A stretch of DNA of 64,000 bases from Bacillota bacterium. GTDB lineage: Bacteria > Bacillota_E > JAJZYS01 > JAJYTV01. The position numbers and the translations under genes are program-made. A model generated the notes under the pieces. That model was not told the origin of the DNA, ran no database searches, and was given only the letters and a program-made list of their open reading frames with translations. Positions 1-64,000 of this stretch are shown one piece after another; position 1 is the stretch's first letter, and every line of letters starts with the position of its first letter. Location: assembly GCA_021845645.1 (NCBI GenBank), contig JAJZVM010000010.1:43477-107476 (forward strand), in the 5' to 3' direction.

Positions 1-1
1 C

Positions 2-331
2 GTGCTCTGCTTCTCCCGCGACGCCTACCTCAAGTACGGCAGGCAGGTGACGCCCGAAGGCTTCGTCCTGCTCGAAGAGACCATCCGGCAGGAGGTTCCG
101 GACGCCAAGGGCCACTTTCTGCCGTTCAGGCGCACGGCGCGCGAACTCGGCAACGACCTCTCGCTGAACGTCATCGCGCTCGGCGCGCTCGTGGCCCTCA
201 CGGAGGCGGTGACGCGCCCGAGCCTGCGCAAGGCCCTGCGCGCCAGGATGAAGCCTGAATTCCTCGAGCTGAACGAGCGCGCGCTGGAGCTCGGCTTCGA
301 GCTGGGCGGCGCCGTCCCCCAGACCGTCTGA
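2..331 (+). CDS. 2-oxoacid:ferredoxin oxidoreductase, gamma subunit (3' part only)
   Basis: This is the C-terminal 109 residues of a gene that begins before the window. It matches the gamma subunit of pyruvate/2-oxoglutarate:ferredoxin oxidoreductases, which is part of the thiamine diphosphate enzyme that decarboxylates 2-oxo acids to acyl-CoA with reduction of ferredoxin. The recognisable stretch is the family tail: a tyrosine-glycine turn (YLKYG), an 'EGFVLLEE' strand, then ARELGND and NVIALGALVALTE, the ELGN...N..ALGAL pattern typical of this subunit. The first in-frame GTG at position 2 is internal and not a real start. The alpha and beta subunits would be expected upstream. Family assignment is good; the exact 2-oxo acid cannot be told from this fragment. 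Confidence 0.75.
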   Translation: MLCFSRDAYLKYGRQVTPEGFVLLEETIRQEVPDAKGHFLPFRRTARELGNDLSLNVIALGALVALTEAVTRPSLRKALRARMKPEFLELNERALELGFELGGAVPQTV

Positions 332-343
332 TCGCGCCCAGGA

Positions 344-371
344 GCGGCCACTCCCTGCGGGGGGTGGCCGC
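344..371 (+). terminator. Candidate terminator hairpin after the oxidoreductase gene
   Basis: GCGGCCAC (344-351) pairs with GTGGCCGC (364-371), and the intervening bases can add a short CCC/GGG stem. It starts 12 bases after the stop codon. There is no T-run downstream, so a role as terminator is inferred from position and stability only. Confidence 0.4.
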
Positions 372-448
372 CTTGCGTGGTGCCGGCGCAGGAATCGCGG
401 TGCCACGGGTGCAATTGCATGGGACGGGCAATGCTCACGTGCGGAAGG

Positions 449-1717
449 ATGACGACCTTGCCGGATGCAAGCTGGATTCAGGATCTTGCCACCTACATCA
501 ACCCTGGCATCGCCCGGGCCTACAGCTTTCTCGGCGTGCTCTCGCCGGAGGTGCGCGCGGAGGGGGCGTTCGTCTACGACAGCGAGGGCAACCGCTACAC
601 CGACATGGGCGGGGGCTACGGCGTCATGGTGCACGGCTACCTGCACCCGCGTCTCGTGGCGCGCGCCAAGGCCCAGCTCGACCGCCTCGCGCTTCCGTCG
701 CGCTCGCTGCCTGTCCTCGAGCCGATCGCGCTCGCCAAGCGCCTCGCGGAGATCACGCCCGGCGACCTGCAGTTGAGCTTCTTCTGCAACTCCGGCGCGG
801 AGGCAAACGAAGCCGCGCTCAAGTTCGCGCGCGCGCGCACCGGCCGCAAGGTCTTCGTCTCGACGCTGGGCGCCTTCCACGGCAAGACGTTCGGCGCGCT
901 TTCCGTGAGCGGCCGCGACCTCTACAAGGACCCGTTCCGCCCGCTGCTCACCGACGTGCGCCTCGTGCCCTACGGCGACATCGCCGCGCTTGAGGAGGCC
1001 ATGGACGAGGATGTGGCGGCGGTCATCCTGGAGCCGATCCAGGGCGAGGGCGGCATCGTCGTGCCGCCGGACGGCTACCTTGCCGCGGCGCGCAGGGCCT
1101 GCGATCGCCACGGTGCGATGCTGATCTTCGACGAGATCCAGAGCGGCATGGGGCGCACGGGCCACTACTTCGCCTGCGAGCACGAGCCGGGCGTGGCGCC
1201 GGACTTCCTCACCGTCTCGAAGGCCCTCGGCGGCGGCATCCTGCCGCTCGGCGCCTGCATCGGCACGCTGGACGCCATGGGGTTCCTGGACACCATGCCG
1301 CTCATCCACACCAGCACCTTCGGCGGCGGCGGCGGCGGCGGCGCACCCCTCGCGACTGCCGTGGGCTGCGAAGCGATCGACGTGATGCGCGAAGAGGACT
1401 TCCCGGGCCAGGCCGTGCGCAAGGGCGCGATCCTGCGCCAAGGGCTCGAGGCGATCGCACAGGAGTTCCCCCAGGTGATCTCGGAGGTGCGGGGCAGGGG
1501 GCTGATGCTCGGCATCGCGTGCCCCCGCGAGGGCGTCGGCGGCATGCTGATGTCGGAGCTGCTGCACCGGCACGTGCTCGCCCTCTGGACGCTCAACAAC
1601 GAGCGCGTGCTGCGCATGATCCCGCCGATCGTCATCTCCGAGGAGACGATCGCCGAGACGCTGGGCAAGATCCGCGAGGCGGCCGCCGAGGCGGCGCTTG
1701 TGGCCGAGGATCTCTAG
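449..1717 (+). CDS. Class III PLP aminotransferase (putrescine/ornithine/acetylornithine type)
   Basis: A fold-type I pyridoxal phosphate aminotransferase of class III, about 422 residues, which moves an amino group from an amine or omega-amino acid to a 2-oxo acid. Landmarks occur in order: FFCNSGAEANEAALK (about residue 110), AFHGKTFG, LEPIQGEGG, IFDEIQSGMGRTG and the Schiff-base lysine in TVSKALGGG. The phosphate-binding segment, normally TFGGNPLA, reads TFGG-GGGGG-APLA here, a five-glycine insertion. Start choice is uncertain: ATG 449 has GGAAGG one base upstream, TTG 458 is nine bases after the same GGAAGG, and ATG 419 and 431 are also in frame. Substrate is not resolvable; putrescine or a 4-aminobutyrate-like amine fits best by overall resemblance. 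It is followed after 14 bases by the START-like gene. Confidence 0.85.
   Translation: MTTLPDASWIQDLATYINPGIARAYSFLGVLSPEVRAEGAFVYDSEGNRYTDMGGGYGVMVHGYLHPRLVARAKAQLDRLALPSRSLPVLEPIALAKRLAEITPGDLQLSFFCNSGAEANEAALKFARARTGRKVFVSTLGAFHGKTFGALSVSGRDLYKDPFRPLLTDVRLVPYGDIAALEEAMDEDVAAVILEPIQGEGGIVVPPDGYLAAARRACDRHGAMLIFDEIQSGMGRTGHYFACEHEPGVAPDFLTVSKALGGGILPLGACIGTLDAMGFLDTMPLIHTSTFGGGGGGGAPLATAVGCEAIDVMREEDFPGQAVRKGAILRQGLEAIAQEFPQVISEVRGRGLMLGIACPREGVGGMLMSELLHRHVLALWTLNNERVLRMIPPIVISEETIAETLGKIREAAAEAALVAEDL
1322..1342 (+). repeat. Seven tandem GGC codons inside the aminotransferase gene
   Basis: Seven consecutive GGC triplets encode seven glycines at the PLP-phosphate binding loop, where the family normally has two glycines followed by Asn-Pro. 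The perfect codon repetition suggests slippage expansion rather than selected sequence. Confidence 0.9.
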
Positions 1718-1731
1718 GAGGAGCGATCACT

Positions 1732-2169
1732 GTGCCCTACGTGGAAGTGCAGAAGCTGATCCGGGCCAAACCCGAGGCGGTCTACCAGGTGCTGTCCGAC
1801 ATGGAGTCGTTCCCGCGCTTCATGGAGAACGTCGTCTCGGTGCAGGTCGTGCGGCGCGACGAGAACTCCACGGACTCCCAGTGGCACGTCACGCTGCAGG
1901 GGGCGCCGTTCCGCTGGCTCGAACGCGACACGTTCCTGCCGGAGGAGGGTCGCATCACCTACCAGCAGATCTCCGGGGACCTCAGGCGTTTCGAGGGCGA
2001 ATGGCGCATCGCGCCGGCGGACGGGGGAACGAGCGTCACGCTGACGACAGATTTCGAGTTCGGCATGCCGATGATCGCAAACCTCCTGAATCCGGTGGCC
2101 AAGCTGATCCTGCGCCGCAACGCGGAGGAGATGCTGGCCGCCCTGGACCGCGACCTGAGCGGCAAGTAG
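1732..2169 (+). CDS. START-like (SRPBCC / polyketide cyclase) domain protein
   Basis: A 145-residue single-domain protein of the SRPBCC helix-grip superfamily (polyketide cyclase / COQ10-like START branch), which forms a hydrophobic pocket for lipids or other ligands. The diagnostic start is a beta strand followed by 'AKPEAVYQVLSDMESFPRFM', the alpha-1/alpha-2 turn of this fold, and the long C-terminal helix (ILRRNAEEMLAALDRDL) is present. GTG 1732 lies eight bases after AGGAGGAG (1716-1723), which overlaps the aminotransferase stop, so the two genes are probably cotranscribed. No catalytic residues can be assigned and the ligand is unknown. Confidence 0.8.
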   Translation: MPYVEVQKLIRAKPEAVYQVLSDMESFPRFMENVVSVQVVRRDENSTDSQWHVTLQGAPFRWLERDTFLPEEGRITYQQISGDLRRFEGEWRIAPADGGTSVTLTTDFEFGMPMIANLLNPVAKLILRRNAEEMLAALDRDLSGK

Positions 2170-2474
2170 GCGGCTGGGGCGCAGTCCGCGCGGGCCCGGG
2201 CCCGCGCAAGGCGATGCCCCGGCGAAAGGCCGCGCCGGCGGCAAACCCCATGCCAGCGGCGGGCTTCACCTCGTTGGCCGGCTCCGTGGAGCTGCCGCCG
2301 CGCGGAGGATCCTCCGGAGGATCTTCCACAGGCCCGCCGATGTCTCGTGAATGGTCGCACTACACGAACGGCAGAGATAACGCAAGAGATCTGGCGCGGA
2401 TGAGCGGGATCGTGACATCCATCGCGTCTCATTACGCCTCATCGTGAATCGTTGCTGAAAACCCCGCCTGTTCG
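2170..2474. other. Intergenic stretch without recognisable gene
   Basis: Some 300 bases separate the START-like gene from the speD promoter. No open frame here resembles a protein. The only structured element is the palindrome at 2308-2323; AT content rises towards the promoter. Confidence 0.6.
2308..2323. repeat. Perfect 16-bp palindrome
   Basis: GATCCTCC (2308-2315) is followed immediately by its exact reverse complement GGAGGATC. A second overlapping palindrome, GGAGGATCCTCC, spans 2304-2315. It sits about 150 bases upstream of the speD promoter. It could be a protein-binding site or a hairpin; no function is shown. Confidence 0.6.
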
Positions 2475-2503
2475 TTGACAACCATCCGACATGTCTCTAC
2501 AAT
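2475..2503 (+). promoter_or_regulatory. Sigma-A type promoter of the speD operon
   Basis: TTGACA (2475-2480), a 17-base spacer, then TACAAT (2498-2503): consensus -35 and a one-mismatch -10. Transcription would start near 2510, giving a leader of about 30 bases before the speD ATG at 2541. It is the clearest vegetative promoter in the window and stands in an AT-richer patch. Confidence 0.85.
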
Positions 2504-2540
2504 GCAGTTTGACGGTGAACCTAGGCGAGGGGGCTGATCG

Positions 2541-2912
2541 ATGAACGCACTGGGCCGGCACATTCTGGCCGAGGTGTACGGTTGCGACCGGGCGATTCTC
2601 AACGACCCGGAGCGGGTCGAGAGAATCCTGGTGGCCGCAGCGCTGGAGTCGGGTGCTGAGGTCCGGGAAGTAGCCTTCCATAAGTTCAGCCCCCAAGGCG
2701 TCAGTGGTGTCGTGGTCATCTCGGAGTCGCACCTCGCGGTGCACACCTGGCCCGAATTGGGCTACGCCGCAGTCGACGTGTTCACGTGCGGCGAACGCGT
2801 CGAGCCATGGGACGCCTGCAACTATATAGTGGAGCACTTCCGCGCCGAGAGTGTAACGGCGACAGAGACGAAGCGCGGCGTCTTCGCCGAAGTGGAAGCG
2901 CAGGTCGGTTGA
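2541..2912 (+). CDS. speD: S-adenosylmethionine decarboxylase proenzyme
   Basis: A 123-residue class 1B prokaryotic SpeD, which decarboxylates S-adenosylmethionine to supply aminopropyl groups for spermidine synthesis. The proenzyme self-cleaves between Glu62 and Ser63 in the ISESHLAVHTWPE segment to create the pyruvoyl cofactor. His68 and Cys83 (VDVFTCGERV), needed for processing and catalysis in characterised homologues, are both in place, so it should be active. It heads the operon directly behind the promoter at 2475-2503. No spermidine synthase gene is in the window. Aminopropyl transfer yields methylthioadenosine, which the genes at 3426 and 5419 can process. Confidence 0.97.
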   Translation: MNALGRHILAEVYGCDRAILNDPERVERILVAAALESGAEVREVAFHKFSPQGVSGVVVISESHLAVHTWPELGYAAVDVFTCGERVEPWDACNYIVEHFRAESVTATETKRGVFAEVEAQVG

Positions 2913-2918
2913 CAGGAC

Positions 2919-2940
2919 GCCCCGGTCTGAGGACCGGGGC
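2919..2940 (+). terminator. Hairpin between speD and ndk, possible partial terminator
   Basis: GCCCCGGTC (2919-2927), loop TGAG, GACCGGGGC (2932-2940): nine perfect pairs right after the speD stop. What follows is GCAACTTTCG, not a real U-tract, so it is more likely an attenuator or a 3'-end stabiliser of the speD message than a full stop before ndk. Confidence 0.5.
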
Positions 2941-2968
2941 GCAACTTTCGGGAGGGAACAGGCAAATC

Positions 2969-3424
2969 ATGGAACGCACCTTCGTTGCCGTCAAGCCGGA
3001 CGGAGTGGGCCGCGGCCTCGTCGGCGAGGTGATCGGGCGCCTTGAGCGCAAGGGACTGCGACTCGTCGGACTCAAGATGATGCGCGTCGGCGAGGAACTC
3101 GCCGGCCGCCACTACGAGGCGCACCGCGAGAAGCCGTTCTTCGGCGGCCTCGTGCGCTTCATCACGTCCGGTCCGATCGTCGCGATGGTCTGGGAGGGGC
3201 AGGACGCCATCCAGGTCAGCCGCGGCGTCATGGGCGCCACGGATCCCGCCAAGGCTGCGCCGGGCACCCTGAGAGGCGACTTCGCGATGCAGATCGCGGC
3301 CAACATCGTGCACGGATCGGACGGTCCCGAGGCAGCCGAGCGCGAGATCGGCCTCTTCTTCCGGCCCGACGAGCTCGTCGGCCAGCCGCGACCGGAGGAA
3401 GACTGGATCTACGCGGGCAACTGA
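2969..3424 (+). CDS. ndk: Nucleoside diphosphate kinase
   Basis: A 151-residue nucleoside diphosphate kinase that equilibrates the gamma phosphate between NTPs and NDPs through a phosphohistidine. The N-terminus ERTFVAVKPDGVGRGLVG is the family signature, and the catalytic histidine is His115 in NIVHGSD. Length is normal for the hexameric short form. ATG 2969 follows GGGAGGGA with suitable spacing, and the stop codon is one base from the next ATG, so it is translationally linked to the phosphorylase. Its presence among S-adenosylmethionine salvage genes is not mechanistically obvious. Confidence 0.97.
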   Translation: MERTFVAVKPDGVGRGLVGEVIGRLERKGLRLVGLKMMRVGEELAGRHYEAHREKPFFGGLVRFITSGPIVAMVWEGQDAIQVSRGVMGATDPAKAAPGTLRGDFAMQIAANIVHGSDGPEAAEREIGLFFRPDELVGQPRPEEDWIYAGN

Positions 3425-3425
3425 G

Positions 3426-4199
3426 ATGATCGCGATCATCGGTGGCACCGGCGTCTACGCCTTGCCGGGTGCCGAGGAACGGGAACGCGCGATCAGGACC
3501 CCTTACGGCGAGGCCGCCGTGACCGAAGTGCCGTTGCCGGAGGGCGGGGAGCTCGTCTTCGCTGCGCGCCACGGCCGTGGTCACGCGGTGCCACCGCACC
3601 GCCTGCCGGCGCGCGCCCTGCTCTGGGGCCTCAAGGAGATCGGCGTCACGGCCATCCTCGCCACATCGGCGGTGGGATCGGTGCGTGAAGAGATCCCGCC
3701 CGGCACCCTGGCCCTTCTCGGCGACTTCATCGACTTCACCAAGGCGAGGCCGACGACGTTCCACGACGGCCCGGGCGTCGTGCACCAGAACGTCAGCGAC
3801 GCCTACTGTCCCAATCTGCGGCTTGCCCTGCGCCGCAGCGCCGCGGCCCAGGACATCGCGCTCCACCCTGAGGACGTCGTCTACGTCTGTACGGAGGGGC
3901 CTCGCTTCGAGACGCCGGCGGAGATCCGCGCCTACCGCATGCTGGGCGGCGACGTCGTCGGCATGACGCAGGTGCCCGAGGCGGTGTTGGCGGCGGAGCT
4001 GGGCATCTGCTACGCGGCCGTCGCGCTCGTCACCAACCTGGCCGCCGGCGTGCAGGGAGCGCGGCCCTCGCACGAAGAGGTGCTGGAGCTCATGGCCGCG
4101 CAGGGCAGGACCCTCTCGAACCTTCTGCTCGGGGCTGTGCGCGATCTCGGGCCAACCTACCGCTGCAGCCACCACGCACAACCGGAGGCGATGTCGTGA
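3426..4199 (+). CDS. mtnP: S-methyl-5'-thioinosine/thioadenosine phosphorylase
   Basis: A 257-residue member of the PNP/MTAP family (purine nucleoside phosphorylase family 2), which splits methylthio-nucleosides with phosphate into methylthioribose-1-phosphate and a base. Visible family parts are IIGGTGVYALPG, ARHGRGHAVPPHRLPARA, the substrate segment TEGPRFETPAEIR and GMTQVPEAVLA. In the base pocket it has VTNLAAG, with Asn as in 6-oxopurine phosphorylases and the Pseudomonas methylthioinosine enzyme, instead of the Asp typical of adenine-specific MTAP. Together with the deaminase MtaD three genes on, methylthioinosine is the more likely substrate; this is inference. ATG 3426 is one base after the ndk stop, and the 3' end overlaps ahcY by four bases. 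Confidence 0.88.
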   Translation: MIAIIGGTGVYALPGAEERERAIRTPYGEAAVTEVPLPEGGELVFAARHGRGHAVPPHRLPARALLWGLKEIGVTAILATSAVGSVREEIPPGTLALLGDFIDFTKARPTTFHDGPGVVHQNVSDAYCPNLRLALRRSAAAQDIALHPEDVVYVCTEGPRFETPAEIRAYRMLGGDVVGMTQVPEAVLAAELGICYAAVALVTNLAAGVQGARPSHEEVLELMAAQGRTLSNLLLGAVRDLGPTYRCSHHAQPEAMS

Positions 4200-5422
4200 G
4201 CAGGCAGGACGGAGACCGCCGCATCGACTGGGCACAGGATCACATGCCGATCCTCGAGGCCCTGCTGAGTGAGCGTCGCGCGGAGCAGCCGCTCAAGGGT
4301 GAGCGGGTGGGCATCGCGCTGCATCTCGAGGCCAAGACGGCCCGGCTCGCCCTGGCGCTCGGGGAACTCGGCGCGGAGGTCGCGATCGCGGGCTCGAACC
4401 CGCTCTCGACGCAGGACGCCGTCGCCGAGGCGCTCGCCGCGCGCGGCGTGCACGTCTACGCCCGCCATGGCGCGCCGGTGGAAGAGTATTTCGGCTACCT
4501 CGACCAGGTGCTCGCGCACCGGCCGACGCTCGTGGTCGACGACGGCGGCGACCTGGTCACGCGGCTGCACCTGCGGCAGCCCGAGCTGATCCAAGAGCTC
4601 CGGGGAGGCACCGAGGAGACCACGACCGGACTTGTGCGCCTGCGCGCCATGCACGCGGCGGGGGAGCTCAAGGTGCCGATGATCGCGGTCAACGACGCGC
4701 GCATGAAGCACCTCTTCGACAACCGCTTCGGCACGGGCCAGTCGGTGGTGGAGGCCATCATGCACGCCACCAACCTGACGATCGCCGGACGCTACGCGCT
4801 CGTGGTCGGCTTCGGCCAGTGCGGCAAGGGCGTCGCGCAGCGCCTCAGGGGACTCGGCGCGCGCGTCGGCGTCGTGGACATCGATCCCGTCAAGATGAAC
4901 GAGGCGTGGCTGGACGGCTACGACGTCGGCACGATGGACGACCTTTCGCCCAGGGCCGACATCGTCGTGACCGTCACCGGTGCCTTGCGCGTCGTGCGCC
5001 GCGAGCACCTCGAACGGATGCGCGACGGCGTGCTGCTGGCGAACGCCGGACACTTCGACGTCGAGATCGACAAGCCCGCGCTGCAGAGCCTCGCCGCAAG
5101 CGTCGAGACGGTCCGGGACGGCGTCGAGGCCTACCGCCTGCCGGACGGACGCCGCCTCTACCTGCTCGCCGAGGGGCGTCTCGTCAACCTGGCCGCAGGC
5201 GACGGGCATCCCGTCGAAATCATGGACCTCTCCTTCGCCGTGCAGGCCCTGGCTCTGCTGCATGTGGCGGCCCACCGCCTGCCGCCGGGCGTACACCCGT
5301 ACCCGGACGAGCTCGACGTGCAGGTGGCCTCGCTCTCCCTCGCGGCACGCGGCATCGGCCTCGAGATGGAGACCGAGGAGCAGGTGCGCTACCGGGCCAC
5401 CTGGCGCGAGGGCACGCAGTGA
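4196..5422 (+). CDS. ahcY: Adenosylhomocysteinase (S-adenosylhomocysteine hydrolase)
   Basis: A 408-residue NAD-dependent hydrolase that converts S-adenosylhomocysteine to adenosine and homocysteine, relieving product inhibition of methyltransferases. Key segments are GSNPLSTQDAVAEAL, EETTTGLVRL, the VNDARMKHLFDNRFGTGQS active-site block, and the Rossmann loop VVGFGQCGKGVAQRL. The length and the absence of the bacterial C-terminal KPDHYRY tail match the shorter form found in thermophiles and archaea. Translation starts at GTG 4196 inside the mtnP stop (GTGA overlap), and the 3' end overlaps mtaD in the same way, indicating translational coupling. Confidence 0.95.
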   Translation: MSRQDGDRRIDWAQDHMPILEALLSERRAEQPLKGERVGIALHLEAKTARLALALGELGAEVAIAGSNPLSTQDAVAEALAARGVHVYARHGAPVEEYFGYLDQVLAHRPTLVVDDGGDLVTRLHLRQPELIQELRGGTEETTTGLVRLRAMHAAGELKVPMIAVNDARMKHLFDNRFGTGQSVVEAIMHATNLTIAGRYALVVGFGQCGKGVAQRLRGLGARVGVVDIDPVKMNEAWLDGYDVGTMDDLSPRADIVVTVTGALRVVRREHLERMRDGVLLANAGHFDVEIDKPALQSLAASVETVRDGVEAYRLPDGRRLYLLAEGRLVNLAAGDGHPVEIMDLSFAVQALALLHVAAHRLPPGVHPYPDELDVQVASLSLAARGIGLEMETEEQVRYRATWREGTQ

Positions 5423-6708
5423 TCCGCCTCGAGGGCGCGACGCTGCTCAGCCCCGAGCGGCAGATCCAGGACGGCGTGCTGGTGATGGACGGAGCGCGCA
5501 TCGTCTACGCCGGCCCGGCGGCGGGCGCACCGCCCGCGGGACCCGGCGACGAGGTCTCCGCACTCTTTGGCCGCGTGATCATCCCCGGCTTCGTCAACAC
5601 CCACACGCATCTGGCGATGCAGATCCTGCGCGGCGTCGCCGACGACGTGCCTCTCATGCCCTGGCTCGAGGAACACGTCTGGCCGATGGAGGCACGCATG
5701 ACCCCCGAGGACATCCTCCAGGGCACGCGCCTCGCTCTGCTCGAGGCGGTGGCGGCCGGCATCACCTGCGTCAACGACATGTACGGCTCCATGGATCGCG
5801 TCGCCGAGGCCATCGGCGAGTCCGGCATCCGAGGCATGATCACGCAGGGCCTGATCGGGGCGAACGATCCCGAGCGCGACAGCCTGCGGCGCGGCGTCGC
5901 CCTCTACGAACGTTGGCAAGGCGCCCTGGGCGGCCGCATGCGCGTCGCACTGGGGCCGCACGCGCCCTACACCTGCCCGCCCGACTACCTGAGGGAGGTC
6001 GCCGACTACGCGACGGCCCTGCACGCGCCCATCCACATCCACCTCGCGGAGACGCGAGGGGAGACGGAGGAGCTCGTGCGCCAGGGCACGACGCCAGCCA
6101 GGGTCCTTAGGGACAGCGGCCTCTCGCGCGAGCACGTCGTGGCGGCGCACAACGTGTTCCCCGCCGACGGCGACATCGCCATCCTCGCAGGCCTCGACGT
6201 CGGCGTCGCGCACTGCCCCGTGTCGAACCTCAAGCTCGGCTGCGGCTTCGCTCCGACGCGCAGGCTGCGCGACGCCGGCGTGCCGGTCGGGATCGGCTCC
6301 GACGGCGCCGCGAGCGCCAATGTGCTCGATCCGTTCCTGAGCATGAAAGCCGCCGCCTGGATCGCGAAGGGCACGGCGGAGGACGCCGCGGCCCTGACGG
6401 CCAGGGACGTGCTGCGCATGGCGACGCGCGAAGGGGCGCTGGCGCTCGGCTGGCCCGACCTCGGCGCGCTCGAGCCGGGCTACCTCGCCGACGTCGTCGT
6501 CGTCGACCTGCGGGGGTTCGCGGTCCAGCCCGTGTTCGACCCCTTCTCGGCACTCGTCTACACCGCGACCGCCCACCAGGTGGAACGCGTCTACGCGTCG
6601 GGCCGGCTCGTCTACGGCGACGGTCGCCACCACCTCGTGGACGCCCAGGACGTTCTGCAGTCCGCCAGGGCGGCGGCGCAGCGCATCGCAGGCCAGACGC
6701 TCCTGTAG
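5419..6708 (+). CDS. mtaD: 5'-methylthioadenosine/S-adenosylhomocysteine deaminase (amidohydrolase)
   Basis: A 429-residue amidohydrolase of the MtaD/SsnA type, which removes the 6-amino group of methylthioadenosine, S-adenosylhomocysteine or 5'-deoxyadenosine. The metal site is visible: His62 and His64 in NTHTHLAM, a His in IHIHLAETRGE, a His in VGVAHCPVSNLKL and Asp in GIGSDGAASAN. It begins at GTG 5419 within the ahcY stop codon (GTGA). Its coupling to a phosphorylase of the Asn-pocket type suggests a deaminate-first salvage of methylthioadenosine. It is the last gene of the operon; a 28-base palindrome follows. Confidence 0.93.
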   Translation: MIRLEGATLLSPERQIQDGVLVMDGARIVYAGPAAGAPPAGPGDEVSALFGRVIIPGFVNTHTHLAMQILRGVADDVPLMPWLEEHVWPMEARMTPEDILQGTRLALLEAVAAGITCVNDMYGSMDRVAEAIGESGIRGMITQGLIGANDPERDSLRRGVALYERWQGALGGRMRVALGPHAPYTCPPDYLREVADYATALHAPIHIHLAETRGETEELVRQGTTPARVLRDSGLSREHVVAAHNVFPADGDIAILAGLDVGVAHCPVSNLKLGCGFAPTRRLRDAGVPVGIGSDGAASANVLDPFLSMKAAAWIAKGTAEDAAALTARDVLRMATREGALALGWPDLGALEPGYLADVVVVDLRGFAVQPVFDPFSALVYTATAHQVERVYASGRLVYGDGRHHLVDAQDVLQSARAAAQRIAGQTLL

Positions 6709-6723
6709 CTCCAGCACCCCCCC

Positions 6724-6751
6724 GCAGCGGGCCCAGATCTGGGCCCGCTGC
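6724..6751 (+). terminator. Operon-end hairpin (28-base perfect palindrome)
   Basis: GCAGCGGGCCCAGA (6724-6737) is followed without gap by its exact reverse complement (6738-6751). As RNA it folds into an 11-bp stem with an AGAUCU loop, 16 bases after mtaD. No U-tract follows. It most likely ends the speD operon. Confidence 0.6.
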
Positions 6752-6825
6752 CAATATGTCACCAATGCGGGCGCGCCGCCTCTCCGGTTCAATGAAGACG
6801 ACGGACAAGCGGGGGAGGACTTTGC

Positions 6826-7809
6826 GTGCGACGCCTGATCTTCGACTTCGGCAGCGAGAACGTGCGCATGAGCGTCGACGGCGGCAGGCGTCCCCCGCTC
6901 AGCGAACCGGCAGTGGTCGCGCACCGCGGGACGGGCGACGTCGTCGCGGTGGGCGAGCAGGCCTTCCGCATGCTCGGCCGCACGCCGGACGGGCTTGAGG
7001 CGGAACGCCCCTTCACGCGCGGCGGAGTGCGATCGCAGAAGCTGGCCGAGGCCCTGGTGAGGAGCCTCATGGCCCGCGTCGGCGGCCACGGCTTCCGGCG
7101 GCCGGAGATCTGGATCGCGCTCGGTGCTGGCGCGAGCGCCATCGACCGCCGTGGGCTCGGCATCCTGGCACAACACGCCGGCGCGGCCCGCGTCCGCTAC
7201 TGCTCGCTCTCGGCCTGCAAGGCGCTCGGCCTCGAGCTGCCGCTCTTCCAGCCGCTGGGCAGCCTGCTCGTGGATGTCGGGGCAAGCTGCACCCGCATCG
7301 ACCTCCTGTCGCTCGGCCACTCGGTCGGGCACTACAAGGTGGAGATGGCCGGCGACCATATCGACGAGGCGATCGCCCGCCTGATGCGCGACCGCTACAA
7401 CCTGATGGTGGGCGGCGCGACCTCGCAGGCCGTCAAGCACCTCCTACTGGGCGGCGGACAGACGCAGGCCACGGCCAACGGCCGCGACCTCGTCACAGGT
7501 CTGCCGCAGTCGGTGACGCTGGAGCGCGGGGAAGTCCTGCCCGCCGTGGAGCAGCTCGCGGATCAGATCGCGCATGCGGTGCGCGAGCTCCTGCGCGACG
7601 TCTCGCCGGAGCTCGTCGCCGACCTGGCCGAGCGCGGCGTGTTCCTGACGGGCGGCGGCGCACGGCTCGAGGTGCTGGCGGATCTCCTTCAGGACCGCCT
7701 GGACCTGCCGCTGCACCGCGATCCAGAGCCCGAGGAGACGATCTGCAAGGGACTGCAGCTGGCGCTCGAGCCGAAGAACGGCAACCGGCTGCGCCTGCGT
7801 TCGGCCTGA
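6826..7809 (+). CDS. MreB/Mbl-like actin-fold protein
   Basis: A 327-residue bacterial actin related to MreB/Mbl, the ATP-binding filament protein that positions cell-wall synthesis. The actin phosphate-1 loop is FDFGSENVRMSV, the conserved 'VVAVGEQAFRMLGRTP' block follows, phosphate-2 is LLVDVGASCTRIDLL (about residue 147) and the adenosine loop is FLTGGGARLEVLADLL. It is divergent from canonical MreB (for instance VDVGAS instead of VDIGGG), and no mreC or mreD gene lies next to it, so it may be a sporulation or other Mbl-type paralogue. GTG 6826 follows GGGGGAGGA (6811-6819). Confidence 0.8.
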   Translation: MRRLIFDFGSENVRMSVDGGRRPPLSEPAVVAHRGTGDVVAVGEQAFRMLGRTPDGLEAERPFTRGGVRSQKLAEALVRSLMARVGGHGFRRPEIWIALGAGASAIDRRGLGILAQHAGAARVRYCSLSACKALGLELPLFQPLGSLLVDVGASCTRIDLLSLGHSVGHYKVEMAGDHIDEAIARLMRDRYNLMVGGATSQAVKHLLLGGGQTQATANGRDLVTGLPQSVTLERGEVLPAVEQLADQIAHAVRELLRDVSPELVADLAERGVFLTGGGARLEVLADLLQDRLDLPLHRDPEPEETICKGLQLALEPKNGNRLRLRSA

Positions 7810-7822
7810 TCCGCGCCACGCG

Positions 7823-8296
7823 CTAGGCGAGAGTGAAGATCCACTCCTCGACCTCCTGCCCGCGCGCGAGCGCAAAGCCTATGTCCTCGCCGCAACGGAC
7901 AAAGCCGCACTTTTCCAGGACGCGGATCGACGCGAGATTGTCCTTGGCGACCCTCGCATGAAGGGGCCGTAGAGGAACGTCGGCCAAAAACTGCTGCACA
8001 GCCGCCGTGGCGATGCCCCGCCGCCAGTGCGACCGCGCGATCCAGTAGCCGATCTCGCGCTCCCCCTCGCGTTCGTAGCAGACGATGTGGCCCACGAGGT
8101 CGCCGTCCGCCAGGACGGCCCGCTTGACGATCGCCCGGTCGCGCATGATCAGGCGCCAGCGCCGGTCGAAGGCTGCGCGGTCCTCGGGGTCCAGAGCCGC
8201 GAACGCCGCCATGCGGTTGGACTCCAGGTCCCGCTGATGCCCGAAGATGGCGTCGAGGTCTCTCACGTCCAGGTCGCGAAGTGCAATGCGGGCCAT
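7823..8296 (-). CDS. GNAT family N-acetyltransferase
   Basis: A 157-residue GNAT acetyltransferase of the RimJ/RimL-like type, using acetyl-CoA to acetylate an amine; the acceptor is unknown. Motif A is IGYWIARSHWRRGIATAAV (about residues 82-100), and the C-terminal ARVAKDNLASIRVLEKCGFVR block is classic for this branch. ATG 8296 is preceded by AAGGAGG in the antisense direction. It converges on the MreB-like gene, whose stop is 13 bases away. The frame stays open upstream to 8668, but that extension is low-complexity shadow. Confidence 0.85.
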   Translation of the reverse strand: MARIALRDLDVRDLDAIFGHQRDLESNRMAAFAALDPEDRAAFDRRWRLIMRDRAIVKRAVLADGDLVGHIVCYEREGEREIGYWIARSHWRRGIATAAVQQFLADVPLRPLHARVAKDNLASIRVLEKCGFVRCGEDIGFALARGQEVEEWIFTLA

Positions 8297-8381
8297 CCTC
8301 CACCGCCTCCTTGCATCCGTCCCGCACGCGCGACCGGGCAGGGCCCGGCGGCAGGAATCCCGCGACCCGGACTGGAAAGGC

Positions 8382-9101
8382 TCACGCGCGCCACGCGGTG
8401 AGCCTGCTCTTGTCTCGCCCGTCGCGCACCGGCAGGACCTGGGCCTGGCCGAGTCTTGCGGCGACGGCGATGTCCTGCGCGAAGCCCGCTGCGACCAGGC
8501 GCATGCCGTGCGGCGTGGTGGCCAGGGCCTGCGCCAGCCGCCGCCGCCGCGCCGCGAAGGCGGCGCAGGCCGTGAGCAGCAGGTCGTCGAGCTCGGCCTC
8601 CGGGACCAGGGAAGCGATCGCCCCCGCGGTGAGCGCGTCCTCGTACGAGAAGTGGCCGTCGGTGCCACTCATCACGATCAGGGCGTCTTCGGCGGCCTGC
8701 CCGAGCAGCCAAAGGGCGGCGAGCGGCGCCGTCGTCAGCGCGGCGAAGGCGACCGCGCGGGCGGGCCGCGCCTTGGCCAGGGCCAGCGTGCCGTTCGTCG
8801 TCGTGAGCACGACCTCGCGCCCGCGCACCAGGGCCGGGGCGTAGTCGCGCGGCGAGTTGCCCGCGTCGAATCCCGGCACCGCGCGCATGCCGCGCTCGCC
8901 GCCCAGGACGGCGCCGGGCAGGCGGTCGCGCAGGCGGAACGCCTCCTCGACGTCCCGCACCGGCCTCACCGCCATGGCGCCCGCCTCGAGCGCGGCCGCC
9001 GCCGTGGTGGCGGCGCGCAGGGTGTCGATCGCCACCACGGGCAGTCCCCTGGCCGCCGATGCTCCCAGCTCCTGCGCGGTCGCGAGTGCCCTGAGCCGCA
9101 A
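8382..9101 (-). CDS. comB: 2-phosphosulfolactate phosphatase (ComB family)
   Basis: About 239 residues of the ComB family, which removes phosphate from 2-phosphosulfolactate to give sulfolactate. Family signatures present are VVAIDTLRAATT near the N-terminus, LGGERGMRAVPGFDAGNSP and VLTTTNGTLAL. Sulfolactate is made for coenzyme M in methanogens but accumulates in spores in Bacillus, which fits the spore-forming context. AAGGAG (9110-9115) is optimally spaced for TTG 9101; the longer GTG start at 9110 overlaps this Shine-Dalgarno and is less likely. It is divergent from the phosphoglycerate-mutase family gene, 46 bases away. No comA partner is in the window. Confidence 0.88.
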   Translation of the reverse strand: MRLRALATAQELGASAARGLPVVAIDTLRAATTAAAALEAGAMAVRPVRDVEEAFRLRDRLPGAVLGGERGMRAVPGFDAGNSPRDYAPALVRGREVVLTTTNGTLALAKARPARAVAFAALTTAPLAALWLLGQAAEDALIVMSGTDGHFSYEDALTAGAIASLVPEAELDDLLLTACAAFAARRRRLAQALATTPHGMRLVAAGFAQDIAVAARLGQAQVLPVRDGRDKSRLTAWRA

Positions 9102-9147
9102 CGAAACCACTCCTTGTGCCTAGCTCGCTGACGATGGGGGAGACATC

Positions 9148-9753
9148 TTGCCTTCACTCTACCTGATCCGGCACGGACGCACCGCATGGAACGCGCTCTG
9201 GCGCATCCAGGGGGAGACGGACGTCCCCCTCGACGACGAAGGCAGGCAGCAGGCCAAGGCGCTCGCCAGAGCCTTCAAGGACGTGCCGCTTGCCGCAGTG
9301 TATGCAAGCCCGCTCCAGCGCGCCGCCGAGACCGCGGCGGCGGTGGCCGCGGTCCACGGCCTGACGCTCCGCTTCGACGACCGTCTCAAGGAGCGCAACT
9401 GGGGCGCCTTCCAGGGGATGCGGCGGGAGGAGGCGGCGCGCCTCTACACCGCCGCCGAGGCGGCCCTGCGCAGCGACCCGCGGCAGGCCCGCCCGCCGGA
9501 CGGCGAGAGTTACGAGGAGCTGAGCCGGCGCGCCGAGGCCGTCCTGCGCGAGATCGCCAGCCACGAGGAGGGAGCGGTCGCCGTCGTCTGCCACGGCGGC
9601 ACGATCGTCGCGGGGATCATGGCGCTCCTCGGCCTCGACAGCTGGCCGCAGGTGCGCTTCGTGATCGAGAACGCGAGCATCTCTCTGCTCGATGTCAGAG
9701 AAGACGGGAGCGTGGTGACCCATTACGTCAACCGACGCGATCACCTGGCTTGA
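9148..9753 (+). CDS. Histidine phosphatase family protein (phosphoglycerate mutase-like)
   Basis: A 201-residue member of the histidine phosphatase superfamily, acting through a phosphohistidine on a small phosphorylated substrate. The RHG motif with catalytic His9 (LYLIRHGRTAWN) starts the protein, with SPLQRAAETA, a RLKERNWGAFQG loop, GESYEELSRRAE and the second histidine in VVCHGGTI. The form (CobC/GpmB-like) fits alpha-ribazole phosphatase or a broad-specificity phosphatase; the sequence alone does not decide. Start is TTG 9148 after GGGGGAGA. The downstream dinG gene appears to overlap or abut the end. Confidence 0.87.
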   Translation: MPSLYLIRHGRTAWNALWRIQGETDVPLDDEGRQQAKALARAFKDVPLAAVYASPLQRAAETAAAVAAVHGLTLRFDDRLKERNWGAFQGMRREEAARLYTAAEAALRSDPRQARPPDGESYEELSRRAEAVLREIASHEEGAVAVVCHGGTIVAGIMALLGLDSWPQVRFVIENASISLLDVREDGSVVTHYVNRRDHLA

Positions 9754-9769
9754 CCGCCCCTTTGTCGCC

Positions 9770-12352
9770 GTGGACCTCGAGACGACCGGCTCGAGCCCGT
9801 CCCAGGACGCCATCGTTGAGATCGGCACCGCCCGCTTCGTCGGGGGTCAGGTGACGGAGGAATGGTCCACCTTCGTCGATCCCGGGCGCGCGATCCCGCC
9901 CTTCATCCGCCAGCTCACGGGCATCGACGATGCGATGGTGCGCGGCGCCCCAAAGGTAGAGGAGGCCCTGGCGGGCCTGCGAGCCTTCGTCGGCGGGGAT
10001 CTTCTCGTCGCGCACAACGCGCCGTTCGACCTCGGATTCCTCGTGGCCAACCACTGGGACAGAGCGCACCCCGTGCTGGACAGCCTCGATCTCTTCCGCC
10101 TCATGCACCCCGACGTGCCGAGCCACGGGCTCGCCGCCGCCGCGACGCGCTACGGCCTTGCGTTCCGGCACCACCGCGCAGGCGAGGACGCACGCGTCAC
10201 GGCGCAGCTCGTCGGCATCCTGCGCGACGAGCTGCGCCACGAGGAGCCTGCGCTGCTTGGCTTCGTCGCGCGCCTTTTGGACGGTCTCGAGGAGCCGCTG
10301 GCCGCCACGCTGCGCGCGGCCGCGCTCCTGCGCCCCAGCGCGGAGGTCTGGCAGCCTGCGCGACCCAGTTGGGAGTTCCCGCTGCCGGCCGCGCCGCGGC
10401 TGCCCGTCGACGCGCCCGCCGCGCTGGCGGACGGCAGCCCGCTGGTGCAGGCGCTCGGACTCGAGCGCCGCGAGAGCCAGCGCGAGCTTCTGGAGCTTGT
10501 GGACGAGACGCTGGAGGCGGGTGGCGTCCTGGTCGCGGAGGCACCGACCGGCACGGGCAAGAGCCTCGCCTACCTGCTGCCGGCCATGGCCTTCGCGCTG
10601 CGTCACGAGGCGAAAGTCGTCGTTTCGACGGGCACCAAGAACCTGCAGGACCAGCTGCTGCTGAAGGACCTGCCGTCGCTCATGGCGGCGACCGGCTGGC
10701 CCGTGCGCGTGCACCTCCTGAAGGGCCGCCAGAACTATCTCTGCCTCTGGCGCTGGGAGGGCGAGGTGGCCGGCAGCCTCGCGCAACTGCCAGGCGACGA
10801 TCGCCTGCAGCTCGCCAAGGTGGCTTTCTGGCTGCACCGCACCGAGAGCGGGGAGCGCTCCGAGCTGCAGATCGACTCCGACCTCTGGTCCCGCCTCGAG
10901 GCGACCGCGGATGCCTGCAGCGGCGAGCGCTGCGCCCTCTACCGCGACTGCTACTTCTTCGCCGCACGCCGCAGGGCCGAGCTTGCGCACCTGATCGTCG
11001 TGAACCACGCCTTGCTGCTTTCGGATGCCGCGAGCGGCCAGAGCGTCCTGCCGCCTTTCGAGCACCTGATCGTCGACGAGGCACACGGCCTCGACGGCGC
11101 CGCGACCGATCACCTCGGCGGCGAGCTCTCCTTGCGCGAACTGCGCAGGCGCGGGCAGCGCGCCGCCGCGTTGGGCGGCAGCCCCTGCCGCGACGCGCAG
11201 CGCAGCGTCCAGGAATATGCGCAGGCGGCCGTCGGAGCGGTGCGCACGCAGTTCCCGGGGCGGCGCGGCGCGCGCCTGAAGCCGGAATTCCTCGCGTCGT
11301 CGGCGGCGGGTCCGCTGCGCGACGCGCTCGCCGGCCTCGTGCTGGCGCTCTCGGACCTTGCCCGCGCGGCGGAGGGCGTGGCCACCGGGGCGGGGGAGCA
11401 CCAGCAGGCGGAGCTGCACGCTCTCGGGGAGTCCGCACAGCGCGATGTCGCCACCTGCAACCGCATCCTCCTCGCCGACCCGGGCGAGGTGGTCTGGTGC
11501 GACCTCCCGGACCGCGACGAGCCGAGCTTCCACACGGCGCCGCTCTATCCCGGCGACCTCCTGCAGGAGACGCTCTTCGGCCGCCTGCAGGCTGTGGTGC
11601 TCACCTCGGCCACCCTGGCCGTGGGGGACGACTTCCGCTTCCTCCTGCAGCCGATCGGCCTCGCCGAGGACCCCCGCGTGCACCGCACGGTGCTGCCGAC
11701 GCCCTTCTTCTTCCGCGACCAGTGCGCACTGCTCGTCCCGACCGATCTGCCCGACCCGAAGGATCCGAGCTTCGACAGCCGTGCGCAGGACGTCCTGCTG
11801 CAGGCGCTTGCCACCGCAGGCGGCCGCACGCTCGTGCTCTTCACCGCGCACCGCCAGCTGCGCGCCTTCGCAAGCGCCTTGCGCGAATCCCTGGAGGGCA
11901 TCGGCCTGAAGCTGCTGGCGCAGGGCGTCGACGGGCCGCGCTCGCGCCTCCTCGACGCCCTGCGCCAGGACGAGCGCGTCGTCGTGTTCGGCGCGCAGAG
12001 CTTCTGGGAGGGGGTCGATGTGGTCGGACCGGCACTGGCGCTCGTCGTGCTCGTCAAGCTGCCGTTCCAGCCGCCGGACCGCCCGGTCTGGGAGGCGCGC
12101 CAGGAGGCGATCGAGGCCGAGGGCCGCTCCTCCTTCCACGAAATCAGCCTGCCCGACGCGGCGCTCCGTCTCAAGCAGGGCTTCGGCCGGCTGATCCGCT
12201 CGACGACCGACCAGGGGGTGGTGCTGGTCCTGGACCGCCGGCTCGCCACAGCCCGCTACGGAGGCTATCTCCTCGAGGCCCTGCCTGATGCCCAGCGCGT
12301 CATCGCGCCTGCCGAGGAGGTGCTCTCGCAGCTCGGCCGCTACCTGCCATAA
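9770..12352 (+). CDS. dinG: DinG-family helicase with N-terminal DEDD exonuclease domain
   Basis: An 860-residue Firmicute-type DinG: a DnaQ-like 3'-5' exonuclease domain (about 1-165, VDLETTG start) joined to an XPD-like SF2 helicase. Walker A is APTGTGKSLAY (about residue 258), the DEAH box is IVDEAHGL (about 435) and the C-terminal helicase motif is FGAQSFWEGVDVVG. Four cysteines in NYLCLWR and in ACSGERCALYRDC give the XPD-type iron-sulfur cluster. The only canonical start in the frame is GTG 9770, and it cuts off the first exonuclease strand (FVAV). The upstream stop in this frame ends at 9718, and between them lie ATT 9722 and ATC 9740, so translation may use a non-canonical start. Confidence 0.93.
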   Translation: MDLETTGSSPSQDAIVEIGTARFVGGQVTEEWSTFVDPGRAIPPFIRQLTGIDDAMVRGAPKVEEALAGLRAFVGGDLLVAHNAPFDLGFLVANHWDRAHPVLDSLDLFRLMHPDVPSHGLAAAATRYGLAFRHHRAGEDARVTAQLVGILRDELRHEEPALLGFVARLLDGLEEPLAATLRAAALLRPSAEVWQPARPSWEFPLPAAPRLPVDAPAALADGSPLVQALGLERRESQRELLELVDETLEAGGVLVAEAPTGTGKSLAYLLPAMAFALRHEAKVVVSTGTKNLQDQLLLKDLPSLMAATGWPVRVHLLKGRQNYLCLWRWEGEVAGSLAQLPGDDRLQLAKVAFWLHRTESGERSELQIDSDLWSRLEATADACSGERCALYRDCYFFAARRRAELAHLIVVNHALLLSDAASGQSVLPPFEHLIVDEAHGLDGAATDHLGGELSLRELRRRGQRAAALGGSPCRDAQRSVQEYAQAAVGAVRTQFPGRRGARLKPEFLASSAAGPLRDALAGLVLALSDLARAAEGVATGAGEHQQAELHALGESAQRDVATCNRILLADPGEVVWCDLPDRDEPSFHTAPLYPGDLLQETLFGRLQAVVLTSATLAVGDDFRFLLQPIGLAEDPRVHRTVLPTPFFFRDQCALLVPTDLPDPKDPSFDSRAQDVLLQALATAGGRTLVLFTAHRQLRAFASALRESLEGIGLKLLAQGVDGPRSRLLDALRQDERVVVFGAQSFWEGVDVVGPALALVVLVKLPFQPPDRPVWEARQEAIEAEGRSSFHEISLPDAALRLKQGFGRLIRSTTDQGVVLVLDRRLATARYGGYLLEALPDAQRVIAPAEEVLSQLGRYLP

Positions 12353-12394
12353 TCGGACTTCCCCTGCATAGCCTCAGGCAGGGGGTGGTGCAAG

Positions 12395-12769
12395 ATGGCT
12401 CCCGAAGGCGGCTTCGACGGCCTTTCGGTGCTGCGCGGCACGGGGGTAGGCGCGATGACCGCGGCCGCTCTGCTCCTGATCGCCTCGCTCGTGCTCTTCA
12501 TCATGCAGGACTCGTCCAGCTTCGTACCGCTGGCCAGCGTGTCCGTCGCGTGGCTCTCCGTGCTCGCGAGCGGCGCCAGCGCCGCCAGGCGCGCGGGCAG
12601 GGCCGCGCTCTGGCACGGTGCCGCCGCGGGACTCCTGCTCTTCCTGGCGCTCTATCTGCTCGGCGTCCTCGCCTACGACCTGCCGCTGCGACCCTCCGGC
12701 CTGGCGCTTCGGGTCGTGCTGAGCCTCGTCGTGGGCGCCATTGGCGGCGTTCTCGGCCTCGCGCTCTAG
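12395..12769 (+). CDS. TIGR04086-type (YrzE-like) integral membrane protein
   Basis: A 124-residue protein with about four hydrophobic segments (roughly residues 18-36, 44-60, 72-92, 104-124) separated by short loops with small charged turns such as SAARRAGRAAL. Size and spacing fit the TIGR04086 family, a conserved Firmicute membrane protein of unknown role. ATG 12395 follows a GGCAGGGGG stretch. It lies 42 bases after dinG and just before the LysM protein. Confidence 0.7.
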   Translation: MAPEGGFDGLSVLRGTGVGAMTAAALLLIASLVLFIMQDSSSFVPLASVSVAWLSVLASGASAARRAGRAALWHGAAAGLLLFLALYLLGVLAYDLPLRPSGLALRVVLSLVVGAIGGVLGLAL

Positions 12770-12814
12770 CCGGGGCGTCTGAACCCGGGACTGCGGGGCA
12801 AGGCTGGCGGCGAG

Positions 12815-13975
12815 GTGATGTTCATGCCGCCGATCGCCCTGATCTGGCTCATGCTGCTCGCGGCCCCCTTCACGCCGCTCGCGCCTGGCGTGCAGGGAAA
12901 CGCCGTGGCAGCCCTGCAGACCGAACTCACGCGCCTGCATCTCGATCCCGGACCGGTGGACGGACAGTACGGCCCGCAGACCGCGGCCGCCGTCAGCCGG
13001 CTCGAAGCCGAGGCGGGTCTGCCGGCCGACGGGCAGGCCGGCGCCGCGGTGCTCGGGGACATCGTCGCGAAGGTCGCCGCCTCGGCGCCGCTCCTCACGT
13101 CCGGCGACACGGGCCCCGCGGTGCGAGACCTTCAGGCGCTGCTGACCGCCGACGGCATCGCCGTCCAGGCGGACGGCGATTTCGGCCCGACGACACTGGC
13201 GGGAGTGCGCCAGATCCAGGCCATGCGCGATCTCACGCAGGACGGGGTCGTCGGACCGGCAACCTGGTCCTCCCTCTTCGTGCGCAGCTACACCGTCCAG
13301 GCTGGCCAGACGATCGACGGGATCGCCCAGTCCCTGGGCCTGCCCGCGTCTGGCCTGCTCGCCGAGAACGGCGGCAGCAGCCTGATCGTCGCAGGCCAGC
13401 AGTTGCAGCTCGCGTATGCCGCAGTACCGCCAGCGGCGGTGCCCACGACCGCACCGAGCCCGTCGCCCGCTGCGCCCGCGTCCACCGGCAGCTCATCCAC
13501 GGACAAGACGCCTGGCGGCGGGCAGGTCATCCCGGGCCGCACCCTGGCGCAGTGGGGAGGCGCGGGCACGCCGCAGCTGGGAGTCGTCGTGCTGGCGGAG
13601 GACCAGCCGAGCGCCCTCGCCCTGCGGCAGCTCATGCCGCCCGGCATGGTGCTCGCCCTCCCGCCCTCCCTCTACAGCCTTGGCGACGGCAGCGGCGTGC
13701 TGCTCGCGACGTCGCGGCTGCAGGACGTCTCGCGCACCGGGGCGAAGGCCGTCCTCTGGCAGGGCCCGCTGTCCGCCAAGAACCTGCACCAGCTGACCGG
13801 TCGGCGCGTGACCGTGCTGATCGCGCAGTTGAAGGCACCTGCCGCGGCGCTCGCCGCCGCGACCGGCGGCAGCGTGCTCGCCGTGCCTGTGCGCCGGGGA
13901 GACCTGTCCGCCCTGACGAGCCTCGCGCAGGGACTCCAGCACGCAGGCTACCGCCTCGTGTCGCCCCTGCCGTAG
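12815..13975 (+). CDS. Secreted peptidoglycan-binding / LysM protein
   Basis: A 386-residue exported protein. A hydrophobic leader (residues 1-20) precedes two PG_binding_1 domains (about 25-82 with GPVDGQYGPQTAAAV, and 97-155 with VQADGDFGPTTLAGV) and one LysM module (about 158-200, YTVQAGQTIDGIAQSLGL). A Pro/Ser/Thr linker follows, then about 130 residues ending in SLAQGLQHAGYRLVSPL, reminiscent of the last helix and strand of polysaccharide deacetylases, though no metal-binding HxxxH is visible. It should bind cell wall or spore cortex. GTG 12815 and ATG 12818 are both possible starts. Confidence 0.8.
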   Translation: MMFMPPIALIWLMLLAAPFTPLAPGVQGNAVAALQTELTRLHLDPGPVDGQYGPQTAAAVSRLEAEAGLPADGQAGAAVLGDIVAKVAASAPLLTSGDTGPAVRDLQALLTADGIAVQADGDFGPTTLAGVRQIQAMRDLTQDGVVGPATWSSLFVRSYTVQAGQTIDGIAQSLGLPASGLLAENGGSSLIVAGQQLQLAYAAVPPAAVPTTAPSPSPAAPASTGSSSTDKTPGGGQVIPGRTLAQWGGAGTPQLGVVVLAEDQPSALALRQLMPPGMVLALPPSLYSLGDGSGVLLATSRLQDVSRTGAKAVLWQGPLSAKNLHQLTGRRVTVLIAQLKAPAAALAAATGGSVLAVPVRRGDLSALTSLAQGLQHAGYRLVSPLP

Positions 13976-14025
13976 GCAGGGGCGGGGCGGGCGGGCGGCG
14001 AAGCGAGCCGCGGGGGTGGGGGCCG

Positions 14026-14496
14026 GTGGGACCCGAGGAGTTCGCGCGTCGCGCCGCCGCAGGCGGCTTCCGTCTCGATGTGCGCCAGCTCGCGGCCTCG
14101 ACGCGCACGGCCGAGGACGCCGCGCGGGCGGTCGGCTGCAGCCAGCGGGAGATCGTGAAATCGCTCGTCTTCCTTGCGGACGGCGAGCCTGTCGTCATGC
14201 TGCAGCGCGGTGACCGCCGCGTCGATCCCGAGCGGCTGCGGGCGGCGCTCGGCGCCCTGGAGGTGCGCCGGGCCGACGCCGACCGGGTCTATGCGGAGAC
14301 TGGCTACGCCATCGGCGGCGTGCCGCCGTTCGGCCATGCGCGGCCTCTGCCGACGGTCCTCGACGCCTGCATCGCCGCCGATCCAGCGCTCTACGCGGCC
14401 GCAGGCGGTCCGTCGGCGCTCTTCGCGACGAGCGGCGACGATCTGCGCCGGGCCAGCCTGGCACACGTGGCCTGCTGCTGTGCCCGCGAGGCCTGA
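14026..14496 (+). CDS. ybaK: YbaK/EbsC family aminoacyl-tRNA deacylase
   Basis: A 156-residue single-domain YbaK/ProRS-insertion type deacylase, which hydrolyses mischarged tRNAs (Cys-tRNAPro in the best-known case). Visible family features are the AVGCSQREIVKSLVF segment containing the conserved lysine, VVMLQRGDRRVD, and the ETGYAIGGVPPFGH loop. GTG 14026 follows GGGGGTGGGGG and matches the homologous N-terminus. Its stop overlaps the ATG of the winged-helix gene by one base, so the two are cotranscribed. Confidence 0.88.
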   Translation: MGPEEFARRAAAGGFRLDVRQLAASTRTAEDAARAVGCSQREIVKSLVFLADGEPVVMLQRGDRRVDPERLRAALGALEVRRADADRVYAETGYAIGGVPPFGHARPLPTVLDACIAADPALYAAAGGPSALFATSGDDLRRASLAHVACCCAREA

Positions 14497-15572
14497 TGAC
14501 GGGCCTGGATCCTGAGCGCTTGCGGCGGCTGACGCTCGACCGCCAGCTCCTGCTGGCACGGCGGGACATACGGGCCGTCGACGCGCTGCGTCACCTCGGC
14601 GGCCTCAACGCGCAGCACCGCCGCTCGCCGTACATCGCGCTCTGGAGCCGTCTCAAGGGATTCCGGCGTGAGGAGCTCGAGACGGCGCTCGCCTCGGGCC
14701 AGGCCTGCAAGGCCACCTTGATGCGCGGCACCTTGCACCTTGTCGCCGACGACGACTATCCGCTCTTCTTTGCCGGGCTGGCCAAAGCCCGCCTGCGGGC
14801 CTTCCGCAGCTTCTTCCCGCAGGTCGCGCCGTCCATCCCGGAGGAACGCGTGCAGGCCGTCCTGCGCGACGCACTCCGGACGGCGCCCGTCGCGTTTCGC
14901 GATCTCGAGCGGCTGCTCGCGCCCGACTTCCCGGGCTGGCCCCTGGCGAGCCTCTCCTTCGCGGCCAAGGCTCTCGCGCCCATCGTCCAGCTGCCCCCCG
15001 CGGGGCATTGGCACGGCGGCGGCGCGCCGCTCTACGGCTGGGCGGGGCACGTCCCGGGCCCCGCGCGCGAGGCGGCGGAAGAATACCTGATGGAGCGCTA
15101 CCTCGCCGCCTTCGGCCCTGCCACGCTGCAGGACTTCGCCCAGTGGTCCGGCCTCGGCGTCGGCGAGGCGCAGGCGGTGCGCAAGCGCCTGGGCGACCGC
15201 CTGACCGGCAGCGGGCCTCTTCTCGACCTCTGGGCGCCTCCCGCCGCCGTCTTCGGAGAGGAACTGCCGGTGCGCTTCCTTGCGCGATGGGACAACCTGC
15301 TGCTCGCCTACCGTGACCGCTCGCGGCTGCTCGACCCCGACCTGCAGCAGCGGGTCGTGATGCGCGACGGGCGCGTGCTCGCCACCTTTCTCGTCGCGGG
15401 CCAGGTCGCGGGCACCTGGGACGTCGAGGAGACCGCCCGGCAGACGACCCTCGTGCTGCAGCCGCTACGCTCGCTGGCAGGGAGGTGGCGTGAGCAGCTG
15501 GCCCGGGAGGCCGAGGACCTCTGCCGCTGGCTCCGCCCGGACCGCCCAGCCGCGCTGCGGCTCGCGCAGTGA
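14496..15572 (+). CDS. Winged-helix DNA-binding domain protein (HTH_42/YcaQ-like)
   Basis: A 358-residue member of the HTH_42 (AlkX/YcaQ-like) family of winged-helix proteins. Recognisable blocks are LLLARRDIRAVDALRHLGGLNAQ near the N-terminus, TLMRGTLHLVADDDY, GPATLQDFAQWSGLGVGEA and FLARWDNLLLAYRDRSRLL. Some relatives are glycosylases acting on damaged DNA, while many, like this actinobacterial-style form, have no assigned activity. ATG 14496 overlaps the ybaK stop. The 3' end runs into a 20-bp hairpin shared with the convergent gene. Confidence 0.85.
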   Translation: MTGLDPERLRRLTLDRQLLLARRDIRAVDALRHLGGLNAQHRRSPYIALWSRLKGFRREELETALASGQACKATLMRGTLHLVADDDYPLFFAGLAKARLRAFRSFFPQVAPSIPEERVQAVLRDALRTAPVAFRDLERLLAPDFPGWPLASLSFAAKALAPIVQLPPAGHWHGGGAPLYGWAGHVPGPAREAAEEYLMERYLAAFGPATLQDFAQWSGLGVGEAQAVRKRLGDRLTGSGPLLDLWAPPAAVFGEELPVRFLARWDNLLLAYRDRSRLLDPDLQQRVVMRDGRVLATFLVAGQVAGTWDVEETARQTTLVLQPLRSLAGRWREQLAREAEDLCRWLRPDRPAALRLAQ

Positions 15573-15612
15573 CCAGGGGCAGCCCGCATCGCTGCGGGCT
15601 GCCCCTGGTCAC
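15569..15612. terminator. Bidirectional hairpin between convergent genes (20 perfect pairs)
   Basis: GTGACCAGGGGCAGCCCGCA (15569-15588), loop TCGC, and the exact reverse complement (15593-15612). It begins inside the stop codon of the winged-helix gene and ends 24 bases before the stop of the convergent secreted protein. No T-run is present on either side. Confidence 0.75.
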
Positions 15613-15636
15613 CGTGCGCTGCCGGCTCCTGCCCTC

Positions 15637-16311
15637 CTAGTTGGAACTGGGCGCGGTGCCGCCCTGCGTGCCGCCCGCAGGCGGCGTTCCCCACGGCCCC
15701 GCGAACCCGCGGCCCATGCCGGCACGCGTCACGAGCTGCTGGACCTCCGTCTGCAGCTTCTGTTCGCGGCTGGTCGCCTGCTGCTGCGTGAGGCGTCCGT
15801 CCGTCACGGCCTGCTGGATCTGCTGCTGCAAGGCCGCGGTGAGCGCGGCCTCCAGGCCCGCCACCGTCTTGCCGCTCAGGGACGAGGCGATGTCCGAGAG
15901 CGACTTGCCCGCCTGCAGGTCGCTCGCGATCTGCTGCGGCGTCAGTCCGAGGTAGGTCGCCGCCGCCTGCATGGCGGCCGGCCCGCCCGCCATCATCCTG
16001 CCGCCGCGGTGCATGCCGCCGAATCCGGCGCCCAGCTTGCCGGACTTGATCGCGGCCTCCATCTTGGCCGCCTGCGCGGCCGTGAGCTTGCCCTGGCTCT
16101 CCATCTGCTGCACCTGGTCGAGGCGGGCTTGCTCTACCGCGCTCTCCAGGGTGCTCGTGGAGATGCCGAGGCGGCTCGCCACGTCGGAGATGAACGTGGC
16201 CGCCGGCGAGGTGCCCGAGGTGCCGCCCGATGCCGCGAACGCGGCGACGCCGCCGCCCACGAGGATCGGCAGGGCTACGAGCGCGCCGATCAGGAGATGC
16301 CTGCGTTGCAC
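15637..16311 (-). CDS. Secreted Gln/Ala-rich helical protein
   Basis: A 224-residue exported protein of unknown function. A signal peptide (residues 1-27, HLLIGALVALPILVGGGVAAFAA) is followed by two helical repeats containing 'QGKLTAAQAAKMEAAI' and 'DGRLTQQQATSREQKLQ', the alternating pattern seen in DUF2680-like exported proteins, around a glycine/methionine-rich centre (GAGFGGMHRGGRMMAGG). A Pro/Gly/Ser tail follows. Start GTG 16311 has AAGGGGGA upstream in the antisense direction; the frame extends further (to 16350), but without a ribosome site. No catalytic motif is visible. It is monocistronic between two terminators. Confidence 0.7.
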   Translation of the reverse strand: MQRRHLLIGALVALPILVGGGVAAFAASGGTSGTSPAATFISDVASRLGISTSTLESAVEQARLDQVQQMESQGKLTAAQAAKMEAAIKSGKLGAGFGGMHRGGRMMAGGPAAMQAAATYLGLTPQQIASDLQAGKSLSDIASSLSGKTVAGLEAALTAALQQQIQQAVTDGRLTQQQATSREQKLQTEVQQLVTRAGMGRGFAGPWGTPPAGGTQGGTAPSSN

Positions 16312-16413
16312 GTGATTCCCCCTTGCTCGGCCGGTTGATCCGGCCTGCACCGAGTATGGCCAGTATCCCTTGGACGACGCTTCGACGCGCGTTAATTTGC
16401 TCTAACGCAGGAA

Positions 16414-16438
16414 AACCGGCGGGGCTATCCCGCCGGTT
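16414..16438 (-). terminator. Intrinsic terminator of the SASP gene
   Basis: On the minus strand AACCGGCGGG, loop ATAGC, CCCGCCGGTT, then TTCCTGCG: a 10-bp stem whose right arm runs into TTTT. It lies 16 bases after the SASP stop. It is one of two hairpins in the window with a U-tract. Confidence 0.75.
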
Positions 16439-16453
16439 CGCTGCGCTGGTTGC

Positions 16454-16669
16454 CTAGCCCTCGCCGCGCGCCATGGCCTCTTCGGCCATGCGAATCATGA
16501 CCTTGACCATGTTGCCGCCGATCCGGCCACCGATCCGGCCGGCCTCGCGCGACGTGATGTCGCCGTTGTACCCCTTCTGAAGCGGGATGCCGAGATCCTC
16601 GGCGATCTCGAACTTGAAGCGGTCGATCTGCTCCCGGGGCAGCACCGGGCCGCCCGTCCACTGCGCCAA
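16454..16669 (-). CDS. Alpha/beta-type small acid-soluble spore protein
   Basis: A 71-residue SASP that coats and protects DNA in the dormant spore and is degraded at germination. The conserved C-terminal DNA-binding half is visible (NGDITSREAGRIGGRIGGNM, VKVMIRMAEEA), and FEIAEDLGIP resembles the cleavage site of the germination protease Gpr. Start is TTG 16669 after GGGAGGTGA. A minus-strand CATAATG at 16711-16717 could be part of a forespore sigma-G -10 element, but no clear -35 was found. This gene is the strongest evidence that the organism forms endospores. Confidence 0.92.
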   Translation of the reverse strand: MAQWTGGPVLPREQIDRFKFEIAEDLGIPLQKGYNGDITSREAGRIGGRIGGNMVKVMIRMAEEAMARGEG

Positions 16670-16853
16670 GCCGTGTCACCTCCCACAGCTAGTTTGTCGC
16701 GCGCACGCCGCATTATGTCGTCCAGTTCGCGGCGCGAGCACCAATGGCCGCCCGTCGCGGCAGCCGCGGCGGAGCGCGACAGGCGGGCCAGGCGCTGGCT
16801 CCTCGGCCGTTGACCGGCGCGCCCCGTCCACCTATGCTCGCTATGGAGGTTGA

Positions 16854-17075
16854 GTGCATGGTCCTCGACGCCGTCGCCGCATGAGCCCGCAAAGTTTGCC
16901 AGAAATCGCCCGGACCGAGCTCGGCGATCCCATCGAGCCGCATGTCCTGGTGACCTTTCTCAATCGCACGCTCAAGCGACGCGGCCTCATCTTCGGCATC
17001 GCACGCCAGGGTGAGAAGTTCCTCCTGACGGTCTACGAGACCGAGCCCTGGAGCGGGGAGGAACCGGGCGACTGA
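16854..17075 (+). CDS. DUF4264 (YpmA-like) protein
   Basis: A 73-residue protein of the DUF4264/YpmA family, conserved in spore-forming Bacillota and without known activity. The core 'VTFLNRTLKRRGLIFGIA' and 'KFLLTVYETEPW' match the family. GTG 16854 is only three bases after GGAGGT (16845-16850); ATG 16881 is an alternative start that keeps the whole conserved core. The GC-rich spacer before it and the divergent SASP suggest a shared intergenic promoter region. Confidence 0.75.
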   Translation: MHGPRRRRRMSPQSLPEIARTELGDPIEPHVLVTFLNRTLKRRGLIFGIARQGEKFLLTVYETEPWSGEEPGD

Positions 17076-17121
17076 GCGCCTCCTGCCGCAAATCATCGGT
17101 GAAAGGTGGGAGCCCGGGGGG

Positions 17122-18639
17122 ATGGCATCCGGCGGATGCTGTCCAAAACATCCGGCAGGCATGGTCGAGCTGCGCAACTATATCGGTGGACATTGGGTCG
17201 ACGCGGAGGGCAACCGACGCATCGACGACGTGAATCCGGCGACGGGAGAGGTCATCGCGAGCGTGCCGCAGTCGTCGGCGGCGGACGTCGCGCGTGCGGT
17301 GGATGTCGCGCATGAGACGTTCCAGCACTGGCGCAAGGTGCCCGCACCGAAGCGGGCCGAGATCATGTTCCGCGTGGGTACCCTGATGCGCGAGCGCAAG
17401 GAGGACCTGGCGCGCAAGATGACGCGCGAGATGGGCAAGGTGCTCGTCGAGGCGCGCGGCGACGTCCAGGAAGGCATCGATATGGCCTTCTACATGGCCG
17501 GCGAGGGCCGGCGCGCCTTCGGCCACACGACGCCGTCCGAGCTGCCGAACAAGTTTGCCATGGCGGTGCGCGACCCGATCGGCGTCGCCGGCATCATCAC
17601 ACCGTGGAACTTCCCGATGGCCATCCCCACCTGGAAGACGTTCCCCGCGATCGTGCTGGGCAACACGGTCGTGTTCAAGCCCGCGACCGACACGCCGATG
17701 CTCGCCCTTGAGCTCGTCAAGATCTTCGAAGAGGCCGGCCTGCCGCCCGGCGTGATGAACCTCGTCTTCGGCTCCGGCTCCGTCGCGGGCGAGGTGCTTC
17801 TGAAGGACGAGCGCGTGCGCCTCATCTCGTTCACCGGCTCGAACGAGGTGGGCCGGCACGTCGCCACGGAGGCGGGCGCCGGCCTCAAGCGGGTCTCGCT
17901 CGAGCTCGGCGGCAAGAACGCCGTCATCGTCATGGACGACGCGAACCTCGACCTGGCACTGGACGGCATCATCTGGAGCGCCTACGGCACATCGGGTCAG
18001 CGCTGCACCGCCTGCTCGCGCGTCATCGCGCACGAGGCGATCCACGACGAGCTGCTGCACCGCCTCGCCGAGCGCGTCAAGACCCTGCGCCTCGGCGACG
18101 GGCTCCTGGAGACGACCGACGTCGGCCCGGTGATCAATCACGCGGCGGCCCAGAGCATCGACCACTACGTCGAGATCGGCAAGGCCGAAGGTGCGCAGCT
18201 GGTCGTCGGCGGCGGCATCGCGCAGGACGGCGAGCTTGCCAAGGGCAGCTTCTACCGTCCGACCCTGTTCGCCGGCGTGCGGCCGGACATGCGCATCGCC
18301 CAGGAGGAGATCTTCGGACCGGTGCTGTCCGTGATCAAGGTCAAGGACTTCGACGAGGCCGTGCAGGTCAACAATGGCGTCACCTACGGCCTCAGCTCCT
18401 CGATCTTCACGCAGGACGTCAACCGGGTCTTCCGTGCGATCCGCGACCTCGAGAGCGGCCTGCTGTACGTCAACGCCGGCACGACGGGGGCGGAGATCCA
18501 CCTGCCGTTCGGCGGCGTCAAGGGCACCGGCAACGGCCACCGCGAGGCGGGCGTCGCGGCACTCGACTTCTTCAGCGAGTGGAAGTCGGTCTACGTCGAC
18601 TTCAGCGGCCAGCTGCAGCGCGCGCAGATCGACAACTGA
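17122..18639 (+). CDS. NAD(P)-dependent aldehyde dehydrogenase (YcbD/ketoglutarate semialdehyde type)
   Basis: A 505-residue aldehyde dehydrogenase (492 if ATG 17161 is used). The cofactor segment is GIITPWNFPMAIPTWK, the general base is in SLELGGKNAVIV and the catalytic cysteine is in [20 protein letters not shown] and the oxyanion Asn in ITPWNF are also in place. Overall resemblance is to 2-oxoglutarate-semialdehyde or related dehydrogenases of Bacillus. AAAGGTGGG (17102-17110) favours ATG 17122, while homologue length favours 17161. The gene stands alone with a hairpin after it. Confidence 0.9.
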   Translation: MASGGCCPKHPAGMVELRNYIGGHWVDAEGNRRIDDVNPATGEVIASVPQSSAADVARAVDVAHETFQHWRKVPAPKRAEIMFRVGTLMRERKEDLARKMTREMGKVLVEARGDVQEGIDMAFYMAGEGRRAFGHTTPSELPNKFAMAVRDPIGVAGIITPWNFPMAIPTWKTFPAIVLGNTVVFKPATDTPMLALELVKIFEEAGLPPGVMNLVFGSGSVAGEVLLKDERVRLISFTGSNEVGRHVATEAGAGLKRVSLELGGKNAVIVMDDANLDLALDGIIWSAYGTSGQRCTACSRVIAHEAIHDELLHRLAERVKTLRLGDGLLETTDVGPVINHAAAQSIDHYVEIGKAEGAQLVVGGGIAQDGELAKGSFYRPTLFAGVRPDMRIAQEEIFGPVLSVIKVKDFDEAVQVNNGVTYGLSSSIFTQDVNRVFRAIRDLESGLLYVNAGTTGAEIHLPFGGVKGTGNGHREAGVAALDFFSEWKSVYVDFSGQLQRAQIDN

Positions 18640-18684
18640 ACCTCGTTGTGCCCGTCGCGGGCATGCGCTAACCTAAGGTAAGCC

Positions 18685-18715
18685 AGGGCGTCGCCGCGCC
18701 ACGCGGTGACGCCCT
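18685..18715 (+). terminator. Hairpin after the aldehyde dehydrogenase gene
   Basis: AGGGCGTCGCCGCG (18685-18698), loop CCA, CGCGGTGACGCCCT (18702-18715): 14 pairs with one G-U. It lies 46 bases after the stop; no U-tract. Confidence 0.6.
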
Positions 18716-18758
18716 CAGCATTGCGGCAAGCGGTCACCGAGACGGGGGAGGCGGTCCA

Positions 18759-20159
18759 GTGTCCCAGGCGACGGAGGCGACATGGCTCGAGGACGTGCTC
18801 GCGCAAGAGCACCTGTTCCAGAGCCGGCGCCGCCCGGCACCGCCCGGCCAGCGCGTCAGCTGGCGCATCGGCACGAGCGTCATGCCCCTGAGCCAGACGC
18901 AGCGGCTGCGCCTGAGAGAGATCGGAGAGGACCTCTGGTCCTTCGCCCTGGCGCAGCAGGAGATCTATCACCAGAGCTTGCGCAGGCCTGAGCTGCGCTT
19001 CGTCGCTGACTACCTCGACGAGGGCAAGCCAGAGGACCTCCTGCGCTTCAGCCAGATGCGGCGCCTGCGCAGACAGCTGCCGGCGTTCATCCGGCCTGAT
19101 CTGCTCGTCGTGCCGGGCGACGACTTCATCGCGACAGAGATCGACTCCGTGCCCGGCGGCTTCGGCGAGCTGGCGGCCCTGCAGGACGTCTACGCCGCCC
19201 TCGGCCAGGACGTCCTTGGCGGTCCGAGCGGCGTCCTCGACGGCTTCCTCCGGGCGCTGGCCCTGACGGCCGGCAAGGAGGAGCCCGTCGTCGCCATCGT
19301 CGTCTCGCAGGAGTCCGACGACTACCGCCCGGAGATGGAGCATGTCGCCCTGGCACTGCGCGCCCGTGGTCATCAAGTGTACTGCGCGCATCCGAAGGAC
19401 GTCGTGTTCCAGGAGGACGGCCTGTACGTGGACTCCCGCCGGATCGACGTGCTCTACCGGTTCTTCGAGCTGTTCGACCTGCGGAACGTGCCGAAGGCGG
19501 ACCTCTTCCTCTACGCGCAGCGCAAGGAACTCGTGCAGATCACGCCGCCCGTGAAGCCGCAGCTCGAGGAGAAACTCTGGTTCGCGCTGCTGCACCATCC
19601 GGTGCTCGAGCCGCTCTGGCGCGAGCAGCTCGGCCCTGAGCGCCTCCTGCGCCTCCTGCGCCTCATCCCCGAGACCTACATCCTCGACCCGCGGCCAGTG
19701 CCGCCGCATGCGGTGGTGGCCGGCCTGCAGGCCTGCGGGCACCCGCTGCAGGACATGCACCGGCTCGGCGACATGGGCAAGCGCGAGCGCGCGGACTGGG
19801 TCCTGAAGCCCTCGGGCTTCTCGGCGATGGCCTGGGGCAGCCGCGGCGTGCACATCGGCGAGGACACGCCGCAGGATGCCTGGCAGCTGGCCGTCGCGCA
19901 GGCGCTGTCGGACTTCCCCCACACGCGCTGGGTGCTGCAGCGCTACCACAAGGCGAAGGTGCTGCGCCACGACTACTTCGACTTCAGTTCGGGCGAGGTC
20001 ATGGCGATGGCGGGCCGTGCCCGCCTCTGCCCGTACTACTTCCGCCAGGGCGATGGCGTCGAACTCGGCGGTGTCCTGGCGACGATCTGCCCGCAGGACA
20101 AGAAGGTCATCCACGGCATGGTCGATGCGATCATGGTGCCGGCCGGAGCCGCGTTCTAG
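18759..20159 (+). CDS. Uncharacterised ATP-grasp-like protein (glutathionylspermidine synthase-type fold, tentative)
   Basis: A 466-residue protein I cannot assign to a named family with certainty. Its layout suggests an ATP-grasp carboxylate-amine ligase: an N-terminal block with RPDLLVVPGDDFIATEIDSV and PGGFGELAALQDVY, a middle Rossmann-like segment (PVVAIVVSQESDDYRPEM, DVLYRFFELFDL), and a C-terminal block starting WVLKPSGFSAMAWGSRGV that would bind ATP. These resemble circularly permuted ATP-grasp and glutathionylspermidine synthase-type proteins, which ligate amines to carboxylates. GTG 18759 follows GGGGGAGGCGG. It shares its stop codon bases with the convergent helicase gene (CTAG, 20156-20159). 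Function is unknown. Confidence 0.55.
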   Translation: MSQATEATWLEDVLAQEHLFQSRRRPAPPGQRVSWRIGTSVMPLSQTQRLRLREIGEDLWSFALAQQEIYHQSLRRPELRFVADYLDEGKPEDLLRFSQMRRLRRQLPAFIRPDLLVVPGDDFIATEIDSVPGGFGELAALQDVYAALGQDVLGGPSGVLDGFLRALALTAGKEEPVVAIVVSQESDDYRPEMEHVALALRARGHQVYCAHPKDVVFQEDGLYVDSRRIDVLYRFFELFDLRNVPKADLFLYAQRKELVQITPPVKPQLEEKLWFALLHHPVLEPLWREQLGPERLLRLLRLIPETYILDPRPVPPHAVVAGLQACGHPLQDMHRLGDMGKRERADWVLKPSGFSAMAWGSRGVHIGEDTPQDAWQLAVAQALSDFPHTRWVLQRYHKAKVLRHDYFDFSSGEVMAMAGRARLCPYYFRQGDGVELGGVLATICPQDKKVIHGMVDAIMVPAGAAF

Positions 20160-23100
20160 CAGTCCCGGCAGCCGTTGCCGGACCCTGTGGCCCGGTCTGC
20201 CGCCGCGACCGCTTGGCGGTAGACCTCGAGGGCGCGCCTGATCTCGCCGCCGCGGTCGGCGGCCCAGTCGCCCGCAAAGATTCTGTGGTAGCGCCAGCCG
20301 AGCAGCTCGAGCTGGCGCCGCCTGTCGTACTCCCGCTCCGACGGCGGCGCATGCCGCTCCAAGCCGTCGCAGGAGATGGCGAGCAGATACTCCCCGGGCC
20401 TGTCGGGATGCCTGGCCGCGAGGTCCATGCGATGGCGCAGGGACCCGTACTGCGGCACGCAGTCGATGCCTGCCTGCCGCAGGGCGCCGCACACCTCTTC
20501 CACGAAGAGCGAGATTCCCTGCTCCAGCGGATTCACCGGCTCGTCCGTGAGCTCCGCCGCCATCTGGCGCCCGTGGCGCATCGCGGCGAACTGCAGGAAG
20601 TGGCGCAGCAGGCCGGAACCCGGGCCGCGGCAGCTCTCCTCGGCGATGTCCTCATAGCCGCAGGCGGAGACGACGGTCATCCGCCTGCGCGCCCGCGTGA
20701 TCGCGACGTTCAGTCGCCGCTCGCCGAGCGCGCCCTCGAACGGTCCGACCTGCCACAGGCCGCCGCCTTCGCCCGGCCTGTCGAAGCCGAGCGCCAGGAT
20801 CACGGCGTCCCGCTCGTCGCCCTGCACGAGGTCGAGAGGCTTGACGAAGAAGCGCTCGCTCCTTGCGCGATCGAAGAAGCTCGCGACATCCTGGCGCCCG
20901 GCGACGGCACGCTCCACGGCCGCCAGGATCCTTTGCGCATGGTCGAGGTCGCAGGCGATCACCCCGAGGGATTCCTGCCGGCGCTCCTCCGCATGCCGCA
21001 GGACGAGGTCCGCGACGGCCTGCGCCTCGGCGTCGGCCGCGCTTGCCGTGCCGCCGCCCTCGCCGGCCTGGCTGCTCACCACGACATGCGTCAGGCCCGC
21101 CCCGTGTCCCTGCCGTCCGGGGAAGGTCATGACCGCATCCTGGTAGATGTGGCGGTTCGAGAACGCGAAGAGCGCCTCGTCAAGGCTGCGATAGTGCCAG
21201 CCGAGCCTGTAGGCCGGCAGGAACGCGAGGCCGTCGAGAACGCTCGCCGCGTCCCGCTGCGCCGGACCCGGTCCTTCCAGGGCGAGGTCCCCCGGCGGCA
21301 GCTGTCGCGGGTCGCCCGCGAGGACCAGCCGTGATGCCCTGAGGATCGCCGGGATCGCCGCCTCCGCCGGCAACTGGCTCGCCTCGTCGACGATGACGAC
21401 GTCGAAGTGCCTGCGGTCGCCGTCCACGAGACGGCTCACCGCGTAGGGGCTGGCGAGCCAGCAGGGGAAGAGCGCCAGCAGCACGTCGGGAGCTGCCGCC
21501 AGCAGGGCAGGGAGAGGCGTGTTCGCGGCCGCCGCCTGCCGGACGATGGCGGCTTGCCCGGGATGCTCCCCAAACGCCGCCGCCACCCGCCGCGCATGGG
21601 CGATGCGCACCTGCTCGGCCGCAAGGTCCATCTCTGCCCTCTCGAGGCGGAAGAGCCTCTCCTGCAGCTGGTCGCGGTGCCTGCCCAGAATGCCCGCAAG
21701 CCCCGGCTCCTCGGCCCTGGCGGCGTCGAGGCACGAGGTGAGCCAGAGATACTGGAACGCCTGGGGCCAGAGGGCCGGATCGAGTGCGCAGGCGAAGACC
21801 TCGCCGGCCGCTTGGCTGGCGCCGTGGCGTTCGAGCTCGCGGGTGATCGCAGCCGCGCGCGGGATGCGGTGCGGCGTGGCCGTGTCGTCCGCCAGCCGCC
21901 GCAGAAGACTTCCGGCGTCGGCCAGGGGGAGATCCCCGAACCTCCCGGGGCCCAGCAGGGCGACCAGCTTGAGCAGGGGCGCCCGCAGCGCGTCGACCGC
22001 CGCGAAGAGGGTGTCGCCCTCGGGATGGATCACGGGCTGCGGCGCGCCGACCACGGACCGCCACCGGGCCCCTTGGTCGGCGATGGCCGCCCTGTCCGCC
22101 GCCGCTTCCGCCCCGTCCAGTCCCAGACCCGGATCGCGGCGCAAGGCGCGCAGCGCCTGAGCGACCGCCCGGTGCCTTGGCATCCCGTTCGGGCCGCGGA
22201 AAGGCCGCGGCGGGGAAGCGCCAGGGCCACCCAGCCGGAACACCTCCGGACGGTAGCGGCGCAGGGTTTCGTTGACGCCGAAGAGGATCGCCGCCACCTG
22301 CTCGACCTCGCCAAGCGACGAGGGGCGGACGGACGGCAGGACGGCCTCGAGGTCCCCAAGCGCAGCCAGCATGCGCTGCCATAGGCTGTAGACCCGCAGG
22401 CTGAGGTCCACAGCGGCGATTGCGGCGGTCTCGTCGGGCAGTCGCGCCGCCGCCCACGGCGAGCTGGGATCAGGGCCGAGGAGCGCCCCGAGATCGCGCG
22501 CGCCGGCCAGGAGGATCTCCACATGGCGTGCAGCGGCGGCGCTCATGCCGGCAAGCCCCGGCAGGGGGCGCAGTCCCGCGGTCCGCACGGCCTCGGGCAG
22601 GCGAAGCAGCCGGCTCTGCATGTCGAGCAGGCTCAGACCGGACGGCCCGCGCTCCTGGTGCAGGGCCCGCAGGCTGGACTGGAGCATCTGCCGGGTCTCG
22701 TCCAGGCGCTTGTCGTCGGCCGGCTCGCCCGGCGCAGTCAGGGCCTTGGTCGCGATCGCGTCGGCGATGCGCTCCAGCACCGCCCGGCGGGAGGTCTCCG
22801 CACCCAGGAGATCGAGCGTCAGGTGACCGAGGTCCCGCGCCTCGAGCCGCTGGCGCACGGCGTCGAGCGCTGCGCGCTTCTGGGCCACAAGGAGCACCTT
22901 CTGCCCGTCCGCGACCAGCGCCGCCACGACGTTGGCGATCGTCTGGCTCTTGCCGCTGCCCGGCGGGCCCTCGATCGTACAGCTCTCGCCCCGGCAGACT
23001 GCGTCGACGGCCTGCCGCTGGGTCTGGTCCGCGGGCAGGACGATGCGCCTTCGGCCCCCGTCGCCTGCGACGGCAGGTCCCTGCGGCATGCCCGCACGGT

Positions 23101-23854
23101 CGCGCAGCCGCGCCCTGGCGATGCGGTCACCGGCCAGGGCGGCGATGAGATCGTGGCCCGCCATGGCGTCAGGCCGCAGCCGCAGTTCGTTCAGCAGGTG
23201 GACGTGGTACGAGAGGAAGTGGCCAAGCACGATGCGCTCGTGCAGCGCGAAGCCCGGAACCTCCGCGCCAAGGTCGCGCACGAGCTGCCACAGCCCGTCC
23301 GGCAGCGGCCCACGGGCCCCGTCCGGCGGTCCCAGCGCCTCGAACGAGCGGCGGTAGTCGGTCTCGAGCACATAGGCCAGCACGGGGTTCCACGTGAGCT
23401 CACCCGTGCGCCGGATCGCCCGGGACGGCCCGCTTGCCAGGTCGACGAGCTCCACGGGCAGGAGCACCACCGGCGCGACGGGGGCGGGACCACTCCCCTC
23501 AGGCCGCCACGTGACCATGCCCATCGCGACGTGGAGCCCGTCGACACCCTGTTCCTCCCGGCTCGCAAGGGACAGGTCGGCCAGGCGTCTCGCGTGCTCG
23601 CCGATGCGCTCATGCTCCGGATTTCCGCCAGGCCACGGCGTCACGGTGTCGCCTCGCAAAAGCCTGTCGACTGCGTCCGGGTCAAGACCTGCGAGGTCGA
23701 GCGCGCCGCCCGCACCATCGCCGTAGCGGAGAAGACTGCTACGGCGCGCCGCATCGTCCAGCCGGGCCGTCCAGCTCCGGCTGGCCGCCTGCACCAGGTC
23801 CTCGCGCCGCGGAAGACCGTCCGCAGGCTCGGAGGCCCAATGCCGTGCGCCCAT
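20156..23854 (-). CDS. SF1 (UPF1/DNA2-like) helicase with C-terminal Vsr-like nuclease domain
   Basis: A 1232-residue protein with the architecture of DUF4011-type defence helicases. The N-terminal part (about 1-280) is the DUF4011-like region. Walker A is IEGPPGSGKSQTIANVV (about 293) and Walker B is VVIVDEASQLPAEAA (about 820), followed by GDPRQLPP, the YRS motif and VAITRARRRMTVV. The last 100 residues (HRMDLAARHPDRPGEYLLAI, then SCDGLERH and LELLGWRYHRIFAGDW) are a very-short-patch-repair/MTES-1575-like nuclease fold; the usual 'IECDG' reads ISCDG, so an acidic residue is lost while Asp remains. Such fusions commonly occur in antiphage loci. ATG 23854 has AAGGGGG upstream. No other defence gene is adjacent. 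Confidence 0.85.
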   Translation of the reverse strand: MGARHWASEPADGLPRREDLVQAASRSWTARLDDAARRSSLLRYGDGAGGALDLAGLDPDAVDRLLRGDTVTPWPGGNPEHERIGEHARRLADLSLASREEQGVDGLHVAMGMVTWRPEGSGPAPVAPVVLLPVELVDLASGPSRAIRRTGELTWNPVLAYVLETDYRRSFEALGPPDGARGPLPDGLWQLVRDLGAEVPGFALHERIVLGHFLSYHVHLLNELRLRPDAMAGHDLIAALAGDRIARARLRDRAGMPQGPAVAGDGGRRRIVLPADQTQRQAVDAVCRGESCTIEGPPGSGKSQTIANVVAALVADGQKVLLVAQKRAALDAVRQRLEARDLGHLTLDLLGAETSRRAVLERIADAIATKALTAPGEPADDKRLDETRQMLQSSLRALHQERGPSGLSLLDMQSRLLRLPEAVRTAGLRPLPGLAGMSAAAARHVEILLAGARDLGALLGPDPSSPWAAARLPDETAAIAAVDLSLRVYSLWQRMLAALGDLEAVLPSVRPSSLGEVEQVAAILFGVNETLRRYRPEVFRLGGPGASPPRPFRGPNGMPRHRAVAQALRALRRDPGLGLDGAEAAADRAAIADQGARWRSVVGAPQPVIHPEGDTLFAAVDALRAPLLKLVALLGPGRFGDLPLADAGSLLRRLADDTATPHRIPRAAAITRELERHGASQAAGEVFACALDPALWPQAFQYLWLTSCLDAARAEEPGLAGILGRHRDQLQERLFRLERAEMDLAAEQVRIAHARRVAAAFGEHPGQAAIVRQAAAANTPLPALLAAAPDVLLALFPCWLASPYAVSRLVDGDRRHFDVVIVDEASQLPAEAAIPAILRASRLVLAGDPRQLPPGDLALEGPGPAQRDAASVLDGLAFLPAYRLGWHYRSLDEALFAFSNRHIYQDAVMTFPGRQGHGAGLTHVVVSSQAGEGGGTASAADAEAQAVADLVLRHAEERRQESLGVIACDLDHAQRILAAVERAVAGRQDVASFFDRARSERFFVKPLDLVQGDERDAVILALGFDRPGEGGGLWQVGPFEGALGERRLNVAITRARRRMTVVSACGYEDIAEESCRGPGSGLLRHFLQFAAMRHGRQMAAELTDEPVNPLEQGISLFVEEVCGALRQAGIDCVPQYGSLRHRMDLAARHPDRPGEYLLAISCDGLERHAPPSEREYDRRRQLELLGWRYHRIFAGDWAADRGGEIRRALEVYRQAVAAADRATGSGNGCRDC

Positions 23855-24186
23855 CCGAAGGCCCCCTTTCGTCCGCCGCCGGCGGGCCGCCTGCAAGCGG
23901 CGAGGCCCGCGACGAGCCCGCTTAGTATGCGCGGGGCCTGTGCGCGTGAGTCGGGCGGCATCGCGCGTCAGAGACCCTTGCCTCCTGCTGGCGAGGGCTG
24001 ACCGCAGTGGCCGCCTCCGTAAGGCGTTCGGCCTGTCGGACGGTCATACGGACCTTCGCGTTGGGCATCCTGTCGCGTGACGCCCGAGCCGCCGCGGCAG
24101 CCGGGCCGGCCGAGCCGGACGGACCGCGCGACGCCGTCCGAGGCTGCCGCCGCACGGCCTGCACACGACCCTCAGGGAGTGGGCCC
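23855..24186. other. Divergent intergenic region upstream of nuoA
   Basis: This stretch separates the helicase (minus) from nuoA (plus) and should hold both promoters, but no convincing -35/-10 pair was seen. One small hairpin, CCCTTGCC/GGCGAGGG with a seven-base loop, lies at 23975-23997. An in-frame extension of nuoA to 24007 has no family resemblance. Confidence 0.5.
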
Positions 24187-24546
24187 ATGACTTCGCAGTA
24201 CTTCCCGCTGGCCATCTACATCGGCGTTTGCATCCTGATCGCGGCGGGCGTCCTCGGGGTCTCGCGCGTGCTTGGGCCGCGCAAGCCCTCCGCCAGGAAG
24301 CTCGCGACGTACGAGTGCGGCATCACTCCGGAAACCTCGGTCGGACCGAGGTTCTCCGTGAAGTTCTACCTCGTGGCGATGCTCTTCATGATCTTCGATG
24401 TCGAGGCCGTCTCGTTCTATCCCTGGGCGATCCTCTTGCGACGGATGGGCCCGTTCGGCCTCGCGGAGATGGCGCTCTTCGTGCTCGTGCTGGCGATCGG
24501 CTACGCCTACGTATGGAAGAGAGGGGGATTCCAGTGGCAGGAGTAG
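24187..24546 (+). CDS. nuoA: NADH-quinone oxidoreductase subunit A
   Basis: A 119-residue membrane subunit of complex I with three transmembrane helices (about 6-28, 60-80, 87-108). The conserved Cys loop between helices 1 and 2 ([12 protein letters not shown]) and the acidic residue pair in [14 protein letters not shown] are present. ATG 24187 is preceded by AGGGAG. It overlaps nuoB by 13 bases. It looks intact, although the operon downstream is not. Confidence 0.95.
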
Positions 24547-25040
24547 ACGACCGGTCCATCCTCTTCTCGACCGCCCGCAGGCTCTCCGCCTGGGCACGTT
24601 CGAACTCGCTCTGGCCGGCGCAGTTCGGCCTCGCCTGCTGCGCCATCGAGATGATGGCGACCGCCGCCTCCCGCTTCGACCTTGCGCGCTTCGGCGCCGA
24701 GGTCATGCGCGCGTCGCCCCGGCAGGCGGACGTGATGATCGTGGCCGGGCGCGTCTGCCAGAAGATGGCCCCCGTGCTGCGCGAGCTCTATGACCAGATG
24801 CCCGAGCCGAAATGGGTCATCGCGATGGGCGCCTGCGCGTCGTGCGGCGGCGTCTTCGGCAACTACGCCGTAGTGCAGGGTGTGGATCGCGTCGTGCCCG
24901 TCGACGTCTACGTGCCTGGTTGCCCGCCCACCCCCGAAGGACTGATCGAGGGCGTGATGCAGTTGCAGAAGAAGATCCGTGCGGGCGGGCGGCCGACGAT
25001 GCCCGCGATGCCGCCTGCGGCCGAGGTGGCCAGAGCGTGA
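24534..25040 (+). CDS. nuoB: NADH-quinone oxidoreductase subunit B
   Basis: A 168-residue peripheral subunit that carries the terminal 4Fe-4S cluster N2 of complex I, next to the quinone site. The tandem cysteines in [12 protein letters not shown], the Cys in MGACASCGG and the Cys in [13 protein letters not shown] are all present, as are [12 protein letters not shown] and the ExxM segment. GTG 24534 follows AGAGGGGGA within the nuoA 3' end. Overlap GTGA with nuoC. Without an intact NuoD partner encoded here the subunit could not form a working quinone site unless nuoD lies elsewhere. Confidence 0.95.
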
Positions 25041-25501
25041 ACGCGATCCTCGCGACCCTGCAGGAGGAGTTCCCTGACGCGCGGGTCGCAAAGCCCTACG
25101 GCCAGAGCGTGGTGCACCTGCCGGCCGAGGAGATCGCGGATGTCGTGGCATTCTTGAAGCGGCAGGGCTTCAGCCTGCTCCTGGACATCACGGCCGTGGA
25201 CCGCCTGGGTCGCGAGCCGAGGTTCGACGTCGTCTACCACCTGTACCATCTTGCGCACGCGGACTGGCTGAGGCTCGAGGCGCAGGTCGGCGGCGAGCGG
25301 CCCGAGGTGCCGAGCGTCGCCCGCTTCTTTGCCGCAGCGAACTGGGCGGAGCGCGAGTGCTACGACATGTTCGGCATCGCGTTCGCGGGACACCCGGACC
25401 TCCGGCGCATCCTGATGCCCGGCGACTGGACAGGCCACCCGCTGCGCAAGGACTATCCCCTGACCGGATGGGACCCCTTGCCGCCGCTGGTGCGCGAGTA
25501 G
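25037..25501 (+). CDS. nuoC: NADH-quinone oxidoreductase subunit C
   Basis: A 154-residue peripheral connecting subunit (30-kDa subunit) of complex I. Diagnostic segments are the [10 protein letters not shown] strand, the [20 protein letters not shown] signature and [20 protein letters not shown]. It starts at GTG 25037 inside the nuoB stop (GTGA) and ends at 25501, immediately followed by the GTG of the nuoD fragment. Confidence 0.95.
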
Positions 25502-25847
25502 GTGGGCAGGCATGGCGGGGATCACGAGCCAGACGTCGAGCCCACCTTCAAGCCCGTCCTGCTCAACTTCGACCGGCAGCACCCCGGCGCGCCGCGCGTG
25601 CCGGGGGTGCGCGTGGGACTCGACGGCGAGCGGGTGCGGTCGTGCGGGCCGGTCATCGGCCACCTGCATGCGGGCCCAAGGCCTTCCGGACCGGCGGGTC
25701 TTGGACATCGGCGGGGGATTGGCGACGGTGCGGGTGTCGGCCGGCCTGCCCGACGGCCAGCTGCTGTGGCGTCCCGGCCTGAAGGGCGCCGGCCGGGCGA
25801 TCGACGCCCTGGCTTCGGCGCCAGTCGCCGCGGGGGAGGAGAGGTAG
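25502..25847 (+). pseudogene. nuoD: Truncated nuoD fused to unrelated tail (operon deletion scar)
   Basis: GTG 25502 directly follows the nuoC stop. The first 58 residues resemble the NuoD N-terminus: PVLLNFDRQHPGAPRV, GLDGERVRSCGP and VIGHLHAG correspond to the LNFGPQHPA...IGYLHRG region. From about 25680 the resemblance ends; the remaining 160 bases are open in another frame (ATVRVSAGLPDGQLLW, then RPGLKGAGRAIDALA, stop 25845-25847), which could be the extreme C-terminus of NuoG but is too short to assign. NuoD is normally about 370-400 residues, so its hydrogenase-like quinone-site body is missing here, together with any nuoE and nuoF. The stop is one base before nuoH, typical of an original operon joint. 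Confidence 0.75.
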
Positions 25848-25848
25848 C

Positions 25849-26826
25849 ATGCTCGTGATCATCCTGCTCGTCAAGAGCGTCATCACCGCCGTGCTGCTGC
25901 TCGTCGCGTTCGGCCTCATGACCTGGGTCGAGCGCAAGGTGCTGGCGCGCTTCCATTTCCGGCCCGGTCCGAACCGCCTGGGCCCCGCCGGCGTGATGCA
26001 GTTCATGGCGGATGGCCTCAAGCTCGCGCTCAAGGAGGAGATCATCCCGGCGGCCGCCGACCGCAAGGTCTACCTCCTCGCGCCGCTCGTCTCGCTGTCG
26101 GCGGCGCTCATCGCCTTCGCGGTGATCCCGTGGGGACCGCCCGTCCGCATCTTCGGCCAGATGGTCTCCATGGAGATCGCCGGTCCCGACATCGGCATCC
26201 TCTACGTCTTCGCCGTGACGTCGCTCGGCGTCTACGGCCTGATCCTCGGCGGCTGGGCGTCGGCGAACAAGTACAGCCTGCTCGGCGGCCTGCGCTCCAC
26301 GGCGCAGATCATCTCCTACGAGCTCGCGATGGGCCTTGCCGTCATGGGCGTGCTGATCGCCGCGGGTTCCGCGGACCTCAACACGATCATCGCGAAGCAG
26401 TACCACCTCTGGTTCGTCGTCCCGCAGATGCTGGGCTTCATCATCTACGTGATCACGATGGTGGCGGAGACGAACCGCACACCCTTCGACCTGCCGGAGG
26501 CCGAGAACGAGCTGGTCGCCGGCTACCACACGGAGTACACCGGCCTCAAGTGGGCCATGTACATGATGGCGGAGTACATCAACATGATCACGGTGTCCGC
26601 CCTGGCGACGACCCTCTTCCTCGGTGGCTGGCACGGGCCCTGGCTGCCGCCCGAGCTCTGGTTCCTCATCAAGGTCTCGCTCTTCATGTACTTCTTCATC
26701 TGGCTGCGGGCGACGCTGCCTAGGCTGCGCTACGACCGCCTGATGGCCTTCGGCTGGAAGGTACTCCTGCCGGCCGCGCTGCTGAACACCTTCGTGACCG
26801 CCATCTGGGTGGCGATGGTGCAGTAA
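25849..26826 (+). CDS. nuoH: NADH-quinone oxidoreductase subunit H
   Basis: A complete 325-residue membrane subunit with about eight transmembrane helices that forms much of the quinone chamber of complex I. Conserved loops are visible: ERKVLARFHFRPGPNRLGP, GLKLALKEEIIPAAADR, MVAETNRTPFDLPEAENEL (the acidic channel loop) and RATLPRLRYDRLM. ATG 25849 follows GGAGAGG by a few bases. No nuoI, J, K, L, M or N follows; the next gene is on the other strand. The gene may persist as a relic, or work with subunits encoded elsewhere. Confidence 0.95.
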   Translation: MLVIILLVKSVITAVLLLVAFGLMTWVERKVLARFHFRPGPNRLGPAGVMQFMADGLKLALKEEIIPAAADRKVYLLAPLVSLSAALIAFAVIPWGPPVRIFGQMVSMEIAGPDIGILYVFAVTSLGVYGLILGGWASANKYSLLGGLRSTAQIISYELAMGLAVMGVLIAAGSADLNTIIAKQYHLWFVVPQMLGFIIYVITMVAETNRTPFDLPEAENELVAGYHTEYTGLKWAMYMMAEYINMITVSALATTLFLGGWHGPWLPPELWFLIKVSLFMYFFIWLRATLPRLRYDRLMAFGWKVLLPAALLNTFVTAIWVAMVQ

Positions 26827-26851
26827 CGCCGGCCTGGGAGGATCGCCCCGC

Positions 26852-28048
26852 CTACGACGCGCCGCGCGCGTCCTCGCGCTGCAGGCCTGCCTGCTGCGGC
26901 ACCGCCGGCGGATGGGTCCAGCCGAGGTAGGCCTCACGGCGCAGCAGTCCCAGGCCCCCGATGCCGTAGAGGTAGCGCAGCAGGGCGAGTTCGTGCACCG
27001 CATGGGCCGGGCGCCCCTTCAGGCGGAGGCGGCCCAGGCGCGCGATGCCGCGGGAGGCCCCGAGCGACGCCGTCATGCCGAGGATGCGCGGCCGCAGCGG
27101 TTCGGGCTGCCGGCCCGCGCGCAGCCGCAGGATGTTGCGGGCCGCGAGGCGCCCCTCCTGCACGGCGAGCTGCGCGGTGGGCGGCAGGGGATGGCCGCCA
27201 GCGCCCGGCACCGACGCGACGTCACCGGCCGCGAAAAGCCCCGGATGGCCGTCCACTTCGAGCGTGGGCAGGACCCGGACGCGGCCGCGGCCGTCGACGG
27301 GCAGGCCCGCCGCCTGCGGCAAGGGGTTGCCCCGCACCCCGCCTGTCCAGACGACGAGATCGGCGACCAGACTGGCACCCGATGTCAGCTGAACGCCGTG
27401 CGGCAGGACGCGGGCGACGCTCTCGCCGCGCCGCACCTCGATCGCGGCCTGCTCGAGCATCCGCTCCGCGTAGGCGGCGAGACCGGCGTCCTCGTCCGGC
27501 AGGACCGTAGCGGCAGCCTGGGCGATCGTCAGATGGAAGCGACCCGGGTGGCGGGCTGCGATCTCGCTCGCGAGTTCGACGCCGGTGAGACCCCCGCCGA
27601 CGACCACGACCTGCCCTCCGCCGCGGCGCGCAAGGGCGTCCAGCCGGCGCCGCAACCGCACCGCGGAGTCCAGGTGCCTCAAGGTCATGGCGTGCGCCTG
27701 CGCCCCCGGCACATCGCAGTACTCGGCTACCGCGCCGAGGCAGATCAGGGCCGTGTCGTAGCTGACGGGTCCCCGGCTGGTACGGATCTCGCGCGCGCGC
27801 CAGTCGATGCCTTCAATGTCGGCGTGCAGCAGGCGGAGGTTGCGGTGGTGCGGCAGGAGGCGGTGGAGCGGCACCTCGACACGCCCTTGCGAGGCGGCAC
27901 CCGCCGCCACCTTGTACATCTCCGTCAGGAGCTCGTGACTGCGGGAACGGTCGATGAGCACGATCTCGCGCTCGCCGAGCACCTGCGTCAGCCCCCGTAC
28001 GGCACGCACCCCGGCGTAGCCCGCACCGAGGACGACAACCCGCTTCAT
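26852..28048 (-). CDS. ndh: Type II NADH dehydrogenase (NDH-2)
   Basis: A 398-residue FAD-dependent, non-proton-pumping NADH:quinone oxidoreductase. The FAD-binding fold is VVVLGAGYAGVRAVRGL (about residue 4) and the NADH-binding fold QVVVVGGGLTGVELASEIA (about 150); VWTGGVRGNPL, LFAAGDVASVPG and PPTAQLAVQEGRLAARNI are typical of the family. The C-terminal 60 residues carry the amphipathic, membrane-associating part (HAVHELALLRYLYGIGG). ATG 28048 has GGGAGG eight bases upstream in its direction; the longer frame to 28261 is shadow. It converges on nuoH and could substitute for the broken complex I in respiration. Confidence 0.92.
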   Translation of the reverse strand: MKRVVVLGAGYAGVRAVRGLTQVLGEREIVLIDRSRSHELLTEMYKVAAGAASQGRVEVPLHRLLPHHRNLRLLHADIEGIDWRAREIRTSRGPVSYDTALICLGAVAEYCDVPGAQAHAMTLRHLDSAVRLRRRLDALARRGGGQVVVVGGGLTGVELASEIAARHPGRFHLTIAQAAATVLPDEDAGLAAYAERMLEQAAIEVRRGESVARVLPHGVQLTSGASLVADLVVWTGGVRGNPLPQAAGLPVDGRGRVRVLPTLEVDGHPGLFAAGDVASVPGAGGHPLPPTAQLAVQEGRLAARNILRLRAGRQPEPLRPRILGMTASLGASRGIARLGRLRLKGRPAHAVHELALLRYLYGIGGLGLLRREAYLGWTHPPAVPQQAGLQREDARGAS

Positions 28049-28117
28049 GCCCATCGCCTCCCGCAAACTAGCATGGGGCGGCACCGCGGTTGGCATGCGG
28101 CCAAGCTTGTGGTCGCA

Positions 28118-28126
28118 TGGTACAAT
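28118..28126 (+). promoter_or_regulatory. Extended -10 promoter candidate for rocA
   Basis: TGGTACAAT (28118-28126) has the TGn extension plus a one-mismatch -10. No good -35 is present 16-18 bases upstream. The resulting leader of about 100 bases contains a GTGGCC-TTCA-GGCCAC hairpin at 28194-28209 shortly before the rocA ribosome site, which could influence expression. Confidence 0.5.
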
Positions 28127-28233
28127 GTCTACGGCAATGCCTCCAACCCGCGCCAGAAGGCAATCCAGACAAAGAAGGGCAGGCGAGCCGACCGTGGCCT
28201 TCAGGCCACAGGGAGGCAGGTCGGCGCCACACC

Positions 28234-29781
28234 GTGATCGATCCCTACCGTCCCGAACCACTTGTCGATTTCCAAAAGCCCGAGAACCGTGCGGTCATGG
28301 AGCGCGCGCTGAAAGACGTAGGCGCGGAGCTTGGACACCACTACCCGATCGTCGTCGGCGGCGAGCACCGCGAGCGCGAAGGTCGCGTGCGGTCGTACAA
28401 CCCGTCCCGCCTGGACGAGACGGTCGGAACGGTCTCCAAGGCGAACCATCAGGACGTCGAGGACGCGATCGCCGCCGCCGAGCAGGCGTTCAAGACCTGG
28501 AGCCGCGCCGGTGCGGCTCACCGCGCACGGGTGCTGCTCAAGGCCGCGGCGGAACTGCGTCGCCAGAAGGCGCTCTTTTCGGCGCTGGAGATCTACGAGG
28601 CCGGCAAGACGTGGCCCGAGGCCGACGGCGACGTGGCCGAGGCTATCGACTTCATGGAGTACTACGCCCGCCAGGCCATGCGTCTCGCCGCCCCGGTGCC
28701 GACGATCAACCTACCGGGCGAAGAGGACGAGTCCTTTTACATCCCGCTTGGCGTCGGCGTGATCATCCCGCCCTGGAACTTCCCGCTCGCCATCCTCTGC
28801 GGCATGACGACCGGAGCCATCGTGGCCGGAAACACGGTGCTCCTGAAGCCCTCCAGCGTGACGCCGGTGATCGGCGCCTGGTTCGTGCGCCTCCTCGAGG
28901 AAAGCGGCCTGCCGCCCGGCGTGGTGAATTTCGTGCCCGGCGACAGCAGGGACATCGGCGACTACATGGTCGCGCACCCGCGCACCCGCTTCATCAGCTT
29001 CACCGGTTCGCGCGAGGTCGGGTTGCACATCAACGAGCTCGCGGCCAAGCACCAGCCGGGCCAGATCTGGATCAAGCGCGTCGTCGCCGAAATGGGCGGC
29101 AAGGACGCCATCGTCGTCGACGAGAGTGCGGACCTCGAGCAGGCGGCGGCCGACATCGTCACGTCAGCGTTCGGCTTCCAGGGACAGAAGTGCTCAGCCT
29201 GCTCGCGCGCCATCGTGGTCGACGCCGTCTACGACGACGTCGCGCGGCTCGTGGCGGAGCGCACGAAGAAGCTTACCCTGGGCATGGCGATGGACCCGGC
29301 GAACCTCGTGGGACCCGTGATCGACCAGGGCTCCGAGAGCAAGATCCTCGGCTACATCGCGCAGGGCAAGGCCTCGGCCAAGCTGCTCGCCGGCGGCTCC
29401 AAGGTGGGTGACGACGGCCACTTCATCGCGCCGACCGTGTTCGGCGACGTCGCGCCAGACTCGGTCCTGGCGCAAGAGGAGATCTTCGGACCGGTGCTCT
29501 CGATGCTGCGCGCCAGGGACTTCGAGCACGCCATCGAGATCGCGAACGGCACCGAGTTCGGCCTTACCGGCTCGCTCTACTCCAAGGACCGCGCGCGCCT
29601 CGAGATGGCCCGCCTGGACTTCCACGTCGGCAACCTGTACCTCAACCGCAAGTGCACCGGTGCCGTCGTGGGCGCGCACCCGTTCGGCGGCTTCAACATG
29701 TCCGGCACCGACTCCAAGACCGGCAGCCCGGACTACCTCCTCCTCTTCACGCAGATGAAGTGCGTCGCAGAGCGGATCTGA
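28234..29781 (+). CDS. rocA: L-glutamate gamma-semialdehyde (1-pyrroline-5-carboxylate) dehydrogenase
   Basis: A 515-residue aldehyde dehydrogenase matching Bacillus RocA/PruA in length and start ([19 protein letters not shown]). It oxidises glutamate-5-semialdehyde to glutamate in proline and arginine breakdown. The catalytic cysteine is in [12 protein letters not shown], the base Glu in [13 protein letters not shown], and the C-terminal [20 protein letters not shown] block is characteristic. GTG 28234 is set by homology; the nearest purine-rich stretch, AGGGAGG, is about 17 bases upstream, so ribosome binding is weak or structured. A 13-bp hairpin follows. Proline dehydrogenase is not in the window. 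Confidence 0.95.
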
Positions 29782-29791
29782 TCGCTCCCGT

Positions 29792-29822
29792 GCGGGCGGC
29801 AGCCTACGTGGCTGCCGCCCGC
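29792..29822 (+). terminator. Hairpin after rocA (13 perfect pairs)
   Basis: GCGGGCGGCAGCC (29792-29804), loop TACGT, GGCTGCCGCCCGC (29810-29822), ten bases after the stop. No U-tract follows. Confidence 0.65.
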
Positions 29823-29913
29823 CTGTACATGCGACAGGGGAACCCTTGGCTTGCGGCGAAGCTCCACTTGTCCATCCGGAGCGAGCGCATTCGACGGCAG
29901 AAGGAGACTGGCA

Positions 29914-31440
29914 ATGCTGACGATGGGTGAGGCCCTGGCCACCAACGGTCGGCGCTACCGCGACAAGGTGGCCATCTGGTACGACGACGTGAAGGTCACC
30001 TACAGCGAGCTCGACCGGCGCGTCAATCAGGCTGCGCGCCTCCTGCAGAGCCTTGGCGTCGGCAAGGGCGACCATGTCGCGCTGCTGCTCATGAACTCCA
30101 TCGAGTACGTCGAGCTCTACTTCGCCTGCGGCCGCGCAGGAGCGGTCGCCGTGCCGATCAACCTTCGCCTCGCGCCTGCCGAGATGGCCTATGTGCTCGG
30201 TCACTCGGACAGCCGCGTGCTGATCGGCGACGGGCAGCTGCTGCAAGGAGCCCTGGAGGCGGGCATGCGCCCCGAGGGCGGCGCGCTCGAGAAGATCCTG
30301 CGCGTCGGTCCCGGTGCGGACTTCCTTCCGTCCTACGAGGCACTGCGCGACGGCCAGAGCGATGCTCCGGTCGTCGTTGCGGTCGACGAGAACGACCCCT
30401 GGGTGCTCGTGTACACGTCAGGCACGACGGGCAAGCCGAAGGGCGCCCTGCGCTCGCACAAGAGCAACCTGATGATCGCCCTCCTGCTCGCCGCGGAATT
30501 CGGCATCTCCTCGGACGACATCGGCCTCTCGCTGCTGCCCATGTTCCACGTGAACGGCCTCTGGCTCGTGTCGCTCTCCCTCTGCCTCGGCACGACCATG
30601 TCGATCTACCATCAGAAGACCTTCCACCCCGTGCGGGTGATCGAGGAAATCAAGCGCCACGGCGCAACCTACTCCATGTTCGTGCCGTCGCTGCTCACGT
30701 TCCTGGCCGACGCCGCCGAGAAGGGCAGCCTTGACCCGGGACAGCTGCGCGTCATGATCACGAGTTCGTCGCCGCTCTCGACGACCTTGCGGGACCGCAT
30801 CGTGGAGGACTTCCCCAACGCGCACCTGATCGACATCTACGGCGCGACGGAACTTGGGGCCGTGACGTGGATCCGGCACGGGCCGGGAAGCGTCATCGGC
30901 TCGATCGGCCTGCCGGCCCTGGCCCAGGACGTTCGCATCCTGCGCGAAGACGGCGAGGAGGCGGATGTCGAGGAGGTGGGGGAGCTCTACTGCGCCGGCC
31001 CCACCCTCATGGACGGGTACTACAAGGACCCCGAGGCGACCGCCCAGGCGTTCCGCGGGCGCTACCTCGCCGTCGGCGACCTAGGGCGTCGCAACCGGGA
31101 CGGCTACGTCTACCTCGTGGACCGCAAGACCGACATGATCATCACCATGGGCGAGAACGTCTATCCGACCGAGGTGGAAGAGGTGCTCACGCAGCATACG
31201 TCCGTTGCCATGGCCGCTGTCGTCGGCCTGCACGACGACCGGCGCGGCGAGGAAGTCGTCGCGGTCGTCTCGCCGCGCGAGGGCCAGCAGGTACCGGTCG
31301 AGGAACTGCAGGATCTCTGCGGTCGCCTGCTCGCCGACTACAAACGGCCACGCCGCATCTTCGTCTGGCCCGAGCTGCCGATCGGCGCGACCGGCAAGGT
31401 GCTCCGCCGCGCCGTTCGCGAGCAGCTGCTCAGAGCCTGA
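29914..31440 (+). CDS. Acyl-CoA synthetase (AMP-dependent synthetase/ligase)
   Basis: A 508-residue adenylate-forming ligase that activates a carboxylic acid with ATP and transfers it to CoA. The P-loop-like signature is VYTSGTTGKPKGALRSH (about residue 170), the DIYGATELG motif is the A5 core, GDLGRRNRDGYVYLVDRKTDMI holds the adenine and hinge residues, and the A10 lysine is in LPIGATGKVLRR. It resembles medium/long-chain fatty acyl-CoA ligases; exact substrate is open. ATG 29914 has AAGGAG eight bases upstream. The next gene starts one base after its stop, so the two form an operon. Confidence 0.92.
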   Translation: MLTMGEALATNGRRYRDKVAIWYDDVKVTYSELDRRVNQAARLLQSLGVGKGDHVALLLMNSIEYVELYFACGRAGAVAVPINLRLAPAEMAYVLGHSDSRVLIGDGQLLQGALEAGMRPEGGALEKILRVGPGADFLPSYEALRDGQSDAPVVVAVDENDPWVLVYTSGTTGKPKGALRSHKSNLMIALLLAAEFGISSDDIGLSLLPMFHVNGLWLVSLSLCLGTTMSIYHQKTFHPVRVIEEIKRHGATYSMFVPSLLTFLADAAEKGSLDPGQLRVMITSSSPLSTTLRDRIVEDFPNAHLIDIYGATELGAVTWIRHGPGSVIGSIGLPALAQDVRILREDGEEADVEEVGELYCAGPTLMDGYYKDPEATAQAFRGRYLAVGDLGRRNRDGYVYLVDRKTDMIITMGENVYPTEVEEVLTQHTSVAMAAVVGLHDDRRGEEVVAVVSPREGQQVPVEELQDLCGRLLADYKRPRRIFVWPELPIGATGKVLRRAVREQLLRA

Positions 31441-31441
31441 C

Positions 31442-32887
31442 GTGCCGGCCCCCGAGGTCCTGCGGTCCCCGTCGCGGGAGGGCGGCGGGGCCGCGCTCCT
31501 TCTCGCGGCCCTGCCGGCCTTTCTGACGCTGGCGATGGCCCTGTCGCAGCACGGTCTCATCGGCGACATCGGTTTTGACGTCGCGAACGGCCGCTGGATC
31601 ATGCAGCACGGCTACGTGCCGCTAGAGAATCACCTGACCGCCGCCATGGCGGGGGCGTACTGGTCGAACGAGGAATGGCTCTTCGGCGTCTACACCGCCT
31701 GGCTCTACAGCCTTGGCGGCCGGATCGCCGTCTATCTCGGCCTGCTGCCGCTGCTGGCCGGCATCGCGATCCTGCTCGCCAGCTGGGCGCGACGGCTCGG
31801 CCCCTACTGGCAGACCATCTGGCCGCTCGCCACCGCGGTGGCCATCATGCCGGTGATGTCGCCAAGACCGCAGCTCGTCTCATTTCTGCTGTTCGCCTAC
31901 CTGCTCACGGCCCTGGCCGCCGCCAGGCGGGGCAAGCCCCGGCAGCTCTGGGTCGCGGCCGCGCTTGGCCTTGTCTGGGTGCAGGTGCATGGATCGGTGG
32001 TGCTGCTGCCCCTGCTGTTCGGACTGAACTGGCTCCTGGGGTCGCCGGATGTGCCGCGGCGCAAGCTCCTCGGGCCCCTCGTCCTCTCGCTGCTCGTGCT
32101 GCTCGTCCGGCCTGGCGGTCCCGCCGCCGTGGTGCGCAATCTCCTCAACGTCGGCAGCGGCGGCAACACGAACGTCATCTCAGAATGGGCTTCGCCGAAC
32201 TTCCACGAACCCTGGGCCATGTTGGCCGGGGTCGTCCTGTTCGCAGCCTTGGCGCTCCTCGCCCCGGAGCTCGGCCGGCGCCGGCGCTATGCGGACCTCC
32301 TGCTCCTCATGGGCGCCGCCTTCGCTATGCTCTACGCCTCGCGCTTCCTGCCGTACTTCGTCCTTGCCGCGGCATGGCTCGGGGCACCTCTTCTGCCAAG
32401 ACCCTGGCGCATCGCGAAGGAGCGGCCAGCTGCGGCGCGCTCCTTCGCCCTGAGCCTCGTGGCGGCCCTCGTCATGGCGGTGCTGCTGCTGTCCCGCCCT
32501 CTCTTCCCGCAGCGCGCGCCGATGCGTGCCATCGCGTATCTTCAGAGGCAGCACGCGTCGAACGTCTTTGCCGCCTACCAGATCGGCGCGTCTCTCGAGC
32601 TCTACGGCGTCACGCCATACCTGGACAGCCGCGACAACCTGTGGCTGCAGCGCTCCTGGTGGCCGCATTTCCTCGACGTCAGCGCGGGGAGCATGTCCGT
32701 GACCGCATACATCCGCCGCTACGACCCGTCCGCAACCTATGTCCTGTGGCAGACCCGCTCGCCCGTGGCCGTGGAGCTGGACGGCAGCCGGGACTGGCGG
32801 CGGGTGCTCGTGGACCCCAATCCCCTGGGCCCCAGCCACGCAAGCTACGGCGCATATGCCGTATGGCGGAAGGTAGGATCATCGTGA
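31442..32887 (+). CDS. Polytopic membrane protein, GT-C glycosyltransferase-like
   Basis: A 481-residue protein with about ten hydrophobic helices and a soluble C-terminal domain (from about residue 360). The first loop, FDVANGRWIMQHGYVPLENH followed by YWSNEEWLFGVYTAWLY, has the pattern of lipid-linked-sugar GT-C transferases (acidic first loop, then a W-x-EWL motif). These use polyprenyl-phosphate sugars at the outer membrane face; the acceptor is unknown. GTG 31442 is coupled to the acyl-CoA synthetase stop. Downstream, a 31-base gap leads to the ABC permease. Assignment to GT-C is by pattern only. Confidence 0.6.
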   Translation: MPAPEVLRSPSREGGGAALLLAALPAFLTLAMALSQHGLIGDIGFDVANGRWIMQHGYVPLENHLTAAMAGAYWSNEEWLFGVYTAWLYSLGGRIAVYLGLLPLLAGIAILLASWARRLGPYWQTIWPLATAVAIMPVMSPRPQLVSFLLFAYLLTALAAARRGKPRQLWVAAALGLVWVQVHGSVVLLPLLFGLNWLLGSPDVPRRKLLGPLVLSLLVLLVRPGGPAAVVRNLLNVGSGGNTNVISEWASPNFHEPWAMLAGVVLFAALALLAPELGRRRRYADLLLLMGAAFAMLYASRFLPYFVLAAAWLGAPLLPRPWRIAKERPAAARSFALSLVAALVMAVLLLSRPLFPQRAPMRAIAYLQRQHASNVFAAYQIGASLELYGVTPYLDSRDNLWLQRSWWPHFLDVSAGSMSVTAYIRRYDPSATYVLWQTRSPVAVELDGSRDWRRVLVDPNPLGPSHASYGAYAVWRKVGSS

Positions 32888-32918
32888 ACCAACCCTGCGA
32901 GCCTGGGCGGGCGCCGGC

Positions 32919-33701
32919 ATGATCCGGCCGCCCTTGCAGCGCCCGCGCCCCGTCACCGCGCGCCGGCTGCTGCTCTGGCCGCTCGCCGGCATCGTGACGC
33001 TGCCCCTCTGGGCCCTGCTGCTGCACGCGGGCACCGCGTTCGTGCGTCTGCCGCCAGGCAGCGCGGCAGCCACCGGCATCAGCGTGTCGTCGTCCATCGC
33101 GGCGCTCCTGCTGACCTTCCTCGTCGGTCTCCCCCTGGCCTGGTGGGCCGCGTCCGCCGGCCAGCGCACCCAGCGCCTGCTGGAGCTCCTGCTCGCCGTG
33201 CCGCTGCTGATGCCGCCGCTGGTGCTGGGCCTCGTGCTGGCGTACGTGTTTGGTCCGACCGCCAGCTTCGGGCAGTGGCTCGAGGGACTCGGCATCGGCG
33301 TGACCAACAGTTTTCTCGGCCTCACGCTCGCCGGCTTCTACGAGGCGTCGCCTTACTTTGTCTACGCGGCCTGGGCAGCCTTCAGCGCCCTCGACCGCGA
33401 CGTCCTGGAGGCGGCATGGCTGGCCGGCATGACGCCCGCAAAGGCGTTCCGCCTCGTGGCTCTGCCGCTTGCGGCGCCTGGCCTCGCCGTCGCGAGCGCC
33501 ATGGCCTGGGCGCGCACGATCGGGGCGTTCGGAGCGCCGATCGTGCTCGCATATCACCCGACCGGCCTGCCGGTGGGCATCTGGATCGCGCTCAGCGAGT
33601 TCGGACTCGGGCCGGCCCTTCAGCTCGCCCTCGTCCTCGTTGCCATCGCCCTGCCGCTGCCTCTTCTGGCCATGGGGGTGGCCCGCCGTGCTGCGCGTTG
33701 A
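32919..33701 (+). CDS. ABC transporter permease (molybdate/tungstate/sulfate type)
   Basis: A 260-residue inner-membrane permease with about six helices and the BPD_transp_1 EAA loop (EAAWLAGMTPAKAFRLVALP, about residues 167-186). The 'PLLMPPLVLGLVLAYVFGP' segment is characteristic of ModB/TupB/WtpB-type oxyanion importers, although ThiP-like transporters are similar. It overlaps the ATPase gene by 14 bases. No periplasmic-type binding protein (ModA/TupA) is adjacent, which would be needed for import. Confidence 0.85.
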   Translation: MIRPPLQRPRPVTARRLLLWPLAGIVTLPLWALLLHAGTAFVRLPPGSAAATGISVSSSIAALLLTFLVGLPLAWWAASAGQRTQRLLELLLAVPLLMPPLVLGLVLAYVFGPTASFGQWLEGLGIGVTNSFLGLTLAGFYEASPYFVYAAWAAFSALDRDVLEAAWLAGMTPAKAFRLVALPLAAPGLAVASAMAWARTIGAFGAPIVLAYHPTGLPVGIWIALSEFGLGPALQLALVLVAIALPLPLLAMGVARRAAR

Positions 33702-34614
33702 CCTCGCGGCGCCGTCGTCGACGCCCTGGCGCTTCGCCGCACGCTTCGAGCTGGAGGCGGGCAGTGTGCTGGCCTTGCACGGTCCCTCGGGGGCAGGCAA
33801 GACAACGCTCCTGCGCGCCGTCGCCGGACTCCTGCCTGCGGATGGCGCCCTCGATCTGGACGGCGCGGACTACCGCCGCCTGCAGGCGTGGCAGCGGCCG
33901 ATCGGCTGGGTGCCGCAGCGGCAGGGTCTCATACCGCACTGGACGCCGGAGCAGCATCTCCTCGCTCTTGGAGGCGGACTCGCCGTCAACGTCGCGACAG
34001 CGCTCGAGCGTCTCGACCTCCTGCGCCTGCGCAACCGGCCTGCGCGCGAGCTCTCATTTGGCGAGCGGCAGCGGCTGGCGCTTGGGCGCGCAGTGTTCTC
34101 CCACCGCCCGCTGTTCTTGCTGGACGAACCCTTCTCGGCGCTCGATGCCGCTGCTCGCCTCGAGATGGGCGATCTGCTGATGGAGCGCGTGGCCGAGGAG
34201 AAGGCGTACGCGCTCCTGGCGACCCACGACCTCTACGAGGTGCAGCGTCTGTGCCAGAGGCTCTGCCTGATCGCGGAGGGGAAGGTGATCGCCGAGGGAC
34301 CGACCGAATCCCTGCTGCACAGCCCGCCGAACGCGCGCGCGGCCGAGCTGCTCGGCTACCACCTGCTGGCGGGCGGCATCGCGGTACACCCCGCCACGGC
34401 GTCCTGGCAGGGCGCCCCGGGCCTCGCGACGGTGGACGGCGTCGTGCTGCGCGCCCTGCCGAGGGAGTTCGGCTGGCGGGTGGAGATGCGGGACGCGGCG
34501 GGACGCCCCTTCGCCGCCGATCTCGGGCAGGACCGGCGGCTGCCGGCGGTCGGCGAAACCCTGCGGGTCTACTTCCCGGACCTCAGGCTGAGCCCGTCGG
34601 CGGACGGGGAATAG
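33688..34614 (+). CDS. ABC transporter ATP-binding protein (oxyanion type)
   Basis: A 308-residue ATPase. Walker A is HGPSGAGKTTLLRAV, the Q-loop WVPQRQGLIPHW, the ABC signature LSFGERQRLALGRA (first residues deviate from LSGGQ: Ser-Phe-Gly-Glu) and Walker B LFLLDEPFSALD; the switch His is in ALLATHDLYEV. After residue 220 a C-terminal domain of about 85 residues resembles the TOBE regulatory domain of ModC-like proteins. GTG 33688 lies inside the permease 3' end. Its last 46 bases overlap the convergent thioesterase gene. Confidence 0.9.
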   Translation: MLRVDLAAPSSTPWRFAARFELEAGSVLALHGPSGAGKTTLLRAVAGLLPADGALDLDGADYRRLQAWQRPIGWVPQRQGLIPHWTPEQHLLALGGGLAVNVATALERLDLLRLRNRPARELSFGERQRLALGRAVFSHRPLFLLDEPFSALDAAARLEMGDLLMERVAEEKAYALLATHDLYEVQRLCQRLCLIAEGKVIAEGPTESLLHSPPNARAAELLGYHLLAGGIAVHPATASWQGAPGLATVDGVVLRALPREFGWRVEMRDAAGRPFAADLGQDRRLPAVGETLRVYFPDLRLSPSADGE

Positions 34615-35024
34615 GGGGGCAGGCGGGAGAGATAGGCGTAGATCTCCGGGAAGGCCCGGCGCACGTTGAGGGGCCGCAGATCCCCCTTGCGCACGAAGGC
34701 GTGCTCTGTGTATCCCTCGGCAAGCAGCTGGCCTTCCATCTCAAGGCGATAGTCGAAGCGCAGTCGCGCCGGCGACAGTCGCGCCGTCGTCTCGAGCTCG
34801 ACGAGGTCGTCGTAGCTGCACGGGCGGTGGTAGCGGGCGCCGGTGCGCACGACGGGGAGGAGCAGCCCCCTGTCCTCGATCTCCCGGTAGTTGCCGCCGA
34901 TCTGGCGCAGGAGCGCCGTGCGTCCTTCGGTGAACCAGTCGAAGTAGTGGGCGTAGTACGCGATGCCCATGCGGTCCGCCTCACCGTAGCGCACCCTCAG
35001 GCGGATGCGGCAGGAACCATCCAT
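34569..35024 (-). CDS. Acyl-CoA thioesterase (YbgC/4-hydroxybenzoyl-CoA type hotdog fold)
   Basis: A 151-residue hotdog-fold thioesterase that hydrolyses acyl-CoA. The family signature RVRYGEADRMGIAYYAHYFD has the catalytic Asp region and is followed by WFTEGRTALLRQIG. Later blocks (VVRTGARYHRPCSYDDLVEL, RLRFDYRLEMEGQLLAEGYTEHAFV) agree. ATG 35024 has GGAGGT six bases upstream in its direction. Its last 46 bases lie inside the convergent ABC ATPase gene (34569-34614), so both C-termini are coded by the same DNA. Confidence 0.9.
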   Translation of the reverse strand: MDGSCRIRLRVRYGEADRMGIAYYAHYFDWFTEGRTALLRQIGGNYREIEDRGLLLPVVRTGARYHRPCSYDDLVELETTARLSPARLRFDYRLEMEGQLLAEGYTEHAFVRKGDLRPLNVRRAFPEIYAYLSRLPPYSPSADGLSLRSGK

Positions 35025-35213
35025 CGTCGCACCTCCAAAGGCCGGTCTCCTGCGACTTCCGCAACCTGCCGCGGAGTCCTGCATGCCGACCCTGCAGGGA
35101 CTGCCTGGGGCGACGCCGAATTCCTGGATGGTATATGCGCCCAGGTAGCATCCCACGAACATTCGCGGTGCGAGGCGAGGCAGTTGGAGGGGTGGGGCGC
35201 GGCGGGCCCGCTG

Positions 35214-37544
35214 ATGCCCGGCGGATCCCCCGGTGATTCCGGACAGCGCTTGGCAGCCACGCCGCGTCACGTCCTGCGGGGCGCGATGCTTGTCGTGGTG
35301 GCCGCACTTCTTCCGCTCATGCCCCTGCCGGCGGACTGGATCCTGCCAAGCCTCGCCATCGTGCTGATGGTCGCCGGTCTCGCACTTGGGCCGCTGGCAG
35401 CCCTCGGGATCGCCATCCTGACCGTCCTGCTTGCCCTGCTCGAGCAGCGGCCCGCCGACGCGAGCCTCGCCCTCGCGTTCGCCTTCGTGCCTCTGATCTC
35501 TGCCGCGGCAGGCGGCGCCATCGGTCTCAGCCTGCGGCGCGTCCGCAGGGAGGCGGAGACGTCCGCGCGCCGTGCGCGGCTTCTCGCGGAAGCGCTGCTG
35601 CGTCTGCCCACGCTCGAGAGCGCCGAGCTCATCTACCGCGAGCTGCCCTTGATGCTCCGGGAGATCCTCGGCTTCACGCACGCAGACATCTTGGTGCCGA
35701 GCGCCGACGGCCAGCGCCTGCAGGTGCAGGCAACGCTCGGCTGGACGCCGCCGCAAGGCATCTCGCTCCCGCTGCAGTCCATCACCGGGCGCGCGCTGCG
35801 CACGCGCCGGGTGCAGCATGTCCCGGACACGCAATCCGATCCGGACTTCGTCCAGGGCGTCGGCATCGCCTCGACGCACAGCGAACTGGCCTTGCCGATC
35901 GTCGTCGGGGAGCAGGCCGTCGCCGTGCTCAACATCGAGCGCAGCCGCCCAGGGGCCTTTCTCGCCGGCGAGGTGGCGACCCTCGAGGCGCTGGTGCTGG
36001 CCGTCGGCGATGCGCTGGGACGCCTCGGCCGCCTCACGGCGTCGCAGGAGACCACCTACCTGCAGAACTTCCTCCTGGACTTCTCCCGCCAGATCACCCA
36101 GCCTGGAACGCCCCAGGCCGTGGCGCACCGCGCGCTGCAGCTGCTGATGCCGTTCGCCTCCGCCGACGTGGGTGTCGTCTGGCTCCCGGGCGGCGGCGCG
36201 CCGCACCTGCTGGCCCGCCACGTCCTCGGCGACTTCGACGCGCCGGACGTGCCCTCGCCGCTCGTGGCAAGCTTCAAGGGCCTCGTGCCGCGGGAGCCTG
36301 TCTGGGTGGCGTCATCGCTCACCTCCCCGTACAGCGCGGCCCGCCAGCTCGAGGCGGGACTCCAGTCGTTCGCCATCCTGCCGCTGCTCGAGCCGGACGG
36401 CCGCCCCCAGGCCATCCTGGAGCTCCTCTTCTACCGCAGCCCGGTCGCCTTCGTCGCCAGCCAACGTCAAGCCCTGCAGCGCGCGGCTGACCGGCTGCAC
36501 ATCGCGTTGCAGGGCATCCTTGCGACGTCACGCCTGGCGGACCTCCTGGAAGCGTTGCATGCCCTCGGCGCGATGGGTGACATCCAGGAGCTGTGCGACC
36601 AGGCCCTGTCGGCAGCCATCCGGCTCGTGCCAGGCGCGAACGCCGCGACGCTCTGGCTGTCCGACGGCACCGGTCTGGATCTGCGCGCGGCCAAGGGCTA
36701 CGACGAAGCTGGCGCGCCGCCGCACTGGGCCTTGCAGAGCGTCGAGGACGCCGTCCAGTGGTACGGCGGCGACCGCGGCAGCTTCATGCGCGGGCTGCCG
36801 CACGTCCTGGAGCAGGCGCCTGGCGCGGGGGGCAGCCGGCTCATGCGACTCTCGCACGTCACCGCGAGCATCTGCCTGCCACTCGTGCTGCACGGTGACC
36901 TCGTCGGCCTCCTGAGCATCGACAGCCTCTTGCAGCCCGAAGCCTTCTCGCAGGAAGCGCTCTCCCTCGCCGGCATGTTCGGGCTGCAGCTCGCCGTCCT
37001 GCTGACGCAGGGCCGGCATCGCAAGGCGCTCACGCTGGCGGCGCGCACCGATACCCTGACGGGCATCGGCAACCGCCGGGACTTTGACGAGCGCATCGCC
37101 GCGGCGTGGGGAGAGGCAAGGCGCTACCGCCAGCCGCTATCGCTGGTCATCCTGGACCTGCAGGGCTTCAAGGCGATCAACGACCAGTATGGACACCTGA
37201 GCGGTGACGAGGCGCTGATGGCCGTCGCCAGGGCATTGAACTCCGTGCGCCGCGACGGTGACACCGTCTTCCGCTGGGGTGGCGACGAATTCGCCATCCT
37301 GCTGACACACGCCGATCTCTCGCAGGCCCTGCAGGCGGCCAGCCGGTACCTCGACGCCATCCGGACCTCGCCCGTGCTGTGGCGCGAGGAGCGTGAGGTG
37401 TACGTCGGCGCCCGGCTCGGCGTGGCGGCCTCACCGGAGGACGCCGACAGCATCGAAGGTCTGGTGCGCGTCGCCGACGAAAGGGTGATCATGGCGAAGC
37501 GCCTCGGCCAGAGCCTGTCGCCCGCCGGGCCGCCGATCCGATGA
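35214..37544 (+). CDS. Membrane-anchored multi-GAF diguanylate cyclase (GGDEF)
   Basis: A 776-residue signalling protein. Residues about 20-108 form three or four transmembrane helices; then come GAF-like domains (about 130-250, a degenerate second about 285-420, and a third about 440-590), and a C-terminal GGDEF domain (about 605-765). The active site is RWGGDEFAILL with DTLTGIGNRRDFDERI at the domain start, so cyclic di-GMP synthesis from two GTP is expected. RDGD five residues before the GGDEF is a proper I-site (RxxD) for product inhibition. ATG 35214 is the first Met in the domain-containing frame; a GGAGGGGTGGGG stretch lies about 15 bases upstream. What the GAF domains sense is not evident. 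Confidence 0.9.
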   Translation: MPGGSPGDSGQRLAATPRHVLRGAMLVVVAALLPLMPLPADWILPSLAIVLMVAGLALGPLAALGIAILTVLLALLEQRPADASLALAFAFVPLISAAAGGAIGLSLRRVRREAETSARRARLLAEALLRLPTLESAELIYRELPLMLREILGFTHADILVPSADGQRLQVQATLGWTPPQGISLPLQSITGRALRTRRVQHVPDTQSDPDFVQGVGIASTHSELALPIVVGEQAVAVLNIERSRPGAFLAGEVATLEALVLAVGDALGRLGRLTASQETTYLQNFLLDFSRQITQPGTPQAVAHRALQLLMPFASADVGVVWLPGGGAPHLLARHVLGDFDAPDVPSPLVASFKGLVPREPVWVASSLTSPYSAARQLEAGLQSFAILPLLEPDGRPQAILELLFYRSPVAFVASQRQALQRAADRLHIALQGILATSRLADLLEALHALGAMGDIQELCDQALSAAIRLVPGANAATLWLSDGTGLDLRAAKGYDEAGAPPHWALQSVEDAVQWYGGDRGSFMRGLPHVLEQAPGAGGSRLMRLSHVTASICLPLVLHGDLVGLLSIDSLLQPEAFSQEALSLAGMFGLQLAVLLTQGRHRKALTLAARTDTLTGIGNRRDFDERIAAAWGEARRYRQPLSLVILDLQGFKAINDQYGHLSGDEALMAVARALNSVRRDGDTVFRWGGDEFAILLTHADLSQALQAASRYLDAIRTSPVLWREEREVYVGARLGVAASPEDADSIEGLVRVADERVIMAKRLGQSLSPAGPPIR

Positions 37545-37568
37545 GATGGTGGGCAGGAGGTACGCCTG

Positions 37569-39026
37569 ATGGCATGCGACGAGCTTCGGCCCGAGCTGAC
37601 GATTGAGAAGGCGCAGACCCTGTTCGCGGACGGTGCCTTGACCTCGGAGGATCTCGTCTGCCTCTGCCTGGACGCCGTCGCAGCCCGCAACCAGGGGCCG
37701 CAGGGCCTCAGCGCCGTGCTGGAATTGAATCCCCACGCGCCGGCCATCGCGGCGGTGCTGGACCAGGAGCGCAGGTCCGGACACCTGCGCGGACCGCTGC
37801 ACGGTATCCCAGTCCTTTTGAAGGACAACATCGACACGGCGGACCACCTGCACACCAGCGCCGGCTCGCTTGCGCTCGCCGCCCACTACGCCGCCCGTGA
37901 CGCCCACCTCGTGCGCAGGCTGCGTCAGGCGGGTGCTGTGATCCTCGGCAAGGCCGGCATGACGGAGTGGGCCAACTTCATGACCGAAGGCATGCCCAAC
38001 GGCTACTCCTCGCGCGGCGGCCAGGTGCTGAACGCCTGCGGGCCGTTCGACGCCGGCGGATCGAGTTCCGGCTCCGCTTCGGCCGTCTCCGGTGAGCTCA
38101 CGCCGCTGGCGGTCGGCACGGAAACCTCCGGCTCGATCCTGAGCCCCGCCAGCCAGCAAGGTGTCGTGGGCATCAAGCCGACTCTCGGCTATGTCAGCCG
38201 CAGCGGCATCGTCCCGATCGCGCACAGCCAGGATACCGCCGGACCGATGGCCCGCAGCGTACGCGATGCGCTGCTCCTGCTGCGAGCCATGATCGGCGGC
38301 GACCGGCGCGACCCGATCACGTCCCTGGGTGCGGCGCACCCGTTGCCCGACGCGCACGAACTCCGCGCCGACGCGCTCAAGGGGATCCGGCTCGGTGTCG
38401 CGCGCGACTACCTGGGCGACCTCCCTGAACCCCTGGCGGCCGGGTTCCAGGAGGCCCTGAAGAGCATCGAGGCCCTTGGCGCCACCGTGGTCGATCCCGC
38501 TCCGATCCCGTCCGCGGGCAGGGAGTGGGGGGAAGAGGTGCTGTTCTACGAGTTCAAGGCAGACCTCAACGCCTATCTCGGCAAGACCGGGCCGGACGTG
38601 CCGGTGCACAGCCTGCGCGAGCTGATCTTCTTCAACGAGCGCAACCGGCGGCTGATGCTGCGCTATGGCCAGACGCTGCTCCTGCAGTCCGAGGCGACGT
38701 CGGGCACGCTGACAGACCCCGCATACCTGCAGGGCCGGCGCCGCGATCTCGTCTGGTCCCGGCAGGAGGGCATCGACCATGCGCTCACGTCGCTTCGCCT
38801 CGACGCTCTCCTGTTCCCGAACAACTACGGCGCGGACATCGCCGCGCGCGCCGGATACCCGTCGATCTGCGTGCCTGCGGGCACGACGAGCCAGGGAGAG
38901 CCGTTCGCCCTCACCTTCTGTGGCACCGCGTTCGCGGAAGCGCGGCTCGTCCAGTTCGCCTATGCGTACGAGCAGGCCACCAATGCCCGCCTGCGGATGC
39001 CGCTGCGCCACCGCAAGCCAGCCTAG
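37569..39026 (+). CDS. Amidase signature family protein
   Basis: A 485-residue hydrolase of the amidase signature family, with the Ser-cisSer-Lys triad: Lys85 in VLLKDNIDTA, the cis-Ser in AGGSSSGSASAVS (about 166) and nucleophile Ser189 in GTETSGSILSP. Its position alone, after AGGAGGT (37555-37561), gives no substrate. It is closer to general aliphatic/aryl amidases than to GatA since no gatB or gatC is nearby. The C-terminus (NNYGADIAARAGYPSICVPA) is the usual substrate-lid region. Confidence 0.9.
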   Translation: MACDELRPELTIEKAQTLFADGALTSEDLVCLCLDAVAARNQGPQGLSAVLELNPHAPAIAAVLDQERRSGHLRGPLHGIPVLLKDNIDTADHLHTSAGSLALAAHYAARDAHLVRRLRQAGAVILGKAGMTEWANFMTEGMPNGYSSRGGQVLNACGPFDAGGSSSGSASAVSGELTPLAVGTETSGSILSPASQQGVVGIKPTLGYVSRSGIVPIAHSQDTAGPMARSVRDALLLLRAMIGGDRRDPITSLGAAHPLPDAHELRADALKGIRLGVARDYLGDLPEPLAAGFQEALKSIEALGATVVDPAPIPSAGREWGEEVLFYEFKADLNAYLGKTGPDVPVHSLRELIFFNERNRRLMLRYGQTLLLQSEATSGTLTDPAYLQGRRRDLVWSRQEGIDHALTSLRLDALLFPNNYGADIAARAGYPSICVPAGTTSQGEPFALTFCGTAFAEARLVQFAYAYEQATNARLRMPLRHRKPA

Positions 39027-39088
39027 AACTCCTCGCGCCCTGCCACGGCACGCGGCGTACCCCGTGCGCGCGAACGCGCGGCCAGCGG

Positions 39089-40315
39089 TCACGTTGCAGA
39101 GCCCGGATGGTGACGCGGTCCCTCGACGACCCACCAGCCTGCGCTGGGTGCCTTGATTGCTGCCCGCACGGCTAGCAGCCGTACTGCTCCGCTCTGCGTG
39201 AGCAGCGGGAGTCCCTGCGTCTCTGGCGGCGGGCCCCGCCAGTCGGTCGCGAAGAGGCCATCGCCATTGCGCGCCTGCGTCCACGCAGAGCGCGCGCTTT
39301 GGTCGATCACCCTGGCGATGGCCAGATCTTGCGTCTCATCGTAGAGGAGCCGCAGGTTGTCCGCGAGCACCCCGGCGAACTCTGCGGGTGGCACGATCGT
39401 TCCATCTGATCTCACCAGATTGCGCAGCACGAATCCTTCTGTCTGGCGGGCCTGCGCAAGGTAGGCCGGTTCGTGGGTGATCCGGTAGAGCAGCGTCGCG
39501 GCGCCGATCACCGTGCCCTGATTGTACGACCAGGCGCTCATCGAGATGTTCGCCTGGTCGTCGAGGTTGCCCCATACCTGTCCCGTGCGGCGATCGACGA
39601 GATGCCGCACCTGCCAATGGTAGATCCTTTGGGCCCACGCGAGGTACGCCCTTCGCCCTGTGGCCATGTAGAGGCGTGCGGCAAGTTGTGCCGCGGGCCC
39701 GTTCGACGCGGTGTTGCGGGTGACCCGGTCTTCGTTCCAGTAGATGCCGCCGCGGCTTTGGTCCCAACCGGTCTCTATGTAGGCGAAGACCTCTTTTGCC
39801 TCACGCAGGTAGCGGGCGTCGGCGGTGAGATCGTATGCCTGGACGAGGTCGAGTCCCGCCCAGGCGTTGTCGTCGAAGTACTTGATCGCCCATGCGCCTG
39901 GGTCGACGGTCGGTGCGTAGCCGGGCACCTTTGCCCGCTCATCCCAGTAGCGGTCAAGATCGTCAGCAAGCCTGCGCACAAGCGGCAGATAGCTGGTGCT
40001 GCCGGGCAGCGATGCGATGTCCTCGACGGCCCGCAGCCCCCAGGAGTAGCCCCAGATCGCCGCCGGTGGCGAGCTGACGGAAGGCGCGTAGCTCGCGAGA
40101 AGGCCGTCATCCGGCAGGTAGTACCACGCCACAAGGGCCCTTGCGGCGGCTCTGGCGTGTTGAACCTCCGGATCTCTGCTGGATGGTCCACCAAGCCCCA
40201 GGCCGCCCTGCACGACGAGCAGCGCCAGCCCGGCGCCGGCCGCGATCGCAACCATGCGCCCCATGAGGCGGCCGATCTGAAAGAGCACCTCCAGGCCCTG
40301 CACCGAATTCGGCAC
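39089..40315 (-). CDS. Secreted glycoside hydrolase, GH76-like (alpha/alpha toroid)
   Basis: About 408 residues with an N-terminal hydrophobic segment (MVAIAAGAGLALLVVQGG) that is a signal peptide or anchor. The rest is an alpha/alpha barrel like GH76 alpha-1,6-mannanases and related enzymes: repeated Trp/Tyr/Gly helices, KYFDDNAWAGLDLVQAY with the Asp-Asp pair that is catalytic in GH76, and GGIYWNEDRVTRNTASNGPA. WSYNQGTVIGAATLLY is another family hallmark. Start is unclear: GTG 40315 has GGGAGAG 13 bases away, and ATG 40264 immediately precedes the hydrophobic core. It would act outside the cell on a mannan-like polymer; substrate not proven. Confidence 0.7.
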   Translation of the reverse strand: MPNSVQGLEVLFQIGRLMGRMVAIAAGAGLALLVVQGGLGLGGPSSRDPEVQHARAAARALVAWYYLPDDGLLASYAPSVSSPPAAIWGYSWGLRAVEDIASLPGSTSYLPLVRRLADDLDRYWDERAKVPGYAPTVDPGAWAIKYFDDNAWAGLDLVQAYDLTADARYLREAKEVFAYIETGWDQSRGGIYWNEDRVTRNTASNGPAAQLAARLYMATGRRAYLAWAQRIYHWQVRHLVDRRTGQVWGNLDDQANISMSAWSYNQGTVIGAATLLYRITHEPAYLAQARQTEGFVLRNLVRSDGTIVPPAEFAGVLADNLRLLYDETQDLAIARVIDQSARSAWTQARNGDGLFATDWRGPPPETQGLPLLTQSGAVRLLAVRAAIKAPSAGWWVVEGPRHHPGSAT

Positions 40316-40521
40316 CAACGTGCCCTGTCTCTCCCGGCGTCCCGCGAGCGGGCACGCATTCCTGGCCCCATCCTCAGCCTGCCCGCACGGCACCTGCCCG
40401 ACGCGCCGGACGGGTGGCCGGCGCTCCGCAATCGCTGCCTTACACGCCGACATTGCCCCCGGTCCACCGTACGGCAGACGTTTGTCGCCGAGAGAGGTGG
40501 TTACCGCAAACGACACGAAAA

Positions 40522-40541
40522 AGCCGCCCTTCCGGGCGGCT
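40522..40541 (-). terminator. Intrinsic terminator of the peptide ABC operon
   Basis: On the minus strand AGCCGCCC, loop GGAA (a GNRA tetraloop), GGGCGGCT, then TTTTCGTG. It lies 17 bases after the last permease gene's stop. A genuine U-tract is present. Confidence 0.85.
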
Positions 40542-40558
40542 CTCGTCCACGGCGGCAC

Positions 40559-41476
40559 TCAGGAATAGGAGACGCGGGGGTCCAGGAACGCGTAGACCAC
40601 GTCGACCACGAAGTTCATGATCACGATGCCGCTCGCCGAGAAGAGCGTCACACCCATGATCAATGCTCCGTCATCCTGGCCGATGGCCGTGTTGAGCAGG
40701 AAGCCGAGCCCGCTCCAGTTGAAGATGTACTCCGTCACGATCAGGCCGCCCAACAGGCCGCCGAGATCGAGTCCGAGGTACGTGACGACAGGAATCAGCG
40801 AGTTGCGGATGGTGTGCTTGAAGAGCACGAGCGCCTCGCCGGCGCCCTTGGCGCGTGCCGTGCGCACGTAGTCCATGCGCATCGTCTCGAGCGTCGACGA
40901 GCGCAGGATGCGGGCGTAGAACGCGCTGCCCGTGATGCCGACCGAAAGGGCGGGCAGGACCACGCCTAGGGGAGAGACGCCGCCGAGCGGCAGCCAGCCC
41001 AGCTTGAACCCGACGAGCATCAGCAGCATCGAGCCGACCCAGTAGGTCGGCATCGAGATGCCGACGATCGAGAGGAAGCGCAGGAAGTTGTCGATGAAGG
41101 AGTACCGCTTGACGGCCGCAACAATGCCGATCGGGATACCGATCACGAGTTCGAAGAATACGGCCACGACGGCAAGATACAGGGTATAGGGGGCCGCCTG
41201 CAGCACCATGCCTGAGACGGTCCGGCGCATGATGTAGTCATAGCCGAGGTTGCCGTGGATGAACTGGTTCGCATAGACGAGGTACCGGTACCACAGGGGA
41301 TGGTAGAGCCCCAGGGCTCTGCGGATGGACGCGAGTGTGGCGGCGCTCGCGTGCTGGCCTGCGATCAGGCGCGCTGGGTCGGACGGGACCAGGTAGGCAA
41401 TGAAATAGGTCACCGTCAGGATCGCCCAAATCGTGACGATCGTCCAGATCGCGCGCCGAACCAGGTAGGAACCCAA
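40559..41476 (-). CDS. Peptide/nickel-type ABC transporter permease (DppB family)
   Basis: A 305-residue permease with about six helices, the DppB-type N-terminus (YLVRRAIWTIVTIWAILTVT), the GNLGYDYIMRRTVSGMV loop and the EAA motif in DYVRTARAKGAGEALVLFKHT. It imports, with its partners, oligopeptides or similar solutes. TTG 41476 is the likely start; no strong ribosome site is visible. It is the last gene of the C-A-B operon, separated from the binding protein by a large hairpin that may reduce its expression. Confidence 0.92.
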   Translation of the reverse strand: MGSYLVRRAIWTIVTIWAILTVTYFIAYLVPSDPARLIAGQHASAATLASIRRALGLYHPLWYRYLVYANQFIHGNLGYDYIMRRTVSGMVLQAAPYTLYLAVVAVFFELVIGIPIGIVAAVKRYSFIDNFLRFLSIVGISMPTYWVGSMLLMLVGFKLGWLPLGGVSPLGVVLPALSVGITGSAFYARILRSSTLETMRMDYVRTARAKGAGEALVLFKHTIRNSLIPVVTYLGLDLGGLLGGLIVTEYIFNWSGLGFLLNTAIGQDDGALIMGVTLFSASGIVIMNFVVDVVYAFLDPRVSYS

Positions 41477-41509
41477 GGCGTATCACCCAAGCTTTCGTCC
41501 GAGAAGATT

Positions 41510-41536
41510 CCGGGGCCGGCCTCGGGCCGGCCCCGG
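41510..41536 (-). terminator. Hairpin between binding-protein and permease genes
   Basis: CCGGGGCCGGCC (41510-41521), loop TCG, GGCCGGCCCCGG (41525-41536): 12 perfect pairs 13 bases after the binding-protein stop. The minus-strand tail AATCTTCTC is only mildly U-rich. Such elements after binding-protein genes typically give higher levels of the binding protein than of the permease. Confidence 0.6.
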
Positions 41537-41549
41537 GTTGCGACACGGA

Positions 41550-43220
41550 TCAGTGAGGAGCGACGGTCATGTACTGGAACTGCGGCGTCTTGACCGGGTG
41601 CAGGTAGATCATCAGGTCCTTGAACGAACCCTGCGGCTTGACCCACGGCTGGATCAGAGCGTCGTTCCACTCGTTGTAGAGGAAGGCCCACGACGCCTGC
41701 TGGACGGCGATGGACTCAGCCTTCGAGTAGTCGGTGTTGCGCTGGTACTGCTCGTTGCCGGGCAGGGAGTCCGCCTGGCTCACGAGGCTCTCGAACGTCG
41801 GGTTGGTCCAGTTGCCGACGTTGGTGGCCCCGAAGGCCTCCTTGCTGAGCAGGTTGAACAGGAAGTCCTGCGCGTCAGGGTAGTCCTGGAACCAGTCGGT
41901 CCAGGCGATGTTCCAGTTGCCGCTGGCGTTGTCTTCGAGCGGCCAGTAGTTGCCGATCTGGCTCGTACCGACGATCGAGACCTTCATGCCGACAGCCTGG
42001 AGCTCGTTCTGGATGATCTCAGCCGTACGGATGTGGTCGGTGTTGTTGGAGGGGTAGATGAAGGTGAGTGTCTGACCCTTGTAGCCGGCCTTCTTCAGGA
42101 GCGACTTGGCCAGGGTCGGGTTGTACGGGTACGGGTTCTTGATGGAATTGTTGTAGCCCGGGATGCCCGGCGGCAGCGGCTGCGTCATGAGCGCCGCGCG
42201 GCCGTTCGTGATGTCCTTGATGAGAAGGGTCTTGTTGATCGCGTAGTTGACCGCCTGGCGCATGTAGACGTTGTTGAACGGCGCCTTGGTGGTGTTGAAC
42301 GCCAGGTACACGACGCCGTTCTCGACGACGTTGTGGTACTGGGACTTCAGCGTGGCCGAGCTGAGGATCTTGGCGTAGACCTCAGACGGCAACGGGCCCC
42401 AGACGAATGCGTACTGGCCCTGCTGGTACCGCAGGAGCGCGAGGTCCGGGTTGACGTTCTCGTCCATGATGACCGTCGGCTCGCCCTTGACATAGCGCCA
42501 GCTCGTCGTGTTCGGCACCAGGATCATCTGGTGACCCTGGTTCCAGCTCTTGAGCTTGTATGGGCCGCTGCCAATGGCGTGCAGCTGGTAGTTCGCGCCG
42601 TACTTCTGCACCACGCTGGGGTCGACGATGGCCGCCGACATCAGGGCCATGACGTTGAGGAAGAAGGCCTGCGGAGTGACCAGCTTGAACTGGACGACAC
42701 CCGCCGCCGGCGAGGTGACGCCACTCATGCCAGTCATGCCCGCAACAGGCGGCTTGCCATTGTTGAACCATGCGTTGTAGCCCTGGATGTCGGAGTAGGC
42801 GAAACCGTAAGGAGCAGCGCCGCTCGAGTTCGCGTCACCGCGGGTAACGCGGTTGATCGAGTAGATGACGTCCTGCGCGGTGACGGGGTCACCGTTCGAG
42901 AACTTGACGCCCTTCTTCAGCGTGAACGTGTAGACCGTGCCATTCTTCGAGACCGTCCAGGTGGCAATGCCGGGGACGATCTTGGTGGTGACCGGGTCGT
43001 ACTCGACCAGGGTGTCGTAGATCTCCTGCATCGGGTACATCGAGGTCATGTCGGTCCACTGGGTCGGGTCAAGCGTCTCAATGTTGCTCGAGAACGAGAA
43101 GTTCAAGGTGTTGCTCGTGCTCGCGCTGGTGACCGCCGGCGCCACCATGGACGCCGTCAGCGCCAGGGTTGCCGCCCCGGCCACCGCCACGGACCATCGC
43201 TTCCAGGATGAATTCGCCAT
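41550..43220 (-). CDS. Extracellular peptide-binding protein (SBP family 5)
   Basis: A 556-residue solute-binding protein of the DppA/OppA family. A signal peptide (about 1-32) ends near PAVTSASTSN; no lipobox cysteine is present and the mature protein has no Cys, so anchoring as a lipoprotein is not supported. Family blocks: NIETLDPTQWTDMTSMYPMQ, WTVSKNGTVYTFTLKKGVKF, DVIYSINRV and the C-terminal WNIAWTDWFQDYPDAQDFL. ATG 43220 follows GAGGAGGT. It sits between two permease genes in the same orientation. Confidence 0.93.
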   Translation of the reverse strand: MANSSWKRWSVAVAGAATLALTASMVAPAVTSASTSNTLNFSFSSNIETLDPTQWTDMTSMYPMQEIYDTLVEYDPVTTKIVPGIATWTVSKNGTVYTFTLKKGVKFSNGDPVTAQDVIYSINRVTRGDANSSGAAPYGFAYSDIQGYNAWFNNGKPPVAGMTGMSGVTSPAAGVVQFKLVTPQAFFLNVMALMSAAIVDPSVVQKYGANYQLHAIGSGPYKLKSWNQGHQMILVPNTTSWRYVKGEPTVIMDENVNPDLALLRYQQGQYAFVWGPLPSEVYAKILSSATLKSQYHNVVENGVVYLAFNTTKAPFNNVYMRQAVNYAINKTLLIKDITNGRAALMTQPLPPGIPGYNNSIKNPYPYNPTLAKSLLKKAGYKGQTLTFIYPSNNTDHIRTAEIIQNELQAVGMKVSIVGTSQIGNYWPLEDNASGNWNIAWTDWFQDYPDAQDFLFNLLSKEAFGATNVGNWTNPTFESLVSQADSLPGNEQYQRNTDYSKAESIAVQQASWAFLYNEWNDALIQPWVKPQGSFKDLMIYLHPVKTPQFQYMTVAPH

Positions 43221-43329
43221 TCTTCGACCTCCTCGCGGACAAAGCGGTATCGGAGCGTCGTGTCGCGTCTCACTTCAACGGTCTGCGCCCGGCTGATCAC
43301 CTCCCAAAGGGCACATCGGAGCGGGGCGA

Positions 43330-44256
43330 CTACTCGTTGGCGCGCGGGTTCAGCGCGTCGCTGAGGCCGTCGCCGAGAAGGTTGAAACCGAGCGTCGCAA
43401 GCGCGATGGCGATGCCCGGCCAGACGATCAGCCAGGGATCCGTCTGGTACCAGCTGAGGCCGAGGTTGATCATCTTGCCCCAGGACACGATCGGGTCCGG
43501 GACGCCGATGGAGAGGAACGAGAGCGCGGACTCAAGCAGGATGTTGTTGGCGATCAGGAGGGTGCCGTACACCACGACGGGACCCATGATGTTCGGGAAG
43601 ATGTGCTTGAACAGGATGCTCGGCACGCGGGCACCGATCGATCGCGCCGACTCCACGTACTCGAGCCTGCGCGCGGCCAGCGTCTGTCCTCGCGTGATAC
43701 GGGCGATACCGGCCCAGCCGAGCACCCCGATGACCGTGTACACGGTGGCCACCGTCGGGTGCGTCACGACGGACCGGAGCAGGATGACGAACAGGAACAG
43801 CGGGAAGGCCAGCACCACATCCGTGATGCGCATGATGATATTGTCCCACATGCCTCCGAGGTAGCCGGAGATGAGTCCGATGACGACACCGATCAACAGA
43901 GTGATGGCGGTCGCCATGAAGCCGACCTCCATCGACACGCGGGTGCCGTAGAGCAACTGGCTCATCTCGTCGCGGCCGGACGAGTCGGTGCCGAGGAAGA
44001 AGTGGTGCCAAACCCATGTCGGGTTCAGCGGCAGGCCCTGAATCGTCGTCCCGTCCGCGTACGACGTGTACGGGCTCATCGGTGCAATCATCGGTGCAAG
44101 AAGCGCCACGACCACCATGATGATGACGAGGATCAGGCCGAAGACGGCAAGTTTGTTCTTCAAGAATCGCCGCACAGCCGTTTGAAACGGCGTGCGGATC
44201 TTCTCTTCGTGGAATCCGGATTGGGTGGGTTCAGGGTTCGCCAGGGGCAAGGACAT
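43330..44256 (-). CDS. Peptide/nickel-type ABC transporter permease (DppC family)
   Basis: A 308-residue permease with an N-terminal cytoplasmic segment, the LGTDSSGRDEMSQLLYGTRV signature of DppC/OppC permeases, and the EAA loop EYVESARSIGARVPSILFKH. It is first in a three-gene operon (C, binding protein, B), so its upstream region 44257-44487 should hold the promoter; AT-rich bases TTAATG and TATTCT are there on the minus strand but spaced poorly. AAGGAG precedes ATG 44256. DppD/DppF ATPases are absent from the window. Confidence 0.93.
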   Translation of the reverse strand: MSLPLANPEPTQSGFHEEKIRTPFQTAVRRFLKNKLAVFGLILVIIMVVVALLAPMIAPMSPYTSYADGTTIQGLPLNPTWVWHHFFLGTDSSGRDEMSQLLYGTRVSMEVGFMATAITLLIGVVIGLISGYLGGMWDNIIMRITDVVLAFPLFLFVILLRSVVTHPTVATVYTVIGVLGWAGIARITRGQTLAARRLEYVESARSIGARVPSILFKHIFPNIMGPVVVYGTLLIANNILLESALSFLSIGVPDPIVSWGKMINLGLSWYQTDPWLIVWPGIAIALATLGFNLLGDGLSDALNPRANE

Positions 44257-44487
44257 GCATTAGACTCCTTCTTGGCGCGACGCACGGATGGTGCGCCTGA
44301 GGTGAGGCTTAGAATACGCTCTTGGCAGCATTAACACCTGCTTAACGCGACGAGGAAGGTCCATTGGTCCCTTGGATGGCCTGCCCCGAGCCAAAAGGCC
44401 CCCTCTAGCGCGTCCAAGCATCGCTGCATAAAACGCTCCCCAGATGGACGCAAGAAAGGCGCGCAAGCCTGTCCGAGAGGCCCATAC

Positions 44488-44937
44488 TTACGCTCGGGCG
44501 CCGCCCTCGAGCCGGTCCAGGCGCTCGAGGAGCTCCCTGAGGGCCGTGCTCTGCGCCTCCAGGTGCTCGAGGATGACCCGCACCTCCTCTTCGGCCTTCT
44601 GGTTGACCTGAAAGTCCTGGTGGGCCTCGAGACGATCTTTGGCGGCCTGGCGGTTCTGCGACATCATGATGATCGGCGCTGCGTACGCGGCCTGGAACGA
44701 GAGCGCGAGATTGAGCAGGATGAACGGGTACGGATCCCAATGCATGATCCAGGCGGTGACGTTCAGCAGCACCCAGATGAACAGCAGGGCGCTCTGTACA
44801 ATGATGAAGGTCCACGATCCCATGACGGCAGCGAACCGGTCGGCAACCCGGTCGCCCCGCGTCCGATGCTCCTCGTACACGTCGTTCAGGTTGCGCACCG
44901 GTGGATGCTCGTGCTTGAAGTGCCCTGGAAACTCCGT
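44488..44937 (-). CDS. DUF1003 membrane protein
   Basis: A DUF1003 protein of about 149 residues with two transmembrane helices (around SWTFIIVQSALLFIWVLLNV and FILLNLALSFQAAYAAP), the conserved HPPVRNLNDVYEEHRTRGDR start and the 'MMSQNRQAAKDRLEAHQDF' segment after helix 2. A C-terminal coiled-coil-like stretch follows. Start is odd: a perfect AAGGAGGT (revcomp of about 44945-44952) is followed after seven bases by ACG at 44937-44935 in this frame, with the first canonical codon GTG 44898 removing the conserved HPP. Either ACG is used, an ATG has been lost, or GTG 44898 is the true start. Confidence 0.8.
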   Translation of the reverse strand, partial: TEFPGHFKHEHPPVRNLNDVYEEHRTRGDRVADRFAAVMGSWTFIIVQSALLFIWVLLNVTAWIMHWDPYPFILLNLALSFQAAYAAPIIMMSQNRQAAKDRLEAHQDFQVNQKAEEEVRVILEHLEAQSTALRELLERLDRLEGGARA

Positions 44938-45402
44938 TGGATGGACCTCCTTGTCGCATGACGGGACTGGAATGTTTCGCGGCCGGCGCGTTCCAGCCCT
45001 CGCTGGATCGGGGACCAGTCCGGGGCGCAACGCGTCACCGCCGCTTGCGCTTGGGTGCAGCCGTTCGGCCGGCATGGCTGCGTCGCGTCCCGCAGCGCGG
45101 CGCGCGGGTCGCAGCGTGCGTGCGCGACCAAGCACGGCCTCACCGGGTGCCACATGCCATTACTCCGTTCGCGCAGATGCGACGGCCCGGCTGCGACGGC
45201 CGATCCGCCCGGGGAGGGTACGACTACGCCATTCCGCTTCGACTACCCAGGCCGTAGATGGACCCCGCCCTATCGCATTAACATAATATCTATTATCGGA
45301 CATTGAAAACTGAATGCGAGGGGAGCCCAGGAGTGTCCTGAGGAGCGTCCCTGCAGGGGTCCTCCCCCTTCGGACCGAACGCAGCGGCCAAGGAGGCTCG
45401 CC
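44938..45402. other. Long intergenic region with AT-rich operator-like site
   Basis: 465 bases between the DUF1003 gene and the GNAT-nucleotidyltransferase gene, without a credible coding frame. The most conspicuous part is an AT-rich island near 45275-45315 containing the inverted repeat ATAATA-TC-TATTAT at 45283-45296, likely a divergent promoter or operator. Confidence 0.5.
45283..45296. promoter_or_regulatory. Inverted repeat in AT-rich promoter island
   Basis: ATAATA (45283-45288), TC, TATTAT (45291-45296), embedded in TTAACA...TTGAAA sequence in an otherwise GC-rich gap. It lies about 107 bases upstream of ATG 45403. No firm -35/-10 pair could be drawn. Confidence 0.4.
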
Positions 45403-46707
45403 ATGCCACTCACCCTGCGCCTCGCTACCATGGACGATGCTCGGCTCATCTACGACATCACGCAGCAGTCCTTCGCGGAGTACCGCGGCCTTCTCGACCC
45501 GCCGAGCGGCGCGGAGCGAGAGACTGTGGAGGACGTCGAGCAGACCCTGCGGCAGGGCGGCGCCGCCTTTGCCTCGCTCGACGGCGAGGTCGCGGGCTGC
45601 GTCCGCTATCGGCCTGAGGAAGATGGCATCTACGTCGGCAGACTGGCCGTCCTGCCCGCCATGCGCCACCGAGGTATCGGCTCCGCCCTGCTCGCGCTGG
45701 TCGAGGCGGAGGCCCGTTCCGCGGGTGCCGCCCGCCTGCGGCTGCGCGTGCGCCTGGCCCTGCCGGGCAATGTGCGTCTCTACACCCATCTCGGCTACCG
45801 CGTGACAGCCCTGCACCCTCGCAGCAGGCGCGAGGTCGCATGCACCATGGTCAAGGATCTTGCGCCGCCCGGCGATGAGTCCTTGGTGGACCTGGTCTCT
45901 CCCCTGCTCCCCGACTTACAGCAACTGGAACCCAGCGCGCGCGCCGTGCTTCTCTTCGGCAGCTACGCACACGGGACGCAGGGCCCTTTCAGCGATCTTG
46001 ACCTCTGCATCGTGACGGCAGAGCCGCCAGCAGTGGCCGATCGGCTCCGGCTTCTGCCGCTCCGCCATGGTCTTCTGCCCGTGTCGGTCCATGCCCGTCG
46101 CCTTGCCGACATCGCCGAGGAGGCGGCGGATCCTGACGCGTGGCCGGAGGTGCGGGACATCTATGCACCTGCTCTGCTGCTCTCCGGCCCGGATGCCGTC
46201 CTCGCCGAGATCCGGGCCTGCATCGACGAACGCCGCCCCGATGCGGACGCGCTCTGGCGCACGGCCCAGCACGACATCCTGTCGCTGCTCGAAGCCCTCG
46301 GCAAGGCCAAGAACGCTGCGGCGCGCCTTGAGGCAGCCGCACTCCTCGCAGCCACCGCCCGCGTGGCCGTATGCGCCGCCCGTCTGCTGCGTCCGCTGAA
46401 CCCGCCCTGGCTGGCGCTTCATCCCGCACGTCTGGCCGCCGCCTTCTGCGCGTGGCGCGTCGCGCCGCCCGGGGCGGACCAGGACGCGGCGCTCTGCCTC
46501 GGCTGCGCAGGCGGCGACACGCCCATCTCCCCCACTCTGCTCGCGGCCTTGCGCCTCACCACAGGCACGCTCGAGCTCCTCGCGCCGCACGCGGCCCGCC
46601 TGCCGCTGGAGGCGGGGCTTCGCGACATGCTGCGCGACGGCCGCCTCATGCTGCTCGCGCGGCAGGAGTATGGAAACGGGAACCTGGCGCAGAGCACCAA
46701 GGCATAG
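45403..46707 (+). CDS. GNAT acetyltransferase - minimal nucleotidyltransferase fusion
   Basis: A 434-residue fusion. Residues 1-150 form a GNAT domain (VGRLAVLPAMRHRGIGSALL, then YTHLGYRV). Residues about 170-260 carry a Pol-beta-type nucleotidyltransferase: LLFGSYAHGTQGPFSDLDLC with GS at 186-187 and the metal-binding Asp198 and Asp200. The C-terminal 170 residues are helical (WRTAQHDILSLLEALGKAKN), as in kanamycin-nucleotidyltransferase-like or HEPN partners, but no RxxxxH motif is seen. Possible roles are a resistance-type modifying enzyme or a two-activity regulator. ATG 45403 follows AAGGAGG with good spacing. Its promoter is probably in the AT-rich island upstream. Confidence 0.8.
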   Translation: MPLTLRLATMDDARLIYDITQQSFAEYRGLLDPPSGAERETVEDVEQTLRQGGAAFASLDGEVAGCVRYRPEEDGIYVGRLAVLPAMRHRGIGSALLALVEAEARSAGAARLRLRVRLALPGNVRLYTHLGYRVTALHPRSRREVACTMVKDLAPPGDESLVDLVSPLLPDLQQLEPSARAVLLFGSYAHGTQGPFSDLDLCIVTAEPPAVADRLRLLPLRHGLLPVSVHARRLADIAEEAADPDAWPEVRDIYAPALLLSGPDAVLAEIRACIDERRPDADALWRTAQHDILSLLEALGKAKNAAARLEAAALLAATARVAVCAARLLRPLNPPWLALHPARLAAAFCAWRVAPPGADQDAALCLGCAGGDTPISPTLLAALRLTTGTLELLAPHAARLPLEAGLRDMLRDGRLMLLARQEYGNGNLAQSTKA

Positions 46708-46858
46708 TGCCGCCCTGGCCCGCAGACCGGACCGACGCCCGCGAGTGCCGAGGAGGCTTGGCTCGTGTCTTGTCCCGGCATGCCGGCCGTGCATCTGCAG
46801 GTTCCATCTCCTTCCTGGCGAATGTCCTGCGCATCAGCTGACGGATAGGAGGCAGCCC

Positions 46859-47059
46859 ATGAACCAGCAGATCTCCTGCACCCGCTGCAACTCCCCGCTC
46901 GACCTGGTCGGCGAGGAAGACTTCCGCACCGGCGGCAGCACCGGCATCGCCGCGATGTTCCTCGGCAACTTCAACCAGCTCAACGAAGGCATCCTCGCAC
47001 TGCAGATGTACCGCTGCGCCCAGTGCGGCCACGTCGAATTCTTCCTGCCGGGCCGCTGA
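46859..47059 (+). CDS. Small zinc-ribbon protein
   Basis: A 66-residue protein with two CxxC knuckles (ISCTRCNSPLDL and YRCAQCGHVEFF) at its ends, forming one zinc ribbon. The middle has FLGNFNQLNEGIL. Similar small proteins are common in bacteria with no assigned role. AGGAGG precedes ATG 46859. It is followed by the 21-bp hairpin. Confidence 0.8.
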   Translation: MNQQISCTRCNSPLDLVGEEDFRTGGSTGIAAMFLGNFNQLNEGILALQMYRCAQCGHVEFFLPGR

Positions 47060-47103
47060 CCAGCGCGAGCGAACGCAAGGCTCCGCGCCGCTGCGCGGAC
47101 ATC

Positions 47104-47151
47104 TTGGCATGAGGCGGCCGCCCGCTGATACGGGCGGCCGCCTCATGCCAA
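47104..47151. terminator. Bidirectional hairpin, 21 perfect pairs
   Basis: Positions 47104-47124 (TTGGCATGAGG, then CGGCCGCCCG) pair perfectly with 47131-47151; the loop is CTGATA. It separates the zinc-ribbon gene from the convergent hydrolase gene, whose stop is 10 bases beyond it. No T-run on either side. Confidence 0.75.
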
Positions 47152-47161
47152 GGGCTCATGG

Positions 47162-47773
47162 TCAGGCTGTGTGCAGTCCCTCGGTGAGAAAGGCCTTGAG
47201 CCGTCTGCGCACGTCATCGCCGTGCGGGCCGTTCAGCAGGGCCTGGTTGTGCGCGTCCCCGGGATACAGGTGGATCATCAGCGGATGCGGGCACATCGCC
47301 TGGAAGGCGCCGATATCTACGTACGGCTCGTCGCGACTCGCGAGAAGCAGCGTCGGCACATGGGGCAGGCGCTCCGCGACCTCCGACGCATCCACCGCCG
47401 GCGAAAGGGCTGCGACGCGATCGACCCGTGCCCCATGCAGGGCCACCGCACGGAGTGCCGCGGCGGCGCCCATGCTGCCGCCCAGGAGGCAGACCTCCTC
47501 CAGGCCCTCGGCCCGCAGCCCCTCCACCGCGCGCACCACGTCGAGATCGTGCGACGCGGGTTGTGGGAGCGGACTCGAGAGGCCGTAGCCGCGAAAGTCG
47601 AGCGTGACGGCGGTCAGGCCCGCCTCGGCGAGTTCCTGCGCTACGTCGTGCCAGCTCGTCTGGTCGAAATGCCGCCCATGCAGGAGAAGCACCGACCGTT
47701 TCCCGCCGCCGAAGCGCGTCCCCGTGAGGCGGCCTCCGTCATCAAGTTCCAAGACCCATTCCTGCTGCGCCAT
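47162..47773 (-). CDS. Alpha/beta hydrolase (dienelactone hydrolase-like)
   Basis: A 203-residue alpha/beta-fold hydrolase. The oxyanion segment is LLLHGRHFDQTSWHDVA, the nucleophile elbow GGSMGAAAAL holds the serine, Asp is in ASRDEPYVDI and His in PGDAHNQALL, completing a Ser-Asp-His triad. ATG 47773 has AGGAGGAGG upstream. It follows the FrnE gene by 14 bases on the same strand, suggesting a two-gene operon. The substrate is unknown. Confidence 0.88.
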   Translation of the reverse strand: MAQQEWVLELDDGGRLTGTRFGGGKRSVLLLHGRHFDQTSWHDVAQELAEAGLTAVTLDFRGYGLSSPLPQPASHDLDVVRAVEGLRAEGLEEVCLLGGSMGAAAALRAVALHGARVDRVAALSPAVDASEVAERLPHVPTLLLASRDEPYVDIGAFQAMCPHPLMIHLYPGDAHNQALLNGPHGDDVRRRLKAFLTEGLHTA

Positions 47774-47787
47774 GCCGCCTCCTCCTC

Positions 47788-48408
47788 TCAGTCCGCGGCG
47801 ACTGCGATCTGCCGCAGCGCGTCGCGCAGTGCCTCAAACGGAAGCGCGCCGACCATTTTGTACTTGCCCTCGACGATGAAGGTCGGCACACCTGTGATGC
47901 CCAGGTCGCGGGCGTGCTGCAGGGCGGCATCCACCACCGCCAGGTAGCGCGGGTCACCGAGGGCGGCCAGGGCCTCTTCGGGGTCGAGTCCGGCGCGCTG
48001 CGCCATCTCCCGCAGGACCTCGCCATCCGCAAGGTTCAGCCCCTCGGCGAAGTACGCCTGGAAGAGCGCCCTGTGCAGCGGCTCGAGCCTGCCCTTCTCG
48101 CGTGCGTACTCCGAGAGGATGTGCGCCTTGCGCGTGTTGCAGATGATATCCGGCGACCGGAACGGCATGCCGAGCTCCGCGGCACGGGAACGCACCCCTT
48201 CCTGCCTGGAGGCGACGTCCTCCTTGGGCACGCCGAAGTACTCGGCAAGCGGCAGTCCCTCCTCGGGCGTGTCGTCGTTCAGCTCGAAGGGACGCCAGTG
48301 CACGTCGAGGTCCAGGTCGGGCTGCTCCATCAACTTGTCGACGAGGCCCTCGCCGATGTAGCAGAAGGGTCAGACATAATCCGAAAAGATGTCGAGGCGC
48401 AACGTCAC
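47788..48408 (-). CDS. FrnE/DsbA-family thiol oxidoreductase, probable selenoprotein (in-frame UGA)
   Basis: A FrnE-type DsbA oxidoreductase of 206 residues if UGA 48372-48370 is read as selenocysteine. The N-terminus then reads TLRLDIFSDYV-U-PFCYIGEG; homologues have C-P-F-C there, so UGA replaces exactly the first, nucleophilic cysteine of the CxxC site. Upstream coding continues to GTG 48408, which has GAGGTGA six bases before it, and downstream the same frame runs to the normal C-terminus (GVPTFIVEGKYKMVGALPFE contains the cis-Pro loop). A hairpin at 48338-48356 fits a SECIS. If UGA stopped translation, only 12 residues would be made; TTG 48333 could restart a protein lacking the active site. 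A sequencing error is the main alternative. Confidence 0.82.
48338..48356 (-). promoter_or_regulatory. Candidate bacterial SECIS hairpin downstream of the UGA codon
   Basis: In the mRNA, UCGGCGAG and CUCGUCGA pair over eight positions (one G-U) around a GGC loop. The loop starts 21 nt after the UGA and begins with two guanosines, matching the usual bacterial SECIS spacing and loop preference. A short CUU/AAG stem can close the base. It lies within the coding region, as bacterial SECIS elements do. Confidence 0.6.
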
Positions 48409-48837
48409 GCAGCGTCACCTCATCTTCCTGCCGCGCCACGATCCCATACGCGGCAATCGCACCGGCCCGCCCATCTCGCTGCCCGGGCGAGCAGAGTGCC
48501 ACATCGAGTATACCGCGCGACAGCTGCGCGCTGGACGAGACCTGGGTCCGTGCGGGCTGGCGGCTCTCCACCACCCTTAGCTCAGGCCGCCGCCCAACGG
48601 CTGAGGCGGGAGCCCGTTTCCCTCCACCGGCACACCGTGGCCGGCACGGCCGTTCCTGGGCAACGCACGCTCCGACCTGACCGGGTCACCGTCCCTTGGC
48701 ATCGTCCCTCTGCGCGACGGGCCCTCGTCTCCCCGTCAGCGCATCTGCCACGCCTTTCCGCAAACGTGAGCCTTCAGGTTAACTTAAGGATGGCTCCAGT
48801 AATTTCTAGGGGAGTCCCCGCGAAGGAGGTCCCTCCT
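48409..48837. other. Intergenic region upstream of the surface-protein gene
   Basis: About 430 bases between the divergent FrnE gene and the gene at 48838. No coding frame is credible. It contains GTTAACTTAAGG near 48778 and, just before the start codon, a GGGG-AGT-CCCC inverted repeat (about 48809-48819) and the Shine-Dalgarno hairpin at 48824-48837. No clear promoter pair was found. Confidence 0.5.
48824..48837 (+). promoter_or_regulatory. Shine-Dalgarno sequence paired with its own spacer
   Basis: AGGAGG (48824-48829), TC, CCTCCT (48832-48837) directly before GTG 48838. The whole spacer is the reverse complement of the ribosome site, so a closed helix would hide it. A two-base loop is too tight for the innermost pair, leaving about four or five pairs. 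Confidence 0.5.
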
Positions 48838-49443
48838 GTGGATTTGCGCAGGCTCGGTCTTGCAGCCGCTCTGGTCGCCGCGACAGGCGTTCTGATTCCC
48901 GCGACGGCCAGCGCCCAGTCTTCGACCGCCCCGGACTTCACCCAGCACGGCTTCCCGACCGTCGTCGCCGCGGCCGCTCTCGCGGCAGGCGCCGGCGGAT
49001 CGGTCCACTACGGCCCGATCACCGTCGTGGTCCCGCAGGGGGCCTTCAGCGACGCCGTGAAGTTCGAGCTCCTCGAGGGTCCGGCGTCGCCCTTTCAGGC
49101 CGCGGCGCCGTCCGGCGAGACGGTGGTGTCGGACTTCGCCCTTCGCGTGGTCGACAGCGCCACGGGTCAGCTGGTCGGCACGTTCCTGAAGCCGGTGACG
49201 TTCACACTCGCGCAGAGTGACGTCAGTTCCGCGAGCGTCTACGACAATGTCACCCCGACGGGGCAGATCGTCTCGGACCCGGTGCCCGCCAAGATCTCGG
49301 GAGACGTCCTCACCCACCCGATCACCGCCGCCATGGTCGGCTGGGTGGTGCTGAGCCCGACCGCGTCGGTGCTGGCGGTACCCGATTTCAGGAAGTACGC
49401 GCAGTTAGCACGAAAAGCTGTCAGGCTTGACGCCGCAGCCTGA
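48838..49443 (+). CDS. Exported surface protein, sortase-substrate paralogue lacking its anchor
   Basis: A 201-residue exported protein. The signal peptide (residues 1-26, cleavage after TASA) precedes a beta-rich domain with GGSVHYGPITVVVPQGAFSD, GETVVSDFALRVVDSATGQL and VTFTLAQSDVSSASVYDN, about 85% identical over 109 residues to the pseudogene at 56698-57239. After GWVVLS the sequence diverges: the paralogue continues to a sorting signal, whereas this copy ends with ...PDFRKYAQLARKAVRL... generated by the 24-bp motif at 49391. It should therefore be secreted rather than anchored. GTG 48838 has AAGGAGGT seven bases upstream. Function unknown. Confidence 0.75.
   Translation: MDLRRLGLAAALVAATGVLIPATASAQSSTAPDFTQHGFPTVVAAAALAAGAGGSVHYGPITVVVPQGAFSDAVKFELLEGPASPFQAAAPSGETVVSDFALRVVDSATGQLVGTFLKPVTFTLAQSDVSSASVYDNVTPTGQIVSDPVPAKISGDVLTHPITAAMVGWVVLSPTASVLAVPDFRKYAQLARKAVRLDAAA
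49391..49414 (+). repeat. 24-bp dispersed motif, copy A
   Basis: GGAAGTACG-CGC-AGTTAGC-A-CGAA. It coincides with the point where the surface protein loses resemblance to its paralogue. Differs from copy B at two positions and from copy C at four. Confidence 0.7.
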
Positions 49444-49502
49444 AGGTATACGCTGTTCCATTCGGCGAAGGCCCGTCAGAGCGGGCGACGCTGTTCGTTC
49501 TG

Positions 49503-51428
49503 TTAGCTGATCTGCTTCCAGAGCCTCCCCGTGTCATGTGTCACAAGGACCCTCCCGTCGTACGTCGTGATGAACGCCTCGCTCGGACCAATGGGAGTCA
49601 AGCCGGCGATGTTGATCTGGTTATCCGGCCACGCTGTAACGTGCGTGGGTTTTCCAGGCGCAAGAACGTAGAGTCTGCCGTTCGGATACCCGGACAGGGC
49701 GATCCAGAGGCTCTCGCCACCAGAGGCGACCGTCGAGACATAGTAGCCCTGACTCTGTAGGGTCTTGGACGCCAGGCGGCGGATCAACTGGATGGCCACC
49801 TGGGCGAGCGCTGGATCCTTGAGCGAGACGGCGCAGACGGCGGCGGGAACCCCCTGCAGTTCAGCACGGCGCCATGTCGTTCCACCGTCGCGGGTTGCGT
49901 AGTCAATTTCTCCTTGACCATATCCGCTGGTCGCGCAGCCGGTCTTCGAGGTAGCGAAGCTTATGGCGTTGGTTGACGACGAGCCCGCGGCGGTATGCGC
50001 TAGGGACCATCTGCTACCGCCCTGCGTCCCTACGTACACTGCCCCGTCGTCCACCACGAAGAGCCTGCCTCCCTGCGCCGCGGCAAACCCAGTCGGAGGG
50101 TTCGTAGCCTGCGGCAGCAGTCCGGCCGGTTGCCAACTCGTCCCGCCATCTAGTGTCTTCAGCAGGGCCACGAGGTCTCCGGAGGTGCCGAGACCGAAGC
50201 CGATGCGGGTGGTGACGAACGCCGTGAACAACTGGGGTGCCGCTGGCACAACATGAAGGACCGTGCGCCAGCTGGCGCCGCCGTTGGTAGTCTTGCGGAT
50301 CTCCGACTGTCCTCCACCGGTTCCCGGACTTGAGAGGAGCCAGCCGTCCTTTGCGGTCACCATGTCCAAGGTGAACGGTGCCGCCGTCTGCAGAGGAATT
50401 GCCGCCGTGGACGACGTCCAGGTGGAGCCGCCGTCGGTCGTGCTAGAGAACGCCACGTTGCCCTCGTTGCAGGCTTCACAGGTGCCCGCCATCGTCGCGG
50501 TCGTCGCGGATAGCGCGCTGAGGGGGCCCGGGGAGGAGCCGGGACCCTTGGCCACACCCGCTGTATTGCCCGGCGCAGGCCCAGAGCCAGCCGTCGAGAC
50601 CGCGATGACCGGCTTCCACGACGCTCCTTGATCAGCGCTGCGGAAGACCGTATAGGACTGCTGGCTCATGCTCGCCTGGCTGGTGGCGACCAGCCACGCA
50701 CCGCCGTCCGGCGTGCACTGCAGCTGCTCGGGCGTGGGGCCCTTGACAGATAGCACGGTGTCCCAGTTCGCCCCGCCGTCGGTGGTCCGCTCCACTTCGA
50801 GGGTGCCGCCGAAGCTGTTAGGGAGCGTGGCGATGCCAGTGTCGGCTCCATAGAAGCAGGCCTGCGCTACGGGGCCGATCGCCAAAGGGCGCCAGGACCC
50901 GCCGCCATCGCTGGTCGCGAGGAGCTTGTGCAATAAGGGGTAGGACTGTCCCTCCAGAGCAAACCCCTCCGCCGAGTTCACGAACTGCACTTGGTAGAGG
51001 GACTGCCGGTCGACTCGGCTCCACGTCGTACCATCCGTGGTCTTCAGGAGGCCCGAGCTCGACGCTGCGTATCCGAGCTTGGGTGAGAGAAACGAGAAGC
51101 CCGTCACGTTGCCCGCGCCAAGGTATTGACGGCCCCAGGACTCACCGCCATCCGATGTGGCCAGGATGACGCCCTGGCCGCCCGCCCAACCGACCTGTGC
51201 GTTCACGAAATCCAACGAGGTGAGATGCGGAGGGGCGCCTGGCAGTAGTGTCACGGATGTCGTCTGAGGCTTGATGCGCAAGAGTTGCTCAAGACTCACG
51301 GGTTTGGACACAGGCTTCACAGCAGCGCCGGCGCAGCCCGCGAGCAGCATGCCCACCGCCAGCGGAGCAACAAGCCGGTGGAGCCTAGCGCTCGATCCCA
51401 CCGAAGTCACGACGCTCGCCCGGTGCAC
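49503..51428 (-). CDS. Lipoprotein with YCF48/BNR-type beta-propeller repeats
   Basis: A 641-residue surface lipoprotein. The signal peptide ends in the lipobox LLAGC with Cys32 when GTG 51428 is used (GAGAGGGG seven bases upstream). The rest is a chain of sialidase/YCF48-like repeats containing the Asp-box form 'TSDGGESW', 'TTDGTTWS', 'TTDGGANWDT', 'TTDGGSTWTS', 'TTNGGASWRT' and 'TLDGGTSWQP', each preceded by a V/F-x-F..x-x-x-G(Y/F)A strand. At least nine such blades are visible, and the last pair closes at the C-terminus (VTHDTGRLWKQIS). Such propellers usually bind partners outside the membrane; no enzyme activity is predicted. It belongs to the surface island together with the genes at 51577, 54518 and 57220. 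Confidence 0.85.
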   Translation of the reverse strand: MHRASVVTSVGSSARLHRLVAPLAVGMLLAGCAGAAVKPVSKPVSLEQLLRIKPQTTSVTLLPGAPPHLTSLDFVNAQVGWAGGQGVILATSDGGESWGRQYLGAGNVTGFSFLSPKLGYAASSSGLLKTTDGTTWSRVDRQSLYQVQFVNSAEGFALEGQSYPLLHKLLATSDGGGSWRPLAIGPVAQACFYGADTGIATLPNSFGGTLEVERTTDGGANWDTVLSVKGPTPEQLQCTPDGGAWLVATSQASMSQQSYTVFRSADQGASWKPVIAVSTAGSGPAPGNTAGVAKGPGSSPGPLSALSATTATMAGTCEACNEGNVAFSSTTDGGSTWTSSTAAIPLQTAAPFTLDMVTAKDGWLLSSPGTGGGQSEIRKTTNGGASWRTVLHVVPAAPQLFTAFVTTRIGFGLGTSGDLVALLKTLDGGTSWQPAGLLPQATNPPTGFAAAQGGRLFVVDDGAVYVGTQGGSRWSLAHTAAGSSSTNAISFATSKTGCATSGYGQGEIDYATRDGGTTWRRAELQGVPAAVCAVSLKDPALAQVAIQLIRRLASKTLQSQGYYVSTVASGGESLWIALSGYPNGRLYVLAPGKPTHVTAWPDNQINIAGLTPIGPSEAFITTYDGRVLVTHDTGRLWKQIS

Positions 51429-51576
51429 GACGACACCCCTCTCGGCCGATCCGCCTCTGGTCGCTGCCCATGACCAGCAACCTTGTCGGGTATTGTGCGT
51501 GATGCCTCGAGTCTCCAATCTAGGGCATCAGGGCCAACGATCCCGGGGCGAAGGCACCCCCATCCCCGAGGTGCGA

Positions 51577-52509
51577 TCACCTCCAGTCTTGTGGGGGGAG
51601 TCCAAAGACTTTCACGCGCGTGACTTTGTCCTGACGATCCAGGAGGAAGGCCCAGCCGGCCAGATTGTTCCCGTACTCAGGGGCAGTCGGCTTCGCCGGG
51701 GGACCGGCCCAGCCCTCGCTGAGCAACACTACCTGCCAGATGCCGCCCTCCGGCGTGTGGGGCGAGAGCCGCTCGACGTACTGCCTACCTGTCAGCACCT
51801 GCGTGGTACAGCCACCTGGTATGCGCTGGGAGTCTGACGGCCCGCCGTGAGGTATCAAGCAAGCGGTAGATCCATCTGCCCGCGGGAAGATATCCAGGCG
51901 GCCACCATAGGCGCGCACGGCCGGTAGGCTCCAGAAGCCGGGCGGCACGATCGGCGCCAGGCCGACAGAGCCGTGGACGGTGCCCGTAATGTAGAGCCCG
52001 ACTTTCCCCGTGCGACCGTCGACCCCAACCACTACATCCTGGACGACGGGCGGTCGCGGTGGATGTGGGCCGGCACCGGGAGCCAGTCCGAGACTTTGTC
52101 CCATGAACTCGATGACGTAGGCGGCGGAGGGGTTGCCAGTGTCCCCATCGACCAATCCCGCGGGCTGGATGTAGATCCGCTGCACGCCCGCGAGCAGAAC
52201 GCGACCTTCCGCTGCCAGGGCGAGTGCGATGGCCCTGGCCGGCGAGACGTCAAAGTGCTTGGGGGCGACGGTGGACCAAGGCGTGTACCTTATGAATGGC
52301 AACCGTTGCCGCCACGAGAGACGCCGGACCGGAATGCCGAGCACCCTGGCCGGATACGTCGCTGTCAGGGCGGCAGGCTGAGTCGGTGCTGGCCGCTGGA
52401 CGGCGCAGCCACCGGGCGAGAGTAAGATGGCGGCCGTGGCGACTCCCTGGGCAACTACCCTGGGTGCGCGGAGCACCTGTCGACTAAGTGCCGATCGCCG
52501 CAAGCCCAT
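51577..52509 (-). CDS. Lipoprotein of unknown function
   Basis: A 310-residue protein I do not recognise. ATG 52509 has GGAGG eight bases upstream. A signal peptide (about 1-34) ends with LLSPGGC, a plausible lipobox, followed by a Pro/Thr-rich spacer (RPAPTQPAAL). The rest contains several hydrophobic beta-like stretches (VVQDVVVGVDGRTGKVGLYI, AYVIEFMGQSLG) and acidic/aromatic loops; no catalytic motif is visible. It precedes the propeller lipoprotein by 148 bases on the same strand and may be cotranscribed with it. Confidence 0.65.
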   Translation of the reverse strand: MGLRRSALSRQVLRAPRVVAQGVATAAILLSPGGCAVQRPAPTQPAALTATYPARVLGIPVRRLSWRQRLPFIRYTPWSTVAPKHFDVSPARAIALALAAEGRVLLAGVQRIYIQPAGLVDGDTGNPSAAYVIEFMGQSLGLAPGAGPHPPRPPVVQDVVVGVDGRTGKVGLYITGTVHGSVGLAPIVPPGFWSLPAVRAYGGRLDIFPRADGSTACLIPHGGPSDSQRIPGGCTTQVLTGRQYVERLSPHTPEGGIWQVVLLSEGWAGPPAKPTAPEYGNNLAGWAFLLDRQDKVTRVKVFGLPPQDWR

Positions 52510-52788
52510 TAACAACGCCTCCGACGCAAGGTTCCGCACGTCCCCACCAGCTCCTGCCAAGGACAAACTGCAGAGCAGCCAGACCATCGCGCGATACGAA
52601 CTGAGACGACGTGGAACCTTGGTCCGGCGCGAAGTCTCGGTCCTCGACAGCGTTGTTTCATGGTTGGCCTGGCTGCATTCTGTCCCCTAAGCGTCGGCAG
52701 ACTCGGGGAAGTACGCGTAGTTAACACGAAACAAGGATGACGAGTTAACGCGGCCGCAGCACTGTGGGTGATGGTGGGCTGAAAGGCG
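52510..52788. other. Intergenic region with mobile-element debris
   Basis: Contains the dispersed 24-bp motif (copy B), a second GTTAAC at about 52745, and the run-up to the IS256 fragment. No coding frame is credible. The composition is less GC-rich than the surrounding chromosome. Confidence 0.5.
52707..52730 (+). repeat. 24-bp dispersed motif, copy B
   Basis: GGAAGTACG-CGT-AGTTAAC-A-CGAA. It lies about 60 bases upstream of the transposase fragment and in the same orientation as copies A and C. Confidence 0.7.
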
Positions 52789-52881
52789 ACGAATCTGGTC
52801 GAGCGCAGCTTCAAGGAGGAGCGCCTGCGGACGAAGACCATCCCGCGCTTGTTCGATGAGCACAGTGTGCTAAAGTTGGCT
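52789..52881 (+). mobile_element. IS256-family transposase C-terminal fragment
   Basis: The frame reads TNLVERSFKEERLRTKTIPR followed by LFDEHSVLKLA, the conserved C-terminal block of IS256/Mutator transposases (usual form: TNLIERSF.EERRRTK.IPR..DE.SALKLV). Only about 31 codons remain: no DDE residues and no inverted repeats were seen. The frame runs on without a stop into the GNAT gene. Confidence 0.8.
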
Positions 52882-52935
52882 CCGCTACTCCCGGTAGGCG
52901 AGAATGGATCAGACGGATTGGGGGGCGACGAGGCG

Positions 52936-53907
52936 GTGAGCGAGACAGTTGAGGGGGCGCCGCAGGGTCTGGGGGCCGTGCAGCTGCGTCTGATGCAGGG
53001 ACTGGCACAGGAGGTGACAATACTGCGTCCCGAGCTCCTCATTGGCGGCGCGACCGTCGGGGAACTCGCTTGGGTATTCGGCAAAGACCGGGCGGCGATC
53101 GGCGACACCTGGCGTCACCGCCTGTGGCGCCGCGCCGACGGCAGCGGCCGACTGGATGCCTGGGCCTGGGTGCACCTCCCGTACACGGTGACGCGCAGCG
53201 ACGGATCCACATACACGTCGAACAGCGCAAACCTGACCTGGCAGGTCCATCCGGACCGCCCAGAGCTGCTAGACGAGATCCTCGATTGGTACGCCGAGCA
53301 GGCGGCAGGTCTCGACCGGGCCGTCACGCCGCAGGATCAGGACACGCACATGCTGGCCCGGCTACCCGCGCACGGCTACGAGCCTGACACGGAGATGGGT
53401 GGCGACGACGGCGACTGGGTGCAGTGGAACCATCGGCCGCTCGCAGACTTCTCGGAGCCCACCCTGCCGGCCGGCTTCCGTTTCCGCACTGCCGCTGAGG
53501 TCGGCCAAGCAGCCGCAGCCCGTGCACACGTGGACGCGTGGCATCCGTCGACGTTCACCGAGACCGGCATGGCAGGTGTACAGGCCACCTGGCCTTATCG
53601 CGACGACCTGCATGTTCTCGTCGAAGCGCCGGATGGTACCCTGGTGGCCACCGCCATCGTGTGGTTCGATCCCGAGAGTCGCACCGCTGAATTTGAACCG
53701 GTCGGGACCCATCGGTCCTATCGCCGTCAGGGCCTCGCCACCGCCCTGTCGTGGCACGGCATGCACGTCGCCCGCGACGCGGGCGCGGAGACGATGCTGG
53801 TCGCGTGCCGCGGCGCGCCCGCACATGCGGCGGCTCGCGAACTGTATTACGGGGTCGGTTTCCAACCGCTCGCCCGAGATGTCCCGTATATCAAGCGAGC
53901 AAAGTAG
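52936..53907 (+). CDS. GNAT family acetyltransferase (tandem-domain type)
   Basis: A 323-residue protein with a degenerate N-terminal GNAT-like half and a C-terminal GNAT domain. Acetyl-CoA motif A is VGTHRSYRRQGLATALSWHG (about residue 255), followed by ARELYYGVGFQPLARDV. The reading frame is continuous upstream with the IS256 scrap; GTG 52936, after GGGGGGCGACGAG, is the best independent start. Another in-frame Met at 52993 is possible. The acceptor is unknown. It lies alone within the surface-protein island and could be a passenger of mobile DNA. Confidence 0.75.
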   Translation: MSETVEGAPQGLGAVQLRLMQGLAQEVTILRPELLIGGATVGELAWVFGKDRAAIGDTWRHRLWRRADGSGRLDAWAWVHLPYTVTRSDGSTYTSNSANLTWQVHPDRPELLDEILDWYAEQAAGLDRAVTPQDQDTHMLARLPAHGYEPDTEMGGDDGDWVQWNHRPLADFSEPTLPAGFRFRTAAEVGQAAAARAHVDAWHPSTFTETGMAGVQATWPYRDDLHVLVEAPDGTLVATAIVWFDPESRTAEFEPVGTHRSYRRQGLATALSWHGMHVARDAGAETMLVACRGAPAHAAARELYYGVGFQPLARDVPYIKRAK

Positions 53908-54516
53908 TCACCGTCCGAATGGTCGGCACCGAGAGCTTCGCAGGCGATTGGGAACCCGATAGAAGGAGGGGTTACGTAGCGGCCGAAGGACGCCGGTCGG
54001 GTCCGAGGAGACAGGCGGGCTGAGTCCATCTTGGCGATTTCGTGCCCCCTCCGCCCGTAGCTGGGCGACCGCGGTATCCAGAAACCGTGAGTTTCAGCGC
54101 GACCCGTTCAGCGCCAGGCCGAGGAGCGAGTTGGTCTTCTTGGTCCGACACCCCCTCGACCCACAGCGGACGAGCCAGGGGCATAAAGAAGAAGCGCCGC
54201 TACGTGACGTCCCCCAAGTCTGCTCTTACAACACAAGGTGGCCATCAGCCACCCGGTTGGTGCCGGTGCATTATGGATCCTAATTAACCCCGGCTATGGG
54301 AAGTACGTACAGTTAACCCGAAGTACGGCAACGACGACTTCAGGGCGCTCCCCCCCTTCGACCAGCCTCTCTGACCCGGATACGTCAGAGCCGCCCAACA
54401 GCTGGGCTCGCGCACGATGGTGCGCGCCAAGTCACGCCTGTCTTCGCGTGCCGTGGGCCAGGGACCGAGCTGCATCATTACACCCCAGATTCCCAGGCCC
54501 TCCGTTGCCCTTTGTC
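53908..54516. other. 610-base non-coding gap with motif copy C
   Basis: No frame here resembles a known protein; short frames on both strands (such as 54042-54287 and 53972-54184) look accidental. The dispersed 24-bp motif occurs at 54299-54322. The gap is comparatively AT-rich with an AATTAACC run. Confidence 0.5.
54299..54322 (+). repeat. 24-bp dispersed motif, copy C
   Basis: GGAAGTACG-TAC-AGTTAAC-C-CGAA. Same orientation as copies A (49391) and B (52707). Confidence 0.7.
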
Positions 54517-54517
54517 G

Positions 54518-56416
54518 TCACGGCTTTAGGGAGACTGATATCCTGAACACGCCGCCATCGCCGCCTGCGAACAGTGTACCGCCCGCTGCGACGAGGCTGG
54601 TGATCGCCGCCCCATCGCCTGAGAGGCCCTTGAAGCCGCCCACCTGTAACCAGGAGGAGCCGTTCCAGGCCCACACGCCGCTTTGGTGAATCCCCGCGTA
54701 CATCGTGCCGCCGGCCGCGGCAAGGCTGTCGATCATCGGCGCAAATCCCGAGGGGCCCTCACCACCGACCCGGGACCAGGACTTGCCGTTCCAGGACCAT
54801 ACTCCATTCTCGTAGCGGCTGGCGTACAGGGTCCCTCCAGCCACGGCAAGGCTGGTTGTATCCACAGTATCCGTGAAGTCCTCCGGGCCCACTCGGGACC
54901 AGGACTTGCCGTTCCAGACCCACACGCTGCCATCGGCACCGGCGTACAGCGTGCCGTGGGTGGCGATCAGGCTCCCAATGCACGCCGCATTGGCGGTAAG
55001 TCCCGTGGAGCCGCCCACCTGGGACCAGGAGGAGCCGTGCCACGCCCATACACCGCTGTCTTCGGTCCCGGCATAGAGATTGCCCCCGGCTGCGACGAGG
55101 CTGGTGATCGCCGCCTCATGTCCCGAGAGGCTCTTGGAGCCGCCCACCTGGGACCAGGAGGAGCCGTCCCAGGCCCACACGCCGTTGTCCTCAGTCCCGG
55201 CATACAGCTTGCCGCCGGCTGCGGCAAGGCTGGTAATCTCTGCCTCAACCCTCGAAGGGTCCATAGGGCCGCCCGCCGCGGACCAGGAGGAGCCGTCCCA
55301 GGCCCACACGCCGTTGTCTGCCGTCCCGGCATACAGCGTGTCGCCGGCCATGGCGAGGCTAGTGACATATGTGAGGGAAACGGCGCCGCCCACTTCGGAC
55401 CAGGAGGAGCCGTCCCAGGCCCACACGCCGTTGTCTGCCGTCCCGGCATACAGCGTGCCGCCGGCCATGGCGAGGCTGTTGACATATGTGGGGGAGCGAG
55501 CGCCGCCCACCTTGGACCAGGAGGAGCCATTCCAGCCCCATACGCCGCTGCGTTCGGTCCCGGCATATAGCGTGCCGCCAGTGTCGTAAACGTCGATGAT
55601 GTTCGCAGGGTCACCAGTGGTACCCTCGGCGCCGCCCACCTTGGACCAGATAGAGCCGTCCCAGGCCCAAAGGCCATTGTAGGCCGTCCACGCGTAGAGC
55701 GTGTTACCGTCCGCTTCCAAGCCGCCGACATACATGGTGGAGCCGGAGCCTCCCACCTGGGACCAGGAAGAGCCGTCCCATGCCCACACACCGCTGTACC
55801 CGATCCCGCCAGGTACCGTGCTGGCGCTGGGGCTACTGGCGGCGTAGAGCGTGCCGCCGACCGCGGCTATGGACCAGTTATCAACCAATCGTCCTGGAAG
55901 TTCCACCGCCGACCACGAGGAGCCAGTCCATGCCCACAGGCCGCCATAGGTCGTCCAGGCGTAGAGCGTGCTGCCGACCGCGGCCAGGCTGACCACGGCA
56001 ACGTTACCCCACGGGCGGCCCTTTGAGCCGCCCACCTGCAACCAAGACGAGCCGTTCCAGGCCCACACACCGTTCTCAGGTCCCACGATGCCGAAGGGTC
56101 TACTGGCGGCGTAGAGCGTGCGGCCCGCCATGGCTAAGCTGACGACGTCCCCATCAACGCCGAAGAGGCCCTTGGAATCGCCAACCTGGGACCAGGAGGT
56201 GCCGTCCCAGGCCCACACGCCGTTGCCGTCGGTCCCGGCATAAAGCGTGCCGCCCACTGCGGTCAGGGTGCTAACGTCGGACACGGGTACGGTGCCGCCC
56301 AACTTGGACCAAGTTGTCGGGGAGCCTGCTGCGTAAACCGATACGGGTGCCACCGAGAGCATCGTGGTTGTCACTACTATGAAGAGCATAGATACAAAGG
56401 ACTTGCTTAGCTTCAC
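54518..56416 (-). CDS. Secreted tandem-repeat beta-propeller protein
   Basis: A 632-residue exported protein: signal peptide (about 1-30, ending in PVSVYAAG), then thirteen full repeats and a half repeat of about 40-45 residues. The unit is SLAxAGGTLYAG, a variable loop, then NGVWAWDGSSWSQVGG. The short 'TTWSKLGGTV' at the N-terminus supplies the strand missing from the last repeat, so fourteen blades close by a velcro joint, which would suit two seven-bladed propellers. Neighbouring repeats are nearly identical in DNA. GTG 56416 has AAAGGA nine bases upstream. No lipobox or sorting signal. It probably binds ligands at the surface; function is unknown. Confidence 0.85.
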   Translation of the reverse strand: MKLSKSFVSMLFIVVTTTMLSVAPVSVYAAGSPTTWSKLGGTVPVSDVSTLTAVGGTLYAGTDGNGVWAWDGTSWSQVGDSKGLFGVDGDVVSLAMAGRTLYAASRPFGIVGPENGVWAWNGSSWLQVGGSKGRPWGNVAVVSLAAVGSTLYAWTTYGGLWAWTGSSWSAVELPGRLVDNWSIAAVGGTLYAASSPSASTVPGGIGYSGVWAWDGSSWSQVGGSGSTMYVGGLEADGNTLYAWTAYNGLWAWDGSIWSKVGGAEGTTGDPANIIDVYDTGGTLYAGTERSGVWGWNGSSWSKVGGARSPTYVNSLAMAGGTLYAGTADNGVWAWDGSSWSEVGGAVSLTYVTSLAMAGDTLYAGTADNGVWAWDGSSWSAAGGPMDPSRVEAEITSLAAAGGKLYAGTEDNGVWAWDGSSWSQVGGSKSLSGHEAAITSLVAAGGNLYAGTEDSGVWAWHGSSWSQVGGSTGLTANAACIGSLIATHGTLYAGADGSVWVWNGKSWSRVGPEDFTDTVDTTSLAVAGGTLYASRYENGVWSWNGKSWSRVGGEGPSGFAPMIDSLAAAGGTMYAGIHQSGVWAWNGSSWLQVGGFKGLSGDGAAITSLVAAGGTLFAGGDGGVFRISVSLKP

Positions 56417-56697
56417 AGACAACTATCCTTTCACCGGGGTGGCGTGCGGCCCTCACTCCACTCGTCTTCTGGTACGCCGCGGCTCTCCTGCCAATACCTT
56501 CTTCGTCGCCTCAGCATGATCCCCTTTTCAAGCCAGGCACTAGCACGACCAAAGCGGTTTCTCACTCGCGTGATGAGCAAGTACGGGAAGGATGGCACTC
56601 CGCAGTTTCCGGCTCCACACCTTCAGCATGGTGAAGGTCGAGTTGGTCGATGGTTGGTCAACCTGCATTACGTGTCTTAAGCGCTCCCGGCTCGGGG
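56417..56697. other. Gap between the propeller gene and the surface-protein pseudogene
   Basis: About 280 bases with no recognisable gene. It includes the promoter region of the propeller gene and, at its right end, an abrupt start of similarity to the surface protein at 56698. A GGTTG-GT-CAACC inverted repeat lies at about 56652-56663. Confidence 0.5.
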
Positions 56698-57239
56698 CAG
56701 CACGGTTTCCCGAGCGTCGTGGCGTCGACCGATCTCGCGGCAGGAGCCGGCGGGTCGGTGCGCGACGGCCCGATCACTTCGAAATCCCGCAGGGCGCCTT
56801 CAGCGAAGCGGTGAAGTTCCAGCTGCCCGAGGGACCGGCAGCGACCTTCCAGACCATGGCGCCCGCCGGCGAGACGGTGGTATCGGACTTCGCCCTGCGC
56901 GTCGTCGACAGCGCCACGGGGCAGCTGGTCGGCACGTTCCTCAAGCCCGTGACGTTCACCCTCAAGCAGAGTGGGGTCAGCTCCGCGAGTGTCTACGACA
57001 ACGTCACGCCGCCCGGACAGGTCGTCCCGAATCCGGTGCCCGCCAAGATCACGGGGGACGTCCTCACCCACCCGATCACCGCCGCCATGGTCGGCTGGGT
57101 GGTCCTGAGCCGGGCGACGACGGTCCCCGGGGCCACGTCTCCGACCACCGGCATCCCCGTCCTGCCGGTGGTCGGACTCGGGGCCGTGCTGATCGCCGCG
57201 GGAGTCCTGCTGGTCCGCCATGCACGGGCCGGCGCGTAG
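56698..57239 (+). pseudogene. Surface protein paralogue with intact sorting signal but broken N-terminus
   Basis: The DNA starts to match the gene at 48838 at its codon 40 or so (QHGFPSVVAS, 56698), continues to GPIT, then loses one base near 56778-56785 relative to the intact copy (eight versus nine bases between CCGATCAC and CCCGCAGGG). The frame after this is intact: IPQGAFSEAVKFQLPEGPAA, GETVVSDFALRVVDSATGQL, ending in TSPTTGIPVLPVVG plus a hydrophobic segment and RHARAGA. SPTTG followed by a hydrophobic segment and Arg resembles a sortase sorting signal. Signal peptide and start are missing. The 3' end overlaps the sortase gene by 20 bases. Confidence 0.75.
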
Positions 57240-58329
57240 GAGCGCTTGGCTGGGGGCTGCGCTGATCGCGCTCGGCGCAGCCCTCGTGACGATGCCTGTG
57301 CTGCTACCCGCCTCCGCGAGCTGGGGCCAGGCGCAACTCGCGCAGGCGCCCCCGCCATGGCGGACAAGGAGGCAGGTACGGCCTGCCAAGCCTGCGCCCG
57401 GCCTGGCGACTGCTGCTCGCCATACGGCGCAGGCCGAGCCTGCCCTGGGCCAGGTGGCTGTCTATTTACGGATCCCGAAGCTCGACGTGGCCGCGACGGT
57501 GCTGCAGGGCACCTCCGACGCGCTCCTCGCGTCAGCTCCCGGTCACGAGCCGCAGAGCGTGATGCCCGGTGCGACCGGAACGTCCGTCATCGTGGCGCAC
57601 AACCTGACCTTCTTCCGGCACATCGATCTCCTGCGGCCTGGCGACACGATCCTCGCCGGAACCGCACGCGGCGTCTTCACCCTCAAGGTGACCCGCTGTC
57701 TTCTGGTGCCGGCAGGGTCCTCCCTGACGAACACCCTGTGGCCCAGCCTCGACCTTGTGGCCTGCTACCCGCTGAACGCCCTCTACTACACGCCGGACCG
57801 CTTCGTCGTCGAGGCGACCCTCGTCACGGCGTCGCCGGCTCCGGCCGGCAGTCTAGGGGGCCTGCGGGCCACTACGCCCCAGTTTGCCGCCACGCTGCCA
57901 GCCGATCTCGCTGCGTTGCCCCTCTGGCTGTCCGACACCGGCTACGCGGTAGGCAACGCGACCTTCCATGGCGGTCCGAGCCTGCAACTCACGGCCAGCG
58001 GCGCCAGCTGGAGTCTGGTGGCGCAAAGCATCCGCATGTTCGCCGCCACCGTGAGGGCCCTGGGCCACGCCTCGCGCGCACCCTTCGCGGGCTTCGGACC
58101 GGCACCGGTGCTGCAGGGACTGGCAGGGGCCGGCCCGTGGGCGGTGGAGCCGCGGGCGCCCCTCGATGTCTCCGTCCAGCTCAGTGCAGCCGGCCAGCCG
58201 CTCACCGTGACGGTCAGCACCCCCACGGCTCGCATCGTGAGCCACGGCCAGATCACGGCGGCCGCCTATGCGGTCACCCTGCTCGTGCGCGGCGACGTCC
58301 TCTACCTGATGCGTGCCGGGGCCGCCTGA
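57220..58329 (+). CDS. Class D/E-like sortase with C-terminal extension
   Basis: A 369-residue sortase, a membrane-anchored cysteine transpeptidase that links proteins to the cell wall. An N-terminal hydrophobic anchor (about 8-32) precedes the sortase core: IPKLDVAATVLQGTSDALL, the catalytic His in SVIVAHNLTFFRHID, the Cys in LDLVACYPLNALYY and the Arg in TPDRFVVEATL. The C-terminal 150 residues are an extra domain not found in the minimal enzyme. Substrates would be proteins such as the one at 56698-57239, whose tail fits a sorting signal. ATG 57220 lies inside that pseudogene. A hairpin follows at 58354. Confidence 0.85.
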   Translation: MHGPARRSAWLGAALIALGAALVTMPVLLPASASWGQAQLAQAPPPWRTRRQVRPAKPAPGLATAARHTAQAEPALGQVAVYLRIPKLDVAATVLQGTSDALLASAPGHEPQSVMPGATGTSVIVAHNLTFFRHIDLLRPGDTILAGTARGVFTLKVTRCLLVPAGSSLTNTLWPSLDLVACYPLNALYYTPDRFVVEATLVTASPAPAGSLGGLRATTPQFAATLPADLAALPLWLSDTGYAVGNATFHGGPSLQLTASGASWSLVAQSIRMFAATVRALGHASRAPFAGFGPAPVLQGLAGAGPWAVEPRAPLDVSVQLSAAGQPLTVTVSTPTARIVSHGQITAAAYAVTLLVRGDVLYLMRAGAA

Positions 58330-58353
58330 CGCCCACCGGCCGCTGCCCCGGAG

Positions 58354-58384
58354 AGAGCCCGGCCGCGAAGCCCGGTCGGGCTCT
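58354..58384 (+). terminator. Hairpin after the sortase gene
   Basis: AGAGCCCGGCC (58354-58364) pairs with GGTCGGGCTCT (58374-58384) with one G-U; the loop is nine bases. It starts 25 bases after the stop; no U-tract. Confidence 0.6.
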
Positions 58385-58520
58385 GCCGCGACGCAGGGCC
58401 GAGCCCTGCCGTCGCTCTTGCCATACCGCGAGGCAGGCGGGAGGTGGCAGGTCATCCGCACGAGAATCGGACGCATGGGAGCCGGTCCGCGTGGCCAAGA
58501 CGCCAGCCGGGAGGGATGAG

Positions 58521-59870
58521 ATGGGCATCGACATGCAGCGGCAGGACGCCCTGCTGCCCGAGCAGATCGTAGCCATGAGGGCCCAGATGGCGGCAGACCG
58601 CCACCTTCAGGCCATGAGGAATGCTGTTGCGAGAAACGGCATCGAGAAGGTCGCAGTGAACCACGAAGGGCTCGTCGCCATGCAGCATGCGTTCTCCGAC
58701 GAACTGCCCTCGCTGCCTGTGACTGACCAGATGAAGAGCGGTCGCTGCTGGATGTTCGCCGGCCTCAACATCCTGCGTAGGGCGGCCGCCAAGCGCCTGA
58801 ACGTGGAGGAGTTCGAACTCTCCGAGAACTACCTGACGTTCTGGGAGAAGCTCGAGAAGGCGAACTGCTTCCTCGACGACGTCCTGACGACTCTGGATGA
58901 GCCGAAGGACAGCCGGCTCGTGACCCACATCTTCACCTCGCCCGCGAGCGACGGCGGCGAATGGGAACTCTTCTCGAACCTGGTCCTCAAGTACGGCGTC
59001 GTGCCCAAGTGGACGATGCCCGAGACCCATCACTCAAGCGACTCCCACGCCATGAACCGCGTCCTGGACGCGAAGCTCCGCGAGCACGGCCTCAGCCTGC
59101 GTGCCGCCCACGCGGCCTTCGTCCCGCCTGCGGACCTCTATGCGCGCAAGGGGGCCATGCTCGGCGAGATCTTCCGCATCCTCACGGTGTTCCTCGGCGC
59201 ACCACCGGCCACGTTCGACTTCGAGTATCGCGACAAGGACGATCACTTCCATGCGGACCGCGGCATCTCGCCGCAGACGTTCTTTGCGCGCCACGTCGGC
59301 TTCGACGTCGACGCCTATGCGAGCGTCGTCAACATCCCCACCCGCGACAAGCCGTACGGTCGCACCTACCTCGTGGCGCATCTCCCCGTGGTGCGGGGCG
59401 GACCTGCGCGCCCCTACCTGAACGTCGACGCCGATACGCTCCGTTCCCTGACACTGGCGCAGTTGCGAGGCGGCGAAGGCGCCTACTTCGGCTGCGACGT
59501 CGTGCAGATGATGGACGCCGCCGCTGGCGTGCTGGACGAGACCCTCTACGATCTCGAGGGCGTGTTCGGTGTGCCGTTCCATCTCTCGAAGGCAGACCGT
59601 CTGGACTACCTGGGCGAGATCGCCGGCGGCCACCAGATGGTGTTCACCGGGGTCCATATCGTCGACGGCGACCCCGTGCGCTGGAAAGTGGAGAACAGCT
59701 GGGGCACGGAGCATGGTCAGAAGGGCTACTTCGTCATGAGCGACGGCTGGTTCGAGAACTACGTCTACCAGGTCGTGGTCCGCAAGGACCACCTGCCGCC
59801 CGAGCTGACAGCCGCTCTGTCTGCGCCCGCGCAAGTGCTCCCGCCCTGGGACCCGATGCGAGGACTCTGA
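58521..59870 (+). CDS. pepC: Aminopeptidase C (bleomycin hydrolase family, C1B)
   Basis: A 449-residue cytoplasmic cysteine peptidase. Gln70 and catalytic Cys76 occur in TDQMKSGRCWMFAGL, the catalytic His is in GGHQMVFTGVH and the Asn in KVENSWGTEHGQKGY. The family is normally hexameric with active sites in a central cavity and trims peptides. ATG 58521 follows GGGAGGG. It ends before a 13-bp hairpin shared with the convergent dehydrogenase gene. Confidence 0.95.
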   Translation: MGIDMQRQDALLPEQIVAMRAQMAADRHLQAMRNAVARNGIEKVAVNHEGLVAMQHAFSDELPSLPVTDQMKSGRCWMFAGLNILRRAAAKRLNVEEFELSENYLTFWEKLEKANCFLDDVLTTLDEPKDSRLVTHIFTSPASDGGEWELFSNLVLKYGVVPKWTMPETHHSSDSHAMNRVLDAKLREHGLSLRAAHAAFVPPADLYARKGAMLGEIFRILTVFLGAPPATFDFEYRDKDDHFHADRGISPQTFFARHVGFDVDAYASVVNIPTRDKPYGRTYLVAHLPVVRGGPARPYLNVDADTLRSLTLAQLRGGEGAYFGCDVVQMMDAAAGVLDETLYDLEGVFGVPFHLSKADRLDYLGEIAGGHQMVFTGVHIVDGDPVRWKVENSWGTEHGQKGYFVMSDGWFENYVYQVVVRKDHLPPELTAALSAPAQVLPPWDPMRGL

Positions 59871-59889
59871 GCGCCCCCGCAGGCGGAAC

Positions 59890-59932
59890 CAGGGGCAGGC
59901 GGCCGCCGCAGACGCGTCGCCGCCTGCCCCTG
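59890..59932. terminator. Bidirectional hairpin between pepC and the dehydrogenase
   Basis: CAGGGGCAGGCGG (59890-59902) pairs perfectly with CCGCCTGCCCCTG (59920-59932) around a 17-base loop. It lies between convergent stops at 59870 and 59951. Confidence 0.65.
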
Positions 59933-59950
59933 ACCTCTGCCCTTTCGCAG

Positions 59951-60952
59951 CTATGCCCTGCGGCTGCTCCAGACCCCGCCGTTCACGAGCGTCGGAGGGC
60001 GATCCCCTGCCAGGGCGGCCATCAGGTTGTCCGCGGCAAGCATGCCCATCGCGAGGCGCGTCTCGACGGTCGCGCTGCCGAGATGCGGCACCAGCACCGC
60101 GCTTGGCAGCTGCAGCAGCTCGGGCGGCACCTCAGGCTCGCGTTCGTAGACATCGAGGCCCGCCGCGAAGATCTCGCCTTCGCGCAGCGCCTCGGCCAGA
60201 GCGGGCTCGTCGACCACCGGCCCGCGAGACGTGTTCACCAGCACGGCGGTCTGCTTCATCTGCCTGAGTTCAGCCAGGCCGATCAGGTGTCGCGTCTGTG
60301 GCGTCAAAGGGACGTGCAGAGAGACGAAATCGGCCTCTGCCAGCAACTCCTGGAGGCTGAGGCGCTCAGCGCCCAGCCGCCGTTCCACTTCGGCGGGTAC
60401 AGCTGCGCGGCTCGCGTAGACAATCCGCATGCCGAAGCCCTGGGCGCGTCGCGCGACGGCCTGGGCGATGCGGCCGAAGCCGATCAGTCCCAGCACCTTG
60501 TGGTGAAGGTCCGAGCCGAGCATCATGCCAGGGTCCCAGATCCATGGCTGTCCCGAGCGCACAAAGCGGTCGCCCTCGCAGATCCGGCGAGCAGCCGCCA
60601 GCATGAGCGCCCAGGCCATGTCCGCCGTGCTCTCGGTGAGGACGTCGGGCGTATTGGCCACGAGCACGCCGCGCGCGCTGCACGCCGCCACATCGATGTT
60701 GTCGTAGCCCACCGCGTAGTTCGCGACGATCCGCAGCCGAGACCCAGCCGCGTCCAGGAACTCCTCGTCGACGCGGTCCGTGAGGAGCGTGATCAGGCCG
60801 GCCTTGCCGGCGGCCCGCCGCAGCAGTTCCCGGCGCGGCATCGCCCCGTCGCCCTCCCAGAGGTCGACGTCGCAGCATGCCGCGATACGCGCCATCACCT
60901 GCCCAGGCAGGCGGCGCGTCACGAGGACCCCATCACGCAGACGGTCCGCCAT
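59951..60952 (-). CDS. D-2-hydroxyacid dehydrogenase (glyoxylate/hydroxypyruvate reductase-like)
   Basis: A 333-residue NAD(P)H-dependent dehydrogenase of the D-isomer 2-hydroxyacid family. The Rossmann motif is GLIGFGRIAQAVARRAQG, the catalytic Arg is in VNTSRGPVVDEPAL, the Glu in VYEREPEVP and the His in LVPHLGSATVETR. Substrate is probably glyoxylate or hydroxypyruvate, less likely phosphoglycerate since no C-terminal ACT domain is present. ATG 60952 has AAGGAGG seven bases upstream. The adjacent small membrane protein gene (61001-61333) is on the same strand. Confidence 0.92.
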   Translation of the reverse strand: MADRLRDGVLVTRRLPGQVMARIAACCDVDLWEGDGAMPRRELLRRAAGKAGLITLLTDRVDEEFLDAAGSRLRIVANYAVGYDNIDVAACSARGVLVANTPDVLTESTADMAWALMLAAARRICEGDRFVRSGQPWIWDPGMMLGSDLHHKVLGLIGFGRIAQAVARRAQGFGMRIVYASRAAVPAEVERRLGAERLSLQELLAEADFVSLHVPLTPQTRHLIGLAELRQMKQTAVLVNTSRGPVVDEPALAEALREGEIFAAGLDVYEREPEVPPELLQLPSAVLVPHLGSATVETRLAMGMLAADNLMAALAGDRPPTLVNGGVWSSRRA

Positions 60953-61000
60953 GCGAGGGCCTCCTTCGCGCCATGGCCCGCACGGTCCGGGCAGCATGCC

Positions 61001-61333
61001 TCAGCCCCTGGTGACTCTGGCGCTTCCCATCTCGATCAGCCCCACCGCGACGACCATCATGACGATATGCCACCAGACCGAGACACCCGGCCAGAAGAGG
61101 TATCTGCCGACGACCAGCAGCGCGGCCATGGTGCCCAGCCCGGCACCCGCCTGCGTGAGCCGGCGCCGCGGCGCCGGCTGGTTCGCGAGCAGCCATGCCG
61201 GCACGAGGAACAGAAGCCCGAACGCGATGTGCAGCCAGAGCACGAAGCCGCGGTCGGCATACAGCCCGAGCAGGGCGCCGATGCCCAGGAGCAGCGCGAC
61301 GACAAATCCCGTCCGCACAAGCATCTTCAACAT
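61001..61333 (-). CDS. Small four-helix membrane protein
   Basis: A 110-residue integral membrane protein with four hydrophobic segments (about 6-24, 29-49, 66-84, 86-104) and one conserved-looking pattern, LWLHIAFGLLFLVPAWLL and VWWHIVMMVVAVGL, with histidines in helices. It might bind heme, as in small cytochrome-like proteins, but this is not established. ATG 61333. It lies between the dehydrogenase and the ferric-reductase-like gene on the same strand. Confidence 0.65.
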   Translation of the reverse strand: MLKMLVRTGFVVALLLGIGALLGLYADRGFVLWLHIAFGLLFLVPAWLLANQPAPRRRLTQAGAGLGTMAALLVVGRYLFWPGVSVWWHIVMMVVAVGLIEMGSARVTRG

Positions 61334-61432
61334 GCCTGCGCTTTCGGCGTTTTGCCGCGTCCTTCCTTCCGCGCACCAGTGTCAGGCCGATCGCCACTGT
61401 CACGGATACGCAGCCAGGCGTCGTCAGGTCTT

Positions 61433-62536
61433 CTACTCTCCCGAACCGAAGCCACCGTCGCCGCCGCTCTGAGCGGCCCCGCCCTGCACGGCACCCGGCT
61501 GCACCTGGAGCATACCCTGGACGCCGCTCGAGCCGACGAGGGACAGGCTTCCCCCGACCGTCAGACTGCCGCCGCTGCCGTGCAGGACAGCGGTGAAGTC
61601 GCCGCCGCTGAGCTGCGTCAAGGCGCCTTGGAACATGCCCGGGTCGCCACCCGTGCCCAGCGTGAGACTGCTGCCCGTCAAGGCGACCCCGCCTCCTTGC
61701 AGCGCCTCGCCCTGCAACACGAGCGTCATGGCGTCATACGGCCCGCCCTGCACCTGCAGGTCGAACGTGAGCGTGGTGATGCCCTGCGTGTCAAGCCCCT
61801 GCTGCGTAGCCCTGCCGGAGAAGGTGGCGGAGTACGGCGATAGGGCGCTCGCCAGCGTCGCGGTCGTGCCGAGGCGCCCGCCCGACCCCTTGCCGTTGTT
61901 GGCGATCGCGTTCCAGCCGGGTCGCAGCGGGCCGGCGGCCGCGAAGCCGGCCACCGACAGGGCGACGAGTGCCGCCAGAGCCGCAAAGCCCGGCCTGGCG
62001 GCGACGCGCGGGCGGCCGGCCGGCCGCATGAGGCGGACGATCGTCAGGACGACGACCGCAAGTGAGCTGCTGCCGTAGATCGCGATCGCCCATGTGGCGC
62101 GGCTATCGCTGCCGTTCCCCAGCCCGTGCAGCGTCGCGAGCAGCCAGACGGCGAAGGTGAGGTAGTGCAGGCGCCGCCACCACGCGTAGCCGATCCTCGG
62201 CCTGAGCCAGCCCGTGATCACCACGGCCAGGCCCAGGTAGGCCGAAACGATGCCGAGGGCCATCCAGAGCGGCCGGTAGTGGCTCGTCCCAGGCAGCAGG
62301 ACTTCTTTCAGCGTGAACGCGGTGAACGGGTCGATCCAGACCGATATGCCGTGGATCGCGGTGAACACGCCGGCGAGCAGCGTGGTGTACTGGTGCAGCT
62401 GGTCATTGACGAGGCGGGGCCAGGCCCGTCTCGACTGCCAGCGCTGGCTGAGGATGAGGCCGAACACCACCGACAGCGTGACGAGGATGTAGGCGGTGAA
62501 GCCTGATGCGCGCGCGACGACCCATTGCCACTCCAC
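61433..62536 (-). CDS. Ferric-reductase-like transmembrane protein with extracellular domain
   Basis: A 367-residue protein. The first about 205 residues contain six hydrophobic helices with two histidine pairs, LHQYTTLLAGVFTAIHG and RRLHYLTFAVWLLATLHG, spaced like the two heme-ligand pairs of ferric reductase/cytochrome b-type domains. From residue about 215 the protein becomes Gly/Ser/Thr-rich and beta-like and is probably outside the membrane. GTG 62536 starts it. It follows apbE with a nine-base gap. It may move electrons across the membrane; acceptor unknown. Confidence 0.75.
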   Translation of the reverse strand: MEWQWVVARASGFTAYILVTLSVVFGLILSQRWQSRRAWPRLVNDQLHQYTTLLAGVFTAIHGISVWIDPFTAFTLKEVLLPGTSHYRPLWMALGIVSAYLGLAVVITGWLRPRIGYAWWRRLHYLTFAVWLLATLHGLGNGSDSRATWAIAIYGSSSLAVVVLTIVRLMRPAGRPRVAARPGFAALAALVALSVAGFAAAGPLRPGWNAIANNGKGSGGRLGTTATLASALSPYSATFSGRATQQGLDTQGITTLTFDLQVQGGPYDAMTLVLQGEALQGGGVALTGSSLTLGTGGDPGMFQGALTQLSGGDFTAVLHGSGGSLTVGGSLSLVGSSGVQGMLQVQPGAVQGGAAQSGGDGGFGSGE

Positions 62537-62545
62537 GTTCGCTGC

Positions 62546-63463
62546 TCACCCCGTCCCTTCTGGCCATGCTCCGGCGCGCACGACGGCGCCATCTCCAGCG
62601 ACGAACAACCCCGCGAGACCGCGGGCGCGCAAGAACGCGCCTCCCGCGGCGATGCCGCGGACAAAGGCGGTGGTGGCTGCGACGTCCGCCTCCTCGCAGC
62701 TGGCCCCGATGACACTGACGGTGGCGATCGCCTGCTCTGCGGGATAGCCTGTCGAGGGGTCGAGGAGGTGGTGGCGCTCGACGTCGCCCTGCAGCCATCG
62801 CCGGCGCAGGGCCCCGGATGTCGCCACCGCGCCCCGCCTCAGGAGGATCACCTCGCCCGGAAGGCCGCCTACGCCGACCGGCCAGGCATCGCGTCCCGGC
62901 GGCAGCCCGCGCACGGCCAAATCGCCGCCCGCGTTGACAAGCGCCTTGCCGACGCCCTCGCCCGCCAGGGCGTCGAGGGCCGCGTCGACGGCCATGCCCT
63001 TCGCGATTCCGCCAAGGTCCAGGCCGACGCCACGCGGGAGGGTGATCTGCCGCCTGCGCGGGTCGACCGTGATGCCACGCCAGCCGCCGCCGGCGGCAAG
63101 GCGCTCCTCGAGAGGAGCCAGCGGAGCCGCCCTGCCGATCTCGGCGAAGGTCGCAAGGTAGCCCAGGCGCTCGATCTGGTGCAGCATGGCTGGATCGAAC
63201 GTGCCGCCTGTCTCGCTGGCCCAGGCGAGCGCCCGCGCCACGACCCGGAAGAGCAGCTCGCCCGCCTCAAACGGCCGGCCCCCGGCCCGGTTCAGCGCAC
63301 TGAGCTCGCTCTCGGGGCGAAAGCGGCTCAAGGACCCTTCCCAGTCCTGGAAGACTTGACGCACCGTCGCAACGGCCAGGGGCAGTTCCTCCGCCAGGGC
63401 ATGCACCTCGACGTTGGTGCCCATTGCCGCGAAGTCGTCGGACGCCATCAGGGAGACCGCCAT
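62546..63463 (-). CDS. apbE: FAD:protein FMN transferase (ApbE)
   Basis: A 305-residue ApbE, which attaches FMN from FAD covalently to a Thr/Ser in target proteins. Typical blocks are SRFRPESELSALNRAG, TGGTFDPAM, VGLDLGGIAKGMAVD (flavin/metal binding), LVNAGGDLAVRG and HHLLDPSTGYPAE; the Asp/Thr in ADVAATTAFVRG are also present. No signal peptide or lipobox is seen, so it may be cytoplasmic, unlike many ApbE. ATG 63463 overlaps the end of the upstream small gene region; a second Met at 63448 is possible. It is in an operon with a small membrane protein and the ferric-reductase-like protein. Confidence 0.92.
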   Translation of the reverse strand: MAVSLMASDDFAAMGTNVEVHALAEELPLAVATVRQVFQDWEGSLSRFRPESELSALNRAGGRPFEAGELLFRVVARALAWASETGGTFDPAMLHQIERLGYLATFAEIGRAAPLAPLEERLAAGGGWRGITVDPRRRQITLPRGVGLDLGGIAKGMAVDAALDALAGEGVGKALVNAGGDLAVRGLPPGRDAWPVGVGGLPGEVILLRRGAVATSGALRRRWLQGDVERHHLLDPSTGYPAEQAIATVSVIGASCEEADVAATTAFVRGIAAGGAFLRARGLAGLFVAGDGAVVRAGAWPEGTG

Positions 63464-63464
63464 G

Positions 63465-63776
63465 TCAGGAGACCGTCGTCTGCGTAAAGGGCTGTACGTT
63501 CTGGCCCGTGCCGAAATTGAAGCCCTGGTTCTGGCTCTGCGTCTGTCCGGACCCGCCGCTCGTGCCGGGCTGCGGCGATGTCGCAGCGCCGGTGCGGCTT
63601 GTGACGCCGGTCAGGTGGTGTGCGGCCGCCTGCCACAGCACCGCGAATGTCAGCACCGCGGCCCAGGACAGGGCGCGCTTCACGGTGCGTGCCCTGCGCG
63701 CAGCCGCTTCCCGGCTCATCTCCGGCGGGGCTCGGCGCGCGCCAGGCGCGGCAGACTCCGCAGCTGTGTCGTTCAT
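63465..63776 (-). CDS. Small single-pass membrane protein
   Basis: A 103-residue protein: a cytoplasmic Ala/Arg-rich N-terminus, one transmembrane helix (RALSWAAVLTFAVLWQAAAH, about residues 34-53) and an extracytoplasmic Gly/Ser/Gln-rich tail ending QPFTQTTVS. The tail contains TGAATS, superficially like the flavinylation motif used by ApbE (S/T-G-A-T-x-S/T) but with one mismatch. ATG 63776 follows AAGGGGGGGG. First gene of the apbE operon; function unknown. Confidence 0.65.
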   Translation of the reverse strand: MNDTAAESAAPGARRAPPEMSREAAARRARTVKRALSWAAVLTFAVLWQAAAHHLTGVTSRTGAATSPQPGTSGGSGQTQSQNQGFNFGTGQNVQPFTQTTVS

Positions 63777-64000
63777 TCCGGCCCCCCCTTGCGCGCCATT
63801 GTGGCACAAGGCCCTTAGGGAGCGCTGAAGACCGTCTTAGCGCGGCGTAGGCAGTAGCCGCGTCGCACGCCCGGCTCGCCGCCGGCGACGCGATCCCTTG
63901 CGCCGCCGGGCGCCCTTGCCGGCCGCCATGGTGGCCGTCCCGCCATGCCGGTGACGTCCGCTTGTCTTGCGAACCGGCACGGATGACCGTAGCCGGGTCC
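63777..64000. other. End of window without recognisable gene
   Basis: The last 224 bases contain the likely promoter of the apbE operon and only tiny frames. One 30-codon, arginine-rich minus-strand frame (63837-63929) lacks a good ribosome site and is not called. Confidence 0.5.

What the first reader, a model, noticed from the sequence alone, without database searches (positions are those of the whole stretch)
47788..48408. FrnE/DsbA oxidoreductase with UGA at the active-site cysteine: probable selenoprotein
Seen: a continuous gene-like frame with GAGGTGA plus GTG start, homologous residues on both sides, and a single in-frame UGA exactly where the CxxC nucleophile should be, giving U-P-F-C. 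In the mRNA a hairpin (UCGGCGAG/CUCGUCGA, loop GGC) places its loop 21 nt after UGA. Known: bacterial selenocysteine replaces the N-terminal Cys of thioredoxin-fold CxxC sites, and bacterial SECIS elements lie just downstream of UGA. Inference: this is a selenoprotein, so the organism should encode SelA, SelB, SelD and tRNA-Sec, none of which is in this window.
Basis: partly seen in the sequence, partly recalled or inferred. Interest (0 to 1): 0.85.

Follow-up and report, generated by a model that had tools for sequence, protein, structure and literature searches.

The report
Selenium-containing FrnE oxidoreductase gene
An uncultured bacterium very probably encodes a FrnE-type thiol-disulfide enzyme whose key active-site cysteine is replaced by selenocysteine, read from an internal UGA codon; it belongs to an already known selenoprotein family whose records are often cut short by gene prediction.

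Summary
On the minus strand, GTG at 48408 opens a FrnE (DsbA-family) frame with one in-frame UGA at 48372-48370, exactly at the first position of the U-P-F-C active site. Evidence for selenocysteine: (1) Of the 21 best protein hits, 20 are truncated after this site, as expected if their genes carry the same stop (their upstream DNA was not seen). Of 88 public loci aligned at this codon, 58 have TGA and 30 TGC/TGT. (2) In one fixed register a hairpin with its loop 20-21 nt after the UGA keeps at least 6 of 8 pairs in 54 of 59 UGA rows, window included, against 1 of 30 Cys rows, and covaries only in the UGA set. (3) The 5 actinomycete genomes found with the UGA form all have SelB and tRNA-Sec, though these are common in other genomes too. 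The family is known: "DsbA-like, COG2761, UxxC" (PMC1088965 passage). The window's own genome is not held, so its Sec machinery could not be checked. The host looks like an uncultured relative of Thermaerobacter. Verdict: genuine selenoprotein gene, new member of a known kind.

The parts
47788..48408 (-). FrnE/DsbA-family oxidoreductase gene, 206 residues with Sec at residue 13
   Evidence: frame open except for one TGA
48370..48372 (-). in-frame UGA, inferred to be read as selenocysteine (U13 of U-P-F-C)
   Evidence: aligned with TGA in 58 and Cys in 30 of 88 loci
48361..48363 (-). second active-site cysteine codon (C16) of U-P-F-C
48338..48356 (-). bacterial SECIS-like hairpin: stem 48356-48350 with 48344-48338, loop GGGCC 48349-48345 (its outer G and C can pair, leaving loop GGC)
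48415..48421 (-). Shine-Dalgarno-like GAGGTGA, six bases before GTG
47884..47886 (-). Pro175 codon (position of the cis-Pro loop of thioredoxin folds, GVPTF)
   Evidence: invariant in the 26 rows; the name cis-Pro is recalled
47162..47773 (-). alpha/beta hydrolase gene, 14 bases downstream, possibly the same transcript
   Evidence: no match (E up to 1e-3) in the fetched loci, most of which reach only a few kb or less beyond FrnE

Best explanation
The gene encodes a FrnE-subfamily (DsbA-fold) thiol-disulfide oxidoreductase, probably cytosolic, with active site Sec-Pro-Phe-Cys. During translation the hairpin just after the UGA (the SECIS) is bound by SelB carrying Sec-tRNA-Sec, and UGA is read as selenocysteine instead of stop. 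Sec13 then acts as attacking nucleophile with Cys16 as resolving thiol, in disulfide reduction or isomerisation. Shown: frame, UGA at the catalytic position, conserved and covarying hairpin, UGA/Cys alternation, protein family. Inferred: Sec insertion itself, Sec machinery in this host, cytosolic location, direction of the redox reaction.
For: Frame and site. 20 of the 21 best protein hits are 139-182 aa and begin after the active site; P0002, 99% identical over the shared part and from a 1,217-base contig, begins at the same internal ATG. TGA at this codon in 58 of 88 loci, Cys in 30. Fixed-register hairpin: at least 6 of 8 pairs in 54 of 59 UGA rows (window 7 of 8), against 1 of 30 Cys rows. 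Covariation score 0.511 in UGA rows (shuffle mean 0.219, 0 of 500 as high; slid versions 0.05-0.25) against 0.105 in Cys rows (shuffle mean 0.140, 495 of 500 as high). RNAalifold predicts the inner five pairs of the stem in the UGA set and no pair in the Cys set. Stability against synonymous-codon shuffles: mean z -1.22 in 26 UGA rows, -0.07 in 20 Cys rows, one-sided Mann-Whitney p 9e-5. SelB and tRNA-Sec in 5 of 5 actinomycete UGA genomes. In a tree the window lies in a group of 22 rows (support 99/97): the window, the TGA locus L084 and the 20 truncated proteins, no row with a visible Cys. UGA also ends genes here: FrnE itself and 26 of 51 ORFs picked by composition, some of them doubtful.
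Against: The window's genome is not held, so its Sec machinery is unseen; no SelB or tRNA-Sec was found in the window. The DNA upstream of the 20 truncated proteins was not read, so their UGA is inferred. Sec machinery does not discriminate well: in the phylum of Desulfacinum SelB is over the cut-off in 49 of 52 UGA genomes, 10 of 13 Cys genomes and 13 of 15 genomes without a match; in actinomycetes in 5 of 5 UGA genomes and 11 of 18 others. L006's genome has the TGA gene but no tRNA-Sec over the cut-off. The window hairpin alone is only z -1.01 / -1.98. A loose hairpin criterion (4 pairs, G in the first two loop bases) is met by 22 of 26 UGA rows but also by 11 of 20 Cys rows, and in several UGA rows the single-sequence minimum-energy fold is another pairing. 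Two of the five covariation measures are less extreme: pairs with changes on both sides (26 of 500 shuffles as high) and further pair types (30 of 500). The rows are related, so counts are not independent events.
Confidence: 0.95

Rival explanations
1. Pseudogene or sequencing error: a Cys codon TGC/TGT became TGA by chance and the gene makes only a 12-residue stub.
For: One base separates TGC/TGT from TGA; own-genome Sec machinery unseen.
Against: The same TGA in 58 loci, truncation of 20 of the 21 best protein hits after the same place, a hairpin that covaries only in TGA genes, an intact frame of 193 codons after the UGA.
Confidence: 0.02
2. A start downstream of the UGA (TTG 48333, or ATG 48330 as in the database protein P0002) makes a true short protein without the catalytic motif.
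For: Databases hold such short forms; the ORF listing gives 181 aa from 48333.
Against: The short form lacks the N-terminal part with the whole active site and scores lower with Pfam DSBA, 98 against 131 bits; D-[YF]-x-U-P-[FWY]-C is kept across the UGA in the TGA loci; the covarying stem would have no purpose.
Confidence: 0.02
3. UGA is read as Cys or Trp in this organism by a reassigned code or a suppressor tRNA, not as Sec.
For: None found.
Against: UGA ends this gene and 26 of 51 ORFs picked by composition; a dedicated hairpin follows this UGA; alternation with Cys at the redox residue is the pattern of Sec.
Confidence: 0.01

Closest known systems
DsbA-like selenoprotein (form 1), COG2761 / PF01323, UxxC
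   Same: Same domain, same UxxC motif with Sec first, bacterial SECIS downstream; nine Sargasso Sea sequences, and 45 proteins in 41 organisms in a 2016 survey (passages of PMC1088965 and PMC5029168, also PMC9312934 and PMC13188914)
   Different: Only in taxon as far as seen: a Bacillota lineage near Thermaerobacter; one search for papers with both Thermaerobacter and selenocysteine gave none
FrnE of Deinococcus radiodurans (5cnw) and SCO1869 (3gl5)
   Same: Homology over nearly the whole length and the same active-site position
   Different: They have Cys-Pro-Trp-Cys; D. radiodurans FrnE also has a C-terminal CxxxxC (PMC8945050, passages) that the window protein lacks (its sequence)
TGA-FrnE of Desulfacinum infernum (L009) and of actinomycete genome G473 (L084)
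   Same: TGA at the same codon, hairpin in the same register
   Different: 38% and 49.5% identity to the window protein

Membership tests
FrnE subfamily of DsbA proteins | DsbA-like thioredoxin domain over the length of the protein | tested here: met
   PF01323 131 bits, residues 5-198; FrnE 5cnw E 2e-26
FrnE subfamily of DsbA proteins | CP(W/F)C active site | tested here: met
   U-P-F-C at the aligned site, with UGA for the first Cys
FrnE subfamily of DsbA proteins | C-terminal CxxxxC (present in many, not all members) | tested here: not met
   Absent from the sequence; also absent from S. roseofulvus FrnE (PMC8945050 passage), so not a bar to membership
Bacterial selenoprotein | In-frame UGA at a position held by Cys in homologues | tested here: met
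   58 TGA and 30 Cys of 88 loci aligned there
Bacterial selenoprotein | SECIS hairpin just after UGA with G in a small apical loop, kept by covariation | tested here: met
   Cys controls
Bacterial selenoprotein | Host has SelA, SelB, SelD and tRNA-Sec | not testable with these tools
   Own genome not held; SelB and tRNA-Sec found in 5 of 5 actinomycete genomes with the UGA gene; SelA and SelD not searched anywhere
Bacterial selenoprotein | Sec in the purified protein | not testable with these tools
   Needs labelling or mass spectrometry

The most novel reading that the evidence does not exclude
FrnE in this uncultured Thermaerobacter-like Bacillota group and its kin is an all-Sec subfamily: in its 22-row group the codon is UGA in the two rows where it was seen, and the other 20 records are truncated after it. 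Selenium use would then be old and kept there, in a lineage for which one literature search found no report of Sec, and hidden because databases hold only the truncated forms.
Probability: 0.5. Interest if true: 0.4.

Novelty: new member of a known kind. Interest (0 to 1): 0.3.

Why it matters
It adds a well-supported selenoprotein gene in an uncultured Bacillota lineage and implies that the organism uses selenocysteine. It also points to an annotation gap: 20 of the 21 closest database proteins are cut off after the active site, and none of the three NCBIfam models that match the full protein reaches its cut-off, so the catalytic residue is missing from most records of this branch.

Tried and rejected
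Own-genome search for tRNA-Sec: no genome held. Scan of viral contigs with alignment A2: 31 pattern matches, no relative. The one genome-contig scan gave 16 loci, none above 39% identity. SelB as discriminator in the phylum of Desulfacinum: rejected, since SelB is nearly everywhere there. RF01852 in the genomes of L005, L006, L008, L009 and L014: over the cut-off in 4 of 5, the miss being L006's genome (best 45.4 bits against 47), which has the TGA gene; the genomes of L005 and L014 have it although their FrnE has Cys. Loose hairpin scan (at least 4 pairs, G early in the loop): met by 22 of 26 UGA and 11 of 20 Cys rows, too weak as a criterion. Second selenoprotein in the window: a composition scan listed 7 TGA sites with coding-like flanks; apart from FrnE none shows UxxC or CxxU in the 21 residues printed, and none was pursued. 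A second FrnE in the window: none. Structure prediction was not run because sequence homology to solved FrnE was enough. Papers with FrnE and selenocysteine: 5 listed, none about this family by title and abstract start.

Rows dropped or not seen: L016 did not align at codon 13 and was left out of the counts. Of the 23 actinomycete matches only the ten best were fetched and read at the codon. From the table only the 65 matches of at least 78 bits were used. In the state count on the tree, 5 of 70 rows labelled C were dropped because my motif filter did not match; two of them (P0025, P0047) visibly have a CxxC and one (P0049, 178 aa) is truncated and had been mislabelled C in the tree. The 124 rows kept (59 U, 65 C) need at least 8 changes of state.

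Full report
What is there. On the minus strand a GTG at 48408, six bases after GAGGTGA, opens a frame that reads VTLRLDIFSDYV-UGA-PFCYIG and runs to TGA at 47790-47788. The product read through the UGA is a DsbA-fold protein (PF01323, 131 bits, residues 5-198) whose nearest solved relatives are FrnE of Deinococcus radiodurans (5cnw, E 2e-26; the organism is recalled) and SCO1869 (3gl5, E 2e-24); their Cys-Pro-Trp-Cys lies over U-P-F-C. The part after the UGA alone scores 98 bits.

Relatives at the protein level. Of the 21 best hits (P0002-P0022), 20 are 139-182 aa long and start after the active site; only P0020 has a complete N-terminus. P0002 is 99% identical over the shared part and starts at the same ATG. 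This is what gene callers produce when a stop lies at the active site.

Relatives at the DNA level. The genome-contig scan gave 16 loci: L006 (Desulfobacterales), L008 and L009 (Desulfacinum) have TGA exactly at codon 13, 12 have Cys, and L016 does not align there. In 297 genomes of the phylum of G002 (the Desulfacinum of L008), 88 have a match at E 0.001; 65 of these have one of at least 78 bits, 52 of them with a TGA inside and 13 without a stop (my count from the table). In 198 genomes of the phylum of G004 (the Rubrobacter of L005), 23 match; the ten best were fetched, the five strongest with TGA (L084-L088), the next five with Cys. All aligned loci together: 58 TGA, 17 TGC, 13 TGT. The best actinomycete, L084, is 49.5% identical to the window protein.

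SECIS. The 48 bases from the UGA or Cys codon on align without gaps for the window plus 58 TGA loci and for 30 Cys loci. In one fixed register (8 pairs, loop of five beginning at the 21st base after UGA) at least 6 pairs form in 54 of 59 TGA rows and in 1 of 30 Cys rows. The second loop base is G in 56 of 59 TGA rows and 11 of 30 Cys rows (counted). Of the five TGA rows with fewer than 6 pairs, L025 and L046 have a five-pair hairpin at a slightly later place, and L060, L061 and L085 seem to have a shifted one by eye. Covariation in the TGA set: 87.1% of cells paired, 91 cells with both sides changed, score 0.511 against 0.219 in shuffles (0 of 500 as high) and 0.05-0.25 in slid versions; two further measures are less extreme (26 and 30 of 500 shuffles as high). 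In the Cys set: 45.3% paired, score 0.105, below its shuffles. RNAalifold predicts the inner five pairs in the first set and nothing in the second. Shuffles do not remove relatedness; the slid versions and the Cys set serve as controls for that. In the earlier set of 26 TGA and 20 Cys rows the TGA rows are also more stable than synonymous-codon shuffles (mean z -1.22 against -0.07, p 9e-5; window -1.98). A loose hairpin scan does not separate the sets well (22 of 26 against 11 of 20), and by dinucleotide shuffles the window alone is not significant (z -1.01).

Machinery. SelB over the cut-off and tRNA-Sec of at least 65 bits are present in 5 of 5 actinomycete genomes with the TGA gene; of the other 18 genomes 11 have SelB over its cut-off and 11 a tRNA-Sec match over its cut-off. 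In the phylum of Desulfacinum SelB is over the cut-off in 49 of 52 TGA, 10 of 13 Cys and 13 of 15 unmatched genomes, so it does not discriminate there. Completeness of these genomes is not told. The window's own genome is not held; the window has no tRNA, no Rfam match at gathering score and no SelB match better than E 0.076. SelA and SelD were not searched.

Tree. In a maximum-likelihood tree of 149 rows, rooted at the midpoint for drawing only, the window pairs with P0002 and lies in a 22-row group (99/97) made of the window, L084 and the 20 truncated proteins; no row with a visible Cys is inside. With verified states only (59 U, 65 C), at least 8 Sec/Cys changes are needed on this tree, which suggests recurrent exchange in the family.

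Host. GC is 69%, and UGA ends 26 of 51 ORFs picked by composition, some of them doubtful, so a general reassignment of UGA is unlikely.

Known or new. Passages of PMC1088965 list a DsbA-like selenoprotein, COG2761, UxxC, nine sequences, with a bacterial SECIS; a passage of PMC5029168 lists 45 such proteins in 41 organisms; passages of PMC9312934 and PMC13188914 list the family as PF01323, UxxC; passages of PMC1794560 list DsbA-like selenoproteins for Anaeromyxobacter, Desulfovibrio and Desulfotomaculum, and 12 selenoproteins for Symbiobacterium. That COG2761 is the FrnE group is recalled. The finding is therefore a new member of a known kind. One search for papers with Thermaerobacter and selenocysteine found none.

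Function. Passages of PMC8945050 describe FrnE proteins as predicted cytoplasmic oxidoreductases, D. radiodurans FrnE as a proposed disulfide reductase whose C-terminal CxxxxC has a role in regenerating the active site, and other FrnE without that motif. The window protein has no evident signal peptide by eye and lacks CxxxxC, so another reductant would have to regenerate it (inference).

Noticed in passing
window 20156-23896, - strand: 1246-aa helicase-like protein whose best NCBIfam matches are anti-phage proteins ProA and Hhe, well below their cut-offs.
   Followed up: no
window 45403-46707, + strand: Apparent fusion of a GNAT acetyltransferase domain with a nucleotidyltransferase resembling the ANT(4') type, well below the NCBIfam cut-off.
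   Followed up: no
window 49503-51518, - strand: YCF48/BNR-repeat protein.
   Followed up: no
window 47788-48408, - strand: None of the three NCBIfam models that match the full FrnE protein reaches its cut-off; the nearest is another (seleno)lipoprotein family, NF041057, at 34.6 of 190 bits.
   Followed up: no
L060, L061 (phylum of Desulfacinum): TGA-FrnE genes whose hairpin seems shifted by about two bases against the common register (sequences), by eye.
   Followed up: partly
genomes G118, G014, G202: Three of 52 genomes with TGA-FrnE lack a SelB match over the cut-off; incomplete assemblies or loss, not resolved.
   Followed up: no
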